The notes under the pieces are model-generated. The model made no database searches. It was not told where the DNA came from and saw nothing but the letters and a program-made list of their open reading frames with translations. Positions 1 through 64,000 of a DNA stretch of 64,000 bases are shown in pieces. The translations under genes were made by a program, and so were the position numbers. The stretch comes from Planctomycetota bacterium (lineage in GTDB: Bacteria > Planctomycetota > UBA8742 > UBA2392), in the NCBI GenBank assembly GCA_019636215.1, contig JAHBXZ010000002.1, forward strand, positions 372,001 through 436,000, given 5' to 3'. Within the stretch, counting starts at the first letter, position 1, and every line of letters begins with the position of its first letter.

Positions 1-31
1 TGTCATTTAGCGGGCGAACCTTGGTTGCCAT
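1..31 (-). CDS. groES: Co-chaperonin GroES, N-terminal fragment (cut by window edge)
   Basis: Only the first ten codons lie in the window, reading MATKVRPLND, which is the usual N-terminus of GroES (xKVRPLxDR). GroES is the heptameric lid of the GroEL folding chamber in the cytoplasm. The reverse strand has a GGAG Shine-Dalgarno about eight bases before the ATG, which supports the start. The gene lies just downstream of the small hypothetical gene and response regulator on the same strand, while the groEL copy in this window is about 62 kb away on the same strand. The identification rests on ten residues plus the ribosome site, so it is likely but not certain. Confidence 0.68.
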   Translation of the reverse strand, partial: MATKVRPLND

Positions 32-67
32 GTCTTGTTCTCCGTGCGTTGGCGGCATTGCCGCGGA

Positions 68-415
68 TCAGTTCAAGTTCTCGAAGTTGTCCAGCTTCCT
101 GAGGGTTCCCTCTGACTTCAGCTTGCGGTCTGGCTCAGATTCGGGTTCGGGTTCCGCCTTGGCCATCACGCGGTTCATCAACTCCATGGCCGCTGCCAGT
201 GGCAGGGCGTCCCCGTCGGCGGCCATCTGCTGCAACCGATGAAAAGTCTCCGCCACGGGGTCAAGTGCGCCACGATCGACGGCGCTTTCAAAAATGCGCA
301 GCGCCTTGGCCATCGGCTCGGGCATGGTCGCCGGCGAGCCAAGGTCAATCTTCACGACACCTTGCGGAGTCTGGATCATCAGCACCTTGTGTTCAGGACG
401 CTTGCGGTCGCTCAT
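68..415 (-). CDS. Hypothetical protein, 115 aa
   Basis: I do not recognise a family. The protein is soluble. A short beta-like N-terminal segment (MIQTPQGVVKIDLG) is followed by helical sequence and an acidic Glu-Pro-rich stretch (about residues 89-95), then a Lys/Arg-rich tail. Its ATG overlaps the stop of the upstream response regulator by four bases (ATGA), so the two are probably translationally coupled, and groES follows downstream. A role linked to the response regulator is only an inference from this coupling. Confidence 0.7.
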   Translation of the reverse strand: MSDRKRPEHKVLMIQTPQGVVKIDLGSPATMPEPMAKALRIFESAVDRGALDPVAETFHRLQQMAADGDALPLAAAMELMNRVMAKAEPEPESEPDRKLKSEGTLRKLDNFENLN

Positions 416-780
416 GCTATCGCCCGCCGAACAAGGTCGCGGAAGAGGTTCACTTCAAACGGCTTGCGCAGCAACCGCAGGGGGTTCAGTCGCAGGGCAT
501 CTTCAATAAGGTCGTCGCCGGCCTCGGCAGTCATGAAGATACAGGCAAGTTCCTTCATGGCCCGGTTGATCTCGCTGTACACACGTACACCCGTCATGTC
601 CGGAAGATTCAGGTCAAGCACAACCAGCCGGCAAGGCGCGCGCTGGGCCAGCGCAATGGCCTCGTCGCCACGGCCGGCCTGCAGAGTTTCACACCCCTCA
701 TCCTCCAGCAGCATGGCCAAGCCCTGACGCAAACTGACGTTGTCGTCAACCAGCAACACTGTGCGCGGCAGGACGGTCAT
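412..780 (-). CDS. Single-domain response regulator (CheY-like receiver)
   Basis: A stand-alone receiver domain of 122 residues without an output domain. The acidic pair D12/D13, the phospho-acceptor D56 (VVLDLNLPD), the switch T84 and the conserved K106 (RKPF) are all present, so it should accept a phosphoryl group from a histidine kinase. No kinase lies in the window. With no DNA-binding domain it probably acts by protein contact or phosphorelay, as CheY or Spo0F do. It is the first gene of a short run with the 115-residue protein and groES downstream. The PII gene is divergent, with a 277-base gap between the two starts. Confidence 0.9.
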   Translation of the reverse strand: MTVLPRTVLLVDDNVSLRQGLAMLLEDEGCETLQAGRGDEAIALAQRAPCRLVVLDLNLPDMTGVRVYSEINRAMKELACIFMTAEAGDDLIEDALRLNPLRLLRKPFEVNLFRDLVRRAIA

Positions 781-1057
781 GGATCACCGCCGACCACGAA
801 GCAAACCCAATGCCATCTAACAACCCGGCTCGCAACTGTCGCAACCCATTTACCCATAGCTACTTGTGACTGCGCAATTTGGCACAAACTCGGCTCTCAT
901 GCTGCCGGTATGGCAGAGGTGCGCCCGCACCGCACCGACCGTGCCAGCTTGGCAGGACATCGCGGTCGCCGGCGATAGCAACTTCACAGTGGCAGAACTG
1001 TTGCATGCCAAGATCGACGGCCTTCCAATCCGACAACCCGTTATCAGAATCCAGCCC

Positions 1058-1378
1058 ATGAAACTGGTCGTCGCCGTGATTAAGCCGTTCCGATTCGAGG
1101 CCTGTCTCCGTGCGTTGAAGGACTTGCCGGTACATGAACTGGCGTACAACGAAGCCAGAGGCTACGGCCGTCAGAAAGATCACCTGCAGGACTACCGCAA
1201 TGACCGCTTCGCGGTGGCGTTTCTGCCCAAGATGCGCCTTGAGTTTCAAGTGGAGGCCGAGTACTTGAAGTCAGCCATAGACGCAATCTGCAGCGCCTGT
1301 CGCAGCGGCCGCCAGGGAGATGGCAAGATCTGGGTGCTTGATGGCCGCGTGGCGGTACCACAAGCTGTGCGCCCATGA
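1058..1378 (+). CDS. PII-family signal transduction protein lacking Tyr51
   Basis: A 106-residue PII (GlnB/GlnK) protein. It has the characteristic MKLVVAVIKPFR start, the T-loop entry GYGRQKDH, the B-loop with GDGKIWVLD, and FLPK after the T-loop. PII trimers sense ATP/ADP and 2-oxoglutarate and control ammonium transport and nitrogen enzymes. Tyr46 is kept, but the residue matching the uridylylated Tyr51 of E. coli GlnB is Phe51, so UMP modification at that site is not possible. The C-terminal RIRTGE-like end is also absent. The ATG at 1058 is chosen because the family homology begins exactly there; open frame continues upstream. The stop overlaps the next start. No amtB is nearby. Confidence 0.9.
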   Translation: MKLVVAVIKPFRFEACLRALKDLPVHELAYNEARGYGRQKDHLQDYRNDRFAVAFLPKMRLEFQVEAEYLKSAIDAICSACRSGRQGDGKIWVLDGRVAVPQAVRP

Positions 1379-1965
1379 ACCCGGCGCCAACTTTCTGGAC
1401 ACTGGCCAACATTTTCACGTTCGCGCGCTTTGCGTTTGCGCCGATCTGCGCCGCATTGTTCATCACCGGTACGCACTGGGGAATGTGGGTCGGAGGTTGG
1501 CTGGCCGGGCTGGCGATGTTCACCGATGTCTGTGACGGCTACTTCGCCCGTCGACAGAAGCAGGTCAGTGACATCGGCAAGGTCTTCGACCCGCTGGCCG
1601 ACGCCGTTTTCTTTGTGATGGTTTGGACGGCATTGGGCATTGAAGGCGCGTATCCTGTCTGGCTCGCGCTGCCGTTTCTGGCACGAGAACTGGTGCAGCA
1701 CGTTTACCTGCGACCGACGGCAGCCCGGCTGGGCGTGGCGCTGGCGGCGAACTTCTGGGGCAAACTGAAGACACTGGTGCAGACGCTGGTGCTGATCACG
1801 TTGTGCTGGTTCGAATTCTTCGTCATGTACTGGCCGCACATCGCTGCATGGGTTAAGCCGGCGAACATCATGATGATCAGCGTAACCGCCGCGATCAGCG
1901 TGTTGTCGATTCTGCCCTACTTCAAGGCCGTTCGGGCCTTGTCCGCAAGGCCCACACCCGCCTAG
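1375..1965 (+). CDS. CDP-alcohol phosphatidyltransferase (PgsA-like)
   Basis: An integral membrane enzyme that transfers a phosphatidyl group from a CDP-lipid to an alcohol such as glycerol-3-phosphate or inositol phosphate. The complete signature D51-x2-D54-G55-x2-A58-R59-x8-G68-x3-D72-x3-D76 is visible and gives the di-metal site. Several hydrophobic segments surround it in a 196-residue protein, a normal family length. The start overlaps the PII stop by four bases (ATGA), implying coupled translation. The exact alcohol substrate cannot be read from the sequence; phosphatidylglycerophosphate synthase is the commonest function. Confidence 0.9.
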   Translation: MNPAPTFWTLANIFTFARFAFAPICAALFITGTHWGMWVGGWLAGLAMFTDVCDGYFARRQKQVSDIGKVFDPLADAVFFVMVWTALGIEGAYPVWLALPFLARELVQHVYLRPTAARLGVALAANFWGKLKTLVQTLVLITLCWFEFFVMYWPHIAAWVKPANIMMISVTAAISVLSILPYFKAVRALSARPTPA

Positions 1966-1972
1966 GCAACAC

Positions 1973-2977
1973 ATGAGCCGGTACTCACGACAGGTGTTGT
2001 TTGACCCGATCGGCCCGCAGGGCCAGGCTGCACTTGGTGCCTCGCGGGTGCTGCTGGTGGGATGTGGTGCGCTGGGTTCTCACCTTGCGGAGTTCTGTGC
2101 GCGTGCCGGCGTGGGCACGCTGACGATTGTCGACCGCGACATTGTCGAGCCCGGCAACCTGCAACGCCAAGGCCTGTTCACCGAGGCTGATGCCGCGCGC
2201 GCCCTGCCCAAGGCCGTGGCTGCGGAGGCCCATCTGCGCGCGATCAACACCGATGTGCAGGTCACGGGCGTGGTCGAGGACTTCACGTTTCGAAACGCCG
2301 AATGGCTGGCCAAGGACGCCAGCATCATCCTTGATGGCACGGACAACTTCGAAACGCGCTTTCTGATCAACGACCTTGCGGTCAAGACCGGCAAACCGTG
2401 GGTCTACGCGGGCTGCGTTTCTTCACGCGCGACATGCATGCCCGTGACACCGGGCCGCAGCGCCTGCCTGCGCTGCATGCTCGAAGACCAGCCCGCCGCC
2501 GGCGGCGAGAATTGCGACACCGTGGGCGTGATCATGCCGGCCGTGCTGCAGGCCGTGGCCTGGGCCAGCGTAGTGACGCTGAAGATTCTCACGGGCAATG
2601 AAAGCGCGCTGTTCAAAAAGATGTACGTCAGCGACCTGTGGACCGGCGAACGGCAGATTCTGGAAGCCGGTACGCCCCGCGCCGATTGCCCCTGCTGCGG
2701 CAAGCGCGAGTTCCCGTGGCTGGAGGGCAATCGCGCCAGCCGCGCGGCAGTGCTGTGCGGACGCGACAGCGTACAGATCACGCCCGAGGGCACATTCGAT
2801 TTCGAGGCGGCCCGCAGCAACATCCGCAAGGCCGCCAAGATCACCACCGAGAACGAGTATCTAATCCGCGCGGAGTACGAGGGCTTAACGCTGACCCTCT
2901 ACCGGACAGGCCGCGCGCTGGTGCATGGCACGCAGGACGAGGCACGGGCGCGGGCCATGATGGGGCGCCTTACCTGA
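1973..2977 (+). CDS. ThiF/MoeB/HesA-family adenylyltransferase (E1-like)
   Basis: Activates the C-terminal GlyGly of a small sulfur-carrier protein (ThiS or MoaD) by adenylation. The Rossmann motif GCGALG (residues 30-35), the D54-R-D motif, NLQRQ with R65, and the zinc cysteines C165-x2-C168 and C239-x2-C242 are all present. C181, in NCDTVGV, matches the conserved loop cysteine of the family. About 80 residues follow the catalytic domain, after CCGKREFPWL, with no function I can assign. A MoaD/ThiS-like carrier lies at 28955-29200 on the other strand and is a candidate partner. The gene begins eight bases after the phosphatidyltransferase stop. ThiF and MoeB cannot be told apart here. Confidence 0.92.
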   Translation: MSRYSRQVLFDPIGPQGQAALGASRVLLVGCGALGSHLAEFCARAGVGTLTIVDRDIVEPGNLQRQGLFTEADAARALPKAVAAEAHLRAINTDVQVTGVVEDFTFRNAEWLAKDASIILDGTDNFETRFLINDLAVKTGKPWVYAGCVSSRATCMPVTPGRSACLRCMLEDQPAAGGENCDTVGVIMPAVLQAVAWASVVTLKILTGNESALFKKMYVSDLWTGERQILEAGTPRADCPCCGKREFPWLEGNRASRAAVLCGRDSVQITPEGTFDFEAARSNIRKAAKITTENEYLIRAEYEGLTLTLYRTGRALVHGTQDEARARAMMGRLT

Positions 2978-3287
2978 CCCCGCGATAGTAGGAATACGCC
3001 AAGACGCAGATCAGACTGGTTGAAACGAAAGCCATCGGCCACGCAACCAACCGCCACAACCCTCTTGTCGCTGGATATCCCGCTTGCGCAGTGAACTGGC
3101 TCACGACCGCCAGGTACAGTACGACCCATTGGGCCTCTTCGGGCAGCAGAGGCCGTAGCCATTGGGCCCAAACGTAGAAAAGTGCAATACCCAGCAAGCC
3201 GCTACCGGAAACAGCCAAGCCAACCAGTGCAGGGACCTCTGTCCGTACCCCAGGTCGTGGAGGTTCTTTAGTTTGCGCGGCATTCAT
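2970..3287 (-). CDS. Small hypothetical membrane protein, 105 aa
   Basis: No family recognised. Three hydrophobic segments can be seen at about residues 19-41, 55-68 and 78-99, with charged residues at the N-terminus, so it should be a small inner-membrane protein. It converges with the ThiF-like gene and overlaps its last codons by eight bases. Good membrane topology supports a real gene, but the opposite-strand overlap and lack of homology leave some doubt. Confidence 0.55.
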   Translation of the reverse strand: MNAAQTKEPPRPGVRTEVPALVGLAVSGSGLLGIALFYVWAQWLRPLLPEEAQWVVLYLAVVSQFTAQAGYPATRGLWRLVAWPMAFVSTSLICVLAYSYYRGVR

Positions 3288-3335
3288 GCTTAGGGTTCAA
3301 CGAGCGAGCCATCAGATCCGCCGCTCAATTCGCCG

Positions 3336-5186
3336 CTACCCCACCTTCGTTTCCGCCCCGCGGCCGTTGGCGAACTGCAACTGGTACAGCTTGGCGTAGC
3401 GGCCGTTCTGGGCCAGCAACTGGCTGTGGCTGCCTTGCTCGACCACCTCGCCTTTGTGCAGCACCAGAATGTTGTCGCTGTCGGTGATTGTGCTCAACCG
3501 GTGCGCCACAACCACTGCTGTGCGGCCATGCATCAGCTTGTGCAGCGCGTCCTGGATCAGCCCTTCCGTCTCGCTGTCGATGTTGCTGGTCGCTTCGTCC
3601 AGCACCAACACTTTGGGGTCAAAGGCCAGCGCGCGCGCAAAGGCGATCAACTGGCGTTGGCCCGCGCTGAAGGTCGCGCCGCGTTCGGCGACCATGCCGT
3701 CGTAGCCACCCTGAAGGCCGCGAATGAACGTGTCGGCGTGAACCACCTTGCAGGCCTGCTCGACCTGTTCGCGCGTGATGCTATGGTCGCCCAGGCGCAC
3801 GTTGTCCAGCACACTGCCCGCAAACAGAAAAACGTCCTGCAGCACCAGGCTGAAGGCGTCGCGCAGGTGGTCGCGGGTCATCTCGCGGATGTCCACGCCG
3901 TCAACAAGAATGCTGCCCTTCTGCACGTCATAGAAGCGCATCAACAGGCTGATGATCGTGGTCTTGCCGCTGCCTGTGGCACCCACCAGCGCCAGCGAAC
4001 TTCCGGCCGGAACCTTGAAGCTGACACCCTTGAGCACCCAATCCGGCTCGGGCTTGCTGGCATCATAGGTGAACCACACATCGCGGAATTCAATCTCGCC
4101 GATGATGACCGGAGCTTTGGGGCTGGCCGGGTCGGCAACTTCGTTCTTCGTGTCCATGACCTTAAAGATGCGTTCCGCGGCGGCCATGGCGGATTGCAGC
4201 ACGTTGTATTTTTCGCTCATTTCTCGAATCGGGCGGAACAGCATCGGCGTGTAAAGAAAGAACGCGAAGAACGTCCCGAAGTCCAGCTTGCCCGCGAAAA
4301 TGCTGCTGGTCCCCCACCACACCACCACCGCCACCGTGGCCGTGCCGGCAAGTTCGACCACCGGAAAGAAGATTGAGAAGTTGAACACCGTGCGATAGGT
4401 GGCCTCGCGGTAATCGCTGCTCAGGTCGTCAAAGCGCTTCTCCATGCGCTTTTCCGTGCCGAAGATTCGCGTGACGCGCCAGCCCTGAATCGTTTCATTC
4501 AGAAACGAATTCACGCTGGCCAGCTTCACGCGCATGTCGCGAAAGGCGCTGCGCGCGCGACCTCGGAACAGCCAGGTCAGAAAGCCCATCACGGGTATGG
4601 CCAGCACCACAATCAGCGCAAGCTGCCAGCTGAGCATGAACATCAGCGTCAGGGCACCAACGATGATAATCGCGTCACCCACAAGCTGCACAAACCCCGA
4701 GGCAAACACTTCGCCGATGGCCTCCACGTCGCTGGTAACGCGCGTGACCAGCCTCCCCACCGGGTTCCTGTCAAAGAAACGCAGCGGCTGCTGCTGGATG
4801 TGCGTGTATGTCTGCTGGCGCAGGTCCAACACGGCTTTGTTGCCAAGGATCTGGAACAGGTACCCGTCGCCAAAACGAGCGGCAAACTGCACGGCAATCA
4901 GGCCCAGAAAGGCAAATGCATACCAAGCCAGTTGGGTCCATGCGGCGTCTTTCTCGGCCTGTGGCGCGGCCTCGTTGCCCAGGATCGTGAAAGGACCGTT
5001 GATCGAATCCCGAACAATCAGCGGCGTGACCAGTTCACAGGCTGCCGCAAGCAGCATGAAGAACACGCCCCCGAGCACCAGCCGCAGATACGGCCGGGCA
5101 TACGGGATCAGCCGCTTGATCAAACGGGCGTCGTAGGCCTTGCCCAGGACCTGATCGTCATCATGGTAAGTATTGCTCAACAGCAC
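3336..5186 (-). CDS. ABC exporter, fused membrane and ATPase domains (MsbA-like)
   Basis: A half-transporter of 616 residues that should work as a homodimer exporting a lipid, peptide or drug across the inner membrane. The N-terminal six-helix domain is about residues 30-340 and the nucleotide-binding domain about 370-605. Walker A reads GATGSGKT, the signature FSAGQRQ and Walker B VLVLDEATSN, followed by the H-loop AHRLS, so ATP hydrolysis should be intact. A non-canonical insertion of polar residues (NEAAPQAEKDAAW) sits between the first two membrane helices. It is divergent from the ESCRT-like cluster, whose start lies 96 bases away, so both promoters share this interval. Substrate unknown. 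Confidence 0.95.
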   Translation of the reverse strand: MLLSNTYHDDDQVLGKAYDARLIKRLIPYARPYLRLVLGGVFFMLLAAACELVTPLIVRDSINGPFTILGNEAAPQAEKDAAWTQLAWYAFAFLGLIAVQFAARFGDGYLFQILGNKAVLDLRQQTYTHIQQQPLRFFDRNPVGRLVTRVTSDVEAIGEVFASGFVQLVGDAIIIVGALTLMFMLSWQLALIVVLAIPVMGFLTWLFRGRARSAFRDMRVKLASVNSFLNETIQGWRVTRIFGTEKRMEKRFDDLSSDYREATYRTVFNFSIFFPVVELAGTATVAVVVWWGTSSIFAGKLDFGTFFAFFLYTPMLFRPIREMSEKYNVLQSAMAAAERIFKVMDTKNEVADPASPKAPVIIGEIEFRDVWFTYDASKPEPDWVLKGVSFKVPAGSSLALVGATGSGKTTIISLLMRFYDVQKGSILVDGVDIREMTRDHLRDAFSLVLQDVFLFAGSVLDNVRLGDHSITREQVEQACKVVHADTFIRGLQGGYDGMVAERGATFSAGQRQLIAFARALAFDPKVLVLDEATSNIDSETEGLIQDALHKLMHGRTAVVVAHRLSTITDSDNILVLHKGEVVEQGSHSQLLAQNGRYAKLYQLQFANGRGAETKVG

Positions 5187-5223
5187 CTCACGCTACGCCG
5201 CGACAATGCCGCAAGTATCGGCC

Positions 5224-5252
5224 CCTGCACGGGTTTGGGGATAAGCTATACT
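5224..5252 (+). promoter_or_regulatory. Putative promoter of the ESCRT-like gene cluster
   Basis: A good -10 hexamer TATACT lies at 5247-5252, with a poor -35 candidate (CCTGCA, 5224-5229) at 17-base spacing. It points into the cluster that starts at 5283 and would give a leader of about 25 bases. The -10 is convincing and the -35 is weak. Confidence 0.35.
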
Positions 5253-5282
5253 CTTCCTGTGGCGCAGGGCCATAAGGGAACC

Positions 5283-6074
5283 ATGCCGGAACCAGCTCCA
5301 GAATCAAACGCCCGGGCAGCGGCACTTTCTGCCATGCAAAGCCTTTTTTCAGGGCTGGAAAGCCGCATGGTTCGCCAGCGCATGTTGCCACACCCGGGCG
5401 AGGGTTCCCTGTATGACCTGGATCCAAACCGTGTTTCGCGCCGCAGTTACAGGGCTGGCGACTTGACGCCAAACGGCGATGGCCCGTTTTCGCGGCGCGA
5501 GGCCGTGGGCCTGCTGCACAAACCCATGCTTGGGTTGGCCCAAGTCAAGGTCTGCGTGGTGCTGGATTTTGCCTGGGGTCCCAATCGGTTCACCCCTGAG
5601 GCCGTGAATCGCGCCGCAGAGTGGGCATTGGCCCCGCAACGCCAGGACATCTACTTCGTGATCGGCGTGGCCGGCGCGGCGCTGCAGCACGGCCACAGCG
5701 ACGACCTGCTGCAGAGTCTCACCGGTGGCGGCAACTGGCGCGCGGCCCTTGTGGAGTACGTGACGCCAGGCTGGGCCGTTACGTCACCCCGGGACGGCGT
5801 GATTCTGCCAGCCCTTTTCGAAAACCTGTTCGACCCCGAGCCCATGGACCAGAAAGTCGCACGGGTAGATTCTGCATTGGCCGCAGCCGGCGAGCTGAAA
5901 GAACCCGGCGGATTTCTTCTGCTGGAAGAACTGGCCGGGCGCTGTGCAGTCAGCCGCGACATTGTGACAGACCGCGCTATCCTGTTTGCCGAACGCACAC
6001 CGGGGCTGGACGTCAAGGATGTTGGCGGCAGCCTGATTCTGCAGCGCAACCGTTTTGAGTCCCTCAGGGCCTGA
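5283..6074 (+). CDS. Hypothetical protein, first gene of the ESCRT-like cluster
   Basis: A 263-residue soluble protein I cannot assign. The N-terminal third is polar and carries a glycine/proline-rich region. The middle contains beta-strand-like sequence (VKVCVVLDFAWG, DIYFVIGVAG). The last 55 residues read like a winged helix: helix LLLEELAGRC, turn, helix VSRDIVTDRAI, then a strand pair (GLDVKDVGG, LILQRN). The ATG at 5283 follows an AAGGGA element and lies after the putative promoter; the frame is open further upstream only as antisense to the ABC gene. The next start follows one base after its stop, so it is tightly coupled to the ESCRT-like genes. An adaptor role is inference from context. 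Confidence 0.75.
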   Translation: MPEPAPESNARAAALSAMQSLFSGLESRMVRQRMLPHPGEGSLYDLDPNRVSRRSYRAGDLTPNGDGPFSRREAVGLLHKPMLGLAQVKVCVVLDFAWGPNRFTPEAVNRAAEWALAPQRQDIYFVIGVAGAALQHGHSDDLLQSLTGGGNWRAALVEYVTPGWAVTSPRDGVILPALFENLFDPEPMDQKVARVDSALAAAGELKEPGGFLLLEELAGRCAVSRDIVTDRAILFAERTPGLDVKDVGGSLILQRNRFESLRA

Positions 6075-6075
6075 C

Positions 6076-6753
6076 ATGAGCATTCTTGAACGCATCAAGT
6101 TGATGATCAAAGGCCAGGCCGGCGAAGCCGAGCAGGTCATCAAAGACGCACACAGCACCAGCGAGATGCTGGGGCATCTCGATGAGTTGATCACCCGCAA
6201 CGAAGTCGAGTTGCGCAAGACCCGCCAGGAACTGGCACGCCTGGAGCTGTCCGAGCGCGCCAGCATTGAAAACATCAAGTCCGGCCGCGTTGGCGACCGC
6301 GAAAAAGAGTTCGTGCTGCTTCAGATCAAGCGCACCCGCGGCCAGATGGAAAACCTGAAGCTGCGCGCGGACATCCTGAACAAGAACATAGAGCTGCACC
6401 TGAACCTGGTCGGCAAAATCCAGGCCATGGAAGCCATGGACCTGCGCGGTATTGAGCAGAATGTGGTCGAGCGCGTGATGCTGGACTTTGAAGAAGGAAT
6501 GGAGAAGTTCCGCGAGAACGTGACCACCGGCGAAGGCGTTACCAAGGCCCGCAACGAGGTGCTCAGCGCCAAAGACAAGGACGACCTGCGCAAGCTGGAG
6601 AAAGAAATCCTGGGCGAACCCAAGCCCTCGGCCAACCACAACGCGGATATCGACGCCGAGATCGCCAAGCTGGAGAAAGAGCTGGCCCAGCGCGAAGGAA
6701 AGGCGGCCAAAGAGGCGCCGCCTTCGCAAAAGACAGCAGAGGACATCGAGTAG
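6076..6753 (+). CDS. Coiled-coil protein resembling PspA/ESCRT-III
   Basis: A 225-residue, almost entirely helical and highly charged protein. The start MSILERIKLMIKGQ is an amphipathic segment like the membrane-contact helix of PspA/Vipp1. Long charged helices follow (about residues 25-125), then a helix with the hydrophobic pattern VVERVMLDFEEGMEKF, a linker, and an acidic C-terminal helix (DAEIAKLEKELAQRE) loosely like the MIT-interacting motif of ESCRT-III proteins. It starts one base after the previous stop. PspA, Vipp1 and ESCRT-III share one fold; with the neighbouring Vps4-like ATPase, a polymer-forming membrane-remodelling subunit is my inference. Sequence similarity is structural in character rather than a clear family match. 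Confidence 0.8.
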   Translation: MSILERIKLMIKGQAGEAEQVIKDAHSTSEMLGHLDELITRNEVELRKTRQELARLELSERASIENIKSGRVGDREKEFVLLQIKRTRGQMENLKLRADILNKNIELHLNLVGKIQAMEAMDLRGIEQNVVERVMLDFEEGMEKFRENVTTGEGVTKARNEVLSAKDKDDLRKLEKEILGEPKPSANHNADIDAEIAKLEKELAQREGKAAKEAPPSQKTAEDIE

Positions 6754-6766
6754 GTCCTTACACAAC

Positions 6767-6793
6767 CTGCCGCGCTTGGTAATCGCGCGGCAG
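6767..6793 (+). other. Intergenic hairpin inside the cluster
   Basis: A perfect nine-base-pair stem (CTGCCGCGC with GCGCGGCAG) encloses a nine-base loop, in the 85-base gap between the two coiled-coil genes. No T-tract follows, so it is more likely an mRNA stabiliser, processing site or partial attenuator than a full terminator. Confidence 0.4.
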
Positions 6794-6838
6794 TCGGGCA
6801 GCCTGTGAAATGACATTCAGAAGTGCAATGGAGCAAGC

Positions 6839-7453
6839 ATGGCCAACTTCTTTCAGATGCTGTTCGGCAGCGGGCTCGACCTGCGAAAACTGAAGGTCAA
6901 GCTGCGTGAAGTCGAGCGCGAGCGCCGCAAGTACTTCCTGGACCTGCGCAAGCTCAGCGCATCGCAGACCGACCTGATCGAGAAGATCAAAGGTGCCCGG
7001 CGCGAGGGCAACCAGTTTGAAGTCGACTACCTGTGGGAAGAACTGAAGTCGATGAAGCACGACTTCGCCTTCAACAAGCGCGCAGCAAAGGTCAGTAACC
7101 TTGAAGGCATCGCGCTCAAGAAGTACATCCGTGGACTCGAGCGCCTCGAAAAACGCAAGGACAAAGACGGCGTAAACAAACTGCTGCAGCGCATCCGCAC
7201 CAGCGGCCTGGACGCCAAGCTGGCTCTGCAAAGCATCGACGAGGAAGCCTATCTCGATGAGTTGAACGCAACCCTGGACGACCTGGGCCTGGAAGTCGAC
7301 GCCGAGATGTCCGACGACGACCCGGAGAAAGAGAAGTTCCTGTCCGAGATCGACACCATCAACGAGGCCGAAGGCAGCGGCAACTTTGAAGAAGCGCTCA
7401 AGACCGAGGCGCAGCTCAAGCAGAAGCTGGAGAAAGAAGACCAGGCGATTTAG
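6839..7453 (+). CDS. Charged helical protein of the ESCRT-like cluster
   Basis: A 204-residue helical protein. It begins with a hydrophobic MANFFQMLFG segment that could dip into a membrane, followed by long basic helices (about residues 15-60 and 65-120). A shorter helix then reads EAYLDELNATLDDLG, like the alpha-5 region of Snf7 proteins. An acidic linker leads to a C-terminal helix, LKTEAQLKQKLEKE, that partly fits the ESCRT-III motif (D/E)xxLxxRLxxL. The basic N-terminal half and acidic C-terminal half are the charge layout of ESCRT-III proteins. A GGAG site precedes the ATG. ESCRT-III-like is my best reading, below certainty. Confidence 0.78.
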   Translation: MANFFQMLFGSGLDLRKLKVKLREVERERRKYFLDLRKLSASQTDLIEKIKGARREGNQFEVDYLWEELKSMKHDFAFNKRAAKVSNLEGIALKKYIRGLERLEKRKDKDGVNKLLQRIRTSGLDAKLALQSIDEEAYLDELNATLDDLGLEVDAEMSDDDPEKEKFLSEIDTINEAEGSGNFEEALKTEAQLKQKLEKEDQAI

Positions 7454-7524
7454 CTCCTGGCTCCCGCTGTGGGGTCAACCGCTTCGTCTGACTCAAGACT
7501 CGGAACTCCGGACTCGAAACTCTC

Positions 7525-8763
7525 ATGGACCTCGGCCCAAAACTGAAACGCGCCTGCGACGACAGCCTCCACAAGGCCAAGATGGCCTGGAAGGGCGGCG
7601 ATGCCGAGGGCGCCGCCGCGCACTTTGAGGCCGCCAGCAAGGCCATGTTCAAGTATGCCGAGTACGGCGGTTCTCGCGCGCAGGAGTATGCACGCAAGAA
7701 AAAGGCCATTGAGTACCGCGATTTCGCCAAGCGCCTTCGTGAAGTCGGCACCGAAAACGCCGCCGGCGCGGCCAGGAAGCTGACGCCGCCCAGCGGCGAC
7801 CCCGACGACAACGGCCAGCGAGAAAACTCGCCCGAAGAAGGCGAGGCCGCGATTTCCAGTGCCGTAAGCGCCATGGTGCACACCAGCGGCATCACCTGGC
7901 ACGACATCGGCGGCCTGGATGAAACCAAGCGCGACATCAAGTACGCGCTGGGACTGTCGCTGGCCAAACCGCCGGAAGGCGTGAAGATCACGACTTTTCG
8001 CAACATCCTGTTTTACGGCCCGCCCGGCACGGGCAAGACTCTGCTGGCCGCTGCCACCAGCAACAGCCTGAAGGTCACGACCGAGGGCCAGGCGCTTTTT
8101 TTCAACGTGAAGGTCAGCGGCATTCTCAGCAAGTACTTTGGTGAAAGCAGCAAGATTATCAGCGAGCTCTATGGTGCGGCGCGCGACAACAGCCCCAGCG
8201 TTGTGTTTCTGGACGAGTTCGAAAGCCTGACAACCGACCGCGACAGCGGGGACCAGTCCGGCGCCGAACGCCGTATCCTAAGCACCATCCTGGCCGAACT
8301 TGACGGACTTGCCGAAAAGGGCCGCGGCGACCTGTTTGTGCTGACGATTGCCGCCACGAATCGCCCCTGGGACATCGATGCGGCTGTCATGTCGCGATTT
8401 GAGAAGCAAATCCTGATTCCCCTGCCGGATGCAGTATCGCGCAAGGCCATTCTCGACATTCACCTGGGCAGGCGCGGATACCAGATCGACTGTGAACTCG
8501 AAGAGCTTGTCGAAGTCACTAAAGGGTACTCAGGGCGTGAGATAGAGCGGCTGTGCAAGGAGGCAACCAGCGAGATGATAGAAGAGCTGAACGCCGACCT
8601 GCCCGACGTGATTGATAAGGGCCTGGCTGGTACGCGGGCATACCAGGTGAAAATCCGGCCTCTGGGCAAGCAGGACTTCCTGCGCGCTTCCGAGCACATC
8701 AAGCCGCAAACAAGCCCGGAAACGATGCAGCGTTACCTGGACTGGGGAAAAGAGCAGGAATAG
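7525..8763 (+). CDS. Vps4/CdvC-like AAA ATPase with N-terminal MIT-like domain
   Basis: A 412-residue ATPase. Residues 5-75 look like an MIT three-helix bundle, with the W-x10-F-x2-A pattern and the ending EYRDFAKRLREV. After a flexible linker comes a single AAA module: Walker A GPPGTGKT (165-172), pore loop SKYFGESSK (aromatic Y204/F205), Walker B VVFLDEF (D230/E231), sensor AATNRPWDID (276-285), and arginine finger MSRFE (R291). The sensor-to-finger block and IPLPD, plus a C-terminal helix with HIKPQTSPET, are typical of Vps4, CdvC and katanin. Such enzymes are hexamers that pull ESCRT-III subunits out of filaments. No clear ribosome site precedes the ATG. Bacterial FtsH, ClpX and Lon have different layouts. 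Confidence 0.92.
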   Translation: MDLGPKLKRACDDSLHKAKMAWKGGDAEGAAAHFEAASKAMFKYAEYGGSRAQEYARKKKAIEYRDFAKRLREVGTENAAGAARKLTPPSGDPDDNGQRENSPEEGEAAISSAVSAMVHTSGITWHDIGGLDETKRDIKYALGLSLAKPPEGVKITTFRNILFYGPPGTGKTLLAAATSNSLKVTTEGQALFFNVKVSGILSKYFGESSKIISELYGAARDNSPSVVFLDEFESLTTDRDSGDQSGAERRILSTILAELDGLAEKGRGDLFVLTIAATNRPWDIDAAVMSRFEKQILIPLPDAVSRKAILDIHLGRRGYQIDCELEELVEVTKGYSGREIERLCKEATSEMIEELNADLPDVIDKGLAGTRAYQVKIRPLGKQDFLRASEHIKPQTSPETMQRYLDWGKEQE

Positions 8764-8774
8764 CAGCAGCCCTC

Positions 8775-8826
8775 AGCGTCAGCGACGGGTCGGATGCAAC
8801 TTGAACTTTGTACCGTCGCTGACGCT
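8775..8826. repeat. Long inverted repeat between ATPase and kinase genes
   Basis: Two perfect 14-base arms, AGCGTCAGCGACGG at 8775-8788 and its complement at 8813-8826, are separated by 24 bases. Flanking bases (CCC and GGG) extend the pairing imperfectly. There is no T-run. It may be a dispersed intergenic repeat or an mRNA structure that sets the level of the downstream genes. The right arm ends only 20 bases before the kinase start. Confidence 0.6.
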
Positions 8827-8845
8827 TCGGGCTCCTGTTCTGCCA

Positions 8846-9646
8846 ATGCCGTCAAACCTCGAAATCACTACTGACCCTGACTTCGATGCACGCCTACGCG
8901 CGGCGGGCCTGCTCGATCTGGATTCGTTGTTCACCCGTGCCGACCTGCAACCCGTCAAGGCCACACTGGCCGAGCGCCAAACCCTGAAACTCGTCCTGCC
9001 CGACGGCATGACGGTCTACATCAAGCGTTATCCCAAGCTGCGCAAACCCGGCCTGCTGAGCCGGTCATCTGCACCGTCGCCCGCCAAGCGCGAGTGGATG
9101 GCCCTGACCATGCTCGGTCATGCCAAGGTGCCCACGATTCGCCCATTGGCGCTGCTGGAGCAATGCGAGGGCAAACACGCCGTCCGCGCCGCACTGCTTA
9201 CGCTTGGGCTTGACGCGCCGCAGACGCTGGAAGACATCGCCCGGGCCAATCCGGCACCAACCCGCAAACACGCCATCACCCGCGAACTGGCGCGCATCAC
9301 GCGCCTGATGCACGACGCCGGCGTCAATCATCGCGACTATTATCTGGTGCACATTCGCGTTGGCGCAGGCGACCAACTGTTCATCACCGATCTCAATCGT
9401 GCCGACCTGCGCAAAGTCGTGCCCGAGCGCTGGATCGTGAAGGACCTGGCTGCATTGCACTTCTCAGCATCAGCAAGGCATGTGAGCAAAGCGGATCGGG
9501 CCCGGTTTCTTACGGCCTACACAGGCAGGCACCTGCAAGAGTCGCGCACATTGATCAAGGCGATTGCCCGTAAGGCCGCGAGAATGGCCAGCCACACCGC
9601 GAAGAAAGTCGCCAAAGGCGAGGCGAACTATCATCGGAATGACTGA
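8846..9646 (+). CDS. WaaP/InaA-type lipopolysaccharide-kinase family protein
   Basis: A small protein-kinase-like fold of 266 residues. The ATP-binding lysine is probably K60 (VYIKRY) with E83 (KREW). The catalytic loop is H162-R163-D164, and the metal-binding Asp is D182 (FITDLNR). This pattern, with HRD-x2-YL and a DLNR replacing DFG, fits the WaaP/InaA (Kdo kinase) group that phosphorylates lipopolysaccharide core sugars at the inner face of the inner membrane. It sits inside the ESCRT-like cluster, in the same direction and between the ATPase and the Snf7-like gene. Whether it modifies a lipid glycan or a cluster protein is unknown. The start at 8846 is used because similarity begins after it. 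Confidence 0.82.
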   Translation: MPSNLEITTDPDFDARLRAAGLLDLDSLFTRADLQPVKATLAERQTLKLVLPDGMTVYIKRYPKLRKPGLLSRSSAPSPAKREWMALTMLGHAKVPTIRPLALLEQCEGKHAVRAALLTLGLDAPQTLEDIARANPAPTRKHAITRELARITRLMHDAGVNHRDYYLVHIRVGAGDQLFITDLNRADLRKVVPERWIVKDLAALHFSASARHVSKADRARFLTAYTGRHLQESRTLIKAIARKAARMASHTAKKVAKGEANYHRND

Positions 9647-9717
9647 AATGTCGCGCGGTGATTAGCGAAAAACAACGGCGCGTCGGTTACACTGGCATCG
9701 GAAACATGAGGATCACG

Positions 9718-10323
9718 ATGGGAATCTTCAAGTCAAAAGAAGAACGGCGCATCTCCCGCGACATGGAGATCAAGAAGGGCATCCAGCGCATGAGGCGCCA
9801 GATCAAGGAACTCACTGTCAGTGAAGAAGAGTGGCTGGAAAAGGCCCGGCGCGCCGCGCGCATGACTGCCAACGACCAGCTGGCGTTCATTCGCAAATCA
9901 CTCAAGGCCACCACCGCCCAGCGCCGGATGCTGGAACGCCAGATGCTTACGATTGAGGCGGCCTACCAGATGAAAAACCAGGCCGAGAGTTTTGCGGTGT
10001 TTGCCGAATCCATGGGCGTGGTCAGCAAGAGCATCAATGAGGTGTATAAGACCACTGACCTCGAGGCGACGCAGAAAAACTTCGAACACGCCATGATGCA
10101 GGCCGAAACCATGAGCCAGCGCATGGACCTGTTTCTCGACATGACCAAGGACAACCTGTTCGAACAGGACAGCCGCACCGGCGAATCGCTGGTCAGTGAC
10201 GAAGAGATTGACCAGATGATCGGCGTGGACTCCGGCACGCGCAAGAAGTTGACGCGCGAGGAGCTTGACCGCGAGATCGCCCGCACCCTGGGCGAGGGCC
10301 ACGAGGAAGAAAAGTCGAAGTAG
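9718..10323 (+). CDS. ESCRT-III (Snf7/Vps2)-like protein
   Basis: A 201-residue helical protein that resembles eukaryotic Vps2/CHMP2 in order of features. It starts MGIFKSKEERR and has a basic helical hairpin at about residues 8-82. This is followed by a helix with MKNQAESFAVFAESMG and the block LEATQKNFEHAMMQAETM, matching the CHMP alpha-3/alpha-4 region. An acidic tail holds DEEIDQMIG and the end helix ELDREIARTLGE, at the place of the MIT-interacting motif. The N-terminal half is basic and the C-terminal half acidic, as usual for ESCRT-III. A GAGG site lies six bases before the ATG at 9718; an ATG at 9706 is possible. It is the last gene of the cluster and the likely substrate of the Vps4-like ATPase. 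Confidence 0.82.
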   Translation: MGIFKSKEERRISRDMEIKKGIQRMRRQIKELTVSEEEWLEKARRAARMTANDQLAFIRKSLKATTAQRRMLERQMLTIEAAYQMKNQAESFAVFAESMGVVSKSINEVYKTTDLEATQKNFEHAMMQAETMSQRMDLFLDMTKDNLFEQDSRTGESLVSDEEIDQMIGVDSGTRKKLTREELDREIARTLGEGHEEEKSK

Positions 10324-10350
10324 CACGGCGGGCCACCGGCTTGGCCCGAG

Positions 10351-10818
10351 CTAGATCGCCGGCACCACAGCCAGCGTGGCGGGTATGCGCTGTTCGCACC
10401 AGTTGCGCAACCTCTCCAGGCGCGCCTTAACTTCGGTTTTGTGATAGCCAAAGATGCGCGTAGCGTCGTTGCCGAAGCTGGCAAAGCCCGACTGTTCCAC
10501 ACTGACGCGAACTCGACCGTTCAGATCGGTAAGGCTCAGCATTTCTTCCACGGCACCGTCCAGCCAGTTGTAGGACCACTGGCCTCCCACGCGCCAGCTT
10601 GGATCCCAGGTGCTGTAGGTGAACCGGTCGATGCGTTCGTGCCCCGGATAGCGCAGTTCAAAACCGCCACCCACATCAGCCCTAAGGCCCACGACAGGCT
10701 GCCCCCACCAGGCCCGCAATTCATGAAGGTCGGTCAAGGCGCGCCAGACGGCCGCGAGATCGGCGGCAATCTCAAGCTCCAGGCACAGGTAATGCGGCGC
10801 AAGAATCTTGGTCGTCAT
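10351..10818 (-). CDS. SRPBCC (START/AHSA1-like) family protein
   Basis: A 155-residue protein with the helix-grip pattern of the SRPBCC superfamily: an N-terminal strand LCLELEIAADLAAVW, the WRALTD helix, then HELRAWWGQP, alternating strands, and a long C-terminal amphipathic helix (HKTEVKARLERLRNW). Members bind hydrophobic ligands or act as Hsp90 co-chaperone-like domains. The ligand cannot be inferred. It lies ten bases upstream of nothing but the convergent ESCRT-like gene end and follows murD on the same strand, so it is probably cotranscribed with murD. Confidence 0.8.
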   Translation of the reverse strand: MTTKILAPHYLCLELEIAADLAAVWRALTDLHELRAWWGQPVVGLRADVGGGFELRYPGHERIDRFTYSTWDPSWRVGGQWSYNWLDGAVEEMLSLTDLNGRVRVSVEQSGFASFGNDATRIFGYHKTEVKARLERLRNWCEQRIPATLAVVPAI

Positions 10819-10827
10819 GCTTCGGCT

Positions 10828-12396
10828 TCAAGCCCCTAGGGAAGCATGTGCTTTTACTAACGCCTTAAAGTGACGTCCACGATCTTCGAAGTTTGTGAAC
10901 TTCTTTCCCGGCGCATGTTCATAGAAGCTGGTGCTCGCCGGAGACATCAGCACCACCTGGCCCTCGCGCGCAGCCGCAAAGGCCGCACGGCAGGCGCCGT
11001 CAAAGTCGGCAAAGTCAGCGCCCACCTTCACGCCCGCAGCGTTGAGTGCCACCCGCAGCTTGGCCGCCGTGGGGCCTTGCAGATAGAGGCCCGCAATGCC
11101 GGGGTGACTCGCAATGGCGGCGGCGAGTTTGTCGTAACCCGCGCCCTTGTCGCTGGCGCCGCCCAGGATGAGGTGCACGCCGTGGCGAAACACACTCAAG
11201 GCCGCCAGCGTGGCCGTGGGATCGGTGGCGATGCTGTCGTTGTAGCAGCGCGCACCACTAACCGTGCCACAGTACTCAAGGCGATGCTCGACGCCGCGAA
11301 AGCGGCGCAGACCGCGCGCTAGCGCTGGCAGCTCCTCGTCGTTGGTCAGGCGCGCGGCAAGCGCACCCGCCGCCACGGCGTTGGCCCAGTTGAAATCCCC
11401 CGGCAGGCGTAGATCTTCACGTGTGACGACGATGCGTTCGTCACTCTCGTGCGCGACCATGCCGCGCGCGCGCAACGTGCCGTCGCCTCCGGCAGCCCAG
11501 GGCTGCATCCTTCCCGGAATGTAGGGTGCCTCACCCAACACTTTCGTCGGGAAGAACAACCGAAAGCGGCCGGGATTCTTGGCGGCGATGTCGCGACACA
11601 CGGGATCTTCGCCATTCAGGATCGCCGTGGGCGCGTCACCCCACTCACTCCAGTACTCAAAAATCGCCTGCTTCGACCACGCGTACTCCGCGAGGTCACG
11701 GTGCCAGTCCAGGTGATTAGGCGTGATGTTCGTGATCGCAGCGAAATCACACGAGCGCTTGATGCGGTGCCAGTCCATCAACTGGAAGCTCGACAGCTCA
11801 AGCACTGCCAGGTCCCAAAACGTCATCTCGCCCAGCCGGTTCAGCAGGGGAGTACCCATGTTGCCGCCAAGCCAGACGCGCTCCGGGACCTCCGGGTCGA
11901 ACGGCACAGGGTTCGCAACCGGGTCGGCCCAAAGGCCCTCAAGTTCCGGCTGGGCGCGAGGCCGGTACTCGCAGAGCATTTCGTAGCACATGGCGGTCGT
12001 GGTGCTCTTGCCGTTGCTGCCGGTAATCCCCACGGCATGGCCGGGAAATGCCTCAATGAAAAGGCTCATTTCCTGCGTCACTTCGGCGCCGTTGTCGTGG
12101 GCCAGTTGCAGCAGCTTGTGGTCGGGCCGCACGGCCGGGCTGTGGATCACCACCTGGGCGTCCTTGAAGTCCTGCTCGCGGTGTTCGCCAAGCCGGTACT
12201 CAATCGGCAGGCCCTTCAGCTCATCCATGCTCTCCTGCAGCACGCTCGCGTCGCGCAGGTCGGTAACCACGACCTGAGAGCAGTACCCGCAAAGGAACTT
12301 CGCGGCTTCAACGCCCCCGCCGAACAGGCCAAGTCCCATGACAAGGCCGCGTTTGCCGCGAAAGCGCTCAAAAGGCTGCAGGTGGTCGGCTGTCAT
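10828..12396 (-). CDS. murD: UDP-N-acetylmuramoyl-L-alanine:D-glutamate ligase (MurD)
   Basis: Adds D-glutamate to UDP-MurNAc-L-Ala in the cytoplasm, an essential step of peptidoglycan precursor synthesis. The P-loop GITGSNGKSTT, the acidic ELSSFQL segment, NITPNHLDWH and the late YNDSIATDP and GGASDKG motifs are all typical of MurD. At 522 residues it is about 70 longer than usual; extra sequence lies after the P-loop (around residues 145-175) and in the middle domain. The gene starts within the stop of the PEGA lipoprotein (four-base overlap). Its presence argues that this bacterium makes murein. Confidence 0.95.
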   Translation of the reverse strand: MTADHLQPFERFRGKRGLVMGLGLFGGGVEAAKFLCGYCSQVVVTDLRDASVLQESMDELKGLPIEYRLGEHREQDFKDAQVVIHSPAVRPDHKLLQLAHDNGAEVTQEMSLFIEAFPGHAVGITGSNGKSTTTAMCYEMLCEYRPRAQPELEGLWADPVANPVPFDPEVPERVWLGGNMGTPLLNRLGEMTFWDLAVLELSSFQLMDWHRIKRSCDFAAITNITPNHLDWHRDLAEYAWSKQAIFEYWSEWGDAPTAILNGEDPVCRDIAAKNPGRFRLFFPTKVLGEAPYIPGRMQPWAAGGDGTLRARGMVAHESDERIVVTREDLRLPGDFNWANAVAAGALAARLTNDEELPALARGLRRFRGVEHRLEYCGTVSGARCYNDSIATDPTATLAALSVFRHGVHLILGGASDKGAGYDKLAAAIASHPGIAGLYLQGPTAAKLRVALNAAGVKVGADFADFDGACRAAFAAAREGQVVLMSPASTSFYEHAPGKKFTNFEDRGRHFKALVKAHASLGA

Positions 12397-12884
12397 TCTT
12401 TTGGCGGTTGGATTGGCCGGGGCTTGATGATCAGGAAGTTCCGCTGGGCGTACTCAAACCGGTCTTCGGGCCGGCTGGTGGTGCGATAGGCCTGCGCGGC
12501 GCGATAAAGATCTTCCACGTCAGCGGGCTTCGCGCGCTCCAGCTTCACGTTCACATAGTGATTGTCTACCACAGGCCAGGGCAGCAGTACTTCGGCAAAG
12601 AAGTCAATCGGCGGGTACTCATACCAAGGTGCCTCAAGCTTGACCTCGCCGCTTTGCGTAGCAAACCCGGGTTTGCGGAAGGTGTACTCTCGCTTGCCGT
12701 AGTAGATGAAATTGGCGTAGAGGGCACCATCCGGGTGATCCTTGGGGCGGGTCTGCCCCACGTACTCGCCGTCAATGAAAACATCGGCCCCCGGCGGATC
12801 AGAGATCAGGTAGATCCGGCGCTCCACGCAGCCGCAAACCAGCAGCATGAGGGCAAACAGGACTGCCGCCGTCCATTTTGGCAT
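12393..12884 (-). CDS. PEGA-domain lipoprotein
   Basis: A 163-residue exported lipoprotein. The signal peptide ends in a lipobox LLVCGC with the lipidated Cys at residue 19. Directly after comes a PEGA-type repeat: IYLISDPPGADVFIDGEYVGQT, split here as SDPPGADVFIDG plus EYVGQT, and later GKREYTFRKPGF. PEGA domains are small beta-folds found on surface proteins. The C-terminal part is rich in Arg and Pro and unassigned. It overlaps murD by four bases. Confidence 0.85.
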   Translation of the reverse strand: MPKWTAAVLFALMLLVCGCVERRIYLISDPPGADVFIDGEYVGQTRPKDHPDGALYANFIYYGKREYTFRKPGFATQSGEVKLEAPWYEYPPIDFFAEVLLPWPVVDNHYVNVKLERAKPADVEDLYRAAQAYRTTSRPEDRFEYAQRNFLIIKPRPIQPPKE

Positions 12885-12971
12885 GGCGCGATGCTAGCAA
12901 CCCTCCAAACCATCGAAAGGTTGTGCGGGGCAAAGCCGCTGCTATCGTTCCCACCAAAGGCAGGAGCCCCT

Positions 12972-13868
12972 ATGCAAAGCAAGTTCAGCCGAATTGTTGT
13001 GCCCACTGACTTCAGTGACACAGCCGACAGCGCTATCAGCGCAGCCTGCGACCTGGCGACCTACTATCGCGCGCAGGTTGACATTGTGAACGTGGTCGAT
13101 GCCATGGTGTATGCCTATGCCGGCTACCCATTTGCCTCGCTTTCCGCGGAACTGACCACTGGCGCCGAAGAAGCACTGCGCAAGTTGAAGCTGCCGGCTT
13201 CCGCCAAGGGGCTGACGCTGAACCGCTTTGTGCTGTCAGGAACTCCTGCTGCCGAGATCAACGCCCACGCGGAACGTCACAAGGCCGACCTGATTGTAAT
13301 GGGAACGCGTGGACACGGTGCCGTGGCGCGGTTCTTTCTGGGCTCGGTGGCTGACAAGGTGCTTCATTCCGCAAGCAGCCCGGTGCTGATCACCAAAGCC
13401 TCCAAGGGCAAAGTGAAGCACCCCAAGAAGAAAACCAAGCCGTTCACGCGCATTCTGTTTCCCACGGACTTCAGCGAGACCGCAAATCGCGCGCTGGCCC
13501 GGGCCGTGGCGCTGACCGAAGACTCCGACGCGGAGCTGTTCGTACTGCACGTGGTCGACGATACTCTGATCAGCACCCACGTTCCCAAGGAACGCGAACT
13601 GATCCTGAAGGAGCTTCGCCGTGCTGCCCTGGATGAAATGAAAAAGGGGCTGCCGGCGCACCTGTTGCAGCACTTTGAAACCACAGGCGCCGTCAAGCGT
13701 GGCGAACCAGGCAAGGCGATTGCCGCCTACGCCGAGACCCACGCCTGCGATCTGATCGTCATGGGCAGCCACGGCCGCACCGGCGTCAAGCGCGCATTGC
13801 TTGGCAGCGTGGCCGACAAAGTTGTGCGGCTGGCCAAGTGCGCTGTATTCATCGAGCGCGGCAAGTAG
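12972..13868 (+). CDS. Tandem universal stress protein (two Usp domains)
   Basis: A 298-residue protein with two UspA domains in one chain (about residues 1-145 and 155-298). Each begins with the IVVPTDFS or ILFPTDFSE strand-loop. Each ends with the ATP-binding motif G-x2-G-x9-GS: GTRGHGAVARFFLGS in the first and GSHGRTGVKRALLGS in the second. Both are therefore predicted to bind ATP. The family assists survival under stress in the cytoplasm. AGGAG lies five bases before the ATG at 12972, which fixes the start although the frame is open far upstream. A bidirectional terminator follows. Confidence 0.95.
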   Translation: MQSKFSRIVVPTDFSDTADSAISAACDLATYYRAQVDIVNVVDAMVYAYAGYPFASLSAELTTGAEEALRKLKLPASAKGLTLNRFVLSGTPAAEINAHAERHKADLIVMGTRGHGAVARFFLGSVADKVLHSASSPVLITKASKGKVKHPKKKTKPFTRILFPTDFSETANRALARAVALTEDSDAELFVLHVVDDTLISTHVPKERELILKELRRAALDEMKKGLPAHLLQHFETTGAVKRGEPGKAIAAYAETHACDLIVMGSHGRTGVKRALLGSVADKVVRLAKCAVFIERGK

Positions 13869-13883
13869 GCATCCCGAATCAGA

Positions 13884-13909
13884 AAGGGGCGCGCCATGGC
13901 GCGCCCCTT
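13884..13909. terminator. Bidirectional terminator
   Basis: A perfect 12-base-pair stem AAGGGGCGCGCC with GGCGCGCCCCTT and a two-base AT loop lies between the convergent Usp and thioredoxin-like genes. Confidence 0.8.
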
Positions 13910-13930
13910 CGATAGTGTCGCGGCTGCAAA

Positions 13931-15085
13931 TTACCCGTCTTTCCCGCCTTCCCACTGTTCAAGCACGGACTTCGCGTGGTCAGACCAGGGATCGACTCCG
14001 GCCGCAGCGATCTCCTTCATTTCCTTGATCGCGGCTTCTTTTTCGGTGGTGTCGTGGCCGACGTAGGCTGCAAAGAACTTGGCCTCGACTGCGCGTTTGG
14101 ATGACGTCAGTTCTTTGGCGCAGGCCAGGAACTGGCTGCGGGCCTTCAGGGCATTCGCCTTGGCCTTTGCATCGTCTTCCTCACCGCCGAACCACACCAC
14201 CACCTGCGTCCACTTCATGGCGGCGTCAATGGCGCGGTCGTCTTTGGCTTTCAGCAGTTCGGCGTACAGGGTCTCAATGTCTTTGTCGAGCCCGGCGACA
14301 TCATCCGCGTAGAGTCGGCAATCAATCAGCTTCATGCGCACGTCTACCAGGCGCTTGTCGTCCTTGGCCAATAGCTTAAGGACCTGCTTCAGCTGTTCTG
14401 CCGCCTTATCTGGCTCGTCGCCACGCATCAGAAGGTCGGCGAACTTGATACGAACGTCGGCAACCGCCGTATCCTTGGGGTCTCGGCCCTCCAGTATGGA
14501 CTCACAGACTTTGCGCGCTTTGTCGTCCTGCCCCAGTTTGGTGTGCGAGTCAATCAGCTTGCCGGCCGTAACAACGTCCGCGTTCTTGCTCTCATTGAAG
14601 GCCTTCTCAAGGGCCGGAAGGTCCTTCAGCGCCTGCGCCACGTCATCGAACCACTTCACTGCATCTTTGGGATTGTCAAACGGCGCACCAACTGATTTGA
14701 CCTGTACTTCGCCCGCGGCGTCGGCGATCACAAGCGTCGGCATTGCAGTTACGCCGTACTTTGCTGGCGTTTCCTGATCATTGTCGACGTCTATCAACAG
14801 GGGCACAAAGTCACGCCCCACGCGCTCTGCCACCGTTTCATCCGACCAGACAACGGCTGCCAGCCGTTTGCATGGGCCTCACCACTCGGCTGTAAACTCG
14901 ATGAACAGGCCCTTCTTTGCCGCAGTGGCCGCCTTCCTCGCCTCTTCAAAATTGTTCAGCCACTTCACGCCCGCGGCTGGCTTTGCCTCAGCCGGCTTAG
15001 GTTCGGCAGGCCCACCCTGCGCAGAGACAATCGGGGCCAGTGCAACTCCCAACATCGCAATCAAAGCCAGTGTCACGCTTCGCAT
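13931..15085 (-). CDS. Exported thioredoxin-like protein, probable selenoprotein (Sec at TGA)
   Basis: A 384-residue exported protein if the TGA at 14879-14881 is read through. Residues 1-26 form a signal peptide ending VSAQ. Then comes a thioredoxin fold: KKGLFIEFTAEW, TGA, GPCKRL, then LLIDVDND, and YGVTAMPTLVI with the cis-proline. The TGA replaces the first cysteine of WCGPCK, so the active site would be W-Sec-G-P-C (Sec69, Cys72). A 7-bp hairpin with GGC loop follows at SECIS distance. After residue 150 the protein is helical, TPR-like. GGGAG precedes the ATG at 15085. The role is probably periplasmic redox. Alternatives: a point-mutated pseudogene or a sequencing error, but the downstream frame is intact for 315 codons. 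Confidence 0.8.
14852..14868 (-). promoter_or_regulatory. Candidate bacterial SECIS hairpin
   Basis: On the coding strand, a perfect seven-base-pair stem AACGGCT with AGCCGTT closes a GGC loop. It begins ten bases after the TGA, so the loop Gs lie about 17 bases downstream of the TGA. Bacterial SECIS elements are hairpins with a G in the apical loop, within roughly 16-37 bases of the UGA, so it fits SelB recognition. Confidence 0.65.
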
Positions 15086-15194
15086 AAGCTCTCCCGAACG
15101 CACAGAAGCGGCCAGCGGCCGCACACCCAGTTTCTATCGACAAGCACATGCGCTGCCAAAGAAAATGCGACACCGGCGCGACCAAGCGACGTGT

Positions 15195-16217
15195 TTACCC
15201 CGCCAGCATCTTGTACAGCAGGGCCTTTTGGGCGTGCAGGCGATTCTCGGCCTGTTGGTAGACCACGCAATCTTCGTCATCCAGCACACCGTCGGTTGCC
15301 ACAACGTTGCGCCGGATGGGCAAGCAATGCATGAACTTGGCGCGGGTGGTTCGGGCCATTTTCTGCTCGGTAACCGTCCAGCTTGGCAGCTTGGCGCGGT
15401 ACTCGAACTCAGCCTTCGTGTCGCCATAAAACTGTCTTGCGCACCAGCTCTTGGCGTAGATCACTTCGGCCCCGGCAAAGGCTTTGTCCTGGTCGCGTTC
15501 CACCTTTACGCTTCCCCCACCCTTCTTTGCGATTGCCTCGGCCTGAGCCATGACTTCGGGCGCAAGGTCGAATGGTTCCGGGCAGGCAATGGTCAAGTCG
15601 CATCCGCCCAGCGCGGCGGCAACTGCGAAACTGTGCGGCACCGCCAATGGCAGCGGCTTGACGTGGGGTGCCCAGGTCAGCACCACCTTTTTGCGGCGCG
15701 TAATGTGGTTGAACACTTCGCGCAGGGTCATCAGGTCGGCAAGCCCCTGGCACGGATGTTCCACGGCGCTTTCGAGGTTGATGATCGGGGCCGTTGCGTA
15801 CTTCACGAAACTGGAGAGAATCGGGTCTTCGCTGTCCTCGGCGTAGTTTTTCAGCTTGGGAAAGCTGCGCACGGCAATGATGTCGCCGTAGCGGCTGAGC
15901 ACCTTGGCCGCGTCTTTAATGTGTTCAGGGCTGTCGCCGTCCATCACGACGCCTTCGCGCCATTCCAGGTTCCATGCATCCTGCCCGACATTCAGCACCA
16001 CGGCATTGGCGTCAAGTTGCGCGACGCCGATTTCCATACTGGTGCGGGTTCGCAGACTGCTGTTGAAGAACAGCAGGATGATCGTCTTGCCCTTCAGGCT
16101 CCACTGGCGCTGTTCGCGCTTCATCTCAAAGGCCAGCGTGAGGATGGAGTCGATCTCTTCGGCTGTGAAGTCACTCAGGCGCACGAAATCGCGCCCCTTT
16201 AGATCAATCGGTGGCAT
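15195..16217 (-). CDS. argF': N-acetylornithine carbamoyltransferase
   Basis: Transfers the carbamoyl group to an acylated ornithine in arginine synthesis. The carbamoyl-phosphate motif is SLRTRT (rather than STRTR of ordinary OTCase). HPCQGLAD, KPLPLAVP, VIYAKSW and HCLPIRRNV are also present, and the C-terminal AENRLHAQK matches the acetylornithine enzyme of Xanthomonas. The length of 340 residues also matches that enzyme. The ATG at 16217 is chosen because homology starts at LKGRDFVRLSDF; open frame continues upstream. N-succinylornithine cannot be excluded as the natural substrate. Other arg genes are not in the window. Confidence 0.88.
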   Translation of the reverse strand: MPPIDLKGRDFVRLSDFTAEEIDSILTLAFEMKREQRQWSLKGKTIILLFFNSSLRTRTSMEIGVAQLDANAVVLNVGQDAWNLEWREGVVMDGDSPEHIKDAAKVLSRYGDIIAVRSFPKLKNYAEDSEDPILSSFVKYATAPIINLESAVEHPCQGLADLMTLREVFNHITRRKKVVLTWAPHVKPLPLAVPHSFAVAAALGGCDLTIACPEPFDLAPEVMAQAEAIAKKGGGSVKVERDQDKAFAGAEVIYAKSWCARQFYGDTKAEFEYRAKLPSWTVTEQKMARTTRAKFMHCLPIRRNVVATDGVLDDEDCVVYQQAENRLHAQKALLYKMLAG

Positions 16218-16492
16218 GGTTGGAATCCGGCAGTCATCCCGATGTCGGGCCTCGCTTACGCCGCCAAGGCCCGCATCGCCGCGCGAATGATGCAGTGCCC
16301 CCGCGTGAAGTAAAGGGAGCAACGGATTGTGTGCGCCCAGTCCGCAATTCTCGGCATCGCCCTTCTCGCACCTGCGAACCATTCCTGTTCACACCGTGGA
16401 ACGCAACGTGATTGGACCTACACTGGCACCCCGGCGAGGTGCGGCTGAACCGTTGCACCGGCCGTGACTGTGCCAGCGCATCCAGGAGTGAA

Positions 16493-17890
16493 ATGGGACT
16501 GTTCAAGGCCTATGACGTGCGCGGCGTGGTGCCGGACCAGCTTAACCCGGATATGGCCTTCCGCATTGGCTGGGCCTTTGCGCGCCATCTGGGCGAAGAA
16601 ACCCACCAGCCGCTGGTGGCCGTGGGCATGGACGCGCGTCCCAGCAGCCCCGCCATCACACAGGCATTCTGTGACGGGCTGCTGGCCGGAGATGCGAAGG
16701 TCGAGTTTGTCGGGCCGTGCAGCACACCCATGCTGTACTTTGCAGTGGCCGGACGCGAAGTGAAGTGCCACGGCGGCGCCATGATCACGGCCAGCCACAA
16801 CCCGGCGCGATACAACGGCATCAAGTTCTGCCGCGAAGACGCGATCCCGATTGCCAACAACACTGGTCTTGCCGACATCGAGGCGTTGTGCGCCAGCGCC
16901 CCGGAGCCCCAGCGCCCCTACCGCAGCGAGCTGACCGTAACGCTCAGTGGCAACCACGCTGATGTGCCGGCCCCGCTGGGCTTCGATGCGCGCCTGTGGG
17001 AAGGTTACATGGCGCATCTGCGCCGGTTCGTACGCCGTATGCCTGAAGGGCTGCACGTCGCCGTGGACACCGCAAACGGAATGGGCGGCGCCTACCTTGG
17101 GTTCCTGCGCTCATTGGGCCTGAAGGTCCATACGCTGAACGGCGAGTTTGACGGCACTTTCCCCAATCACGAAGCTAACCCCAGCAAGTTGGACAACTTG
17201 AAGCCGTTGATGGCCCTTTCACGCGACATGGGGTGCAACCTCGGCATTGCCTTTGATGGCGACGCCGACCGCGCCGTGTTCATTGACCACAGCGCCACGC
17301 CGGTGGGCCAGGACATGGTTACTGCACTGCTGGGTGTCGAGACCCTCCGGCGCAACAAGGGCGGGGCCGTGCTTTACGACCTGCGTTCCTCACGCGCGGT
17401 GGCCGAGGCGATTGAAGCAGCGGGCGGCCGCGCGGTGCGTGAGCGAGTGGGCCACAGTTTTATGAAACAGACGATGCGCAAGGTTGGCTGCGTCGTCGGC
17501 GGCGAGCTGGCAGGGCACTACTACTTCAAGGACAACTTCTACGCCGACAGCGCAATCATTGCGGTGATTGAGATTCTCAATGCCATGGGCCGCAGCGGCG
17601 AACCGCTGGCGGAGCTCATCAAGCCCCTTCGCAAGTACGTGCAGACCGGCGAAGTAAACTTCCGGGTCGATGACGCCGAGGCGCTGTTCGCAAAGGTGCA
17701 AGACCAGTTCAAGGGCGGGAAGATCGACACGCTGGACGGAATCACCGTGCAGTACCCGGACTGGTGGTTCAACCTGCGTGCCAGCAACACAGAGCCATAT
17801 GTGCGCCTCAACCTGGAAGCATCCACAACCGAGCAACTTCGCGAGAAGTTCGATCAGCTGACGGCATTGCTGGGCAAAATCGAAGACTGA
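16493..17890 (+). CDS. Phosphomannomutase/phosphoglucomutase
   Basis: A 465-residue alpha-D-phosphohexomutase that moves phosphate between C1 and C6 of glucose or mannose. It supplies precursors for polysaccharides and lipopolysaccharide. It begins FKAYDVRG. The catalytic serine is S101 in ITASHNP, the magnesium loop is DGDADR (255-260), and the sugar loop reads GGELAGHYYF. The phosphate-binding C-terminal motif is RASNTEPYVR. The sugar loop has Ala in place of the usual Ser of GExSGH. AGGAG precedes the ATG at 16493. It is divergent from the carbamoyltransferase. Confidence 0.95.
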   Translation: MGLFKAYDVRGVVPDQLNPDMAFRIGWAFARHLGEETHQPLVAVGMDARPSSPAITQAFCDGLLAGDAKVEFVGPCSTPMLYFAVAGREVKCHGGAMITASHNPARYNGIKFCREDAIPIANNTGLADIEALCASAPEPQRPYRSELTVTLSGNHADVPAPLGFDARLWEGYMAHLRRFVRRMPEGLHVAVDTANGMGGAYLGFLRSLGLKVHTLNGEFDGTFPNHEANPSKLDNLKPLMALSRDMGCNLGIAFDGDADRAVFIDHSATPVGQDMVTALLGVETLRRNKGGAVLYDLRSSRAVAEAIEAAGGRAVRERVGHSFMKQTMRKVGCVVGGELAGHYYFKDNFYADSAIIAVIEILNAMGRSGEPLAELIKPLRKYVQTGEVNFRVDDAEALFAKVQDQFKGGKIDTLDGITVQYPDWWFNLRASNTEPYVRLNLEASTTEQLREKFDQLTALLGKIED

Positions 17891-17942
17891 CGCGGGTGCT
17901 TTGGCTCAATCTGGTTGCAGCCTGTGGCGCACGAATCAATGC

Positions 17943-17972
17943 AAGAGCCGACCGTAGTCACGGTCGGCTCTT
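17943..17972. terminator. Bidirectional terminator
   Basis: A perfect 12-base-pair stem, AAGAGCCGACCG with CGGTCGGCTCTT, with a six-base loop and a T-run after it, lies between the convergent mutase and eRF1-like genes. Confidence 0.82.
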
Positions 17973-17989
17973 TGAGCAACGTGGCTCAA

Positions 17990-19114
17990 CTATACCCGAG
18001 GGCTGCGAAGCAGGGCCGCCGCCCCACCCAGCTTGGCGCGGAACTGGTGGTTCTTCACAAACTCCAGTCTGGTGCCGAACTTCAGCGCTGTGCGGGTGAT
18101 GGCTTCCTTGATGTCCACCCCCACCACTTTGCTGCTTTCGCATGCGTGGCACACCTTGGTCGGCTGCGCGAAGATCATTCCGCAGTCATCGCAGGCTGCC
18201 CCGGCCTGATTCAAGTCGTTGGCAACCAGGACCTCATAGGCCATGCCGCGCGCAAGGTAGGTCAATGTGTCTTCCAGGCCGCTGACACCCATGCTGCTGG
18301 TGTGGATCTCGCGGATCACGCGCTCCATTTTAGCGGACTCTTCTTCGTCTTCGGCCTTGCGGAAGTAATCCACTGCCGTCTGCAGCAGTTCGTGGTCCGC
18401 GCTGCGGGAATCTACGCGCTCTCCGTCAATGACGCGGCGGGCGACGTCAGCGGTCATGCTGCTTTTGAGTATCGAGCGCGGCTTGTCGGGGCCAATGACA
18501 ATAATGCGCTTGTAGCGATGCGCGGCAACCAGAGCGGCCAGGGCGTCGGCAACTTCCTGAATGTGGGCCTTCTTCTCGCCTTCGATTCCGCGCTGGAAGC
18601 GCATCTGGCTCCAGCCGCCGCGGTGAATACGGCGGTGCACCTCATTCTTGATGCCGCTGGTGTCCACGAGCTCGCCAAGGGCGACTTCAAAAATCTTGGC
18701 GCTGCGGCTGTCCAAGTATACCACGGCGTACGGCTCAAACTCCTCGCCGATGAACGCAAGCTGGCTTACCCACGGAAAGCGCCGGTAGGCGGCCTGGTCT
18801 TCAAACGGAATCGACGTCTCAAAGCGCTCGATCACTTCGCCGCCCTTAAGAAACAGGGCCAGCCCGATCACGCTGGGGCTCAGGTCTTGCTCGCGGATAA
18901 GCTGAACCTGCTTGATCCCTTCGCGCAGGAACTCCAGGCCCTTCTTGTCGTCGCCCAGCACGCGCTCTAGCTCTGCGGCGCGGTTCTTGACGAAGATCAG
19001 GTTCTCTTTACGGCGGTCGCGGCCGCCATCCCGGCACCGCAAATAGACAGAAAGGATGTGCGGGTACTGGGACTCGAGCGTGGCCAGTGCCTGCATGCGC
19101 TGCTTGATATCCAT
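17990..19114 (-). CDS. eRF1-like bacterial protein (baeRF/VLRF1 type)
   Basis: A 374-residue protein with the domain order of archaeal and eukaryotic release factor 1 and its bacterial relatives. The N-terminal half has the strands IPFEDQ and PYAVVYLDSRSAKIFEV. The catalytic-loop region reads HRRIHRGGWSQMRFQRG (G166-G167-W168-S169-Q170), comparable to GGQSxxRF of eRF1. A long helix and a Rossmann-like domain (YKRIIVIGPDK) follow. The C-terminal domain has a zinc ribbon (C308-x2-C311, C322-x2-C325). Relatives are thought to cleave peptidyl-tRNA on stalled ribosomes. The ATG at 19114 is chosen where homology starts. Activity is unproven in this subgroup. Confidence 0.8.
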   Translation of the reverse strand: MDIKQRMQALATLESQYPHILSVYLRCRDGGRDRRKENLIFVKNRAAELERVLGDDKKGLEFLREGIKQVQLIREQDLSPSVIGLALFLKGGEVIERFETSIPFEDQAAYRRFPWVSQLAFIGEEFEPYAVVYLDSRSAKIFEVALGELVDTSGIKNEVHRRIHRGGWSQMRFQRGIEGEKKAHIQEVADALAALVAAHRYKRIIVIGPDKPRSILKSSMTADVARRVIDGERVDSRSADHELLQTAVDYFRKAEDEEESAKMERVIREIHTSSMGVSGLEDTLTYLARGMAYEVLVANDLNQAGAACDDCGMIFAQPTKVCHACESSKVVGVDIKEAITRTALKFGTRLEFVKNHQFRAKLGGAAALLRSPRV

Positions 19115-19184
19115 GACTTCTCCAATGGGCGCGCAGAGAATAGCGGGGCCGGCGCGCAAGGCAATCGGGAGCGATTGCGGTGGT

Positions 19185-20087
19185 TCAGGCGTAGAACGCA
19201 AGCGCCACCATGCCATGCACCACCAACACTACGGCGGGAAGGCAGATCGCCAGAACCACCATGACGGGCGGGCCCGTGCCCGTCAGGCTTCCATCGAAGC
19301 CGGCATGAACCCCCTTCGGCAGGAGGTCAACCAGGTACGCACGGGCCGGGTTCTGCGGGTCGTAGAACAGCCTCTCGTGCGGATCGTCTTCTGCCTTGTG
19401 GGTATGATGGGTGCGAACAGTCGCCCTATGGGTGTGGCCGGATTCGTCGACGAACTCAAAAGTGAGCGCGAACACCCTCTGCTTGTTAATGGACGTATTG
19501 GTGGGTTGCTTGTCTATCAACCGGCCTTGCGCGATTTTGCCTCGCCGAAGAATGGCCAACGTGCGCACCCCGGAAACATACCCGGCGATGATCAGCCCTA
19601 TGCCGATCAACGGGAACAGCGCCACCAACATGACTTCTGCCCCGAATGCCGCCCGACGCGCGCCCTGAATACGCGATACTGCGGGATCGGCCGGGACGAA
19701 TTCCACCGGCACGGACTGGCCAGCCTGGTAAACCTGGCCAAGCGTGAAGCTGGTGCCCCGGCGCATGCTGCCGGATCCAAGGTCGTATTCAAACTCGTAC
19801 TGGTAGATCGGGGTGCCCGGCGTGTTCTTTGAACCGCCCTCCGTGTAGCCGGTTGACCTGACCTCGATGATGCGACCGGTCGTGCTTCGGGTGCTGTCAT
19901 CAAACTGGAAGTGTGACGCGACGTCCGCGTTCATCCCAAAGACCCACCAGAAGATCATGGTGAAGCCGAACACAGCCCACCCGATCAGGGTGAGAATCCC
20001 GCCGCCTGCAATCCGGATTGCGACCGCCACGGGCACCCCGCGGCCCGGAACATCGGCCTTGCGTGCGTACTGTGCGAGGTTACTCAT
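19185..20087 (-). CDS. DUF3592-type membrane protein
   Basis: A 300-residue protein with three or four membrane segments: about residues 24-50, 150-175, and the last 25 residues. The two soluble parts follow the DUF3592 pattern: GRIIEVRSTGYTEGG, YEFEYDLGSG, and VPVEFVPADPAVSRI in the first, and a second copy with FALTFEFVDESG and LFYDPQNPARA. The function of this family is unknown. The start overlaps the stop of ribE by four bases. Confidence 0.75.
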   Translation of the reverse strand: MSNLAQYARKADVPGRGVPVAVAIRIAGGGILTLIGWAVFGFTMIFWWVFGMNADVASHFQFDDSTRSTTGRIIEVRSTGYTEGGSKNTPGTPIYQYEFEYDLGSGSMRRGTSFTLGQVYQAGQSVPVEFVPADPAVSRIQGARRAAFGAEVMLVALFPLIGIGLIIAGYVSGVRTLAILRRGKIAQGRLIDKQPTNTSINKQRVFALTFEFVDESGHTHRATVRTHHTHKAEDDPHERLFYDPQNPARAYLVDLLPKGVHAGFDGSLTGTGPPVMVVLAICLPAVVLVVHGMVALAFYA

Positions 20088-20728
20088 GGCGTGAATCCGG
20101 CCCGGCGCAGCAACTCTGGCGACACCCCCGCTGCCTGCGCCTGCATCTGCCGACGCACGTACTTGCCAATCACGTCGGCTTCCAGGTTGACTCTGGTGCC
20201 CGCCTGCCAACGGCTGATGTTGGTGATCTCGCGCGTGTGAGGGATCACGGCAACAACAAAGGACTCCTCATGCAGCTCGGCAATCGTCAGGCTGATCCCG
20301 TCCACGCAAACGCTGCCGCGTTCGATACACTGCCCGGTGAACCTGGCGCCGCAATCAACCTTGACGCGCCACTCACCGCCGGCCGGTTCCATCGACGCGA
20401 CTTGGCCGACCTGGTCCACGTGGCCCTGTACCAGATGGCCGTCAAGTCTGGCACCGACGATCATCGCGCGCTCTACATTCACGATGTCGGAGCTTCCGAT
20501 ATCGCCAAGGCTGGTTCGCGAAAGTGTCTGTGGCACCACATCGAAACCGGCCATGGAACCCTGCAGTCCCGTAACCGTCAGGCAGCAACCGTTGAGGGCA
20601 ACGCTGTCGCCGGGCTTGACACACTGCCAGTCCCGGAGAGCGCCGATGTCCAGGATGATGCGGCGCAGGCCGTTTTCATCCCGCGCCTGCGCAATGGGCA
20701 CTGCTGCCTCGACGATACCTGTGAACAT
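20084..20728 (-). CDS. ribE: Riboflavin synthase alpha chain
   Basis: Dismutates two molecules of 6,7-dimethyl-8-ribityllumazine to riboflavin plus a pyrimidine. The N-terminus MFTGIVE is the family signature, and two homologous lumazine-binding barrels are visible. The first has VALNGCCLTVTG and the second GSVCVDGISLTIAE, with GHVDQVG between them. The length, 214 residues, is normal for the trimeric enzyme. The ATG at 20728 overlaps the stop of the upstream gene by one base; a GTG one codon earlier is possible. No other rib gene is nearby. Confidence 0.95.
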   Translation of the reverse strand: MFTGIVEAAVPIAQARDENGLRRIILDIGALRDWQCVKPGDSVALNGCCLTVTGLQGSMAGFDVVPQTLSRTSLGDIGSSDIVNVERAMIVGARLDGHLVQGHVDQVGQVASMEPAGGEWRVKVDCGARFTGQCIERGSVCVDGISLTIAELHEESFVVAVIPHTREITNISRWQAGTRVNLEADVIGKYVRRQMQAQAAGVSPELLRRAGFTP

Positions 20729-22533
20729 CACTTGCCCTTTGCGAGCTCGGCGTCAATCTTCTTTGCCAGGGCTTCCGCGGCCTTGCGCTGGTCGCACTCC
20801 GGGTAGTGACGCCACTCGCTGCCCAGGGCCTTCTTGGCCTCAGCGTATCGCTTTCGGTCGAACTCCTTCTGGGCTTTCTCAACGTCAGGCTTCAGTTCTT
20901 TGTCGGCATCCGCCTTGACTCCGTCCATGTTCGGCTTCAGCTCATCCAGCAGCTTTACTGCCGCCGCGCCGCTGGCACTCAGCCGATAGTCCGCGGCCTG
21001 TGCGGCCTCCTTCCATGCGCGCAGCCACTTCTTGCCCTTCTGGGACGACTGCGCCTTCTTGAGCAGCTTGGAAGACTCCTTCTCCTGCTCTTCGGCCAAT
21101 TCGTCGCGCAACTTCTCCAGCTTCGGGTAGACGGGCAGCCCCTTCCATTCGGCCAGGGCCCGCTCAAGTTCTGCAGTATCAGTCAGTTCAGCCTTGGCCG
21201 CCGCGCGCATTGCCGTCATTCGCGCATTGAATTCCTTTTCGAATGGCTCACCAAGTGCCGTCAGCCAGGCCTCCTGCCCGAGTTCCTGCACCAGGAAACG
21301 CGCGTCATCAAACAACTCCAGCGCTGCCTTCGCGTCCGTCTTCACCAGGGCTTTGATGGCATCCGCCCGGGCATTCAGCAACTTGACGCAGGCATCCAGC
21401 ATCACCAGCCCGGATTCATCCACTGGCTCGCCCTCGGGAACCAGTCGGTAGCTGAGAGCCTTGCGGGCGCGTTCCTTTCGTTCCTTCCAGCCCTGTGCAT
21501 AGGGCCGGTACAGCGGGTCTCCCACAAAGATCGCCTGCCACGAAAGCAGCTCGTTGGCGGCCATGCCGGCCTCGCCGAATTGCCAGCCACGGGCCAGGCG
21601 ATCCCACATCACTTCCTCATAGGGATAGCCAACGGTGTAGGGTTCATAGACCGTGCCGTACGTGCAGGTCGCATTCCAGGAAAGCAGCGGCCCGACCCAG
21701 TTTGACTTGGTGCCGCGCACCGTGTTGGCACTGAAGCTGTGCAGGTGCACGTCAATCCCACCGGTGCGGAACTTGACTGTCCCTTTGGGATTCTGCCCGC
21801 CCGCGTACCAGCCCTGGTAGTGCAACGGGTCCTTGTACGTGGACAGATCAACAACTTCCGGCGCGGTGTCGTGCGTGTATGGAATGCCCAGCAGCTTCCA
21901 GGCGTCTTCCACTTTCTCCATCTTGTCGTCACGAAACTGGTAGCCGTCGCCGCCGGTCAGGCCGCGCGTGTCGAGATAGCTGTGTCCTTCCGGGGTCAGG
22001 GCCTCCGCCAGGATGGCTTTCTCGACCAGCCGCTTGGCCAGTTCGACAGTCGCCCCGTCCAGGCGGCTCACCACCAGCACCTTGTCTTCCAGAGTCAGCG
22101 CGCGGTCGCTGTTCAGGTACGGGTTGCGCTTGGCGCTGTCTGTGCCGCGGTCCTCAGCACGCAGAATCATGAGCTCGCTGTCCACCGCGGCTTCGTCATG
22201 GCCCCTGAATTGGTCAACCGGCGTCATGGTGCGCTTGATCTTCAGAGGCACACCACGGCAAAGGACAATGCACAGGATGTGGTCGTTGGCTTTGACGTAC
22301 TCCTCTATGGGCGGCTGCACGTCCTTGTTGAACTCTTCGCGGGTGATCTCTTCGTTCTGGCTGGCGCTGATCTTCAGTATCTGCGCCTTGGGGATGCCGC
22401 GCAGTTCCGCGTAGTAGTCGGCGATCTCTTTGCTGCCCTCCATCTTGTCGTTGTAAACGACCAGAACGTTAGCCGGCTCCAGCGCCTCCAGGCCGCCGGC
22501 AAGCAATGCCGCCAACACAAGTATCCACTTCAT
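20728..22533 (-). CDS. TIGR03790-type secreted protein with coiled-coil tail
   Basis: A 601-residue exported protein. A signal peptide (MKWILVLAALLAGG) precedes a domain with VLVVYNDK, IADYYAELRGIP, LCIVLCRGVPLKI and YPYEEVMWDRLARGW. Together these match my memory of the uncharacterised TIGR03790 family seen in planctomycetes and acidobacteria. After residue 400 the protein becomes a long charged helical region (KLEKLRDELAEEQEKE). AGGAGG is placed eight bases before the ATG at 22533, so this start is well supported. Function unknown; the N-terminal part has caspase- or Rossmann-like alternation but I cannot name catalytic residues. Confidence 0.8.
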   Translation of the reverse strand: MKWILVLAALLAGGLEALEPANVLVVYNDKMEGSKEIADYYAELRGIPKAQILKISASQNEEITREEFNKDVQPPIEEYVKANDHILCIVLCRGVPLKIKRTMTPVDQFRGHDEAAVDSELMILRAEDRGTDSAKRNPYLNSDRALTLEDKVLVVSRLDGATVELAKRLVEKAILAEALTPEGHSYLDTRGLTGGDGYQFRDDKMEKVEDAWKLLGIPYTHDTAPEVVDLSTYKDPLHYQGWYAGGQNPKGTVKFRTGGIDVHLHSFSANTVRGTKSNWVGPLLSWNATCTYGTVYEPYTVGYPYEEVMWDRLARGWQFGEAGMAANELLSWQAIFVGDPLYRPYAQGWKERKERARKALSYRLVPEGEPVDESGLVMLDACVKLLNARADAIKALVKTDAKAALELFDDARFLVQELGQEAWLTALGEPFEKEFNARMTAMRAAAKAELTDTAELERALAEWKGLPVYPKLEKLRDELAEEQEKESSKLLKKAQSSQKGKKWLRAWKEAAQAADYRLSASGAAAVKLLDELKPNMDGVKADADKELKPDVEKAQKEFDRKRYAEAKKALGSEWRHYPECDQRKAAEALAKKIDAELAKGK

Positions 22534-22607
22534 GCCCGTAACCTCCTGCACTTCGGGGGCAAACTCTACCCAGTGAACGGCCCGGCCTGATAGATTACTG
22601 CACAGCC

Positions 22608-23816
22608 ATGAAAGTGTACCCGGTAATCTGGCTGCTTCTGATTGCATTCGCGCCTCTGCTTGGCGCATGTTGCAACTTTGACCTCGATACACTCGAACAA
22701 GAAGCCGCCCGCCACCCGGGCATTCGCGACGTGATTGCCGGACGATTCGACCGCACCCCGCCAGCCATCCTTGAGAATGAACTTGCCACCCTGAACGGGG
22801 TCACCGAACCGGGGCCGTTGATGCGGCGCGCCGAAGTGCTGGCGCAGCTGGGCCGCGCCGACGAAGGCTGGGCCACGCTCTATGTGTTTGAAGAAGGCCA
22901 GGGCGGTGGTGTGCCGGATGACCTGCGCCTGCGATACGACATGCTGAAGATCCAGATTGGCCTGTTGCGCATGTTGCGCTCCAGGGGCCCGCAACGCGCA
23001 GCCGAAATCGCAGCCGAACTGACCGAGCCCCTTGAACCGTTGTTCGGAAAGGCAGTCACCCGGCTGGTGCAGTGGCTGCTGGACGCCCCACCCGTAAAAG
23101 TTGACGAAATGTTGCCGGACATGCTGGGCCTGCGCCTGGCCGGCAACAAGACCGCCATCGCCGACAACAGCCAGCTGGCCGATGCCGGGCTTGGCAGCGC
23201 TGTTGGGTTGCTCATTCTCATGCTGCAATTCCATCCTGACTGGGAGAACGTGGACACCTACTATGCCCTCAGCCTGGTGATGGCGGTGGAGGGCAAGCAG
23301 CACCTTGCCCATTACGCCCGCATGCGTGTGCACGAACTTCTTGACGCCGGCCACACGACAAGACTGCCTGTGCCGGATCCCATCACTGACCTGCGGCCCC
23401 TGTTGATTCCGCGCAAGTTGCAGACCGGCGCCCTTGTCGAGATCCGCACACTGGATGAGCCGCAGAAACAGTGGATCGCCGACGAGTATCAGCACCGGCG
23501 CAAGCACACTGTTGACTGGAACGCAGCCCGCCAGGACTACGTCTCGCGCATGCTGCTGACCGGCAAGACGGGGCTTGAAGCCGACTTCTGGGCCGCGCTG
23601 CCTCAGCCCCTGTGGCAGCCGCTTCAGGCCGCCACGGGCACCGGGCCAGCCGTTGCAGACACCGCCAACGCTGCGGCGCCGGGGAACGCAACATCGCAAG
23701 AAAGCGCGCGAGAGTGGTCCTCCAGCGGCGCTGTAGCCGGTGCCGCGGCTGCAACCATGGTCATGGTCGTTTTGCTGCTTCACCGACGCCGCAAGCCGGA
23801 GAGCAAGCAACCATGA
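22608..23816 (+). CDS. Secreted membrane-anchored protein, paralogue 1 of 3
   Basis: A 402-residue protein with an N-terminal lipobox signal (PLLGAC, Cys21), a large helical periplasmic region and a single C-terminal membrane helix (about residues 369-390) followed by basic residues. Near the N-terminus it reads DLDTLEQEAARHPGIRDVIAG and then FDRTPPAI. The third paralogue has the same frame (DYDTLAQESRGMGDIKAVIAG), so they share an origin. YYALSLVMAVEG recurs as FYALSLACAIEG in paralogue 2. TPR-like helices are suggested. The stop overlaps the start of the next gene (ATGA). No family known to me. Confidence 0.8.
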   Translation: MKVYPVIWLLLIAFAPLLGACCNFDLDTLEQEAARHPGIRDVIAGRFDRTPPAILENELATLNGVTEPGPLMRRAEVLAQLGRADEGWATLYVFEEGQGGGVPDDLRLRYDMLKIQIGLLRMLRSRGPQRAAEIAAELTEPLEPLFGKAVTRLVQWLLDAPPVKVDEMLPDMLGLRLAGNKTAIADNSQLADAGLGSAVGLLILMLQFHPDWENVDTYYALSLVMAVEGKQHLAHYARMRVHELLDAGHTTRLPVPDPITDLRPLLIPRKLQTGALVEIRTLDEPQKQWIADEYQHRRKHTVDWNAARQDYVSRMLLTGKTGLEADFWAALPQPLWQPLQAATGTGPAVADTANAAAPGNATSQESAREWSSSGAVAGAAAATMVMVVLLLHRRRKPESKQP

Positions 23817-24997
23817 GGCAGTTTGCGGCATTGGCGGTTCTGTTCTGGGCCACATGCGCCGCGGCGTCGCCCTGGGATCGCGACCGGCCCGGCGACAATT
23901 TTGCCCCGTCTGTGGCCGATGCCTGTGCCGGTCGCTTTGACCACTTTCCGCCCGAGTACTACCAGGCCCGTGTGGAACGCCTGGAGGCCGCGCTTAAGGA
24001 CAAGCCGCTGGACAATGCGCTGGCACTGGACAGCGTGGACGACCTTGCGATTGCCTTGCTGCGCCTTGGCAAACATGCCAACGCCGTGATCTGGCTTGAT
24101 CGCAAACTTGCGCCGCTGGAGGCGCTGCGCGAGTCCGACCCGCGACTGGCGGCCATCCACCTGGATCGCACCCTGAAGAACAAGGCCCATTGCCTTCTGG
24201 GGCGCTTCAAGGCCAATGCTGACCCCGCCGACCTGCAGCGCGCCATGGAACTGCTGCGCCAGGCAGAGACTTCGGCCCGGCATATCCACGAGAATTGGTT
24301 CCTGGCGCGCGAGGCCGAGTTTCGCTGGTCTCCGCCGTCTGTTGCAGGCCCCGTGCTGCCGAATGTGCTGGGGCTGAACGCGGAATCTCTGGCCGCCCAG
24401 CGAGGGCCCGGTGCCTTGTCGCGGCTGCGGCTTTCCGGCGCAATTGAGCACCTGGCCCTGAGAGTCACTCACGGCGGCCAGGGCCAGGACCCGGATCTTT
24501 TCTATGCGCTGTCGTTGGCCTGTGCGATTGAGGGCCGCGACATGGACGCCGCGTTTGCCGTAACACGCGCCATTGCGCTGGTGGATGGCGGGGCCCGCCC
24601 GGGGTTTCGCCACAGTCTCAGCCACGACAACCTGCGCAAAGCCATGCTGGCGCACCTGCCTGCCCCGAGGCCGGAAGAGTGGCGCAGCCAGCTGGCAGGC
24701 CTGGAGGCGGCTGCCGCCCAGTGGCGCGCCGATCGCGACAAGTACGTACGTGACCGGCTGGCGCGGTCAGAACACCCGGACACCCACGCGGCGTTCTGGG
24801 CCGGATGGCGCGAAACTGTGAAAGCGCCCTTGGCGCCAGCAATCCCTGAAGCCACGCACGAGCCTGAGCCAATAGTGGGCACGGCCATGTTCATTGGCGG
24901 CGGGGCGATGATCCTGTTTCTGTTTCTCGTGGTGGGCGGCATGGCCATCTACTTCGCCCGACGCCACCCCCCCGGCCCCAACGTGGACGAGTTGTAA
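23813..24997 (+). CDS. Secreted membrane-anchored protein, paralogue 2 of 3
   Basis: A 394-residue relative of its two neighbours. It has a cleavable signal peptide (MRQFAALAVLFWATCAAA) rather than a clear lipobox, then ADACAGRFDHFPPEYYQARVER, which aligns with AGGFPRNPPLYYEMRLER of paralogue 3. TPR-like helices follow (LALDSVDDLAIALLRLG, AVIWLDRKLA). A C-terminal membrane helix at about residues 355-380 precedes a short basic and proline-rich tail. It begins inside the stop of paralogue 1 (four-base overlap), so the two are translated together. Function unknown. Confidence 0.8.
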   Translation: MRQFAALAVLFWATCAAASPWDRDRPGDNFAPSVADACAGRFDHFPPEYYQARVERLEAALKDKPLDNALALDSVDDLAIALLRLGKHANAVIWLDRKLAPLEALRESDPRLAAIHLDRTLKNKAHCLLGRFKANADPADLQRAMELLRQAETSARHIHENWFLAREAEFRWSPPSVAGPVLPNVLGLNAESLAAQRGPGALSRLRLSGAIEHLALRVTHGGQGQDPDLFYALSLACAIEGRDMDAAFAVTRAIALVDGGARPGFRHSLSHDNLRKAMLAHLPAPRPEEWRSQLAGLEAAAAQWRADRDKYVRDRLARSEHPDTHAAFWAGWRETVKAPLAPAIPEATHEPEPIVGTAMFIGGGAMILFLFLVVGGMAIYFARRHPPGPNVDEL

Positions 24998-25023
24998 CAG
25001 TGGCGCAGCCGTCCCGGTTGCGA

Positions 25024-25052
25024 GGCTGGCAGGCGTCTCGCCTGCCCAGCCC
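25024..25052. repeat. Inverted repeat after paralogue 2
   Basis: Arms GGCTGGCAGGCG and CGCCTGCCCAGCC flank a TCT loop with one bulged base. It may terminate the upstream pair of genes or be a small dispersed repeat; no T-tract follows. The remaining 195-base gap holds nothing else I can name. Confidence 0.45.
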
Positions 25053-25192
25053 AGAGGCCCGCGCCCCCGTCACAGTCTGCCGTGGTTTGTAAGCGCCGTG
25101 GCTACAGACTCACAGCCTTTGGGCGGCGGCTCAGGGCTGCCAATTTCCTAACGAATCACCGGCTGGTGCGTTACCATTGGCACGGAGGCACC

Positions 25193-26407
25193 ATGCGCCT
25201 GTTACTTGTGCTTGTGTTGTTTGCCGCCCCCTTGGCCGCGTGCCTGTGGGATTACGACACCCTGGCCCAGGAATCGCGCGGCATGGGCGATATCAAGGCC
25301 GTGATCGCTGGGGGCTTCCCGCGCAACCCGCCGCTGTACTACGAGATGCGGCTGGAACGCCTGACCAAGCTGCTGGCACAGAACCCCGACGATCTGGATG
25401 CCTACGACGCCGCCGGTGTGGCCTGCGACCGTCTGGGCCGCGCCGATGAAGCGATTGCATGGATGGACAAGAAGCAGGCCGCCATGCAGCGCATGGGCTA
25501 TGACACCAACAAGCACGAACAGCCAAACCACAGTTACCGCCACAAGGCCAACCTCGGCACGTTCTACGCGCACCGCTGGTTCAGTAACGGCGCCAAGCGC
25601 GAGAATCTGGATGACCTAAAGCGTGGGCGCGAACTGATTGCCGAAGCAATCAAGGAATACCCCAACGCCCATTTCGGCCGCGAGAAGTACCAGTTGATGG
25701 TGATGGACTGGGTATTGCGCACCTCACTGCTGCCAAAGGGCGATGCCTCGCTGCACGCATACGTTCGCAACGCAAGCTTCCTACCCCTTGATCGCTTAGA
25801 CGATGAAGCGCTTGAAGAAGCACTCAAGGGCCTCACCGGCCTGATCTTGATGGGTCAGGCATGGGAGAGTGTAGATGTGGTCAACGCAATCAGGGCGCTG
25901 CTGGAGAGCCAACGACGTGCGGCGTTCGCTTACTTTGTGGAACTGCGCGTCCGCGAGCTTGTCCTTGCCGGGCGGCGCAGCGTCATGTGGAGCAGTGAAG
26001 TGGTCGGCGCGGACTTGGTGGCCTCAGACCTGACTATCGGAACGACAAACAAAAGAGCCATCGAGGCGGAGTACCAGGACCTGCGGCGCGAGGCCGATTC
26101 ATGGCACGAGGCCCGAACAAGCTTCATGCTTGAGAAGTTGAGCGACGGAAAGCACCCGGACACGCACCCGGATTTCTGGTCCGGATTCGCCCATGACCCA
26201 GATCAGATGACCGTGCCGGAACAAGGCCTGCTGGCTGGCTGGAACGATGACATGTGGTCTTGGTGGAAGCGCTACGACTTCGTGATTCTGGTGTTTGGCG
26301 GTCTTGGAGTGGCAGCCTTGTGCTTTGTTTCGCTGCCGTTTGTGATTCTGCGTCGGCGCCGGCGCGCCGCACGCAAGGCCGGGATGGCGACTTCGTCCCT
26401 TCCATAG
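25193..26407 (+). CDS. Secreted membrane-anchored lipoprotein, paralogue 3 of 3
   Basis: A 404-residue paralogue of the two preceding proteins. The lipobox is PLAAC (Cys17). It has the shared N-terminal block around DTLAQES and FPRNPPLYYEM, then a TPR-like pair of helices (DAYDAAGVACDRLGRADEAI, AWMDKKQAAM). KHPDTHPDFWSGF aligns with EHPDTHAAFWAGW of paralogue 2. A C-terminal membrane helix (about residues 371-392) precedes a basic tail. GGAGG lies just before the ATG at 25193. Its own ribosome site and a 195-base gap suggest separate or reduced expression from the first two. Confidence 0.82.
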   Translation: MRLLLVLVLFAAPLAACLWDYDTLAQESRGMGDIKAVIAGGFPRNPPLYYEMRLERLTKLLAQNPDDLDAYDAAGVACDRLGRADEAIAWMDKKQAAMQRMGYDTNKHEQPNHSYRHKANLGTFYAHRWFSNGAKRENLDDLKRGRELIAEAIKEYPNAHFGREKYQLMVMDWVLRTSLLPKGDASLHAYVRNASFLPLDRLDDEALEEALKGLTGLILMGQAWESVDVVNAIRALLESQRRAAFAYFVELRVRELVLAGRRSVMWSSEVVGADLVASDLTIGTTNKRAIEAEYQDLRREADSWHEARTSFMLEKLSDGKHPDTHPDFWSGFAHDPDQMTVPEQGLLAGWNDDMWSWWKRYDFVILVFGGLGVAALCFVSLPFVILRRRRRAARKAGMATSSLP

Positions 26408-26466
26408 CGACGGAAACGCCCACGTCTTTGCACCTACTGCGGCAGGCCGGAAGCCTGCCCCACGGG

Positions 26467-26493
26467 CTACTTGCCCGGGCCTTTGCCTAGTGG
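26467..26493. repeat. 27-bp direct repeat, left copy
   Basis: This copy matches 24 of 27 bases with the last nine codons of the gamma-carbonic-anhydrase-like gene at 27313-27339 (CTACTTGCCCGGGCC, three differing bases, GCCTAGTGG). On the reverse strand it even encodes a similar end, PLGKGPGK-stop. Together the two copies bracket the lipoprotein gene at 26566-27306. Confidence 0.6.
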
Positions 26494-26565
26494 GCCGCTC
26501 GGTACACTCTTGCTGCATGCGGAACTTCTGGTGGCAATTCGAGTCGGCCTCCTACAATAGCTCGT

Positions 26566-27306
26566 ATGAAGTACACGCCCATCCTCATTGCCGTGTTACT
26601 GATCTGCACATCCTGTGCAACAGTTAGCACCGGTGACCTCACCGGAACCGATACTGTCTTGCAAGAAAATCCGGCGGCTCGCACCAGCGAAGGCAAGCCT
26701 CCAGTGTTGAATGCCGTCGTTCGCAAGGCCGAGGTCCAGGGGCCGAAGCTCTGGTACCGTCCAGTCGAGATTTCCGTCCGAAGGGCTGGCGCAGATAATG
26801 TAGACGCAACGGAGGTAAAGCTCCGCGCCGCCGATGCCGAGCCCGCCGCTGTCCCCCTTGTCGCCCCGTCACGAGTGTTTCATCCCGCCGACGGGAGCGA
26901 CATTCTGCTTGAGGTGCCTCCCACGCTTGCAAGGGAAATTGAGGAACTCAGCGCCAACATCATTCTGGAATGGGAGCGCCACGTAAATAGCGAGCGCGCC
27001 GGGAAACGCACAGGAAGGGCGCCGGATTGGGCCGACTACTGGGACTACGAGTACATTGTTTACGTTGAGTGGTTTTTGGTTCTTGAAATGGAATTTCCTG
27101 CCACAGGCCGCCCTGAGTTGACGCTGACCGTGCCCCTCGGCCCGCCGATGCGCAACAGAACTGAGGGCGGATCGGTTCGAAAGAAACCAGGTCTGACAGA
27201 ACCTCCGAAGTCACTGGCCGCCTTCGGCCTAGCAGATGCAACGGGTCGCGCGCCATTAGCACGCGGCTTTCAACTCGATGGCCTTGACGACTTCTACGAT
27301 CGCTAG
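26566..27306 (+). CDS. Hypothetical lipoprotein, 246 aa
   Basis: An exported lipoprotein with lipobox LICTSC (Cys17). The mature part shows mixed strands and polar loops with no family I know. Segment WADYWDYEYIVYVEWFLVLEME is strongly aromatic and alternating, split here as WADYWDYEYI and VYVEWFLVLEME, and suggests a beta-sheet domain. The gene is flanked by a 27-bp direct repeat derived from the end of the following gene, which suggests a local duplication or insertion event. It converges on the carbonic-anhydrase-like gene with a six-base gap. Confidence 0.72.
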   Translation: MKYTPILIAVLLICTSCATVSTGDLTGTDTVLQENPAARTSEGKPPVLNAVVRKAEVQGPKLWYRPVEISVRRAGADNVDATEVKLRAADAEPAAVPLVAPSRVFHPADGSDILLEVPPTLAREIEELSANIILEWERHVNSERAGKRTGRAPDWADYWDYEYIVYVEWFLVLEMEFPATGRPELTLTVPLGPPMRNRTEGGSVRKKPGLTEPPKSLAAFGLADATGRAPLARGFQLDGLDDFYDR

Positions 27307-27312
27307 ACTCAC

Positions 27313-27339
27313 CTACTTGCCCGGGCCGCGGCCTAGTGG
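27313..27339. repeat. 27-bp direct repeat, right copy
   Basis: The right copy lies within the 3-prime end of the gamma-carbonic-anhydrase-like gene, coding for its last residues PLGRGPGK and the stop. See the left copy at 26467-26493. Confidence 0.6.
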
Positions 27340-27879
27340 CTTTTGGGGCACGCCGCTGTTGCGTTCATACCAGCGGGTGGCGTTGTCGAAGTAGGTTTGC
27401 GCGCGCCACTTGTTGTGCTGGTACTCCTCGTCGGTCACCTGGCGCACCACTTTGCCGGGCATGCCTATCACGAGACTGCGCGGCGGAATGATCTTGCCCT
27501 CGGTGACCATGGCCCCGGCGGCAATGATGCAGCCCTCGCCGATTTCGCTGCCGCCCATCACAATCGCGTGCATGCCGATCAGCGTGCAGTCGCCCACTTT
27601 GCGCCCGTGGACAATGGCGTGGTGCGCGATGCTGACGTAGTCGCCGATCACGTTCTCTTCTTCGGGGTCCACGTGCACGCAGGCCAGGTCCTGCACGTTG
27701 GTCATGCGGCCAATGCGAATCGGCGCGATGTCGCCGCGCAGCACGCAGCCAAACCAGATGCTGCTGCCCTCGCCCACGGTCACGCGATCCACCACAATGG
27801 CATTGGCGGCCTTGAACCAGTCGCCGGGCATCTTGAGCATCAACGGTTCGGCGTAAGATTGTGTGCGCGGGTCGGTCAT
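27313..27879 (-). CDS. Gamma-carbonic anhydrase-like protein (YrdA/CaiE family)
   Basis: A 188-residue left-handed beta-helix protein of hexapeptide repeats (VGEGSSIWFG, IGDYVSIAHH, VGDCTLIG, IGEGCIIAAGA) with a C-terminal helix. The zinc ligands of the archaeal enzyme Cam are matched by H69 (CVHVD), H86 (IAHHA) and H91 (IVHG), so metal binding is likely. Many bacterial YrdA proteins have no measured anhydrase activity, so the reaction is uncertain. The gene end carries the repeat described above. Confidence 0.88.
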   Translation of the reverse strand: MTDPRTQSYAEPLMLKMPGDWFKAANAIVVDRVTVGEGSSIWFGCVLRGDIAPIRIGRMTNVQDLACVHVDPEEENVIGDYVSIAHHAIVHGRKVGDCTLIGMHAIVMGGSEIGEGCIIAAGAMVTEGKIIPPRSLVIGMPGKVVRQVTDEEYQHNKWRAQTYFDNATRWYERNSGVPQKPLGRGPGK

Positions 27880-27953
27880 GGGTTCAGGTGCGGGTTTAGG
27901 TTCAGGTCAAGGTCAGGGTTGGGTTTGGTGGCACGGGCACTCTTGCCTGTGCG

Positions 27954-28457
27954 TCAGGCGGGGTTCTCGCGGCTCCAGTCTATGTAATCTGTGGCCGGGG
28001 GTTGTTTGCCCAGCGCGCGCAGGCAGGCCGCAACCTGCCCACGATGATAGGCCGCGTGCAGTGCCACGTGTTGCAGCAGTTCGTACAGCGGTTGCGTAAA
28101 CGCCTTGCCGCCGAGGTTCTTGTAACTCACGTTGGCGCGCAGGCGGTCCTCGGTCAGGCCGTTCACCAATGCCTGTTTGCGCGCTTGCACCTGTTCGTAC
28201 CAGTGCAGAAAATCCTCGCGCGTTCCGTGGCGGCTGTCGTTGGGGCGCTCGCTGGCGCTGATGCCTTCGACAATGCGCTGGTGCCACAGGTGCTCAGCGT
28301 CCACAGTGTGGCAGAACTTCGCCCGCACACTGCCCAGCCCCGGGCCCAGGTCGCGCGCGAACTCGGCGTCGGTCAACTGGTGCACGGCTTCGGCCAGTCT
28401 GGCCTTGGCCCAGGCGTCGTGGCTGAATTGCCGTTGGATCGAATGAAGCAGGCTCAT
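27954..28457 (-). CDS. DinB-family protein (second of a tandem pair)
   Basis: A 167-residue four-helix-bundle protein of the DinB/YfiT metal-binding superfamily. Metal-ligand histidines are visible as H-x-x-x-x-x in FCHTVDAEHLWHQRI and in LLQHVALHAAYHRGQV, the latter being the signature HxxxHRGQ. Members include thiol-dependent transferases that use bacillithiol or mycothiol, but most are uncharacterised. It overlaps the upstream DinB gene by four bases and ends in the same GKQPPATD motif, so it arose by tandem duplication. Confidence 0.85.
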   Translation of the reverse strand: MSLLHSIQRQFSHDAWAKARLAEAVHQLTDAEFARDLGPGLGSVRAKFCHTVDAEHLWHQRIVEGISASERPNDSRHGTREDFLHWYEQVQARKQALVNGLTEDRLRANVSYKNLGGKAFTQPLYELLQHVALHAAYHRGQVAACLRALGKQPPATDYIDWSRENPA

Positions 28458-28954
28458 TGGTTCTCGCGCAGGAACAGCATCAGGTCGGTCGCCGGGGGTT
28501 GCTTGCCGATGGCGCGCAGTGCGCTGCTGATCTGGCCCCGGTGGTACTGCCCGTGCCACAGCAGTTGCTGCAAGATGTTGCCCAGCGGCATGGCTGCCGG
28601 TTCGCCCTTGAGGTTGCGCCATCCGATGGTGTGGCCGATGCGCTCGTCGTCCAGCGTGGCCACAAAGGCCTCCCATCGCGCCAGCACGGCGCTCTTGTGG
28701 GCCTCAAGTTCCTTGACCGTCTGCAGGCGCCACGGATCAGGCATCGCGCCGGGGTTGCGGCCGCCGATTCGCGTGAGCCACAGCTCGATGGCGTCCAGCA
28801 GGTGCGTCCACTTCGCGCCCAGCGAATCGAGGCCGGCCAGCGCACAGGTCAGTTCGCCGTCTTCCACTTTCGCGGTGGCCTGCCATTGCCTGTCGCGCGC
28901 CCAGCTGTCGTAGGCTGCGTAATGGCGCAGAAGTTCCAACGCAATCGCGGCCAT
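28454..28954 (-). CDS. DinB-family protein (first of a tandem pair)
   Basis: A 166-residue DinB/YfiT-type four-helix protein. WTHLLDAIELWLTR and QLLWHGQYHRGQISS carry the metal-site pattern; the first histidine region is less complete than in its neighbour. The end RAIGKQPPATDLM matches RALGKQPPATDYI of the downstream copy. It begins immediately after the stop of the MoaD/ThiS-like gene (TAGATG on the coding strand), so all three are probably one transcript. Function unknown. Confidence 0.85.
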   Translation of the reverse strand: MAAIALELLRHYAAYDSWARDRQWQATAKVEDGELTCALAGLDSLGAKWTHLLDAIELWLTRIGGRNPGAMPDPWRLQTVKELEAHKSAVLARWEAFVATLDDERIGHTIGWRNLKGEPAAMPLGNILQQLLWHGQYHRGQISSALRAIGKQPPATDLMLFLRENQ

Positions 28955-29200
28955 CTATCCCCCACTCACCGGCGGAATGAAGGCCACGGTATTGCCCTCA
29001 CGCAGCAGCGTCGAGTCCGGGGCGAATTCCTCGTTCACGGCCACGCGGCAGGCGGCCAGCGCGTCACCTAGCTTCGGGTGGGCCTTGGCAAGCAGCGCGC
29101 GAAGGGCCGCAACGGTCGCGCCGTCGGGCGCGCTCAACGCTTCCTCACGGGTTCCCGTGCGTTCGACTAAGTGCGCGAAGTAAAGAACCGTCAGCTTCAT
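28955..29200 (-). CDS. MoaD/ThiS-family sulfur carrier
   Basis: An 81-residue ubiquitin-fold protein ending in the required GlyGly (PPVSGG). MKLTVLYFAHLVERTG and VAVNEEFAPD are typical of MoaD, the small subunit of molybdopterin synthase. After activation by a ThiF/MoeB protein it carries sulfur as a thiocarboxylate. A candidate E1 lies at 1973-2977. No moaE or moaA is in the window, so thiamine or another sulfur-transfer use is possible. Confidence 0.85.
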   Translation of the reverse strand: MKLTVLYFAHLVERTGTREEALSAPDGATVAALRALLAKAHPKLGDALAACRVAVNEEFAPDSTLLREGNTVAFIPPVSGG

Positions 29201-29223
29201 GCAGGAAATAGACCACAGATTCA

Positions 29224-29280
29224 CACAGATGAACACAGATAACGGCTGAAGGCGGTTCCAACAATCCGTGTTCCTCTGTG
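29224..29280. repeat. Imperfect inverted repeat (ACACAGAT type)
   Basis: Arms CACAGATGAACACAGAT and its near-complement ATCCGTGTTCCTCTGTG (two mismatches in 17) are 23 bases apart. They are lower in GC than their surroundings and lie in the gap between the divergent moaD-like and radical SAM genes. The composition resembles small dispersed intergenic repeats. Confidence 0.5.
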
Positions 29281-29326
29281 AGCGCGCCATTGCGGTGGCC
29301 TTGCCGGGGGATTGAATAAAGGCGCA

Positions 29327-31507
29327 ATGCAAAACGTTCTCGACCAGATTCGGCCTCACCTGCTGCGCACCAAATCGCCGGCCCAGTACATGGGCGGCGA
29401 GGTGAATGCCATCCGCAAGGATTGGCGCGAGGACCGTGTGCGGTTCGGCCTGTGCTTCCCCGATGCCTACACCATTGGCATGAGCAATCAGGGCTTCAAG
29501 ATTCTGTACCACCTGCTGAACGAGAAACACGACGACATTCTTTGCGAGCGCGCCTTCGCCCCGTGGTTCGACATGGAAGCCGTGCTGCGCGAGCAGAGGA
29601 TTCCGCTGTACTCGCTGGAAAACTACCGCGCCCTTGCGGACTTTGACGTGCTGGGATTCTCGCTGCAGAACGAGACCAGCTACACGAACCTGCTGAACAT
29701 GCTGGACCTGGCCGGCATCCCCGTTCGCGCGGCGGACCGCGGGAGCGCTGGCTTCCAGCCGGCACTTGCCGTGCCCGTCCCGGGCCCGGCTGATGCGGTC
29801 AAGATGACCGCATCCAATGCCGGCGGGACGCCAGCGCTCCCGTTCATCATCGCAGGCGGCACCGGCTCGATCACGCCCGAGCCGCTGGCTGATTTCATTG
29901 ATGCATTCTTGCTGGGCGAGGGCGAAGACGTTCTGCCGGCGTTCCTGCACCTGGTCGGTGTATGGCGCGGGCGGCTGGACCCCGCCGTACTGGAAATCTA
30001 TCGCCCCCGCGAGATCAACGCCAAGGACGTCTACGCCGAGCGCCACTTCAATTTGCGCTTTGCATGGCTTCCGCAAGACTTGACCACGATCAAAGGCCTG
30101 CCGCGCCGCGAATTTCTTGCCCTCTGTGCGGGTGCCATTCCGGGCTGTTACGTGCCTTCACTGTACGACGCGAGCTACAACGTCGATGGCACACTGAAGG
30201 CCCTCACACCCAACGTGCCGGGCCTGCCCGCGCGCATCAAGAAGAACACGTTGGATAACCTGAACACGGCCTACTACCCCACCAAACAGATCATTCCATT
30301 CGTAGAAGTCGTGCAGGATCGCGTGACGATTGAAATCATGCGCGGCTGCACCGAGGGCTGCCGTTACTGCCAGGCCGGGATGATTGACCGGCCCCAGCGC
30401 TACCGCACGCCCGAGAAGGTGGTCGAGCTCGCGCGAGAACTGGTCGCCAACACGGGCTATGACGAAATCAGCCTGTTGTCGCTTTCCAGCAGCGACCACC
30501 CACAACTGGTGCCGATGATCAAGCTGTTGCAGGCCGAGTTTGCCGGCAAGTACGTCTCGGTCGCTTTGCCCAGTCTGCGCGTGGACCAGCAACTGACTTA
30601 CCTGCCCGGCCTGACCAAGAACGTGCGCAAAAGCGGCCTGACGATGGCGCCCGAAAGCGGCAGCGAGCGCATGCGCAAGGTGATCAACAAGACGATCACC
30701 CAGAACGACCTGCGCGAAGGCGCGCGGGCGGCGCTGGCCGAGGGTTACAAGACGATCAAATTCTACATGCTGATCGGCATGCCCACGGAAACTGAACACG
30801 ACATGCACGAAAGCGCGGCACTGCTGAATGAAATCGGCGCCATGGCAAAGGCCATGAAGCGCAAGGATTTTCAGTTGAATGTGACGGTCAGCCTGTTCGT
30901 GCCGAAGTCGCACACGCCGTTCCAGTGGGAGCCGATGGCGGACCGCGAGAAACTGGAACGCCACGGGAAGCTGCTGCGCAGCCTGGTCAAGTTCAAGAAC
31001 ATCCGCGTGAAGCTGCACGATTACAGCACAAGCTGGCTGGAGGCTCTGTTCTCGCGCGGCGACCGCCGGCTGTGCAAGGTCGCGGAGCTGGCCTGGCGCG
31101 CCGGTGCGCGCTTTGACGCCTGGGACGAATGCAGCAACGAGGAACTGTGGCGCAAGGCCTGCGCGGACGCGGGCGTAGACCCCGAGTTCTTCATCCACCG
31201 CGAGCGCGGCGAAAACGAAGTGCTGCCATGGGACCATATCAGCGTGGGCACAAACAAGCGCCACCTATGGGACGAGCGCGTACGGTCGCGCCTTGAACAG
31301 CAGACCCAGGATTGCAGCGGCCACACCCCGGGCTGCCTGGCCTGCGGCGTGGACCCGTTGACCTGCCGCACAGGGCTGGAGCAGCCCGCCGACGAGATGG
31401 ACGCGAAAATGCAGCGCCGCAAGGGCGTGAAGTACGCGGATTCTTTCAAGCCAAGGCTCGCCCAGAAGAAGGAACTGGCCGAGGCCAGCACGAAGTTCTT
31501 TGGGTAG
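29327..31507 (+). CDS. TIGR03960-type B12-binding-domain/radical SAM protein with repeat insertion
   Basis: A 726-residue protein. The N-terminal part (about 1-210) resembles a cobalamin-binding-like Rossmann domain (FPDAYTIGMSNQG). The radical SAM domain follows, with the cluster cysteines in RGCTEGCRYCQAG, then APESGSERMRKVIN and YMLIGMPTE. The reaction of TIGR03960 proteins is unknown. Residues 139-172 (RGSAGFQPA to GGTPALP) are encoded by an inserted palindromic element, an unusual in-frame insertion next to the glycine loop AGGTGS. ATG 29327 has an AAAGG element; a TTG at 29312 is also open. Confidence 0.9.
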   Translation: MQNVLDQIRPHLLRTKSPAQYMGGEVNAIRKDWREDRVRFGLCFPDAYTIGMSNQGFKILYHLLNEKHDDILCERAFAPWFDMEAVLREQRIPLYSLENYRALADFDVLGFSLQNETSYTNLLNMLDLAGIPVRAADRGSAGFQPALAVPVPGPADAVKMTASNAGGTPALPFIIAGGTGSITPEPLADFIDAFLLGEGEDVLPAFLHLVGVWRGRLDPAVLEIYRPREINAKDVYAERHFNLRFAWLPQDLTTIKGLPRREFLALCAGAIPGCYVPSLYDASYNVDGTLKALTPNVPGLPARIKKNTLDNLNTAYYPTKQIIPFVEVVQDRVTIEIMRGCTEGCRYCQAGMIDRPQRYRTPEKVVELARELVANTGYDEISLLSLSSSDHPQLVPMIKLLQAEFAGKYVSVALPSLRVDQQLTYLPGLTKNVRKSGLTMAPESGSERMRKVINKTITQNDLREGARAALAEGYKTIKFYMLIGMPTETEHDMHESAALLNEIGAMAKAMKRKDFQLNVTVSLFVPKSHTPFQWEPMADREKLERHGKLLRSLVKFKNIRVKLHDYSTSWLEALFSRGDRRLCKVAELAWRAGARFDAWDECSNEELWRKACADAGVDPEFFIHRERGENEVLPWDHISVGTNKRHLWDERVRSRLEQQTQDCSGHTPGCLACGVDPLTCRTGLEQPADEMDAKMQRRKGVKYADSFKPRLAQKKELAEASTKFFG
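29741..29841. repeat. Palindromic repeat element inserted inside a gene
   Basis: Outer arms of 24 bases (29741-29764 and 29818-29841) pair with two mismatches, starting GGGAGCGCTGGC. Between them a second hairpin, GATGCGGTCA-AGA-TGACCGCATC (29792-29814), has a perfect ten-base stem. In one frame such elements code for the peptides SAGFQPA and AGGTPALP, which I know from many PVC and acidobacterial genomes. It keeps the reading frame of the radical SAM protein. Confidence 0.8.
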
Positions 31508-31516
31508 CAAAACTTA

Positions 31517-31540
31517 CGGGCGGGCCACATGGCCCGCCCG
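31517..31540 (+). terminator. Hairpin terminator after radical SAM gene
   Basis: A perfect ten-base-pair GC stem, CGGGCGGGCC with GGCCCGCCCG, and a four-base loop starts ten bases after the stop codon. No T-tract follows, so it may be weak or work with Rho. Confidence 0.55.
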
Positions 31541-31565
31541 CTGGCGCCAGGACTTGATCGCGCAA

Positions 31566-31748
31566 TCAACAATCCCGGCGCACGCCTTCCCCGGAAGTGA
31601 TCAGGGCAGTCTCGCGGCAATCAAAGTTGGGCGTCTGCGCAACCTCTTCTTCCTGGCGCAGGCTGCGTGCCACAAAACTGATGGTCAAAGCCGCGCCAAT
31701 CGTCGCAGCACCAAGCAGGACCCAGGGAATCAGTTCAAAGAAGTGCAT
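31566..31748 (-). CDS. Small membrane protein, 60 aa
   Basis: One hydrophobic segment (residues 5-24, IPWVLLGAATIGAALTISFV) is followed by an arginine- and glutamate-rich soluble tail. GGGAG lies upstream of the ATG at 31748, giving good support for translation. No family recognised; it is a bitopic inner-membrane protein at most. It lies convergent to the radical SAM gene and downstream of the accC terminator. Confidence 0.5.
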   Translation of the reverse strand: MHFFELIPWVLLGAATIGAALTISFVARSLRQEEEVAQTPNFDCRETALITSGEGVRRDC

Positions 31749-31840
31749 GGCTCTCTCCCGGACTGCCAACTTCGCAGTCAAAACGACTCTCTGCTGTTTG
31801 TTATTCCTGGTGCGTTGCCTGCGGTTTCAGGTTTGCCGTG

Positions 31841-31890
31841 AAAAAGCGAAAGAGCGAACAGCCGGGTCACTGTTCGCTCTTTCGCTTTTT
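31841..31890 (-). terminator. Strong intrinsic terminator of accBC
   Basis: A perfect 21-base-pair stem (AAAAAGCGAAAGAGCGAACAG with its complement at 31870-31890; described in two parts to keep it short: 31841-31861 and 31870-31890) has an eight-base loop. The A/T ends give T-runs on either strand, so it may be bidirectional. It lies ten bases after the accC stop. Confidence 0.85.
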
Positions 31891-31899
31891 TGCAGCCGT

Positions 31900-33249
31900 C
31901 TAGCCTTTTGCCAGCAGCACATTCTCGATGTAGCCGGTGTCCACGTCGCCCTTGATGAAGTTGGCGTCGTGCATGATCTTCATGTGCAGCGGAATGGTGG
32001 TCTTGATGCCCTCAATCTTGAACTCGCTGAGTGCCCGGCGCATGCGGATGATGGCCTGCTCGCGCGTGTCGGCGAACACAAGAAGCTTGCCCACCATGCT
32101 GTCGTAGTTGGGCGGAATCGAATAGCCAACCTTGATGTGGCTGTCCCAGCGCACGCCGGGCCCGCCCGGCACAAACAGGTCGGTGATCTTGCCCGGGCAG
32201 GGGCGGAAGTTGTTGTCGGGGTCCTCGGCATTGATTCGCACTTCAATGGCGTGGCCGCGCACCTCGACATCAGCCTGCGTGAACGGCAGCTTTTCGCCGG
32301 CTGCCGCCATGATCTGGGCACGGATCAGGTCAGTACGCGTGACCAGCTCGCTTACCGGGTGTTCCACCTGGATGCGCGTGTTCACTTCCATGAAGTAGAA
32401 GTTGCTGTTCTTGTCGACCAGAAACTCTGCCGTTCCCGCCGTGGTGTACCCGGCGGCCTTTGCAAGCTTGGCTGCGGTCTCGCCCATTTTGCGGCGCAGA
32501 TCAGGCGTCATGATCGGGCTGGGCGCTTCCTCCACCAGTTTCTGGTGCCGGCGCTGAAGCGAGCAATCACGCTCGCCGCAGTACACAATGCTGCCGTGCT
32601 GGTCGGCGATCAGCTGAATCTCCACGTGGCGGGGGCGTTCCAGGTACTTCTCGACGTAGACGCCGTCGTCCTTGAACGCAAGTGCGGCCTCACTCTTGGC
32701 CTGCAAGAAGCCGTTCACCAGCGCGATCTCATTGTGCGCCACGCGCATTCCACGGCCGCCGCCGCCGGCGGCAGCCTTGACGATCACGGGGTAGCCAATG
32801 TCGTTGGCAATCTGAATGGCTTCCTGGTCGCTTTCGACCAGCTCTTTGGTGCCTGGCAGCAGCGGAACGCCGACCTTGACCGCAAGCGCGCGGGCACTGG
32901 CCTTGTTGCCCAGCAGTCGAATGGCTTCCGGGCTTGGGCCGATAAACGCAATGCCGCTGCTCTGGCAAACTTCCGCAAAGTGCGCGTTTTCACTGAGGAA
33001 GCCGTAACCCGGGTGGATCGCATCAACATCGGCGATCTCAGCCGCAGCCATGATCCGGCTGATATCAAGGTAGCTCTTCGCGCTGGGTGCAGGCCCGATG
33101 CAGTAGGCCTCGTCGGCGATCTCCAGCCAGGGCCCGCCGCGGTCGGCCTCGCTGTAAACGCAGACAGACTTGATGCCCATCTCGCGGCAGGCGCGGATAA
33201 TGCGCAGGGCGATTTCACCGCGATTGGCAATCAGGATCTTGGAAAACAT
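31900..33249 (-). CDS. accC: Biotin carboxylase subunit of acetyl-CoA carboxylase
   Basis: Carboxylates the biotin of AccB using ATP and bicarbonate, the first committed step of fatty acid synthesis. The 449-residue length is normal. The N-terminus KILIANRGEIALRIIRA, the ATP-grasp glycine loop KAAAGGGGRGMR, the metal-site segment FMEVNTRIQVEHPV and the INAEDP motif are all intact. accB lies 111 bases upstream on the same strand. The pair is probably one operon with the terminator at 31841-31890. Confidence 0.97.
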   Translation of the reverse strand: MFSKILIANRGEIALRIIRACREMGIKSVCVYSEADRGGPWLEIADEAYCIGPAPSAKSYLDISRIMAAAEIADVDAIHPGYGFLSENAHFAEVCQSSGIAFIGPSPEAIRLLGNKASARALAVKVGVPLLPGTKELVESDQEAIQIANDIGYPVIVKAAAGGGGRGMRVAHNEIALVNGFLQAKSEAALAFKDDGVYVEKYLERPRHVEIQLIADQHGSIVYCGERDCSLQRRHQKLVEEAPSPIMTPDLRRKMGETAAKLAKAAGYTTAGTAEFLVDKNSNFYFMEVNTRIQVEHPVSELVTRTDLIRAQIMAAAGEKLPFTQADVEVRGHAIEVRINAEDPDNNFRPCPGKITDLFVPGGPGVRWDSHIKVGYSIPPNYDSMVGKLLVFADTREQAIIRMRRALSEFKIEGIKTTIPLHMKIMHDANFIKGDVDTGYIENVLLAKG

Positions 33250-33360
33250 AGTTTCGCGTTCCGAGTTCTGGGTTCAGTGTTGCGAGTGCCCTTGCCCGAG
33301 CCCGCGCCGATGCAGCGCAGTTAGCTGAAGACTCAGAACTCAGAACACCGAACTTGCGGT

Positions 33361-33825
33361 TCAGTCTGGCTTGACAAGGAACATGGGCTGGCCGTATTCG
33401 ACGGTCTGCCCGTTCTCTACAAGAATCGCAACGATCGTTCCTTCGCACTCGGCGCGGATCTCGTTGAAGACCTTCATCGCCTCGACCAGGCACACGGTAG
33501 ATTCAGGGGTTACGCGAGCCCCTTCTTCGACGTACACGGGCGATTCCGGGTTGGCCGAACGGTAGAAGGTGCCGACCATCGGGCTCTTGATCGGAATGGT
33601 TCCAGCATGGGCCGCTGGCGCTGCCCCCCCCGACGCGGAAGCCGGGGCAGGCGCCGCAGCAGGCATTGGCGCGGCCATCGCGGCCATTGGCGCAGCGATT
33701 ACCCTTGCGCCGCCGTCGTACTTCTTCTTCAGGCGAATCTTCTTGGAGTCTTCGACCAGCTCCAGTTCAAGCAGGTCGTTTTCGTTCATCAGCTCGATCA
33801 GCCGATGAATTTCCTTGATGTCCAT
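33361..33825 (-). CDS. accB: Biotin carboxyl carrier protein of acetyl-CoA carboxylase
   Basis: A 154-residue carrier with an N-terminal helical part, an Ala/Pro-rich flexible linker (about residues 44-75) and a C-terminal biotinyl domain. The biotin attachment site is EAMKVFN with K118; most AccB proteins have EAMKLMN. It works with AccC, downstream, to present carboxybiotin. The 111-base gap to accC holds only short imperfect repeats of the CAGAACTC type. Confidence 0.95.
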   Translation of the reverse strand: MDIKEIHRLIELMNENDLLELELVEDSKKIRLKKKYDGGARVIAAPMAAMAAPMPAAAPAPASASGGAAPAAHAGTIPIKSPMVGTFYRSANPESPVYVEEGARVTPESTVCLVEAMKVFNEIRAECEGTIVAILVENGQTVEYGQPMFLVKPD

Positions 33826-34000
33826 CTTGTCCCCTGTCCGCGGCGCCCTCCCCGGGGGTTACACACACTCGGGGCAGGAACCGGACTGGAAGTCCGGCGC
33901 GGAAGCTAGCGATTACTGCGGCCGCACTCAAGACCCTATGGGTAGCAACCGGGCTTCACCCGTAATAACCTTGGGCTTTCTACCAGTTGAAGGGAACCAC

Positions 34001-35818
34001 GTGCGCCGACTTCTTACAGCTGCTGCCATATTCATGCTTGGCCCTGTGATGTGTGTTACTGCGGGTTGCGGCCGCAATGTCGAGGCCACGCCTGTAGCCA
34101 TACCCCAGGCTACCCAGGATCAGCCCATTCAGCAGCCGGACGCACCCAAGCCGGAACCGGCCAAAGAAGAGCCAGTGCCAGGCGGCGAGAAGAAACAGGA
34201 CGGCCTTTACTTCAAGCTCTCCTTTGAGCGCGGCGACGGCTCACTGCGCTTTTCACGCCAGAATGGCCTGTTGCGCGTTGATGTGCATGCCCGCCTGCCC
34301 TACTACGCGGGCGACGCACAGCGTGATCGCGGCTCGGTTGTTGACCTTGCCCTGAGCGTGGACGGCCTCAACGGCCGCCACCTCCTGTTTCACCCCTCGC
34401 CCATCTGGCAGCCGGGACCTGAGCCCACGACTTACCGCATGGAGGCCACCTACAGCAAGACAGGTGGATCCACCCGCCTGACAGAGCAGCCCAGCTTCGG
34501 GGCTGTGGCCGACGTCAAGTACTGGGATGAATGGAAGGCGACACTTTACGCCGACCTGCGGCTGGTGGTCGTCACCGGCAGCACACCGGCATCCGTCGCC
34601 GATACCTGGCGCACTTCGGTGGTCATTGGAAACTCCGCCGCGCGCAAGGCCTTTCCGCCCGGGGCCAGCGACACCAATCCGGCCCTCACACCAACGCGAA
34701 TGCTCACATTCAAGTTCAGCGACTTGCCCGCGTTGCCAGAGCTTGATGACAACCCGCGCGAAGCTGCCATTGAAGCCGAAAAGTCCATGCAGGGCGCCAT
34801 GCGAGGCCTGACGGCCCTTGCCGTGGCCCGTGACTTCGCGGGCTTGCAGAAGAAGACTCGCGAGCACCTGAAGTCATTTCCTGATGCCCTGTGGCCGAAG
34901 TTTCTGGACTACCTGATCTGCCGTGTCGCCTTCGAAAACGACCTGGAGGGTCTGGACAAGGACTTTCTGCCGCGCATGAAAGCTTACGTCGAGGCCTGCC
35001 CCGGGCAGACCCAGGTCCATCTGGACTACTTGAGCGCGCTGCTAGCGGAGGGTTCCGCAACGGACGCTTCCAAGCACTTTGAGCTGCTGCTGGCTTCGCC
35101 GCTGGTCATGGGCAACCGCACAACAGAGGCAATGGTCAGCATCCGCCATGGAGCCAACCTGGTGCGACACGGCCAGCAGGATGAGGCCGATGCCATCATT
35201 GCCAGGTGGAAAGAGAGTGAACTGCTTGCCAAAGATAGAGACCTCAAGACCCTCTACGAAGGCCTCGTAAAGGCCGCGAACTCGGCGCGCGCCCAATGGG
35301 AGGACGAACTCAAGTTCCGCGAGGCAGACGCCGCCAAAACCAATCCGCGATTGACCATCGAAAGCACCAAGGGCAAGTTCGTGATTGAACTGTTCGAAGA
35401 TGACGCCCCGAACACCGTGGCCAGCCTTGTGGCACTAACCCAGGCGAAGTTCTACGACGGGCTGACATTCCACAGGTTCGTGAAAAACTTCGTCATTCAG
35501 GGCGGCTGCCCCAACGGAAACGGCACCGGCGACGGCGGCTATCGCCTGACCAGCGAAGTCAGCAAGCGCAACCACTTCCGGGGCATGGTCGGCATGGCCT
35601 GCACAGGGCCAAAGACCAATACGGAAGGCAGCCAGTTTTACATCTGCCTGAGCAACGGGGCCTCGGTGAAGAACCTAAGCGGCCAGTACGTGATTGTGGG
35701 CCGCGTCATCGAGGGCATGGATGTAGTTGATCAACTGCGTGCCGGCGACAAGATGACCAAGGTGACCGCCGGGAACCTGCGTGATCACCCGTATGTCCCC
35801 AAGAAGATCAAGGACTGA
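34001..35818 (+). CDS. Lipoprotein with C-terminal cyclophilin (peptidyl-prolyl isomerase) domain
   Basis: A 605-residue exported protein starting at GTG 34001, supported by AAGGGA upstream and by a signal peptide with lipobox VTAGC (Cys23). After a proline-rich linker there is a unique 200-residue domain, then a TPR-like helical region (about 255-430). Last comes a cyclophilin domain (about 440-600): FVIELFEDDAPNTV, FHRFVKNFVIQGGC, GMACTGPKTNTEGSQFYIC. The catalytic FHRF and QFYI segments are intact. It probably assists folding in the periplasm or outer membrane. An ATG at 33938 would give a poorer signal peptide. The TPR plus isomerase fusion is not a standard arrangement. Confidence 0.88.
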   Translation: MRRLLTAAAIFMLGPVMCVTAGCGRNVEATPVAIPQATQDQPIQQPDAPKPEPAKEEPVPGGEKKQDGLYFKLSFERGDGSLRFSRQNGLLRVDVHARLPYYAGDAQRDRGSVVDLALSVDGLNGRHLLFHPSPIWQPGPEPTTYRMEATYSKTGGSTRLTEQPSFGAVADVKYWDEWKATLYADLRLVVVTGSTPASVADTWRTSVVIGNSAARKAFPPGASDTNPALTPTRMLTFKFSDLPALPELDDNPREAAIEAEKSMQGAMRGLTALAVARDFAGLQKKTREHLKSFPDALWPKFLDYLICRVAFENDLEGLDKDFLPRMKAYVEACPGQTQVHLDYLSALLAEGSATDASKHFELLLASPLVMGNRTTEAMVSIRHGANLVRHGQQDEADAIIARWKESELLAKDRDLKTLYEGLVKAANSARAQWEDELKFREADAAKTNPRLTIESTKGKFVIELFEDDAPNTVASLVALTQAKFYDGLTFHRFVKNFVIQGGCPNGNGTGDGGYRLTSEVSKRNHFRGMVGMACTGPKTNTEGSQFYICLSNGASVKNLSGQYVIVGRVIEGMDVVDQLRAGDKMTKVTAGNLRDHPYVPKKIKD

Positions 35819-35871
35819 AAGCACAGCGCGGCGTTCTGCAAGTATGTCGTACAACAAACACGGAGGCAGCC

Positions 35872-36798
35872 ATGAACCGCCTGACCCTGCTTGCGGTACC
35901 TGCATTGCTGGCCCTGCCGCTGGTTACTGGCTGCAACCAGAACGCCTCCGAGATTGAGCGCCTGAACACTGAGCTTTCACGTCAGAAAACCCTGCAAGCC
36001 GATGCCGAGGCCCGCTGGGAAGCAGATCGCGACGGCCTGCGCAAAGACCTGAACGACCTGCGCAACAAGGTCGGGCAAGGCAAGGACGGGGTAGATGCCA
36101 GGCCGCTTGACGAATCCGTACAGGATATGGAACGCCGCCTGGCCGCCATGGAGAAGGACGGCGGCGGCAAACTGGACGAACGCGTTGCAGTTCTGGAAGG
36201 CAAGGTCGAAGGCGTGCGCAAAGAGGCCGTCGAGGCCGCGAAAGCCGAAGCCGGCAAAATGGGCGGAACCGCTGCTCCGGGCATGACCCAGGCCGAGCTT
36301 GACGCCTACATGGAAAAGAAGGCCGCCGAAGCCGCTGAAGCCAACAAACCCACCAAGAACCTGGCCGAGGTCATGGCCCGCTTGAGCATCAGCGACGCGG
36401 AAAGAGAACAGATTCGTCAGAGCATCATCGACTGCAAGAAGGCGCAACTTGAACTTCTGGAAACCCCCACTGCCGACGGCCGTAACTTCGCCGAAGAACT
36501 GATTGACGTGATCATCAAGTCGCAGGATGGAAAGGCCAACCAGACCGACGTGACAAAGCTGTTCCTGGAGATCACCTCGACCAAGGTGCCCGGAGACGCG
36601 CAGGGCCGCACGTACCTGCAGGTCATTGAGGAAGCCAAGCAGCGCAATCGCGATGCGATCAGCAAAGTGCTTTCGCCCGAAGACCAGAAAAAGCTGACCA
36701 ACGCACACGCCGACTGGAGTGAATTCGAAATCGGCGAGGGCGATCCGTTCGGCGCGCTGTACATGGAGCGCCTGCAGAAGTATCAGGCTGGCAAGTAG
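35872..36798 (+). CDS. Coiled-coil lipoprotein
   Basis: A 308-residue lipoprotein (lipobox LVTGC, Cys21) with a long coiled coil (about residues 25-120; IERLNTELSRQK, MERRLAAMEKD, VLEGKVEGVRKE). A helical C-terminal domain has LAEVMARLSISDAEREQIRQS and ISKVLSPEDQKKLTNAH. The SPEDQ segment resembles periplasmic adaptor proteins with LTxxQ-like repeats, but this is weak. GGAGG precedes the ATG. It follows the cyclophilin lipoprotein by 54 bases and may share its transcript. Confidence 0.8.
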   Translation: MNRLTLLAVPALLALPLVTGCNQNASEIERLNTELSRQKTLQADAEARWEADRDGLRKDLNDLRNKVGQGKDGVDARPLDESVQDMERRLAAMEKDGGGKLDERVAVLEGKVEGVRKEAVEAAKAEAGKMGGTAAPGMTQAELDAYMEKKAAEAAEANKPTKNLAEVMARLSISDAEREQIRQSIIDCKKAQLELLETPTADGRNFAEELIDVIIKSQDGKANQTDVTKLFLEITSTKVPGDAQGRTYLQVIEEAKQRNRDAISKVLSPEDQKKLTNAHADWSEFEIGEGDPFGALYMERLQKYQAGK

Positions 36799-36851
36799 GC
36801 CTTTGCCGGTTCGCGATGCAGGACGGCATGGCGCGCAGTTGGTATGGAAAC

Positions 36852-36880
36852 GGCGGCGACGGGAGACTCCCGTCGCCGTC
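36852..36880 (+). terminator. Hairpin terminator
   Basis: A ten-base-pair perfect core, GGCGACGGGA with TCCCGTCGCC, and a three-base loop, extended by three outer pairs, is followed by TTCGTT. It lies 50 bases after the coiled-coil lipoprotein stop and 29 bases before the next start, so it may also form in the next gene's leader. Confidence 0.6.
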
Positions 36881-36908
36881 TTCGTTAGACTGTGCCGCAG
36901 GAGAGACC

Positions 36909-38177
36909 ATGCCATTGATCGCCTGCCTGCTTTTGTCTGTTTTTCTTGGGGCGCACCTGCCTGCACAGGCCGGCAGTTCCGAAGCGGACAGAGCTCTGGA
37001 GGAAAAGGATCTCGCGGCAAGTTTGGGGGGTGCAGTCATCCGTAATGCCGATGAGGCCCGTGCGCTTCCCGCCGATGTCGTTGCCGTGGGATCACTGAGC
37101 AAGCTTGATGACGGCGTTCTGCTGGAACTCAAGAAGCGCGCCGGGTTGAAAACGCTTTACATCTCCGTCTGGGTGGGCGCCGACGAGTGGATGACTGACG
37201 CAAGCATGGACACTCTGGCAGGGTTCTCGGCACTGGAAACACTGCACTTGATCAACCAGCCCCGCGTTACCGGCCTGGGTCTGGCAAAGTTGGCCAAGCT
37301 CAAGAGTCTGCGCAGGCTGCTTACGTCAAGCTGCGGCGTGGTGATTGCAACACACCTGGCAGCATTCAAGAAGCACGGCTTGATCGAGTTGTCTTTGCAG
37401 GCGGGCCCGTCTTCGGCGCTGTGGGACACACTTGCCACCATGCCTGAACTGAAGCGAGTGGATTTGGCCGCAAGGCCGGAATCTGCCGATACCCCTTTCA
37501 AAGGCATCGACAAGTGCAAGAAGCTGGAGCACCTGGGACTGACCAACACCAGCCTTAAGGCCGCCCAGCTGGATCCGATTACGAAGCTCAAGACTCTCAA
37601 GTCGCTCCATCTGGGCGAACGTGCCTTGATGGAGTGGACAGACGAGGTTCTTGCACAGTTGGGCAAGTGCAAGCTGCTGGAAGGCCTGAAGCTGCATGCC
37701 CAGGCGATTCTCTGCTCTCTCACGGCAAAGGGCTTTGAGAAACTGCATGCACTCACTGCGCTTCGAGTACTGAACATCGAGTGGGATTTCAACAAGGCCA
37801 TGACCCGCCCGATGCTGACTGCCTGGCTGGCAAACCTGCCGGAACTGATGGAGTTGAGGCTGAGCTATTGCACGGGCCTGGACCTGGATGTGGCCAAATC
37901 ACTGCCAAATCCCGGCAAATTGCAGACCTACGCGTTCATGTGCACCGACATTTCCAACACGGCTTTCACGGAGACGCTGGCCGCCTTGACCGGCCTGCAA
38001 TGGCTGTCCGTGCACAGCAGTTCACTCACCGACGACGTTGCCATAGACGCTCTGCTGGCAGCACCAGATAGCCTCAAGTTCGTAGAGATCTACGACAGCA
38101 GCAAGAATCTGGTCAATGTTCCGTTGCGCGTGAACGAACAGCGCGAGGGCCTCAAGGTCGTCGTGAACTCGCGTTAG
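36909..38177 (+). CDS. Exported leucine-rich-repeat protein
   Basis: A 422-residue protein with a cleavable signal peptide (MPLIACLLLSVFLGAHLPAQA). It consists of leucine-rich repeats of about 25 residues, such as LAGFSALETLHLIN, LAKLKSLRRLLTSS, ITKLKTLKSLHLG and LANLPELMELRLSYC. Such solenoids bind proteins; here the partner is unknown. AGGAG is close to the ATG at 36909. The stop overlaps the convergent MFS gene stop by three bases. The short LxxLxxL repeats resemble secreted planctomycete repeat proteins. Confidence 0.82.
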   Translation: MPLIACLLLSVFLGAHLPAQAGSSEADRALEEKDLAASLGGAVIRNADEARALPADVVAVGSLSKLDDGVLLELKKRAGLKTLYISVWVGADEWMTDASMDTLAGFSALETLHLINQPRVTGLGLAKLAKLKSLRRLLTSSCGVVIATHLAAFKKHGLIELSLQAGPSSALWDTLATMPELKRVDLAARPESADTPFKGIDKCKKLEHLGLTNTSLKAAQLDPITKLKTLKSLHLGERALMEWTDEVLAQLGKCKLLEGLKLHAQAILCSLTAKGFEKLHALTALRVLNIEWDFNKAMTRPMLTAWLANLPELMELRLSYCTGLDLDVAKSLPNPGKLQTYAFMCTDISNTAFTETLAALTGLQWLSVHSSSLTDDVAIDALLAAPDSLKFVEIYDSSKNLVNVPLRVNEQREGLKVVVNSR

Positions 38178-39655
38178 CTGGTCATGGAGTATGCACCGGA
38201 CTGCGCCGACTGCCCCTTGAGACGGCGGTCCAGGACTGTCATCACCAGGCCCGCCGCAAAAAACAGGCACATCGCCAGGCCGAAGATGGGCAGAGGCTGG
38301 TCCGGAAACACGCGCATCAGCACGAACGCTATCGGAAAGCCGACGCTCGCCCGCACTCCAACCAGGGCGGCATGCGTGGACGTGTACGGCAATGGATTGC
38401 CTCCCCGTGCAAAAGCCACCGGGCCCAGGCTCCACACAAAGTGGATCAGCGCCATGGCCACGCCAAACAACGTAAACGCCGCATACACGCAGCCAATGGC
38501 GGCGTCACGGTCATGCTTTGCAACCAGCGCGGTCACCCCCAGCAGCGCGGGGTAGAAAACGAGCAGCCAGAAGGGCACGCGCGTAACCACCGTAACGCGG
38601 CGCTTACTGGCGAAGCGCGCGATCAGCGGCACTGCGATCATATGCATCACCTGCACCAGCACCACCGTGGCCAGGGAGAAGTCCTTGTAGCTGGCTTGCA
38701 GCGTGTTCTTGAAAAACAGTGGCACCACGGCAGCAGTCATCATAAAGGCCGTGCCGTACAGAAAGAAACCAAACTCATAGGTGCGGAAATCGCGGTCACG
38801 ACGCAGCAGCTCACTGGCCTGGCGCCAAGCACGCGCGAAACGCTGGGTGAGCGGCGGTACCGCGTTGTCATCCGGGTGGCCGGGCCGGTAGCGCAGGCGG
38901 ATGCGCCAGAACCACAGCATGCCGATGAAACCGATTACCGCCGCAGCCGGGTACACGTATGCGTAGTTGCGGGCATCACCGTCAGTGTGAATCGAAATGC
39001 CGGCCCCGTCAAAATGCAGGCCATCCAGCATGACACCGGCCACCAGTGCTCCTGCCATTGTGGCGATTTCGGCCACAATGCTGACATACATGAAGACTTT
39101 GCCGCGTCGCTGTGGTGTCAGGTTGGCACCCCACACATGGTTCAAACCCGGGGCAATGCCTGAACAAACGATCGACTGAAACACCACCAGCGCCACGAAC
39201 AGAAACGGGTTGATGAACAGTGCCACTGTCATCAGCACCAAGCGGCCGAACACTGCCACAAACAGCCAGTAGTTGCGGTGCTTGCGAACCCTGCCGCCAC
39301 TGGACCACACCATGGCAAAAGCCATCAGGATGCTGGGCAGCATCTGCATCAAAGTGCTGATCAGTTCTTCCCAGCGCTCAAACCCGATCCCCATGCCCTT
39401 GATCGCCACGTAGGTGCTCATGCTGGCAAGGCCGTTGTGCAGGCCTTCAAACCAGGACCCGGCCATGCCAAAGGCAAGCGTGCGCTTCTCAACGGCCTTG
39501 GAAAGCGGCAGGCGGCCGGCTCCCAGGACACTGGTCGGCTCGCGCTCTGGCTGCTGGTTTGACGGTGGCGGCAGCACCGCCAGGTCGCCCAATGTTACCT
39601 GGTGCCGTTCACTGGGCGGCGGTGGCTTAAGCGGCGAAAGAATCGGGGACTGCAT
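38174..39655 (-). CDS. MFS transporter
   Basis: A 493-residue membrane protein with about 12 hydrophobic helices and a proline-rich cytoplasmic N-terminus of about 55 residues. The loop after helix 4-5 (TPQRRGKVFMYVS) resembles the conserved MFS loop, and central residues 260-300 are hydrophilic as expected between the two halves. Substrate cannot be inferred. It converges with the leucine-rich-repeat gene. Confidence 0.85.
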   Translation of the reverse strand: MQSPILSPLKPPPPSERHQVTLGDLAVLPPPSNQQPEREPTSVLGAGRLPLSKAVEKRTLAFGMAGSWFEGLHNGLASMSTYVAIKGMGIGFERWEELISTLMQMLPSILMAFAMVWSSGGRVRKHRNYWLFVAVFGRLVLMTVALFINPFLFVALVVFQSIVCSGIAPGLNHVWGANLTPQRRGKVFMYVSIVAEIATMAGALVAGVMLDGLHFDGAGISIHTDGDARNYAYVYPAAAVIGFIGMLWFWRIRLRYRPGHPDDNAVPPLTQRFARAWRQASELLRRDRDFRTYEFGFFLYGTAFMMTAAVVPLFFKNTLQASYKDFSLATVVLVQVMHMIAVPLIARFASKRRVTVVTRVPFWLLVFYPALLGVTALVAKHDRDAAIGCVYAAFTLFGVAMALIHFVWSLGPVAFARGGNPLPYTSTHAALVGVRASVGFPIAFVLMRVFPDQPLPIFGLAMCLFFAAGLVMTVLDRRLKGQSAQSGAYSMTS

Positions 39656-39730
39656 GGCTTTGTCGCGGCCGGGGCCGGTGATCCGGTGACCGCGTCCTAA
39701 GGACGGCGCGAACGTTAGATGTTCGCACCC

Positions 39731-39762
39731 AAAAGAAAAGGGCGGCGCTCAATGCGCCGCCC
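39731..39762 (-). terminator. Intrinsic terminator of efp
   Basis: On the reverse strand a nine-base-pair stem, GGGCGGCGC with GCGCCGCCC, and a five-base loop is followed by TTTTCTTTT. It starts 22 bases after the efp stop. Confidence 0.85.
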
Positions 39763-39783
39763 GAAGTGGACTGCTCGATGGCG

Positions 39784-40347
39784 CTAGTCGTTGACTCGTT
39801 CCGTGAACTCACCAGTGCGTGTGTCGATGCGAACTTTGTCACCGATGTTGATGTGGTTCGGCACCTTGACTTCAAGGCCGGTTTCCAGCTTTGCCGGCTT
39901 AGTCACGTTCTGCACCGTGTTGCCGCGAACTCCGGGCTCGGTGTATTCGACCTTCAGCACCACGGCCGGCGGAAGTTCGATCGACACCACGTCGCCCTCA
40001 TAGAAGAAGACGTTGCACTCGTCGTTCTCTCGCAGGTACATCGCAGCGTCACCCACGACCTCGGCGCTGATCTCAGGCTGCTCGTAGGTTTCGTTGTCCA
40101 TGAAGACGTAGCTGTCGCCCTGCTTGTACAGGTACGACATCTTTCTGTTGTCCAGGTACACGTCCTCGAACTTGTCTTCGGGGCTGACGCGCCGCTGGCT
40201 GCCCACGCCCGTTACGATGTCCTTGAACTTGATCTGCACAATGCCGCGCCAGTTGCCGGGTGTGATGTGCTGGAAATCGGTGATGCGCACGAGCTTGTTG
40301 TCGATCTTTACGATCTTGCCCTTGCGCAGGTCAGTGGCCTTGAGCAC
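39784..40347 (-). CDS. efp: Elongation factor P with Asn at the loop tip
   Basis: A 187-residue translation factor that relieves ribosome stalling at polyproline. The three beta-barrel domains are complete, including YLYKQGDSYVFMDNETYEQ, PPAVVLKVEYTEPGVRG and the ending VRIDTRTGEFTERV. The loop that enters the peptidyl transferase centre reads TPGNW (N32), where most bacteria have a modified Lys (beta-lysylated or 5-aminopentanolated) or Arg (rhamnosylated). So the usual modifications at this position cannot occur. A monocistronic unit with its own terminator. Confidence 0.95.
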   Translation of the reverse strand: MLKATDLRKGKIVKIDNKLVRITDFQHITPGNWRGIVQIKFKDIVTGVGSQRRVSPEDKFEDVYLDNRKMSYLYKQGDSYVFMDNETYEQPEISAEVVGDAAMYLRENDECNVFFYEGDVVSIELPPAVVLKVEYTEPGVRGNTVQNVTKPAKLETGLEVKVPNHINIGDKVRIDTRTGEFTERVND

Positions 40348-40472
40348 GCGTTGTCTCCGTCAGAAAGCGGGCTAGAAATAGCCACACGGACCGGGCCTGT
40401 CAACGAGGGGAACGGCAGTCACACCAGTTGGCCAGCCTGCTTTGCTCTTTGTAGACTGGTGGTGGAGACCGC

Positions 40473-40715
40473 ATGCCGCCAACACCTACACAGCCGGATT
40501 TCACCAAACTGAGTGTTCCTGATCGTATCAAGCTGATCGGAAACATCTGGGATAGCATCGTGGAACAGGCCGTTCCTGTGAGACTTACAGCCGCCCAGGC
40601 CAAGGAACTGCGCCGCCGTGAGCTTGAAGCACAGGCCGACCCCGACGCCGAAAAGACCAGCGATGAAGTGGACCGCATCGCGGCCAAGCATCTTGCCCGC
40701 GGACGCCGCAAGTGA
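40473..40715 (+). CDS. Antitoxin of a ParE/RelE toxin-antitoxin pair
   Basis: An 80-residue protein of the addiction-module antitoxin type (KLSVPDRIKLIGNIWDSI is the usual TIGR02574-like start). It ends in a disordered, acidic and basic helix that should block the toxin. The next gene starts inside its stop (GTGA overlap), the normal order of antitoxin then toxin. The pair probably represses its own promoter. Confidence 0.88.
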   Translation: MPPTPTQPDFTKLSVPDRIKLIGNIWDSIVEQAVPVRLTAAQAKELRRRELEAQADPDAEKTSDEVDRIAAKHLARGRRK

Positions 40716-41011
40716 AAGTCGTCTATCGCGACGCTGCCGCCCGCGAATACCTGGACGCTCTCGATTGGTACGAAGAACGCCAGCCAGGCCTGGGGCAGGC
40801 GTTCCGGCGGGCCGTAAGGCAGGCGGAAAGACGCCTGTCTGAGTTTCCGGAATCCGCCCCATACGTTGATCGCGACTTCCGGGGCTGCTTGATCCGGCGA
40901 TTCCCGTACCAGCTCGTGTACCGCGTTGAGGATGACGTGATCCGCGTCTATGCCGTCTTTCATTGCGCCCAGGACCCCGACCAATTGCGCTCGCAACTGG
41001 AAGGCCAATAG
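40712..41011 (+). CDS. ParE/RelE-family toxin
   Basis: A 99-residue toxin with GTG start. It shows the RelE/ParE fold pattern: VVYRDAAAREYLDALDWYE, GLGQAFRRAVRQAERRL, then the strands RDFRGCLIRRFPYQLVYRV and VIRVYAVFHCAQDPD. The ParE-like charged ends suggest a gyrase or ribosome target that cannot be settled here. Overlaps the antitoxin by four bases. Confidence 0.9.
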   Translation: MKVVYRDAAAREYLDALDWYEERQPGLGQAFRRAVRQAERRLSEFPESAPYVDRDFRGCLIRRFPYQLVYRVEDDVIRVYAVFHCAQDPDQLRSQLEGQ

Positions 41012-41025
41012 GCCAAGGAGCCTGC

Positions 41026-41403
41026 ATGATCGTTTCCACCGACAAGGCACCAAGCTTTCCCACGATTCTCAGCCAGGCCAGGCGTGTGGGCAATCTGCTG
41101 TTCACTTGTGGCACTGTGCCAATGAGGCCCGGCAGCCGGGATCTGGCGGCGCCAGACATTGAAACCCAGACCCGGGTGTCGCTGGAAAACCTCGGGCATA
41201 TCCTGCGCGCTGGCGGCGCCGATTTCAGCACATGCATCAAGGTCACCGTCTACCTGACCGCCATGCGCGACTACAGCGCCATGAACGCCGTCTACAAGCA
41301 GTTCTTCAAGCAACCCATGCCGGCGCGCACCTGCGTGGGCGTCAAAGAGCTGGCCTTGCCGGGCATGAAGGTCGAAATAGAGGCCGTGGCGGAGATTCCC
41401 TAG
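41026..41403 (+). CDS. RidA-family enamine/imine deaminase
   Basis: A 125-residue YjgF/RidA protein: trimeric, and hydrolyses reactive enamines and imines formed by PLP enzymes. The catalytic arginine is in PARTCVGVKELA, and GGADFSTCIKVTVYLT and MNAVYKQFF are typical. The ATG at 41026 has AAGGAG upstream. It is downstream of the toxin gene by 14 bases and may be read through from that promoter. The aspartase-type gene follows 63 bases later. Confidence 0.92.
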   Translation: MIVSTDKAPSFPTILSQARRVGNLLFTCGTVPMRPGSRDLAAPDIETQTRVSLENLGHILRAGGADFSTCIKVTVYLTAMRDYSAMNAVYKQFFKQPMPARTCVGVKELALPGMKVEIEAVAEIP

Positions 41404-41466
41404 CTTGGCAATTGGCCGGCACGGTCGCTATTGTCCCGACGTTCTGACTGTGCACCGGAGACAACC

Positions 41467-42867
41467 ATGACTGAATACCGCACTGAAAAAGACTCCATGG
41501 GTGAAATGCAGGTGCCCAAGGACGCGCTTTGGGGCGCCAGCACAGCCCGCGCTGTTGGCAACTTTCCGGTCTCCGGCCAGACCGGCGCGACCTTGCCTGA
41601 CCTGATCAAGGCCTATGGCTACCTCAAGAAGGCCTGCGCCCTGGCCAACCGAGACGTCAAAGCCCTGGACGCCAAAGTTGCCGAGGCCATCAGCAAGGCC
41701 GCCGACGAAGTGATCGCCGGCAAACACAACCGCGAGTTCGTGGTCGACGTGTTTCAGGCCGGGGCTGGCACCAGCATCAACATGAACGCCAACGAAGTGC
41801 TGGCGACCCGCGGCATGCAGATTGATCCCTCGGTCAAAATCAACCCTAACGACCACGTCAACTACGGCCAATCCACCAACGACACCTTCCCCACAGTGCT
41901 GCACTTGAGCGCGCTGCTGGCCTTTCCGCGGCTGGATACCGGCTTGAAAGCCGTGCAGGACGCCTGTGAAGCCAAAGGACGCGAGTGGGCGCGGGTCATC
42001 AAGTCCGGCCGCACGCACTTGCAGGATGCTGTGCCGATCACACTGGGCCAGGAGTTCATGAGCTGGCGCAACTGCATCCGCCACGTGCGCCAGAACTTGA
42101 AAGAGGCCGCCGACAAGTTGCTCGAACTCGCGCTTGGCGGCAGCGCCATTGGCAGCGGCCTGAACACCGCCGACGGCTATCGCCCCGTGGCCTACAAGTA
42201 CCTGCGCGACCTGACCGGCCTTGCGGTGCGCGAGCCCGAGGACCCCTTTGAGGCCGTGAACTCGCGCTGGGCGTTCAACAACTTCAGCGCGGCAATTCGT
42301 ACCATGGCCGTGGAACTCACCCGCATCACCAACGACATCAGGCTGCTCAGCTGCGGCCCGACCACCGGCCTTGACGAGTTCCGCCTGAAACCCGTGCAGC
42401 CGGGCAGCAGCATCATGCCGGGCAAGATCAACCCCAGTAACCCCGAGTGCATGAACCAGTTGCTGTATCAGGTTCTGGGCAACGACCACACCGTGATGCT
42501 GTGCGCCATGGGCGGCCAGCTCGATCTCAACGTGATGATGCCCACGATGGCCTGCACCACCCTTTGGAGCATGAACTGGCTGGCGAGCTTCCTGCCCAAG
42601 TTCGCCGAGGACAGCGTAGCCGGCTGCACGCTCAACGCCGAGCGCTGCCAGCAATACCTGGAAACCAGCCAGGCCCTGGTGACCGTGCTGAACCCGATCA
42701 TCGGCTACGCGGCCAGCGCCAAGATCGCCAAGGAAACCCTGACCACAGGCAAGACGCCCAAGCAATTGATCAAGGAACACGGAATTTTGACGCCCGAGCA
42801 GGAGAAGAAGTACTACGACATCGATTACCTGACCAAGCGATATCCGCAGGCGGGATTTGACGCATGA
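41467..42867 (+). CDS. Aspartate ammonia-lyase / class II fumarase family
   Basis: A 466-residue enzyme of the aspartase/fumarase superfamily. The signature GSSIMPGKINPSNPE is present with the catalytic serine in SSIMPGK (about residue 315), and SGRTHLQDAVP is the second conserved region. GNDHTVMLCAMGGQLDLNVM and LNPIIGYAASAKIAKETLTTG, quoted in parts as VTVLNPIIGY and TTGKTPKQL, look more like aspartase than fumarase, but the two overlap. Either gives fumarate (from aspartate, releasing ammonia, or from malate). The stop overlaps lipA by four bases. Confidence 0.9.
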   Translation: MTEYRTEKDSMGEMQVPKDALWGASTARAVGNFPVSGQTGATLPDLIKAYGYLKKACALANRDVKALDAKVAEAISKAADEVIAGKHNREFVVDVFQAGAGTSINMNANEVLATRGMQIDPSVKINPNDHVNYGQSTNDTFPTVLHLSALLAFPRLDTGLKAVQDACEAKGREWARVIKSGRTHLQDAVPITLGQEFMSWRNCIRHVRQNLKEAADKLLELALGGSAIGSGLNTADGYRPVAYKYLRDLTGLAVREPEDPFEAVNSRWAFNNFSAAIRTMAVELTRITNDIRLLSCGPTTGLDEFRLKPVQPGSSIMPGKINPSNPECMNQLLYQVLGNDHTVMLCAMGGQLDLNVMMPTMACTTLWSMNWLASFLPKFAEDSVAGCTLNAERCQQYLETSQALVTVLNPIIGYAASAKIAKETLTTGKTPKQLIKEHGILTPEQEKKYYDIDYLTKRYPQAGFDA

Positions 42868-43733
42868 CAGCTGCTTCCCGACGACTCCCGCCCTGGCTGA
42901 AGCGCCCGCTGCCCCGCAGCGTGGGCCAGAAGCCCGTCGACCAGCTGCTTGACCAGCAGCGCCTGGTGACCGTGTGTGAAGAAGCCAACTGCCCCAACAA
43001 GGCCCAGTGCTTCACCCACGGCACAGCGACATTCATGATCCTGGGGGACACCTGCACACGCGCCTGCCGCTTTTGCAGCGTCAAGTTCGGCAGACCGCCT
43101 GCGCCCCCTGACCCGCACGAGCCCGACCGGTTGCTGTATGCCGCAAGAACCATGCAGCTCAGCCATGTGGTGATAACCAGCGTCGACCGCGACGACCTGG
43201 CCGATGGCGGCAGCTGCCACTGGGCAGCCGTGGTTCGCGCCCTTCGTGTGGGCTTGCCAGACGCGACAGTCGAAGTGCTTACACCGGACTTCCAGGGGCA
43301 GACTGCACAGGTGGATGCCGTACTTGAAGCCGATCCGCAGATCTTCAACCACAATATGGAAGTTGTGGAGTCACTGTTTCGATCTATTCAGCCACAGAAG
43401 AACTACCGCCGCAGCCTTGAGGTACTCCGGCATGCCAAACACCGACGGCCTCAGATCACTACCAAAAGCGGGCTCATGGTCGGCCTGGGCGAATCCCGGC
43501 AGGAGCTGACCTCAATCATGCACGACCTCAAGGCAGCCAATGTGGACATGCTTACCGTAGGCCAGTACCTGAAGCCCGAATCCGGCCTCGCAGAAGTCGT
43601 GCGGTATCTGCCGCCCGAAGAGTTCGCTGAAATCAAGGCAGAGGCCCTCGACATCGGGTTTCGCAAAGTGGCAGCCGGGCCTTTTGTGCGATCCAGCTAC
43701 AATGCCAAAGAGCAGTTTATCGGCAGCGCATGA
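42864..43733 (+). CDS. lipA: Lipoyl synthase
   Basis: A radical SAM enzyme that inserts two sulfur atoms into the octanoyl arm of lipoyl-dependent enzymes. The auxiliary cluster cysteines (CEEANCPNKAQC), the radical SAM cysteines (CTRACRFC) and the family block VVITSVDRDDLADGG are intact. Also present are IFNHNMEVV and the RSSYNAKE end. The length of 289 residues is typical. The start overlaps the stop of the aspartase-type gene, so the two are coupled. Confidence 0.97.
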   Translation: MTAASRRLPPWLKRPLPRSVGQKPVDQLLDQQRLVTVCEEANCPNKAQCFTHGTATFMILGDTCTRACRFCSVKFGRPPAPPDPHEPDRLLYAARTMQLSHVVITSVDRDDLADGGSCHWAAVVRALRVGLPDATVEVLTPDFQGQTAQVDAVLEADPQIFNHNMEVVESLFRSIQPQKNYRRSLEVLRHAKHRRPQITTKSGLMVGLGESRQELTSIMHDLKAANVDMLTVGQYLKPESGLAEVVRYLPPEEFAEIKAEALDIGFRKVAAGPFVRSSYNAKEQFIGSA

Positions 43734-43799
43734 CAGGCAGGTTGAAGCCCACGGCGCTATACTTTCAGCTGCGCCACAGCGCAAAGACGAGGCAAGGGA

Positions 43800-44219
43800 A
43801 TGGCAGACCGCCCCATCAGGGTTCTGGTAGCCAAGGCCGGGCTGGACGGCCATGACCGCGGCGCCAAAGTCGTGGCGGCATGCCTGCGTGATGCGGGCAT
43901 GGAAGTCATTTACACCGGGCTGCGCAACACGCCGGAAATGATCGTGGCGGCGGCCCTGCAGGAAGATGTGGACGCTATCGGCCTTAGTTCTCTTTCCGGG
44001 GCGCACAACACGCTGTTTGCGCGCGTCCTTGAACTGCTTCACCAGAAGGGTGCCACTTCGATTCTGGTGTTCGGCGGGGGAGTGATTCCGGAATCCGACG
44101 CAAAAAATCTGAATCATCTTGGGGTGGGCCGGTTGTTTGGACCCGGCACAGACACACATGAGATTGTCCAGTACCTGAACAGCGAGATACCGAAACGCCG
44201 CACAACCTCGGAGGTCTGA
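43800..44219 (+). CDS. Stand-alone B12-binding (methylmalonyl-CoA mutase-type) domain
   Basis: A 139-residue protein that aligns with the C-terminal cobalamin domain of methylmalonyl-CoA mutase. The cobalt-ligand motif is DGHDRG (D-x-H-x-x-G), preceded by [10 protein letters not shown] and followed by GLSSLSGAH and VFGGGVIP. Such subunits pair with a large mutase subunit, not seen in this window. A -10-like TATACT lies at 43758-43763, about 37 bases before the start, without a recognisable -35. Confidence 0.9.
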
Positions 44220-44220
44220 C

Positions 44221-45402
44221 ATGCACGACACCCCCATGGGAAACAACCCGCCGCAGGCGATTCCGCCGCAGTACGGCATGCTGCCGCCGCCCGCACCGGG
44301 GCTGCCGGGCCCCCGGCCGCAGATGCAAAGCCAGTTCGTCCGGCCCCGTGGCCGCACAGGCCTTTGGCGCACCTTCGGGCTGATCGTGTTCATTGGCGTG
44401 ATCGGCTTCAACCTGCTGCTGTTTGTGGGCGCATTCGGCGCACTTGGCGTGCTGGGCGGGGGCAAGCAGGATCCGCACGGCGTGCACGAATTCGCCCGTG
44501 AAAGCGGCGATGGCGGGCGCAAGATCGCCGTGATCCCGATTGATGGCGTGATTCTGGAAGGTGGGTCGGGCGGCCTGTTCGGTGGCGGCATCAACCCTGT
44601 CGCGCTGGTGGAAGACGGCCTTAAACGCGCCGCCAGCGACGAGAAGGTCGCCGCGGTAATCCTGCAGGTCAACAGCCCCGGCGGCGGCGTCACGGCAAGC
44701 GACTACATCTACGATGCGATCAAGCGCTTCAAGAAGGACAGCGGAAAACCGGTGGTCGTTTTCATGAAAGACCTGGCCGCCAGTGGCGGATACTACGTTT
44801 CTGCCCCGGCCGACCACATTGTGGCCAGCCCCACAACCCTTACCGGCAGCATCGGCGTGATCATCCAGGGATTCAACTTTCATGGCACGCTGACCGAAAT
44901 CGCCAAAGGCCAGGACGCGACCGTCAAGGCCGGCGGCAACAAGGCCATGGGTAGCATGTTTGCCGACCCTGCCGGCGATGATTATCGCGACGGTCGCAAG
45001 CTGTTGCAGGACCTTGCCGATGAAATGCACGGCCGGTTCAAAGGCATCGTAAAAGAAGGCCGCGGCAGCAAGCTCAAGGCTGATTGGGAGACTTACGCCG
45101 ACGGCCGTATCGTCAGCGCGCAGACCGCCAAGAATGTGGGCCTGATTGACGAGATCGGCTACTTTGCTGACGCCCGGCGCAAGGCCGAAGAGCTTGCCGG
45201 TACCTCTGACGCCACGGTGGTCGAGTACGGGCGCCAGATGGGACTGGCCGCCCTGCTGGGCATGGCCGCGGATGACCCGAAGCTGGCCGCAGAAGCAGCC
45301 GAAAAGGCCGCCCCTGCACTGGCTGCGGCGGGCCTGGCAGCCAAAGTGGAAGAAGCTCTGCGGCTCTACCCCGGCAAGCCGATGGCAATCTGGGTGCCGT
45401 AA
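44221..45402 (+). CDS. sppA: Signal peptide peptidase (SppA, S49 family)
   Basis: A 393-residue membrane protease. A proline-rich N-terminus (residues 1-40) precedes one membrane helix (about 47-79) and the S49 domain. The nucleophile is S188 (LAASGGYY) and the general base K241 (GGNKAMGS), as in short bacterial SppA. It degrades signal peptides left in the membrane. The ATG follows the B12-domain gene by one base. The C-terminal 60 residues after KAEELAG are extra and partly Ala-rich. Confidence 0.92.
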   Translation: MHDTPMGNNPPQAIPPQYGMLPPPAPGLPGPRPQMQSQFVRPRGRTGLWRTFGLIVFIGVIGFNLLLFVGAFGALGVLGGGKQDPHGVHEFARESGDGGRKIAVIPIDGVILEGGSGGLFGGGINPVALVEDGLKRAASDEKVAAVILQVNSPGGGVTASDYIYDAIKRFKKDSGKPVVVFMKDLAASGGYYVSAPADHIVASPTTLTGSIGVIIQGFNFHGTLTEIAKGQDATVKAGGNKAMGSMFADPAGDDYRDGRKLLQDLADEMHGRFKGIVKEGRGSKLKADWETYADGRIVSAQTAKNVGLIDEIGYFADARRKAEELAGTSDATVVEYGRQMGLAALLGMAADDPKLAAEAAEKAAPALAAAGLAAKVEEALRLYPGKPMAIWVP

Positions 45403-45507
45403 GAGACCTTCAGTAGTTCAGGGTCAGGGGCTGATTGCAGTCGAGATCTACAATTCTCGATGCTCAGCCATTGACCTTGTAACTTTTTTCTTAGGCACCA
45501 AACTAAA

Positions 45508-45954
45508 CTAGTCCTTGAAGACCGCCACAACGTCCTGAGGCGTGGCTGCATCCAGGATCGCCTTGCGCTTTTCCTCCATGCGCAACACGTGCATGACGGC
45601 GGCCAGCACCCGTAGATAGGTGTTCTGGTCGTTGTCGGGTGCAGCGATCGTGACAATAATGCGCACCGGCTGGCCATCCAGGCTGTCGTAGTCAATGCCG
45701 CGCTGGCTGCGGGCCAGGCCCAGCGTGAACGACTTGACGCTGGCCAGTTTCGCGTGCGGTACCGCAATTGTCAGGCCCACGCCTGTGGACATGATCTCTT
45801 CGCGATCAAGAATGGCTTTCTTCAGCGCCTCAACATCGGTAACGCCGGACGCCTTGCCAAGGTCCTCAACAATCTCGACCAGGGCTTCGCGCTTGCTGGT
45901 GGCCTTCAGGTTCATGATGACGCGCTCTGGGCGCAGCATCCCGTGGATGTCCAT
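45508..45954 (-). CDS. PTS EIIA-type protein (fructose/nitrogen family)
   Basis: A 148-residue EIIA domain of the fructose/mannitol or nitrogen PTS type. The phosphoryl-acceptor histidine is H67 (TIAVPHAK). Neighbouring strands and helices (VEIVEDLGKASGV, ILDREEIMSTGVG) match the family. Stand-alone copies often regulate rather than transport sugar. No HPr or EI gene is near. It is divergent from the PilC-like gene, with a 194-base gap. Confidence 0.92.
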   Translation of the reverse strand: MDIHGMLRPERVIMNLKATSKREALVEIVEDLGKASGVTDVEALKKAILDREEIMSTGVGLTIAVPHAKLASVKSFTLGLARSQRGIDYDSLDGQPVRIIVTIAAPDNDQNTYLRVLAAVMHVLRMEEKRKAILDAATPQDVVAVFKD

Positions 45955-46148
45955 GCCGGGCTCCCCTTCCGCAGCGGACTTTACCGCCCGCCCGGCGCGG
46001 GGCCAGTAGCTGGTATTGTCGGCCTTGCAAACGGCATCGGGCGGCGTAAGATTTCAGGTACAGGGAAATTCTGTCCCCGACCCCCGGGGGTTGCGTCAGG
46101 CTTCCGCGTTCAACGCGGTTTGTTCCCTCCGTCAGGAGCATTGGCCGC

Positions 46149-47411
46149 ATGCCGATCTTTGCCTACGAAGCCATCAACAACCAGGGGCAGAAGGAAACCG
46201 GGGAGCTTGAGGCGCCCAATCGCAATCAGGCGATCCTGGAAATCCGCAACAGCGGACTGAAGCCCACCAAGGTTGCCCAACGCGCCGAAACCGCGGCCAA
46301 CAAGGCCAACGCCAAGGCCACCAAGGAAGCCGCCGCCGGCAAGCCCGCTAAAAAGGGCAAGAAGGGCGGCCGCGTCGGCAGCCAGGCCCTGACCGACTTC
46401 ACCGCGCAGATGGCGGTGCTGATCGATGCCGGCTTGCCCGTGGTGCGCAGCCTGAAAGTACTGTCCAAGCAACAGAAACCCGGCCCGCTGAAGTTCGTGC
46501 TGGAAGACGTTGCGGAAAGCGTGGAAACGGGCTCCAGCCTGTCGGAAGCCTTTGCGGCCCACCCGCGCGTGTTTGACCGCCTGTACGTCAACATGATCAA
46601 GGCCGGCGAGGCCGGCGGTATCCTGGACACCATTCTGCAGCGCCTGGCCGACTTCATGGAAAAAGCCCAGCGCCTGAAGAAGAAGGTTATCGGCGCGATG
46701 ATCTACCCGATCATCGTCATGTCGGTCGCCGTGATGATCCTGACCGGCATCATGATCTTCGTGGTTCCTGCGTTTGAACAGATGTTCAAGGAGCAGGGCT
46801 TTGAACTGCCGCTGATGACCCAGATCCTGGTTGGTGTCAGCAACGGCATCGCAAGCTGGAAAGGTGCCGTGTTTGTGGGTGTGGTGGTCGCGACCGGGTT
46901 CGGCTTGATGGCCTGGGGCCGCACGCCCAAGGGCGAGCGCTTCGTAGACAAGATGAAACTGAAGATTCCAATCTTCGGCAACATCATCAAGAAGGCCGTA
47001 ACGGCCCGCTTCACACGTACCCTTGGTACGCTGGTGACGGCAGGTGTGCCGATTCTGGAATCGTTGAACATCTGCAAGAATGCCATCGGCAACGTTGTGC
47101 TGGGCGAAGCCATCGACAAGGTCGCCAGCTCGATCAAAGAAGGTGAAACCATCGCGGGCCCGCTTGGCGAAACCGGCCTGTTCGACGACCTGGTCGTGAA
47201 CATGATCGACGTCGGTGAGGAAACCGGCGAACTCGACAAAATGCTGATGAAGGTGGCCGACACTTTCGACACCTACGTAGACATCGCCGTTGAGTCGCTG
47301 GTCAGTATCCTGGAACCCATCCTGATCGTGTTCATGGGTGGGGCGATCGGCTTCATTGTTATCGCGCTGTTCATGCCGCTGGTCGGCCTGATCGACGCCA
47401 TCGGCCAGTAA
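46149..47411 (+). CDS. Type II secretion / type IV pilus inner-membrane protein (GspF/PilC)
   Basis: A 420-residue platform protein of type II secretion or type IV pili. Two GspF domains are visible (about residues 85-205 and 285-410), each with conserved LAVLIDAG or LGTLVTAG, preceding the membrane helices (IIVMSVAVMILTGIMIF and ILIVFMGGAIGFIVIAL, cut short). The N-terminal segment MPIFAYEAINNQGQ with an AAA-rich insertion at about 50-80 is normal in type. A terminator closes the gene. No other secretion gene is in the window. Confidence 0.93.
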   Translation: MPIFAYEAINNQGQKETGELEAPNRNQAILEIRNSGLKPTKVAQRAETAANKANAKATKEAAAGKPAKKGKKGGRVGSQALTDFTAQMAVLIDAGLPVVRSLKVLSKQQKPGPLKFVLEDVAESVETGSSLSEAFAAHPRVFDRLYVNMIKAGEAGGILDTILQRLADFMEKAQRLKKKVIGAMIYPIIVMSVAVMILTGIMIFVVPAFEQMFKEQGFELPLMTQILVGVSNGIASWKGAVFVGVVVATGFGLMAWGRTPKGERFVDKMKLKIPIFGNIIKKAVTARFTRTLGTLVTAGVPILESLNICKNAIGNVVLGEAIDKVASSIKEGETIAGPLGETGLFDDLVVNMIDVGEETGELDKMLMKVADTFDTYVDIAVESLVSILEPILIVFMGGAIGFIVIALFMPLVGLIDAIGQ

Positions 47412-47428
47412 ACTGTGTAATCAACAGC

Positions 47429-47457
47429 AAGGGCGGGGTGCCATGCACCCCGCCCTT
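47429..47457 (+). terminator. Intrinsic terminator after pilC-like gene
   Basis: A 12-base-pair stem AAGGGCGGGGTG with CACCCCGCCCTT and a five-base loop, followed by TTCG. The following TATACT at 47461-47466 could be part of the promoter of the SUMF1-type gene. Confidence 0.8.
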
Positions 47458-47491
47458 TCGTATACTGAACCCGGAGAGAGGACACCTTCGG

Positions 47492-48994
47492 ATGACCGGC
47501 AATTCAGGCGGCGTTGGCAAGCTTCTGGCTGTGGCAGTCCTTTTGATCATCGCCGTAGGGGCGCTGGCGGTGCTTAACATGGACCTGCTGGGACTGAAAA
47601 CCCGCCTGCTGGGCGGGCCAGAAGACGATCCGTCACGGGTACCTGTGCCTCCACCGCCCAAGGACCCGCCCAAAGGCGACAATGCACCACTGAACGTGGT
47701 GCCCGAGTTTGTGGCAACTCCCCCGGATGACCGCGACTGGCTGACCCGTCGCGAGCGGCCTCTGCCGCCCAAACTGACCGTGAGTCGCAACGTTGGCGGC
47801 TACAAGGCCGAGATTGAACTTGTGCTGGTTCCCGGCGGCTCGTTCATCATGGGCGAGGACGACGGCGTCGAAAGCAACCAGCCCAAGCGCTGGGTGAAGT
47901 GCGACGATTTCTATATCGCACGCACGGAGATGACCAACGAGCAGTACTTCGCATTCATTCTGGACAACGGCTACACGCGGTCGCAGTTCTGGACCCAGGC
48001 GGGGTACGAGTTTGTGCGTGGCAACAGTATGGCCGGCACCGAGCTGATTGGCTGGGGCGCCCTGGATGAAGCGCGACAGGTGTGGGCGTTGTTGGCCCCG
48101 CAAGGCGATGTCACGGTAGAGTTGCGCGCCCCCGATGGTTCGCCCGGTCGCGCCGGGGCACCGATTCTGGTGCTGCCCGTGGGCGGAACCTGGGGCGATT
48201 ACTTCCAGTATGACCAGGTGGGCCGGCAGGCCCGCATCAAGGGGCACAACGGCCAGTGGGCCGACAGCAACGGCGATGAAGTTTCGCGGTTTGCCATGCT
48301 CAAAAGTGACGGGCTGCTTCACACCACGGACTTTGCCGGGCGCATCAGGCTGGACTCGCTGCAGAACAACCGTCGCTACATGATCGTCACCTGGCCCAAC
48401 GGCAACCTGGATGCGCCTACCAGCGGCATCGTGTCGCGCAGCGAGGCTGTCCGCCTGCGCGGTCCGAAAATGCCGGTAGTGTCCGTGACCTGGTTTGAAG
48501 CCGATGCCTGTGCCCGTTGGTGGGGCGGCCAGTTGCCCTATGAATCATGGTGGGAGAAAGCCGCGCGGGGCACCGACGGGCGCATTTTCCCATGGGGCAA
48601 CGACCTTGAGCTGAACGCCGAGCTCTACCCAAACGGCCCGAAAACCACCAGGTTTGGCAACTTCAACCGGGGTGAAGTCCTTGAGGTCGGTTCTTTTCCC
48701 GCCGGGATATCGCCTTTTGGGGCACTCGACATGATGGGCAACGTCTCTGAGTGGGTCTACGACACGTACACCGCCAGCGCCCTGCGCGAGCCCCGTTTCG
48801 GTGGCATCAACCCGCACATTGGCGGCGGCCCTCGCGAAACCCGCGGCGAGCGCGGCTCCAGCACCAAAGACGACGACCCGCAGACGGCCAAGCTGCACAA
48901 CCGTCGCCGTGGCGACCCATTCGGGTTCAATCGTTTCCGCGGCATGCGCATCGCCTTCACCGTAGAAGCCGCCCTCAAGGCCGCAGGCGGCTGA
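47492..48994 (+). CDS. SUMF1/formylglycine-generating-type protein with internal insertion
   Basis: A 500-residue protein with an N-terminal membrane anchor (about residues 9-28), a proline-rich linker and a SUMF1 fold starting near LVPGGSFIMGED. MTNEQYFAFI is present, then the sequence departs: about 150 residues (roughly 165-320, containing WGDYFQYDQVG) interrupt the usual domain, before VSVTWFEADACARWW resumes it. LPYESWWEKAARG, FPWGN and LDMMGNVSEWVYD follow. The cysteines needed for formylglycine formation are not seen, so it may be a binding protein of the same fold. Signal anchor faces the periplasm. No sulfatase is adjacent. Confidence 0.85.
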   Translation: MTGNSGGVGKLLAVAVLLIIAVGALAVLNMDLLGLKTRLLGGPEDDPSRVPVPPPPKDPPKGDNAPLNVVPEFVATPPDDRDWLTRRERPLPPKLTVSRNVGGYKAEIELVLVPGGSFIMGEDDGVESNQPKRWVKCDDFYIARTEMTNEQYFAFILDNGYTRSQFWTQAGYEFVRGNSMAGTELIGWGALDEARQVWALLAPQGDVTVELRAPDGSPGRAGAPILVLPVGGTWGDYFQYDQVGRQARIKGHNGQWADSNGDEVSRFAMLKSDGLLHTTDFAGRIRLDSLQNNRRYMIVTWPNGNLDAPTSGIVSRSEAVRLRGPKMPVVSVTWFEADACARWWGGQLPYESWWEKAARGTDGRIFPWGNDLELNAELYPNGPKTTRFGNFNRGEVLEVGSFPAGISPFGALDMMGNVSEWVYDTYTASALREPRFGGINPHIGGGPRETRGERGSSTKDDDPQTAKLHNRRRGDPFGFNRFRGMRIAFTVEAALKAAGG

Positions 48995-49048
48995 TAGTTT
49001 GCATCAAGCCCGAGGCCCCCGACTGCCGATCTCCAACCGGAGATCGAC

Positions 49049-49576
49049 ATGGATCGTCACCGGCCAGCCCGCATAAGTGCCTCCGACTTCCGCGCCATGA
49101 TGGCGGGCCGCAAGGCCGTGCCCAAGCAGCGCATCCCCCAGCGGCCCTGGCAGGCTCGGGCGTCCGCCACCAGCGATACCTATCGCCTGGTGCTGCCGTT
49201 TCTGCCGCCCAGTGTGAACAAGCTGTTTGCCACCATCCGCGACAAGAACACCGGCGCACTCAAGCGTGTTCTGACCACGGAGGCTCGCCGCATCCGCCGG
49301 CTGATACTGGCCATGGTTCACGGCAATGCAGAACCCGACCGCCTGTATGAACTGCATGTGAACGTCCACCTTCGCGCGTTCACGAGCGAAGGCGCTGTGC
49401 GCAAAGTGGATCTGACCAACCGCGTCAAGTTCCTCGAAGATTGCCTGTGCAGTGCCCTGGGCATCGACGACAGCCACATCTTTCGCGTGGTACTGAACAA
49501 GCTGCATGCCGAGGAAGAGCAGACCTGCATTGAGCTTCGTCCTCTGCCTGACAACGCGGGCCGAAACGCCGCCTAG
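49049..49576 (+). CDS. RusA-like Holliday junction resolvase
   Basis: A 175-residue protein with a basic N-terminus of about 40 residues and then a RusA-type domain. LPPSVNKLFATI and the later VRKVDLTNRVKFLEDCL, with an acid pair, and GIDDSHIFRVVLNK match the endonuclease family, including the expected metal-binding Asp. RusA proteins cut Holliday junctions; chromosomal copies outside prophages are less common. A 7-base-pair hairpin (GATCTCC with GGAGATC, 49028-49045) lies just before the ATG. No phage gene is near. Confidence 0.8.
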   Translation: MDRHRPARISASDFRAMMAGRKAVPKQRIPQRPWQARASATSDTYRLVLPFLPPSVNKLFATIRDKNTGALKRVLTTEARRIRRLILAMVHGNAEPDRLYELHVNVHLRAFTSEGAVRKVDLTNRVKFLEDCLCSALGIDDSHIFRVVLNKLHAEEEQTCIELRPLPDNAGRNAA

Positions 49577-49584
49577 GAGTCGCG

Positions 49585-50445
49585 ATGGAATCTCGCCCGA
49601 TATCGCTCGCGTCACGCCAGTTGCTGGCCGCCCCATTTGTAGGCGCGCTGGCCGGGTTTCTTTTCAACCGGGTGCATGCCGGCAACACGGGCTGGTTGCT
49701 GCTGGGCGAAATGACAGTCGGCGCGGCGCTGTTTGCGTTTGGCGCGGTTGTGCATGGCCTGCTGGACACAATGGCCATCGAAACCGCCCGCCGCAATGCC
49801 ATCAAGCGCCAGATGAGCCTCGCCCAGGCGGCCCGCCAGACCACAAGCCGCCAGGCCGAACTGCTGGCCTCAGAGCAGCGCCGCTACGAGCAAGCCCGTC
49901 GGCTGCTTGATCGCCAGCTTGCCGCAGAGCGCCACGCCGAGGGCCTGCAACTGGAACTGTCCCAAACCCGCCGCGACACCGTGCAGCTTGCGAATGTGGT
50001 GGCCGGGCTGGTGTCGCACATGCGCCACCAGGTCGCGCACCCGACGGCAGAACTTGCCGCCGAAGCCCGTGCGCGCATGGAGGCGATTGAGGCCGCGCAG
50101 AACGAACTCGCACGCCGCCAGGTCGAGCTGGATCGCAAGACCGCCAGTGAGGCCGAAGAGGTCAAATCACGCCTCTTGCAGCTTTCCGTCAGCGACAGCC
50201 AGCGCCAGCGCAACATGGAAGCACCCGAGCACCAATCCGGCCGCATCATTGAGCTGGAAGGTCGCATCCGCAAGCTTGCCCGGGAGATCGAACGGCTCAG
50301 CCAGCGCCAGGCTGTCACAGTGGAAACCGGCGAAGCCAGCAAGGTCGCGCAGGGTGGAACCGCCGATGGCGCCCGGATGGGGTTTCTCAAGGCCATGCTC
50401 GAGGCCAATCAGGTACTGCGCCGGCAGATCAAGGACGCAGCCTGA
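49585..50445 (+). CDS. Membrane-anchored coiled-coil protein
   Basis: A 286-residue protein with two hydrophobic segments at about residues 14-30 and 38-60, then a long coiled coil with many Arg, Gln and Ala (about 70-250). The coil has patterns such as QAELLASEQRRYEQARRLLD and RIRKLAREIERLSQRQ. No family recognised. It starts eight bases after the RusA-like gene. It may anchor a cytoplasmic rod to the inner membrane. Confidence 0.75.
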   Translation: MESRPISLASRQLLAAPFVGALAGFLFNRVHAGNTGWLLLGEMTVGAALFAFGAVVHGLLDTMAIETARRNAIKRQMSLAQAARQTTSRQAELLASEQRRYEQARRLLDRQLAAERHAEGLQLELSQTRRDTVQLANVVAGLVSHMRHQVAHPTAELAAEARARMEAIEAAQNELARRQVELDRKTASEAEEVKSRLLQLSVSDSQRQRNMEAPEHQSGRIIELEGRIRKLAREIERLSQRQAVTVETGEASKVAQGGTADGARMGFLKAMLEANQVLRRQIKDAA

Positions 50446-50460
50446 GCCAGCGAAAACGAC

Positions 50461-50484
50461 AAGGCCCGCCTTCCGGCGGGCCTT
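50461..50484. terminator. Bidirectional terminator
   Basis: A perfect ten-base-pair stem AAGGCCCGCC with GGCGGGCCTT and a four-base loop, with T-rich sequence after it, lies between the convergent coiled-coil and hydrolase-like genes. Confidence 0.82.
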
Positions 50485-50502
50485 TCTTGTTTCCAACAAG
50501 CC

Positions 50503-52197
50503 CTACTTGCGTTTCTTGTTTCCGCCGTCGGCCAGCTTCTCGAGAATCTTGTGGTCGGCCAGCAGCTTCTCGTACTCCTCAAAGAACTTTACAGGCTCTT
50601 CGGCCCATGGCGTGTCGGCCGAGTTGGCAAACTCCACCCACTTCATTTTGGTGAAGGTGCGCTGATAAATCTGCATGTCCTTGGCAACGTACATCGGGTC
50701 CTTGGCGCCGTGGCAGAACAGCACAGGCACATCAATCTTCTTGCCCTTGTTCTCATTGGCGAACTCGAACTTGGGCACAAGGATGCGGGCGTTGCCGCCG
50801 ACGGGTTTACGCCACTGCGGCTGAGCAAAAAAGATCGGCTCAAGGCCCCTGTGGTCAGCCCAGCGGCGTTTGATATGGCCGGTTTCCGCCCACATCTTCT
50901 GGCTTTCGTTCAGGCTGAGGCTGCCCACTGTGCCTGAAGGGTCGTACACGAGGTCCTGGCCTGCGCAGTTGAAGGCCAGGTCCTTTTCCTTGTTGTTTTC
51001 CATCGCGTTGCGGGCCTGTTCGCGGGAGTTTTCGCCGCTCCAGGTCTGGATGATGATGGCAAACTCCACCGAGTCGGGGTGCAGGCGCAGGTACTCCAGC
51101 GCGATCCAGCCGCTGACACCATGGGCGATGATGCCCACGCGCTTTTTGCCGCTGCTTTCCCGGCGCTGTTCGAAGGCCTCCACCAGCTGTGCCAGCGGAT
51201 AGTAGTACGCCGTACGGTTGACGCTGCCGTCCTGGTTCTTCATCCACTCCAGGTTCTTCATGCGCGAGCAATCGGGTAGATCCACAAACGTCGCGTTGAA
51301 CGTCTTGTTCAGTTCAAACACATAGGGGTACCAGTACTGGGCTGACTTGCCGAGGTCCGGCAGGATCAGCAGGTCGAGGTCGCCACCCTTGCGCGGAGCC
51401 TTGCGGGCGAAGCTATGGCCCTCAAGCTCAACGTCGCCGAGGTCGTCCTTGAACTTCTCGGCCTTGCGCGGGGTCAGAGGAACATCAGGCTTCAGGTTGT
51501 CGGCAAAAAACCGCCACTTGTCGACCGTCTCCTGCGTGTCGCCGTGTTCTTCGCTGGTCAGGTTCTCAAGTGCGTCGGCAATCAGGAAGCGCAGGTCACG
51601 CGGGAACTTCTTGTCGGTGAACGACCATTCCAGAAGGCTGACCAGCGTCTTGACGTTCAGCTTGCCCTGCGCCTGCAGCTCGGGCACCTTCTCGCCCTCG
51701 TTGGCACGGTTGAAGATTCCGCCCATTTCGCGGATTACCCTGGCCTTGACCTTTTCCGGGTAGGCCTTCGACTTCACGATCTCTGCACCCTTGGCCCAAC
51801 GGTCTGCGTTGACCCAGTTGGTGTTGTTGTACAGCGCCCAAACCACGTGCTCGGCCGCCGCGGGCTGCTTGGGGCCGCCACCTTTCTTCTCGTCAAACAG
51901 GAACTTTTCGTACTCGGCCAGAACGTTGGGATCAGACTCGTCCTTGATGCGCACCATCACGTTGACGCGATACTGCCACACGTCGGACTCAAGAATGGTC
52001 AAGTAATCCGGAACGACTTCCTTGTTCCGAGGCAGCTCGTCAATCGCCTTGGACTTGTCCAGATTGGTGGACTTGCGGTCGTTCCAGACCTTCTTGAAGT
52101 TCTGGATTTCCTTGTTCGCCTGGCCTGACACTGTGGCTGATGCAAGCATCACGCCGACTGCGGCAAAAAGCGCCAAACGTCCCAGTCGCTTCTTCAT
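50503..52197 (-). CDS. Exported alpha/beta-hydrolase-like protein lacking the catalytic serine
   Basis: A 564-residue exported protein with signal peptide (MKKRLGRLALFAAVGVMLASA). A helical, HEAT-like N-terminal half (about 30-240) is followed by an alpha/beta-hydrolase domain: LLILPDLGKSAQYW, GIIAHGVSGWIALEYLRLHPDSV (cut at 20: IIAHGVSGWIALEYLRL), and VPVLFCHGAKDPMYV near the end. In hydrolases the nucleophile elbow is GHSxGG; here the aligned residues are A-H-G-V-S-G, so the serine is Gly. It may bind rather than cleave. GGAGGA lies six bases from the ATG at 52197. Frame continues upstream only as antisense to the transporter gene. Confidence 0.85.
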   Translation of the reverse strand: MKKRLGRLALFAAVGVMLASATVSGQANKEIQNFKKVWNDRKSTNLDKSKAIDELPRNKEVVPDYLTILESDVWQYRVNVMVRIKDESDPNVLAEYEKFLFDEKKGGGPKQPAAAEHVVWALYNNTNWVNADRWAKGAEIVKSKAYPEKVKARVIREMGGIFNRANEGEKVPELQAQGKLNVKTLVSLLEWSFTDKKFPRDLRFLIADALENLTSEEHGDTQETVDKWRFFADNLKPDVPLTPRKAEKFKDDLGDVELEGHSFARKAPRKGGDLDLLILPDLGKSAQYWYPYVFELNKTFNATFVDLPDCSRMKNLEWMKNQDGSVNRTAYYYPLAQLVEAFEQRRESSGKKRVGIIAHGVSGWIALEYLRLHPDSVEFAIIIQTWSGENSREQARNAMENNKEKDLAFNCAGQDLVYDPSGTVGSLSLNESQKMWAETGHIKRRWADHRGLEPIFFAQPQWRKPVGGNARILVPKFEFANENKGKKIDVPVLFCHGAKDPMYVAKDMQIYQRTFTKMKWVEFANSADTPWAEEPVKFFEEYEKLLADHKILEKLADGGNKKRK

Positions 52198-52269
52198 TTC
52201 ATGTCCTCCAGTGCCGGGGGAGGCACTGCCGCGCCAAAAGAGAAGGGGCACTTCCCATATGTCCCTATA

Positions 52270-53166
52270 ATGAAGTACGTTGCCGCAACAGGTTCGTCTA
52301 CGCAAAAAGACTGGCAGATGGGTGCGCAAAAGCTGCTGACCCGGTTCACCATCGCCTTCAGCCTGCTGTTGGTGGTGGCGCTTTATGCCGCGTTCTGGAT
52401 TTACAACAGCCAGCTGGCGCTCGCGCAGGCCGCTGACAGCTTCATGGATGTCTTTACGGCATCGGTACTTGCGTACACTATCGCGATCTCTGCGCTGCCC
52501 TCGGATGAGAACCACCCTTTTGGTCATGCACGAGCTCAACCCATTGGTGCGCTCATTGCAGCCGTGGTCGCCGGCGTCCTGGCCTTCGAGGTCGCGCGCA
52601 GCGCAATCGAGGCATTGCTGGAACAAAAGCGGGTTCAACTGGACTGGCTGTTGGTCGTCGCGTTCGCCTGCAAGACTCTGGTCAAGGGCTTTGTGATGGC
52701 GGCGGCCCGGGCCCTGGGCAAGCGGATGGCCTCGCCGGCCATGGATGCGCTGCGCGTGGACGCGCGCAATGATGTGCTGGTCAGCCTTGTGGCCATCACC
52801 GGTTTTTTCGCCGCGCGACAAGGATGGCCGCAACTCGACGCGATTCTGGCCATTCCTGTGGCGGCATGGATCGGACTTGCCGGCCTTGGCCTTGCCAGGG
52901 ACAACATACGCCTGCTGATGGGCGAGGCCCCTGCACAGGAACGCCAGGAAGCCCTGCGCGAAATTGCCCGCAAGGTGCCGGGCGTGCTGCAGGCCCACGA
53001 CCTGCGGGCGCATTTCGTGGGAACCCACCTGCACGTGCAGATTCACATCGTTGTGGCTGCAGACCTTTCCCTGCGGTCCGCCCACGACATCGGCGAAGCC
53101 GTGCGACTTCGCCTTGAAAACGAAGACGATGTGGGCCACTGTGCCGTGCACATTGACATTGAGTAA
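52270..53166 (+). CDS. Cation diffusion facilitator transporter
   Basis: A 298-residue metal/proton antiporter. It has five to six membrane helices, with the two metal sites visible as ADSFMD in the second helix and DARND in the fifth, where many members have HxxxD. HPFGHARAQPIGAL is the typical cytoplasmic loop, and a C-terminal cytoplasmic domain (about 215-298) ends with VGHCAVHIDIE. The missing His and the presence of Asp suggest a different metal preference, such as Fe, Co or Mn. The start may instead be the ATG at 52318. Confidence 0.88.
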   Translation: MKYVAATGSSTQKDWQMGAQKLLTRFTIAFSLLLVVALYAAFWIYNSQLALAQAADSFMDVFTASVLAYTIAISALPSDENHPFGHARAQPIGALIAAVVAGVLAFEVARSAIEALLEQKRVQLDWLLVVAFACKTLVKGFVMAAARALGKRMASPAMDALRVDARNDVLVSLVAITGFFAARQGWPQLDAILAIPVAAWIGLAGLGLARDNIRLLMGEAPAQERQEALREIARKVPGVLQAHDLRAHFVGTHLHVQIHIVVAADLSLRSAHDIGEAVRLRLENEDDVGHCAVHIDIE

Positions 53167-53559
53167 ATTCGGCGTTCGAGGCACGAAACCTGAAGCCCTC
53201 GGTCGGCCCTGCGAAGGCTGAACTGCGCGTTCTTTTCGAGGTCTTGACCACGACTGCGCACCCCGCACGGTACCTGATCTGCCTTTCCCCTTGCCGCGTC
53301 AAGGGCCGCGACTATAACCCTTGCCTATGAGCCAGCACGGGACCAGCCTTTTGAGCACTCACATGCGTTGCCTGTGTATGTGCGGTGCTGTCCATTGCGG
53401 CGGCACCGGCCTGATCCGCTAGCCGGCTGAACCTGATCCAGTCAACCTGTTTATCCGGCCACGCGGCTTGTGGGGCGCTATGCGCCCGCCTTAACCACTT
53501 TCGAAACATGCATGGGCCAGGTTCCTTCGCTGCGAAGGCACCCGGCCCCGGAGGCTGTC
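53167..53559. other. Intergenic region of 393 bases with a possible structured leader
   Basis: No plausible gene is seen; an open frame of 65 codons on the reverse strand lacks a ribosome site. It holds the promoter at 53291-53318 and a transcribed leader of about 235 bases before sat. Several helices can be drawn: CAGCAC with GTGCTG, CCGGC with GCCGG, GGGGCGC-TAT-GCGCCC, and CCTTCGC-T-GCGAAGG just ahead of the GGAGG ribosome site. These could form a regulated 5-prime leader, but I could not match it to a named riboswitch. Confidence 0.5.
53291..53318 (+). promoter_or_regulatory. Sigma70-type promoter of sat
   Basis: TTGCCG at 53291-53296 and TATAAC at 53313-53318 with a 16-base spacer. It is the best housekeeping promoter noticed in the window and points towards sat, 242 bases downstream. 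Confidence 0.55.
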
Positions 53560-54717
53560 ATGACAAACCTGATTGCACCCCACGGCGGAAAGCTTGTGGA
53601 TCGCATTGCCCGCGGCGCCGAACGCGCCCGGCTGCTCGAAATCTCGCGTGAGCTTCCACGCGTCAAGTTGAACGAGCGTGAACTGAGTGACCTTGAACTG
53701 ATCGCCAACGGGGCGTTCAGTCCGCTGACGGGCTTTCTCACGGAGAAAGAGTACCACAGCGTCGTCAACGACTTGCGCCTGCCCGACGGCACGGTGTGGG
53801 CGTTGCCCATAACTCTTGCGGTGGATGCTGACACTGCCGGTGCCGCCCGCCTGGACACGCTGGTTGCGCTCAGTGATGAACAGGATGCCGTTGTCGGCGT
53901 GTTGACGGTGCAGAGCATCTACAAGTTCGACAAAGCCGACAAAGCCCGCAAAGTCTATGGCACCGAAGACGCCAACCACCCCGGCGTGGCCTACATCAAC
54001 GCGCGCAAGCCGGTGTTCCTGGGTGGGCCTGTGACCCTGCTGGCCGAACGCCCCCCGCAGTTCGCAGATGTTCACCGCACGCCAGCGCAGACGCGAGCCC
54101 TGTTTGCCGAACGCGGGTGGAGGACCGTGGCGGCCTTCCAGACTCGCAACCCGATCCACCGTGCACACGAGTACCTGACCAAGGTCGCGCTGGAGTTCAC
54201 CGATGGCCTGCTGATCCACCCGCTGGTCGGTGAGACCAAGGAGGGCGACATCCCGGCCGATGTTCGGGTGGAGGCATACAAGGTTCTGCTGGAGAAGTAC
54301 TACCCGGCCCAGCGTACGGTCTTGAGCACCTTCCCCGCTGCCATGCGTTACGCGGGCCCGCGTGAGGCGATTCACCATGCGCTGGCGCGCAAGAATTACG
54401 GCGTCAGCCACTTCATTGTGGGCCGTGACCACGCGGGCGTGGGCAGCTATTACGGTACCTACGATGCCCAGCGCATCTTTGACCGTTTCACGCCTGCTGA
54501 GCTGGGCATTACGCCCCTGAAGTTCGAGCACACGTTCTGGCACAAAGGCCTGGGCGAGATCGTAAGCGAGAAAACCAGCCCCGGCCCCAAGGAGCAGCAC
54601 CTGGTGCTCAGCGGTACCAAAGTGCGCGAGATTCTGGCCGCCGGTGGCGAGCTGCCGCCGGAGTTCACAAGGCCTGAAGTAAGCGCCGTGCTGCGCAGGT
54701 TCTACGCAGGCCGTTAG
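53560..54717 (+). CDS. sat: Sulfate adenylyltransferase (ATP sulfurylase)
   Basis: Converts sulfate and ATP to adenosine phosphosulfate, used in sulfate assimilation or dissimilation. The 385-residue protein has the active-site motifs [11 protein letters not shown] and [12 protein letters not shown], and the N-terminal [12 protein letters not shown] typical of the homo-oligomeric bacterial enzyme. GGAGG lies before the ATG at 53560. It is monocistronic with its own terminator; no apr, dsr or cys genes are near, so its direction cannot be deduced. Confidence 0.96.
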
Positions 54718-54724
54718 GCGCAGC

Positions 54725-54762
54725 TGCTGTGGGCCGCATCACCTGGTTTGCGGCCCACAGCA
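54725..54762 (+). terminator. Hairpin terminator of sat
   Basis: A perfect 14-base-pair stem, TGCTGTGGGCCGCA with TGCGGCCCACAGCA and a ten-base loop, starts seven bases after the stop. No T-run follows. Confidence 0.65.
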
Positions 54763-54863
54763 TGGCGGTGTGCGATTCATGCGCCCCACAGGCCGACCGG
54801 CATTGAACGTCTTTACCGCGAACCCGTCTTCACCGTAAGCTGGTCATTCTCGCGGAGGTTTCT

Positions 54864-55574
54864 ATGGGGCGTTCACTGCTGCTGGCAGTGCTTCTGGCGT
54901 GTTGCACTACCTGCCTGGCCCAGGCTTTTGACGTGGGCCTGGTGCCGCGCCGCGCCCAGCCGTTGTTCACAACGGCCGAGGAGCCTGCCAAGGAGAGCGC
55001 CAAGGAAGAGCCGATGACATTGTCGGCCATGCAGGAACGCTCCAAGTGGCGCAAGCTGGGGTTGGAAGCCTGGACTGGCGGCATTGCGGCGCGCCGGTCG
55101 ATGTACACCGCCGGCGTTGGCATGAATTTTCACCTGGTGAACACGCTCAGCCTTGCCGCGCGCCTGGATTACAACCACGACGTCGGCAACGCCCGCAAGT
55201 TCCGGCCTCAGGTGCGTGGCGGTGCCCTGGAAGTCGGGGTTCGCTTTCACATCGATTTTGCCGAGTCTGTAGCCTTTTACGGCACACACGGCATCAACGT
55301 GGCCGTGCAGCTTGCGTACTTCCAGTTGGACGAGTCCCGCGACGGGACAACCCTTGGCGTGGTTACCAGCCTTGGCGCGGGCACAACCAATGTGTTTGGC
55401 CTCGAGTTTGGCAGTCGAACCTGGCGGGGTTTCTTTGAAACCGGCCTGCGCACCCAGTTCTTTTTCCTGCAAAACAGCGACGAAGACGCCGTGGAGGGGT
55501 TCGAAGACGACATCGCGGCCGACTTCCGCTTTCAGTGGATCATCGGCCGGATCGGCCTGCGCTTTTACTTCTGA
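54864..55574 (+). CDS. Putative outer-membrane beta-barrel protein
   Basis: A 236-residue exported protein: signal peptide MGRSLLLAVLLACCTTCLAQA, then a linker rich in Lys and Glu, then alternating amphipathic strands from about residue 70 to the end (LSLAARLDYNHD, GALEVGVRFHIDF). It ends in Phe (LRFYF), as outer-membrane barrels do. No family recognised. It supports a two-membrane envelope. Confidence 0.75.
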   Translation: MGRSLLLAVLLACCTTCLAQAFDVGLVPRRAQPLFTTAEEPAKESAKEEPMTLSAMQERSKWRKLGLEAWTGGIAARRSMYTAGVGMNFHLVNTLSLAARLDYNHDVGNARKFRPQVRGGALEVGVRFHIDFAESVAFYGTHGINVAVQLAYFQLDESRDGTTLGVVTSLGAGTTNVFGLEFGSRTWRGFFETGLRTQFFFLQNSDEDAVEGFEDDIAADFRFQWIIGRIGLRFYF

Positions 55575-55659
55575 AGCTTGCACAGCTCGCCCGGCACGGT
55601 ACCATGTTAGGAGACCCCGGGTTCCCCTGTGCGGCCCCCCTGCCGCAGGTGGAGACACC

Positions 55660-56151
55660 ATGAAGCGCGCGGTAATCCTTTTTGCGGCGGTCGCTCTGCT
55701 GACGCTCAGCGGCTGCACCATGTTCCAGGACGACATCTACAAAGCCCAGGCCGGTTACTACCTGAGCGATTCCTATGCGGGCGTGGACAACGCCATCAAG
55801 GAAGAGTTCGTGGCCCGGTTCGGCAAAGAGCGCGTCAAGCGCGCCGATGTCGAGTGGAAGTACGACCACTGGACAGCCATCAGCAACCAGCAGGCAATCG
55901 GTTCTGACAAGTACCGTACCCGCGTAAGCGCGTACCCGCAGCTTGGCGCGGACGGCCACTATGAGGCCATCGTGGTAGCCCGGCGCGAGGTCTACACGGG
56001 CTACAGCAGCGGTCGCGGCGGGCCCACGGCCATGTACAGCAACATGTGGACCGAGGCCGGCCGGGATGTTCATGTCGAGGCTGAGCTTTCCAACGCGATC
56101 ATCAAGCGCCTGGAGACGCCATCCAAGGCAGCCAAGGGCGGCGGGAAGTAA
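55660..56151 (+). CDS. Hypothetical lipoprotein, 163 aa
   Basis: Lipobox LTLSGC with Cys19. The mature domain shows strands and a Tyr/Gly-rich loop (YTGYSSGRGGPTAMYSN) followed by a C-terminal helix that ends in a Lys/Gly tail. No family recognised. GGAG precedes the ATG. The next gene probably starts at a TTG one base after its stop, so the two are likely coupled. Confidence 0.8.
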   Translation: MKRAVILFAAVALLTLSGCTMFQDDIYKAQAGYYLSDSYAGVDNAIKEEFVARFGKERVKRADVEWKYDHWTAISNQQAIGSDKYRTRVSAYPQLGADGHYEAIVVARREVYTGYSSGRGGPTAMYSNMWTEAGRDVHVEAELSNAIIKRLETPSKAAKGGGK

Positions 56152-56152
56152 C

Positions 56153-58231
56153 TTGCCGACATCCGGCACGAATCGAATCGACGGGGCGCCCCCTGCCCGG
56201 GGGGCGTCCCGTCTGTTTCTGGCGCTGGTGGCGCTGCTGGTTTTCGCATTGCCGCTGACTGCACAACCCGAAAGCCCCGTGCCCAAACAGGAAAGTCCGC
56301 TGGCCAAAGCCGGCGGGCTGCTCATAGAAGGCAAGCCGCAGGCACTTGCCGAGGCCGCAAATGCTCTGAAATCAACGCCGTTGGGGGCAGCAGAAAATCT
56401 GCTGACTGCCCTGTGCCTGTTTCACGCGGCCCAGTTCGATGATGCTGCCCGGTACCTGCGGCGGGCCATGGCGGCAAACCCTGATGTCCTCGCCAGCGAG
56501 CCTGCCTTGTCGCAACGCATGCCACAGGCAGACATCACGGCGCGCCTGAACGAGCTCGCGCCCAAGGTCGTTGACGACCCGGAACTCTGTTTCCTTGCCG
56601 GCGCAATGGTGATGCTGACTGGCGACAAGGCCCGCGCATTGCCGCTGCTGGTACGCGCGGAGGAACTTGCCGGCACCGACAGCCATGCCGGCTCACTGGC
56701 CGCGCGGCTTGCCGCCACTCCATTTTCCGACCGCAACCGCGAGCGCGCCACCAACGCGCTGCGCGCCGGCGGGTTCGACGACGCCGCCCGCTGCTTTGCG
56801 TTTGCCGCGTTGGACTCCCCCACCGTGGCCGAGCATTACGCGGGGTCCGCGCTGGCCCTTGCCTTGGCTGGCGACATGCCCGTCGCAACGCGCATGCTTG
56901 AACTGGCAATGGCCCGGGCCCGGTATGAACGCCTGCTGCCGTGGTTGCGCGACCTGCGCGTTTCACCGCTGGCCGCATTCAAGGCCACCGCCGCCGCGCG
57001 CAAACCCGCCTTGGCTTCAGCCAGCCTTGCCGACCTTCGGGTGGCCGCAGCCGCAGGACTTGCCGGGGGCCTGTACCAGACCTGCCGGGACGCGATTCTG
57101 GCCGCGCTGCTGCGCGACAAGCTGGATGTGTTCACCCATGAACTGATCCGGTTCCTGGATAACCAGCAGCTGTATCGCGACCCGCCCGGGCTTGCGCCAC
57201 CGGAATCTGACCAGCCTGCCCTGCCAGATGCGCCGGCCCGCCCGGATGAACCTGTCCCCGCCGTTGATGCCCTGGAAGAGGCACGCAAACTGATCCGCCG
57301 CCTGGAGTTCACAGAGGCGCTGAAGGTGCTTGAGCCGCTGGTTGCGCGCGAGCCAAAGAATCCCAAGCCGCTTTTGCTGGTGTTTGTGGCCTATGTGGGC
57401 CGGGTGGAGCCTCAACCCGCGTCGGATGCCCTGGAATCGTGGTTCGCCATGGTGCCGGATGCCGACCGCACCAGGCTGAACCAGTTGCGCGAACTCTTTG
57501 ACCGGGCCGAACACTTCAGCCAGTGGCGACGGATTCTGCTGACTTTGCGCGAGGCTGACCCCAATGCGGCCCTGCCCCGGCTATTGAATGCTTTTGTGGA
57601 GCTCTCGGCTGGCGGCTATGCCGCGGCCCGCCAGGAGACGCAGGTCGCGCTGATTGGCGCCCCTGACAACGAAATGCTGCGGCAGATGGCGCGCATCCTG
57701 GCCAAGGATGAGTTTCAGCGCGATGCAAGCCCTCCCACCGTGACAGACCGCCCCACCGCCAAGACTCTGCTGGGACAGGCGGATGCGCTATTCCGCCGCG
57801 GCGAGTACGAGTCCGCACGCACGGAACTACTCAAGGCCCAGGACACCAACCCCAAGGAGCCTCGCCTGTCTGAGGCCCTGCTGCGCGTTTATGTGGCACT
57901 GGGCGATTACCAGCGCGCGGCACGCCAGGCCGAGTCTTTGCTGGCAGAGCAGAACATCGCCGAGCGCAACGCGACGGACTTCAGCTTTTCGCTGGAAGCC
58001 GGCTACGACAATCGCGATGCCTTCAACCAGCACCTGGCCGCCCTTCAGAAAGCCGCCGCCGAACGCACTTCGGCGGCTGATGAGTACCTGCTGCTGGGCG
58101 TTATCCAGTTCTCACGCGGCCAGTGGAAGGAAGCGACGGCGGCGCTGACCGAATGGAAGGGACTGGCCCGCGACCGCAAACTCAACCCAGCCCTGTTGAA
58201 GTTGCTGGAAGCGGCAGGCAAGAAGGGCTAG
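56153..58231 (+). CDS. Exported TPR-repeat protein, probable TTG start
   Basis: A 692-residue protein. A hydrophobic signal segment (about residues 21-36, LFLALVALLVFALPLT) is followed by TPR units throughout, for example LLGQADALFRRGEYESARTE and LLRVYVALGDYQRAARQAES. TTG at 56153 starts one base after the previous stop and follows GGCGGGAAG, and the signal peptide fits; no ATG is near enough for a normal signal peptide. TPR solenoids carry partner proteins, here in the periplasm. Alanine, Arg and Leu richness is high, as in neighbouring secreted proteins. Confidence 0.82.
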   Translation: MPTSGTNRIDGAPPARGASRLFLALVALLVFALPLTAQPESPVPKQESPLAKAGGLLIEGKPQALAEAANALKSTPLGAAENLLTALCLFHAAQFDDAARYLRRAMAANPDVLASEPALSQRMPQADITARLNELAPKVVDDPELCFLAGAMVMLTGDKARALPLLVRAEELAGTDSHAGSLAARLAATPFSDRNRERATNALRAGGFDDAARCFAFAALDSPTVAEHYAGSALALALAGDMPVATRMLELAMARARYERLLPWLRDLRVSPLAAFKATAAARKPALASASLADLRVAAAAGLAGGLYQTCRDAILAALLRDKLDVFTHELIRFLDNQQLYRDPPGLAPPESDQPALPDAPARPDEPVPAVDALEEARKLIRRLEFTEALKVLEPLVAREPKNPKPLLLVFVAYVGRVEPQPASDALESWFAMVPDADRTRLNQLRELFDRAEHFSQWRRILLTLREADPNAALPRLLNAFVELSAGGYAAARQETQVALIGAPDNEMLRQMARILAKDEFQRDASPPTVTDRPTAKTLLGQADALFRRGEYESARTELLKAQDTNPKEPRLSEALLRVYVALGDYQRAARQAESLLAEQNIAERNATDFSFSLEAGYDNRDAFNQHLAALQKAAAERTSAADEYLLLGVIQFSRGQWKEATAALTEWKGLARDRKLNPALLKLLEAAGKKG

Positions 58232-58262
58232 ACGCACCTGGCTGCCGCATCATACTTCGCGC

Positions 58263-59429
58263 ATGAAGCTGAAGCAGCAAACCCAGGATTTCGTTGTCGA
58301 GGAGATCAGCAGCTTCGCCCCTGACCCTGCGGGGCGATTTTTTGTTTATGAACTGGAAAAGCAGTCTCTGTCCACGTTCGAGGCGCTTGCGCTGATAGCC
58401 AGAAAGGCCGGATTGCGGCCTTCCGACCTTTCTGCCAGCGGCCTCAAGGACAAGCACGGTGCAACCCGGCAACTGTTCAGTTCGCCGCGGGCACTCTCTG
58501 CCCCGGTTGACGACGACCGATTGCGGCTTCGATTTGTGGGAAAGTCGACTGCACCACTGACAGCGTCCAGTATTGAAGGCAATCGATTTCGCATTGTGCT
58601 ACGCGACCTGAGCCAGCAGGAGGCCGATGCAATCCCGGCCAACGCGCAAAGTATTCGCGACTTCGGCATCCCGAACTACTACGACAACCAGCGCTTCGGA
58701 GGCAACGCCCACGGCCAGGGCTTCATTGCCAAGGCACTGGCGCAGGGCTGCTACGAAGAGGCCATGCGCTTGCACCTGGCCGTGCCCCACCGCAAGCAGA
58801 GCATGCGCGACAAAACGAACCGGCGGCTGGCAAAGGAACTCTGGGGAAAGTGGGCCGAGTTGCACGAACGCATGACCCGCAGCCCCGAGCGTGCGCTGGT
58901 CGAGTTCCTACGTGATCACCCCGGCCAATTCGCGGCTGCGTTTGATCGCATCACGCCGCAGCTTCGAACCATGTTCGTGGCGGCGTACCAGAGTCTGCTG
59001 TTCAATCTTGTGCTGGCGCGGCTGATCCGGTCGGAGATCCCGGCACTGGCCGACATTCACAACCGGGGCGGCGACATCCCGATGTACTTTTCGCTGACCT
59101 CCGTGCAGCTGGCACGCTGGCGCGACCTGGAAGTGCCGTTGCCTGGCGGATCAACGCGACTGGAAGACTTCCCCGAAGCCGGCCCCCACCTGCAGGCCGT
59201 ACTGACGGAAGAAGGAATCACTCTGGAGCAATTGCGCCTGCCGGGGCTTGATAGAACACGTTTCAAGGCGGCCAGTCGCCGGGCGTTGATGTTCCCGGCT
59301 GATCTGGCCGTTGGCGCTGTTCAACCCGATGACCTGAATGAGGGGAGCAGCAAGGTAGAAACGACATTCACCCTGCCGCGTGGCAGCTTTGCCACAATTG
59401 TGGCCCGCCGCCTGGTGATTCGATCCTAG
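58263..59429 (+). CDS. truD: tRNA pseudouridine synthase D
   Basis: Makes pseudouridine 13 in certain tRNAs. The catalytic aspartate is D63 in SGLKDKHGATRQ. The TruD block FGIPNYYDNQRFG and the insertion domain are both present, and the length of 388 residues is typical. It follows the TPR gene by 31 bases, in the same direction. Confidence 0.95.
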   Translation: MKLKQQTQDFVVEEISSFAPDPAGRFFVYELEKQSLSTFEALALIARKAGLRPSDLSASGLKDKHGATRQLFSSPRALSAPVDDDRLRLRFVGKSTAPLTASSIEGNRFRIVLRDLSQQEADAIPANAQSIRDFGIPNYYDNQRFGGNAHGQGFIAKALAQGCYEEAMRLHLAVPHRKQSMRDKTNRRLAKELWGKWAELHERMTRSPERALVEFLRDHPGQFAAAFDRITPQLRTMFVAAYQSLLFNLVLARLIRSEIPALADIHNRGGDIPMYFSLTSVQLARWRDLEVPLPGGSTRLEDFPEAGPHLQAVLTEEGITLEQLRLPGLDRTRFKAASRRALMFPADLAVGAVQPDDLNEGSSKVETTFTLPRGSFATIVARRLVIRS

Positions 59430-59514
59430 AGCACTTTTGAGTCTTGCCCGCAGCCTTTCGCTTGCGGCAAGCTTCGAGTCTCGGCGGACAGACCACGAGA
59501 AAGCCCCGGCCCGT

Positions 59515-59769
59515 TCAGCCGTTCTCCAGGTCTTCCAGCGCAGCCCGCACGTCCGGGTCTGTGATGGACTTGGGGTCAGGCAGGCCCTTGGCCAGGTCGT
59601 GGCCCCTCGACAGGTCTTCCACCACGGCATAACCGTCGCTCAGCCAGGTGCCCAGATCCAGCAGCTTGCACTTCTCAGAACAGAATGGAAACGCCGGGTT
59701 GTCGGCAAGACCCGCACTGGTGAAGTGCCTGCTGCATTGGGGGCACTTTCGGCGGCGAAGTCGCGGCAT
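59515..59769 (-). CDS. yacG: DNA gyrase inhibitor YacG-type zinc protein
   Basis: An 84-residue protein with one zinc site: CPQC near residue 9 and FCSEKCK further on, followed by the family block LLDLGTWLSDGYAV. In E. coli YacG binds GyrB. A GTG at 59775 would overlap the preceding gene's stop (GTGA) and is an equal alternative start to the ATG at 59769. Its zinc cysteines are complete. Confidence 0.88.
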   Translation of the reverse strand: MPRLRRRKCPQCSRHFTSAGLADNPAFPFCSEKCKLLDLGTWLSDGYAVVEDLSRGHDLAKGLPDPKSITDPDVRAALEDLENG

Positions 59770-59771
59770 GT

Positions 59772-60122
59772 TCACTTACCCGGCTTGCGCGGCTTGGTGG
59801 GCTTGGCCTGGGGCTTCGCCTCGGCCTTGGGCTGCGGTTTTGGCTCGGACTTGGACTCCGTCGTTGCTTCAGGCTTGGATTCGGCCTTGGCGTCGCCCTT
59901 GGCCTCGGGCTGGGGTTCGCTACCCGTGTCGCCACCCTTTCGGGCGTAGTCAGTGAGGTAGAAACCACTCCCCTTGAAGATCAGGCCTGCGCCCATGCCG
60001 ATCAGGCGCTTGACGCGACGCTTTCCGCACTTGGGGCACTTGCGCAGCGGTTTGGCAGAGATGCTCTGCATCTCCTCAAAGGCGTGGCCGCAATCGGGGC
60101 ACTCATAGTCGTACGTAGGCAT
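59772..60122 (-). CDS. FmdB-family zinc ribbon protein
   Basis: A 116-residue protein. The start MPTYDYECPDCGHAFE and the pair CPKCGK are the FmdB/CxxC-CxxC zinc ribbon. The rest is a low-complexity tail of Lys, Glu, Pro and Ala (about residues 70-116). Related genes are often found in chaperone clusters, but the role is not known. It starts two bases after the grpE stop. Confidence 0.9.
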   Translation of the reverse strand: MPTYDYECPDCGHAFEEMQSISAKPLRKCPKCGKRRVKRLIGMGAGLIFKGSGFYLTDYARKGGDTGSEPQPEAKGDAKAESKPEATTESKSEPKPQPKAEAKPQAKPTKPRKPGK

Positions 60123-60124
60123 GT

Positions 60125-60772
60125 TCAGGACTTCTTGTTGACACTCACCTTGGAGGCACGAAGGACGCGCTCGTGCAGCATCCAGCCGCGTTCAAACTCC
60201 TGAACCACGACGTTGTCGGCCAGCTTTGGGTCGTTGGCCATCATAACCGCGTCGTGATGCGCCGGGTCGAAGGGCTTTCCGGCGGCCTCCACGGGCGTGA
60301 TGTAGTGGCGGGCCAGGGCCTCTGTAAACATCTTGCTGGTCAGGGAAATGCCTTTGAAAAGCCCGTCAAAGTCGCGCGAGACCTCTGCGGCAGTCAGTGC
60401 GCGGGAAAGGTTGTCCAGGACCGGCAGAAGGTCTCTCGCCAGGCCGGTGTTCGCGTAACGTGATGCGTCTTCCTGGTCCCGCCGCAGGCGCTTGATGGTG
60501 TTGTCCAACTCCGCCTGTGCGCGACGGGCGACGTCCAGCCAATGATTGGCCCGGGCGGCCTCGTCGGCCACGGCGACAAGCTCTTCGTCAGAAAGTTTGC
60601 GCAATTCCGCCGCCTTTGTCGCGATGGATTCCGCGCCTACAGCAATCTCTTCGCCATGGCGGGCCTTTTCCGCGGTTGCCTGCGCGGCCTTGTCCGCCAG
60701 CGCCTCTGCGGCCGCGTGCCCTTCATGGGGCACGTCTTTGGGGTCAAGCTTGGTTTCTGGTTTCTTGCTCAT
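60125..60772 (-). CDS. grpE: Nucleotide exchange factor GrpE
   Basis: The 215-residue partner of DnaK, which releases ADP. A charged coiled-coil N-terminal half (about 20-130) precedes the beta-rich GrpE domain with FDPAHHDAVMM and VVVQEFERGWMLHERVLRASKVSV. The extended N-terminus rich in Ala and Glu is unusual in length but not exceptional. It is followed by the FmdB-like gene and preceded by dnaJ. No dnaK is in the window. Confidence 0.95.
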   Translation of the reverse strand: MSKKPETKLDPKDVPHEGHAAAEALADKAAQATAEKARHGEEIAVGAESIATKAAELRKLSDEELVAVADEAARANHWLDVARRAQAELDNTIKRLRRDQEDASRYANTGLARDLLPVLDNLSRALTAAEVSRDFDGLFKGISLTSKMFTEALARHYITPVEAAGKPFDPAHHDAVMMANDPKLADNVVVQEFERGWMLHERVLRASKVSVNKKS

Positions 60773-60787
60773 GGCATCGGCACCGGG

Positions 60788-61918
60788 CTACTTGCTGAAC
60801 ATCTTGCGGACCTTGTCCAGAAATGACTTCCGCTCTGGGGATATGTTCTTCTCTTCGGTATCAGCGAACTCGCGCAGGATTCGCTCCTGGTCTTTGGTCA
60901 GCTTGGAGGGCACCTCAATGGCGATTTCGACCAACTGGTCGCCCTTGCCGTAACCATCAAGTTTGGGAAAGCCCTCGCCGCGCATGCGCAGAACCTGGCC
61001 GCTTTGTGTGCCGCGGGCCACCTTGAACTCGGCCTTGCCCTTCAACGTCGGCACATCCACCGTGGCACCAAGCGCTGCCTGGGCAAAGCCTATCGGAAGC
61101 ACCAGGTAGACGTCTGCCCCCGCGCGCTTGAACAGCGGATGCGGCTTGATGTGCACATCGCACAACAGGTCGCCGGACGGAGCGCCGTTTTCCCCGGCCT
61201 CGCCTTCCCCTGCTACGCGCAGTGTCATGCCGTCTTCGATGCCCGGCGGAATCTTGATGGTGATTTCACGTTCGCGCGCGACACGGCCACTGCCGCCGCA
61301 CTTTGCGCAAGGGTCGGTGATGATCTCGCCACGCCCCTGGCAGCGGGGGCATGCACTGCGCATGGAAAAGAACCCGGCGCTGGTCATCACCACGCCCGCG
61401 CCGTCGCACTGAGGGCACGTGGAAGGACTGGTCCCCTGCTTGGCACCGCTGCCGTGGCAGGTGTCGCAGCTTTCGTTGCGGCGCAGCGAAATCACTTTCT
61501 CTACGGGCTCAACCACGTCGGTGAACTCCAACGTGATGCTGCAGCGCAGCGAAGCACCGCGGCGGCCGCGTGTACGGGTGCCCTGGCGGCCCCCACCGCC
61601 ACCGAACATGTCGCCGAAAATGCTGCCACCGAAAATGTCGGAAAACGCCGAGAAGATGTCCTCGACGTTGTTGAAGCCCGGGCCGCCAGTAAAGCCCGAG
61701 CCCTGGTGCCCGAACTGGTCGTACTGCCGGCGCTTTTCGGCATCCTGCAGCACGCCGTAGGCCTCGGCCGCCTCTTTGAACTTTTCCTCGGCTTCTTTAT
61801 CGCCGGGGTTGCGGTCGGGGTGATGCTTCAGCGCCAGCTTGTGGTACGCCTTCTTGATTTCATCGGGCGAAGAATTCTTGGCCACGCCCAGCACTTCGTA
61901 GTAATCGCGTTTGGCCAT
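60788..61918 (-). CDS. dnaJ: Chaperone protein DnaJ
   Basis: A 376-residue type I DnaJ. The J-domain contains HHPDRNPGD, followed by a Gly/Phe-rich part. Four zinc motifs are present, beginning [25 protein letters not shown] and CAKCGGSG, and the C-terminal substrate-binding domains are complete. It delivers unfolded proteins to DnaK and stimulates its ATPase. It lies 15 bases upstream of grpE. Confidence 0.97.
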
Positions 61919-61939
61919 GATCTTCCACCAGTGGGCCGG

Positions 61940-62284
61940 TTATCTCTTTCGCCGAATCAGCCCTGACTTCATGTCGGCGACTTCCCACCCCTGGGCCGAA
62001 AGCTCGTTCATCTTGCGCAGGCCGTTCACCTGGTCGCTGAAGGTCGTTTGACCCTGCTCGTAGGGAAACACGTGCGACTTCAGGTAATCCTTGTCCGGGT
62101 TGGTGCCGCCCCAGCGCGAGACGTCAATCTCGTAACTTTCCAGGCGGGGCACCCCAACCAGGTAGCCGTACTCATAACCCTGTTCCGGCGCGGCCTGGGC
62201 ACTGCTGCCAGTACCCACAAGCACACCGACACTGGTCATCGCCACCAACACCGCCGCCATGAACGCCATCTTTGCCTTGGACAT
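61940..62284 (-). CDS. Small exported hypothetical protein
   Basis: A 114-residue protein with a signal peptide (MSKAKMAFMAAVLVAMTSV, cleavage after SSAQA). The mature part has YLVGVPRLESYEIDVSRW and ends MNELSAQGWEVADMKSGLIRRKR, with its MNELSAQGWE block like the DUF4177 family. AGGAG precedes the ATG at 62284. Found between dnaJ and groEL; a link to the stress genes is positional only. Confidence 0.75.
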   Translation of the reverse strand: MSKAKMAFMAAVLVAMTSVGVLVGTGSSAQAAPEQGYEYGYLVGVPRLESYEIDVSRWGGTNPDKDYLKSHVFPYEQGQTTFSDQVNGLRKMNELSAQGWEVADMKSGLIRRKR

Positions 62285-62367
62285 GACTTCTCCTGTTTGC
62301 CGAAACCGTCCCTTTGAAACGCAAAAGGGAATCAACTCGTTCCGACATTCAGGACTCAACGCACCTT

Positions 62368-63978
62368 CTATGCCACGCTTCCGGCGACCTGCTTGTCCTT
62401 CTTCTTGAGTTCCGTCACCAGGGTGTTGGTCGTCAGCATCAGGCCTGCAATGCTGGCCGCGTTCTGAATGGCGCAGCGGGCCACTTTGGCCGGGTCAATG
62501 ATGCCGGCCTTGACCAGGTCCGCGTACTCGCCCTTCAGCGCGTTGTAACCGTATGTCTGACTCTTGTTTTCCTTGATGGTCTCAACGACTTCGTGGCCGT
62601 CCACGCCACTGTTGTACGCAATCGTGCGGGTTGGGGCCTCCAGCGCCGCGGCCAGAATCTCGGCACCGTACTGTTCGTCACCCTTGAACTTGGTTGCGCG
62701 AATGGCCTGGGCCGCGCGCAGATAGCTGACACCGCCACCCGCCACAACGCCTTCCTGTCTGGCCGCCTTGGTGGCGTTCAGGGCGTCCTCAACGCGGAAC
62801 TTGCGCTCTTTCATTTCCGATTCGGTGTGGCCGCCAACGCGAATCTGCGCCACGCCACCGGTCATTTTGGCCAGCCGCTCCTGCAGCTTTTCCTTGTCGT
62901 AGTTGCTGGTCGTGATGCTGATCTGCTGGCGCAGCTGCGCCACGCGGGCCTCGACATCTTTCTTCTTGCCGCCGCCCTGGACGATGGTGGTGTTGTCTTT
63001 GTCGACGATGATCTTCTTGGCGGTGCCCAGGTGACCCACGTCGATGGACTCCAGGCTCTGGCCCAGGTCTTCGGTCACGGAGATGCCGCCGGTCAGCACC
63101 GCGATGTCATCCAGCATGGCCTTGCGACGATCGCCAAAGCCGGGCGCCTTGGTGGCAACGACCTGCAACAGGCCGCGCAGGCGGTTCAGCACCAGCATGG
63201 CAAGCACTTCGGCCTCAATGTCTTCGGCGATGATCAGCAACGGGGCGCCAAGCTGGGCCACCTTTTCCAGAACGGGCACGATTTCCCGCACGCTGCTGAT
63301 CTTCTTTTCGCAGATCAGGATGCGCACGTTCTCATACTCAACGTTCAGGTTGGTCGCGTTGTTGACGAAGTAGGGGCTCAAAAAGCCCTTGTCAAACTGC
63401 AGACCGTCCACATAGGTCAACTCAGTTTCGAGGCCCTTGCCTTCTTCGATGGTAACCACGCCTTCGTCGCCGACCTTGGTAATGGCATCGGCCATCAGTT
63501 TGCCGATCTCTTCGTCCTGGTTGGCACTGATCGTGGCCACGGCCTTCAGCTCTTCGTCATTCTTGATCTTCTTGCTGCTGTCCTTCAGGTACGCCACCGC
63601 GATCTCGGCGGCTTTGTCGACGCCGCGCTTGAGGTCCTGTGGCGTGTGCCCGCCGCCGGCCAGTTTCAGGCCCTCCTGGATGATCGCGTTAGCGATCACG
63701 GTAGCCGTGGTGGTGCCATCACCTGCTTCGTCGTTGGTCTTGGAAGCAACTTCCATGACCAGCTTGGCGCCCATGTTCTCAAACGGATCCTGAAGTTCGA
63801 CGTCCTTGGCGACCGTCACGCCGTCGTTCACGACAAGCGGGGCGCCAAACGACTTCTGCAGGATCACGTTGCGGCCGGCAGGCCCCATCGTTGCACTGAC
63901 GGCACGGGCGAGCTTGGCAACACCGTCGGCCAGCTTGCGGCGAGCCTCGACGTCGTAAAGGATCTGCTTACCTGACAT
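62368..63978 (-). CDS. groEL: Chaperonin GroEL
   Basis: A 536-residue 60-kDa chaperonin. The ATP motif GDGTTTAT, the conserved [10 protein letters not shown] and the region [13 protein letters not shown] are all present. The C-terminus lacks the Gly-Gly-Met repeats common in the main GroEL. groES is not directly downstream here; the one groES start in the window is far away at 1-31, so the genome may carry more than one groEL. AGGAG sits upstream of the ATG. Confidence 0.97.
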
Positions 63979-64000
63979 GTTCTCTCCTGGGTGCAGCCTG

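Follow-up and report, generated by a model that had tools for sequence, protein, structure and literature searches.

Six open reading frames follow one another head to tail on the + strand at positions 5283-10323 of the window, i.e., the whole 64,000-nucleotide stretch of planctomycete DNA considered here, which bears out the six same-direction genes of the original prediction. The first, g1 (5283-6074), is read as an alpha/beta domain with a winged helix at its C-terminal end and is a possible initiator. It is followed by genes for a predicted ESCRT-III-like helical protein (g2, 6076-6753), a predicted ESCRT-III-like charged helical protein (g3, 6839-7453), a Vps4-like AAA ATPase (g4, 7525-8763), a WaaP/Kdo-like kinase (g5, 8801-9646), and a Snf7/ESCRT-III-like protein (g6, 9718-10323). 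The ORF of g6 opens at 9643-9658, and its start was taken at the conserved MGIFKSKEE at 9718; g5 may instead start later, at an in-frame ATG at 8846. The identity originally proposed for g5 holds (Pfam Kdo/WaaP, 1.3e-26), but the gene lies outside the conserved core. Within the window's own family, it was found in 11 of 16 loci, and elsewhere in one outlying locus (L110) only; it was rejected as a core component in favor of an accessory role.

The similarity of g6 to ESCRT-III is seen in profile, Pfam, and fold searches. The window copy matches Pfam Snf7 with E 0.0032 and 17.6 bits against a cut-off of 27.3, and the S. acidocaldarius control likewise stays under this cut-off; among 45 g6 homologs, 21 match Snf7 at E ≤ 0.01 (best 1.6e-5). 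With phmmer, the single g6 sequence found no match in the PDB and the family profile was required, giving CHMP3 (0.0035) and Snf7 (0.05) at the top ranks. In Foldseek, the best 12 matches to the g6 model were eukaryotic or Asgard ESCRT-III proteins, and the 13th was Vipp1. The Snf7/Vps2-like protein named in the original prediction is thereby supported. The model contains helices at residues 7-48, 52-111, 115-128, and 132-147, that is, a long alpha1-alpha2 hairpin and then shorter helices; the hairpin alone is non-specific, and coiled-coil folds match many families middlingly in fold comparisons. The pI is 10.2 over the first 110 residues and 4.6 over the remainder, and the basic front with an acidic remainder recurs in all 115 homologs of at least 190 aa among the 120 listed. 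Two conserved C-terminal elements, SDEEIDQMI (10195-10221) and LDREIARTLGE (10264-10296), with the family forms SDEEIDxMI and LDxEIAxELG, are candidate MIT-binding elements, although their spacing is presumably unlike the MIM1 consensus. Across the whole genome of the window, the Snf7 and Vps4_C models gave no match at E 1e-3, so Pfam annotation alone would overlook the system.

The bacterial proteins that share the ESCRT-III superfamily fold are PspA and Vipp1 (IM30), and one might consider the cluster an envelope-stress system of this type, in which the ATPase was recruited convergently, with no descent from ESCRT-III/Vps4. None of the 16 genomes in the window's family yielded a PspA match above the Pfam cut-off, and hence the cluster could replace it. 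The g6 profile also compares with that of PspA at 0.0022 (reversed 0.64), a comparison weakened by the untrimmed PspA set, and PspA has SPFH partners according to a 2024 survey (PMC10936438), as does the planctomycete system (see below). However, the 45 g6 relatives match Snf7, and PspA_IM30 is absent from the five Pfam families that they match at E ≤ 0.01; eukaryotic and Asgard ESCRT-III outrank Vipp1 by fold; and three genomes (G024, G037, and G041) carry both g6 and PspA. PspA was therefore rejected as the true identity of g6, and the envelope-stress explanation is regarded as very improbable. A further difference is that PspA has no Vps4 partner, which the original prediction had stated in agreement with a 2023 review (PMC7615534), whereas g6 has a linked Vps4-like ATPase.

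This ATPase, g4, is similar to the Vps4 group. It matches Pfam AAA (4.3e-33) and reaches 15.5 bits with Vps4_C (cut-off 21.3); Vps4_C is matched by 28 of its 47 relatives at E ≤ 0.1 (best 6.4e-8) and by 14 of 15 sequences of g7, the other Vps4-like AAA ATPase. The alignment of g4 to Vps4B extends over 7-354. Walker A (8017-8040, + strand, as are all g4 features) and Walker B (8200-8217) occur in all 25 g4 ORFs, and a pore-loop SKYFGES (8128-8148) and the sequence ATNRPWDID (8353-8379) are present. The ATNxPW motif is invariant across the g4 and g7 alignments; among the references inspected, yeast Vps4 and CdvC contain it, whereas spastin, Cdc48, and FtsH do not. The N-terminus (about 7525-7749) is MIT-like. 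It gave no match to Pfam MIT; in comparisons with CdvC MIT, the g4 N-terminus gave 0.0063 (reversed 0.14) and that of g7 0.0017 (reversed 0.18), and the two N-termini matched each other at 5e-8 (reversed 0.005). Against yeast MIT, g4 gave 0.074, not above the reversed control (0.14), and yeast MIT itself matched CdvC MIT at 0.012 by the same comparison. In a tree whose reference set was without katanin, fidgetin, Msp1, and PAN, g4 was placed with Vps4/CdvC/spastin against Cdc48/FtsH (support 98/95, or 89/76 with a long Ycf46-like row retained), and the planctomycete sequences formed long private branches.

The Vps4/CdvC-like ATPase of the original prediction is thus supported by the side of the tree on which g4 falls and by Vps4_C in its relatives, but AU tests leave a Cdc48 placement of the ATPases unrejected (p 0.054-0.087; g4 with Cdc48, p 0.087). 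The raw scores of single g4 and g7 sequences are also closer to Cdc48 models. Together with the middling matches of coiled-coil folds, the AU tests and raw scores would suit a helical cytoskeleton or scaffold without membrane activity, turned over by g4 and g7 as generic Cdc48-like AAA unfoldases. The similarity of g6 to Snf7, the Vps4_C and ATNxPW of the ATPases, and the co-occurrence of an SPFH-domain protein speak against such a scaffold, which we consider quite unlikely.

In Pfam, g1 found no match, and g2 and g3 gave marginal matches only, to unrelated families. The description of g1 as an unknown protein can nevertheless be corrected with the help of a modeled homolog, P0241, a natural g1-g2 fusion; the first part of such fused proteins is matched by the g1 profile. 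The model contains a winged helix corresponding to residues 189-255 of g1 (about 5847-6047). The first-ranked Foldseek match of P0241 was a human ESCRT-II chain (E 0.06) among many winged-helix proteins, and this whole-model search, with chiefly winged-helix and coiled-coil matches, barely probed the N-terminal alpha/beta domain. The winged helix is single in the P0241 model, and the pair typical of ESCRT-II was not seen there. The C-terminal half of the fusion is homologous to g2 (profile comparison, E 1e-47), and in the model, this part forms a hairpin and shorter helices in ESCRT-III order, with non-specific hairpin scores. The ESCRT-III charge layout predicted for the two charged helical proteins was found in g3 (pI 9.9 for the first 110 residues and 4.1 for the remainder) and, as the weakest case, in g2 (8.1 and 4.8; net +1/-8), but a direct match to a solved ESCRT-III was not: neither g2 nor g3 matched ESCRT-III in Pfam or the PDB. 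Profile links are indirect, connecting g3 with g8 (1.4e-5, reversed 0.51) and with g6 (4.5e-4, reversed 0.43), and fused g2 with g8 (2.2e-5); the g2 profile found nothing in g6 and nothing clear in g3. For these reasons, g2 and g3 are called ESCRT-III-like rather than members of the family. Fold prediction and the weak profile links suggest that they may be ESCRT-III subunits.

The co-occurrence map indicates a neighborhood conserved across the phylum. A g6 match was found in 55 of 392 Planctomycetota genomes, and the system occurs throughout the window's family (16/16 genomes) and spans 24 families of the phylum as sampled. The 55 g6 loci include a Vps4-like ATPase in 47, g1 in 41, g2 in 43, and g3 or g8 in 47 cases (antisense shadows among the flanking-ORF clusters were excluded by eye), and 38 of them combine the ATPase with g1, g2, and g3 or g8. 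Other loci carry a second Vps4-like ATPase after g6, or g1 fused with g2. Since most of the 55 genomes share this gene order, the cluster is more than a chance arrangement. These linkage data, with g6 and g4, run counter to a non-Vps4 ATPase and unrelated helical proteins in an unconserved neighborhood, and the original prediction is largely right, its observation confirmed and its interpretation supported with the qualifications given above. Recent acquisition of an ESCRT operon from archaea, or a contaminated assembly, might be suspected, as archaea hold similar modules and all 26 named carriers are metagenome-assembled genomes. The distribution described, the long private branches formed by the ATPases, and the GC content of the cluster region (0.597, inside the window range of 0.594-0.660) leave this with a probability close to negligible.

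A new partner, g9, co-occurs with g6. It is an SPFH/beta-propeller protein encoded elsewhere in the window's genome, and in the Planctomycetota sample, it is present in 53 of the 55 g6-bearing genomes and in 6 of the 337 others. Band_7 was matched by 5 of 14 members at E ≤ 0.1 (best 1.8e-5), and the propeller was deduced from repeats, WD40 and PQQ giving one weak match each.

We estimate at roughly 0.7 the probability that g6 and g4, linked to the predicted g1, g2, and g3, constitute an ESCRT-like membrane-remodeling machine. In ESCRT-II and in archaeal systems, winged-helix proteins probably start assembly, and by analogy, g1 might do so here. The products of g2, g3, and g6 would then co-polymerize on the cytoplasmic face of a membrane, using short helices at their N-termini and their basic helical hairpins. 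Their acidic C-terminal tails could be captured by the MIT-like domain of g4, and extraction of filament subunits by the AAA ring would lead to the membrane being constricted, budded, or resealed, at a site that g9 may mark or organize. The mutual binding of the parts and every membrane step in this scheme are inferred.

Such a machine most likely serves to maintain membranes or form vesicles, and an obligatory part in cell division is less likely. A Cdv-like division machine replacing FtsZ, with filaments that form and cut the division neck, would fit with archaeal cells divided by CdvB/CdvC, as described in the 2023 review (PMC7615534), and the 55 g6-bearing genomes gave no FtsZ-like match. 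However, FtsZ-like matches occur in just 10 of the 392 genomes of the phylum, so their absence from the carriers does not discriminate, and the 337 genomes without g6 imply that planctomycete division generally does without this system. The division role is accordingly judged unlikely.

The nearest known systems are the archaeal ones. In the 2024 survey (Makarova et al., 2024, PMC10936438), the CdvB-CdvC, euryarchaeal, and Meth_adaptin loci likewise pair ESCRT-III-like genes with a Vps4-like ATPase, an upstream winged-helix gene is present, and SPFH and propeller proteins are among the partners in some systems. The planctomycete loci differ in being bacterial and in encoding two further predicted ESCRT-III-like proteins, in many cases also two ATPases. 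In g4, RF stands where g7 and Cdc48 read PGRF. SPFH and propeller are joined in the single protein g9, and the winged helix precedes the helical part in the g1-g2 fusion, whereas it is C-terminal in archaeal CdvB. With the eukaryotic system, g6 shares the Snf7-type profile, fold, and charge layout, and the ATPase family an MIT-like domain and Vps4_C; identity to CHMP/Snf7 and Vps4 is, however, very low, and the MIM of g6 is only a candidate. Multicellular magnetotactic bacteria reportedly have ESCRT-III homologs, going by the title of a bioRxiv preprint of Zhang et al. from 2022, and this claim would be a bacterial parallel. The two published overviews state that there is no clear Vps4 homolog in bacteria (PMC7615534) and that ESCRT homologs occur in archaea and not in bacteria (PMC10936438). 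The literature covered, which lay outside bioRxiv and most subscription journals, yielded no account of a Vps4/ESCRT-III locus in bacteria; within that coverage, the original remark that the cluster is not a standard system is sustained.

The Planctomycetota are known for their unusual membranes. It is tentatively suggested, at somewhat less than even odds, that this phylum has its own bacterial ESCRT pathway, driving true membrane budding or scission inside cells. It would comprise a winged-helix protein that acts as initiator and is linked or fused to ESCRT-III, ESCRT-III-like subunits of three kinds, a single MIT-Vps4 motor or two, and a platform of the SPFH/beta-propeller type; if this is correct, ESCRT powered by Vps4 extends beyond archaea and eukaryotes. 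A conserved bacterial system of the ESCRT-III/Vps4 type alters where the machinery can have originated. The locus also provides a concrete gene set for testing membrane invagination, vesicle formation, and FtsZ-free division, and the tight co-occurrence of g9 offers a handle on site choice.

The cluster represents a genuine ESCRT-III/Vps4-type gene system of bacteria, and one that is conserved. Its host is a planctomycete with a genome of 4.0 Mb (completeness 91%), and the original prediction of six genes in one direction was borne out, with six head-to-tail ORFs on the + strand between positions 5283 and 10323. These are g1 (5283-6074; alpha/beta plus predicted winged helix), g2 (6076-6753) and g3 (6839-7453), whose helical products are predicted to be ESCRT-III-like, g4 (7525-8763; AAA ATPase), g5 (8801-9646; accessory WaaP-like kinase), and g6 (9718-10323), a Snf7-like protein for which there is good evidence of ESCRT-III membership. 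The flanking long ORFs, 3336-5186 and 10351-10818, are encoded on the opposite strand.

The g6 gene is present in 27 of the 60 relatives examined and in all 16 genomes of the window's family. In the phylum sample, it was found in 55 of 392 genomes and 38 of 267 genera, and among the most complete genomes in 14 of 217. Co-occurrence, proposed as a check in the original prediction, was followed across genomes by counting neighbours at one locus per g6-bearing genome (n = 55), and the neighbourhood recurs. A Vps4-like ATPase is encoded nearby, on the same strand as g6, at 47 of the 55 loci; g1 is found at 41, g2 at 43, and g3 or g8 at 47, and the full set of ATPase, g1, g2, and g3/g8 is assembled at 38. 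Two ATPases are encoded at 16 of the 55 loci, and the kinase gene g5 occurs at 12. Five of the eight loci devoid of the ATPase are short or end near g6 (L036, L044, L049, L099, L116), and the other three (L040, L042, L098) contain g1-g3 and g6. The 26 named carriers are metagenome-assembled genomes with titles such as Planctomycetota, Phycisphaerae, Phycisphaerales, Brocadiaceae, and similar; two have no title beyond “bacterium” or “uncultured bacterium”, and the title of one is Alphaproteobacteria. A Sumerlaeota protein was also among the matches listed. The locus titled Alphaproteobacteria (L058) holds a fused g1-g2, g6, and g7, the second Vps4-like ATPase of related loci, and reflects either a binning error or a transfer.

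In four loci of one genus (L033:4699-5844, also L034, L035, and L048), an extra protein is encoded between g3 and g4; two MIT-like repeats can be discerned in it by eye, and the g4 profile matched it weakly. Locus L043 contains two adjacent g3-like genes (10635-11921 and 12154-13008), and another helical protein occupies the place of g2. Downstream of the cluster in L037, a protein kinase with an RDD domain is encoded (12215-13747; Pfam Pkinase 3.9e-34, RDD 7.7e-17), and other loci repeatedly have kinase-like ORFs in their flanks. The same locus encodes a putative secreted or anchored protein (L037:11419-12276; weak LpoB match, 0.028), and ORFs resembling it are seen in about ten loci.

The sequence data indicate that g4 is likely a Vps4-like ATPase. 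The alignment of g4 with Vps4B covers residues 7-354, including the MIT region, and a match to Vps4_C was obtained for 28 of 47 g4 relatives at E up to 0.1 (best 6.4e-8) and for 14 of 15 g7 copies. In a tree of 39 AAA domains, g4, g7, CdvC, yeast Vps4, and spastin are separated from Cdc48 D1/D2 and FtsH with support of 98/95; the same split was obtained with a very long Ycf46-like row kept in (89/76). The motif ATNxPW is invariant across the g4 and g7 alignments and, among the references compared, occurs in Vps4 and CdvC and not in spastin, Cdc48, or FtsH. However, Cdc48 models outscore the others in raw score, which speaks for the alternative that both proteins belong with Cdc48. Constraining g4 to Cdc48 costs 11.4 log units (p-AU 0.087), constraining g7 costs 11.3 (p-AU 0.054), and constraining both costs 12.7 (p-AU 0.080). 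Because of these p-AU values, placement of g4 and g7 on the Vps4 side is favoured, not proven. As for the predicted MIT-like N-terminus, g4 and g7 resemble one another in this domain (95%, E 5e-8, against 0.005 for the reversed control), and the g7 domain matches the CdvC MIT domain at 0.0017 (reversed control 0.18). No match was obtained between the g7 domain and yeast MIT (0.63); for comparison, yeast MIT against CdvC MIT scores 0.012.

Comparison of the locus flanks revealed an unannotated protein, g9, as a new partner of the system. A Band_7/SPFH match was obtained for 5 of 14 members, 1.8e-5 being the best value, and a beta-propeller is read from the C-terminal half. In another locus, g9 is exemplified by L037:9471-11411; in the window's genome, it is encoded on a contig other than that of the cluster (G000:C30:265718-268006; L133:6641-9154). 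With presence set at E up to 1e-10 and three candidates scored per genome, g9 was found in 53 of 55 g6-bearing genomes vs. 6 of the 337 others among the 392 (Fisher p 4e-56, uncorrected for kinship), and in 23 of the 24 families that have g6. It lies at most 5.3 kb from g6 in 24 of the 53 genomes. According to a survey of ESCRT evolution, some archaeal ESCRT loci likewise encode SPFH proteins and propellers and have winged-helix genes upstream (PMC10936438).

The same survey places ESCRT homologues in archaea and not in bacteria (PMC10936438), a review describes bacteria as being without a clear Vps4 homologue (PMC7615534), and Vps4 is treated by analogy in a PspA paper (PMC11746142). Our literature searches found no published report of such a bacterial ESCRT-III/Vps4 system. 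A preprint, going by its title, reportedly concerns ESCRT-III homologues in magnetotactic bacteria.

What the system does in the cell was considered with regard to division and membrane maintenance. Of the 392 genomes, 10 gave FtsZ-like matches, and no g6 carrier is among these; since such matches are rare throughout the phylum, their absence from g6 carriers does not discriminate. The matched proteins of these ten genomes (L093, L094, L095, and seven more) are distant FtsZ/tubulin-like proteins, all under the FtsZ cut-off. No genome of the window's family (n = 16) gave a PspA match above cut-off, and PspA is present in three other g6-bearing genomes (G024, G037, G041). We infer the mechanism of this ESCRT-III/Vps4-type cluster, and the preferred reading is that it would serve membrane maintenance or vesicles rather than obligatory division.
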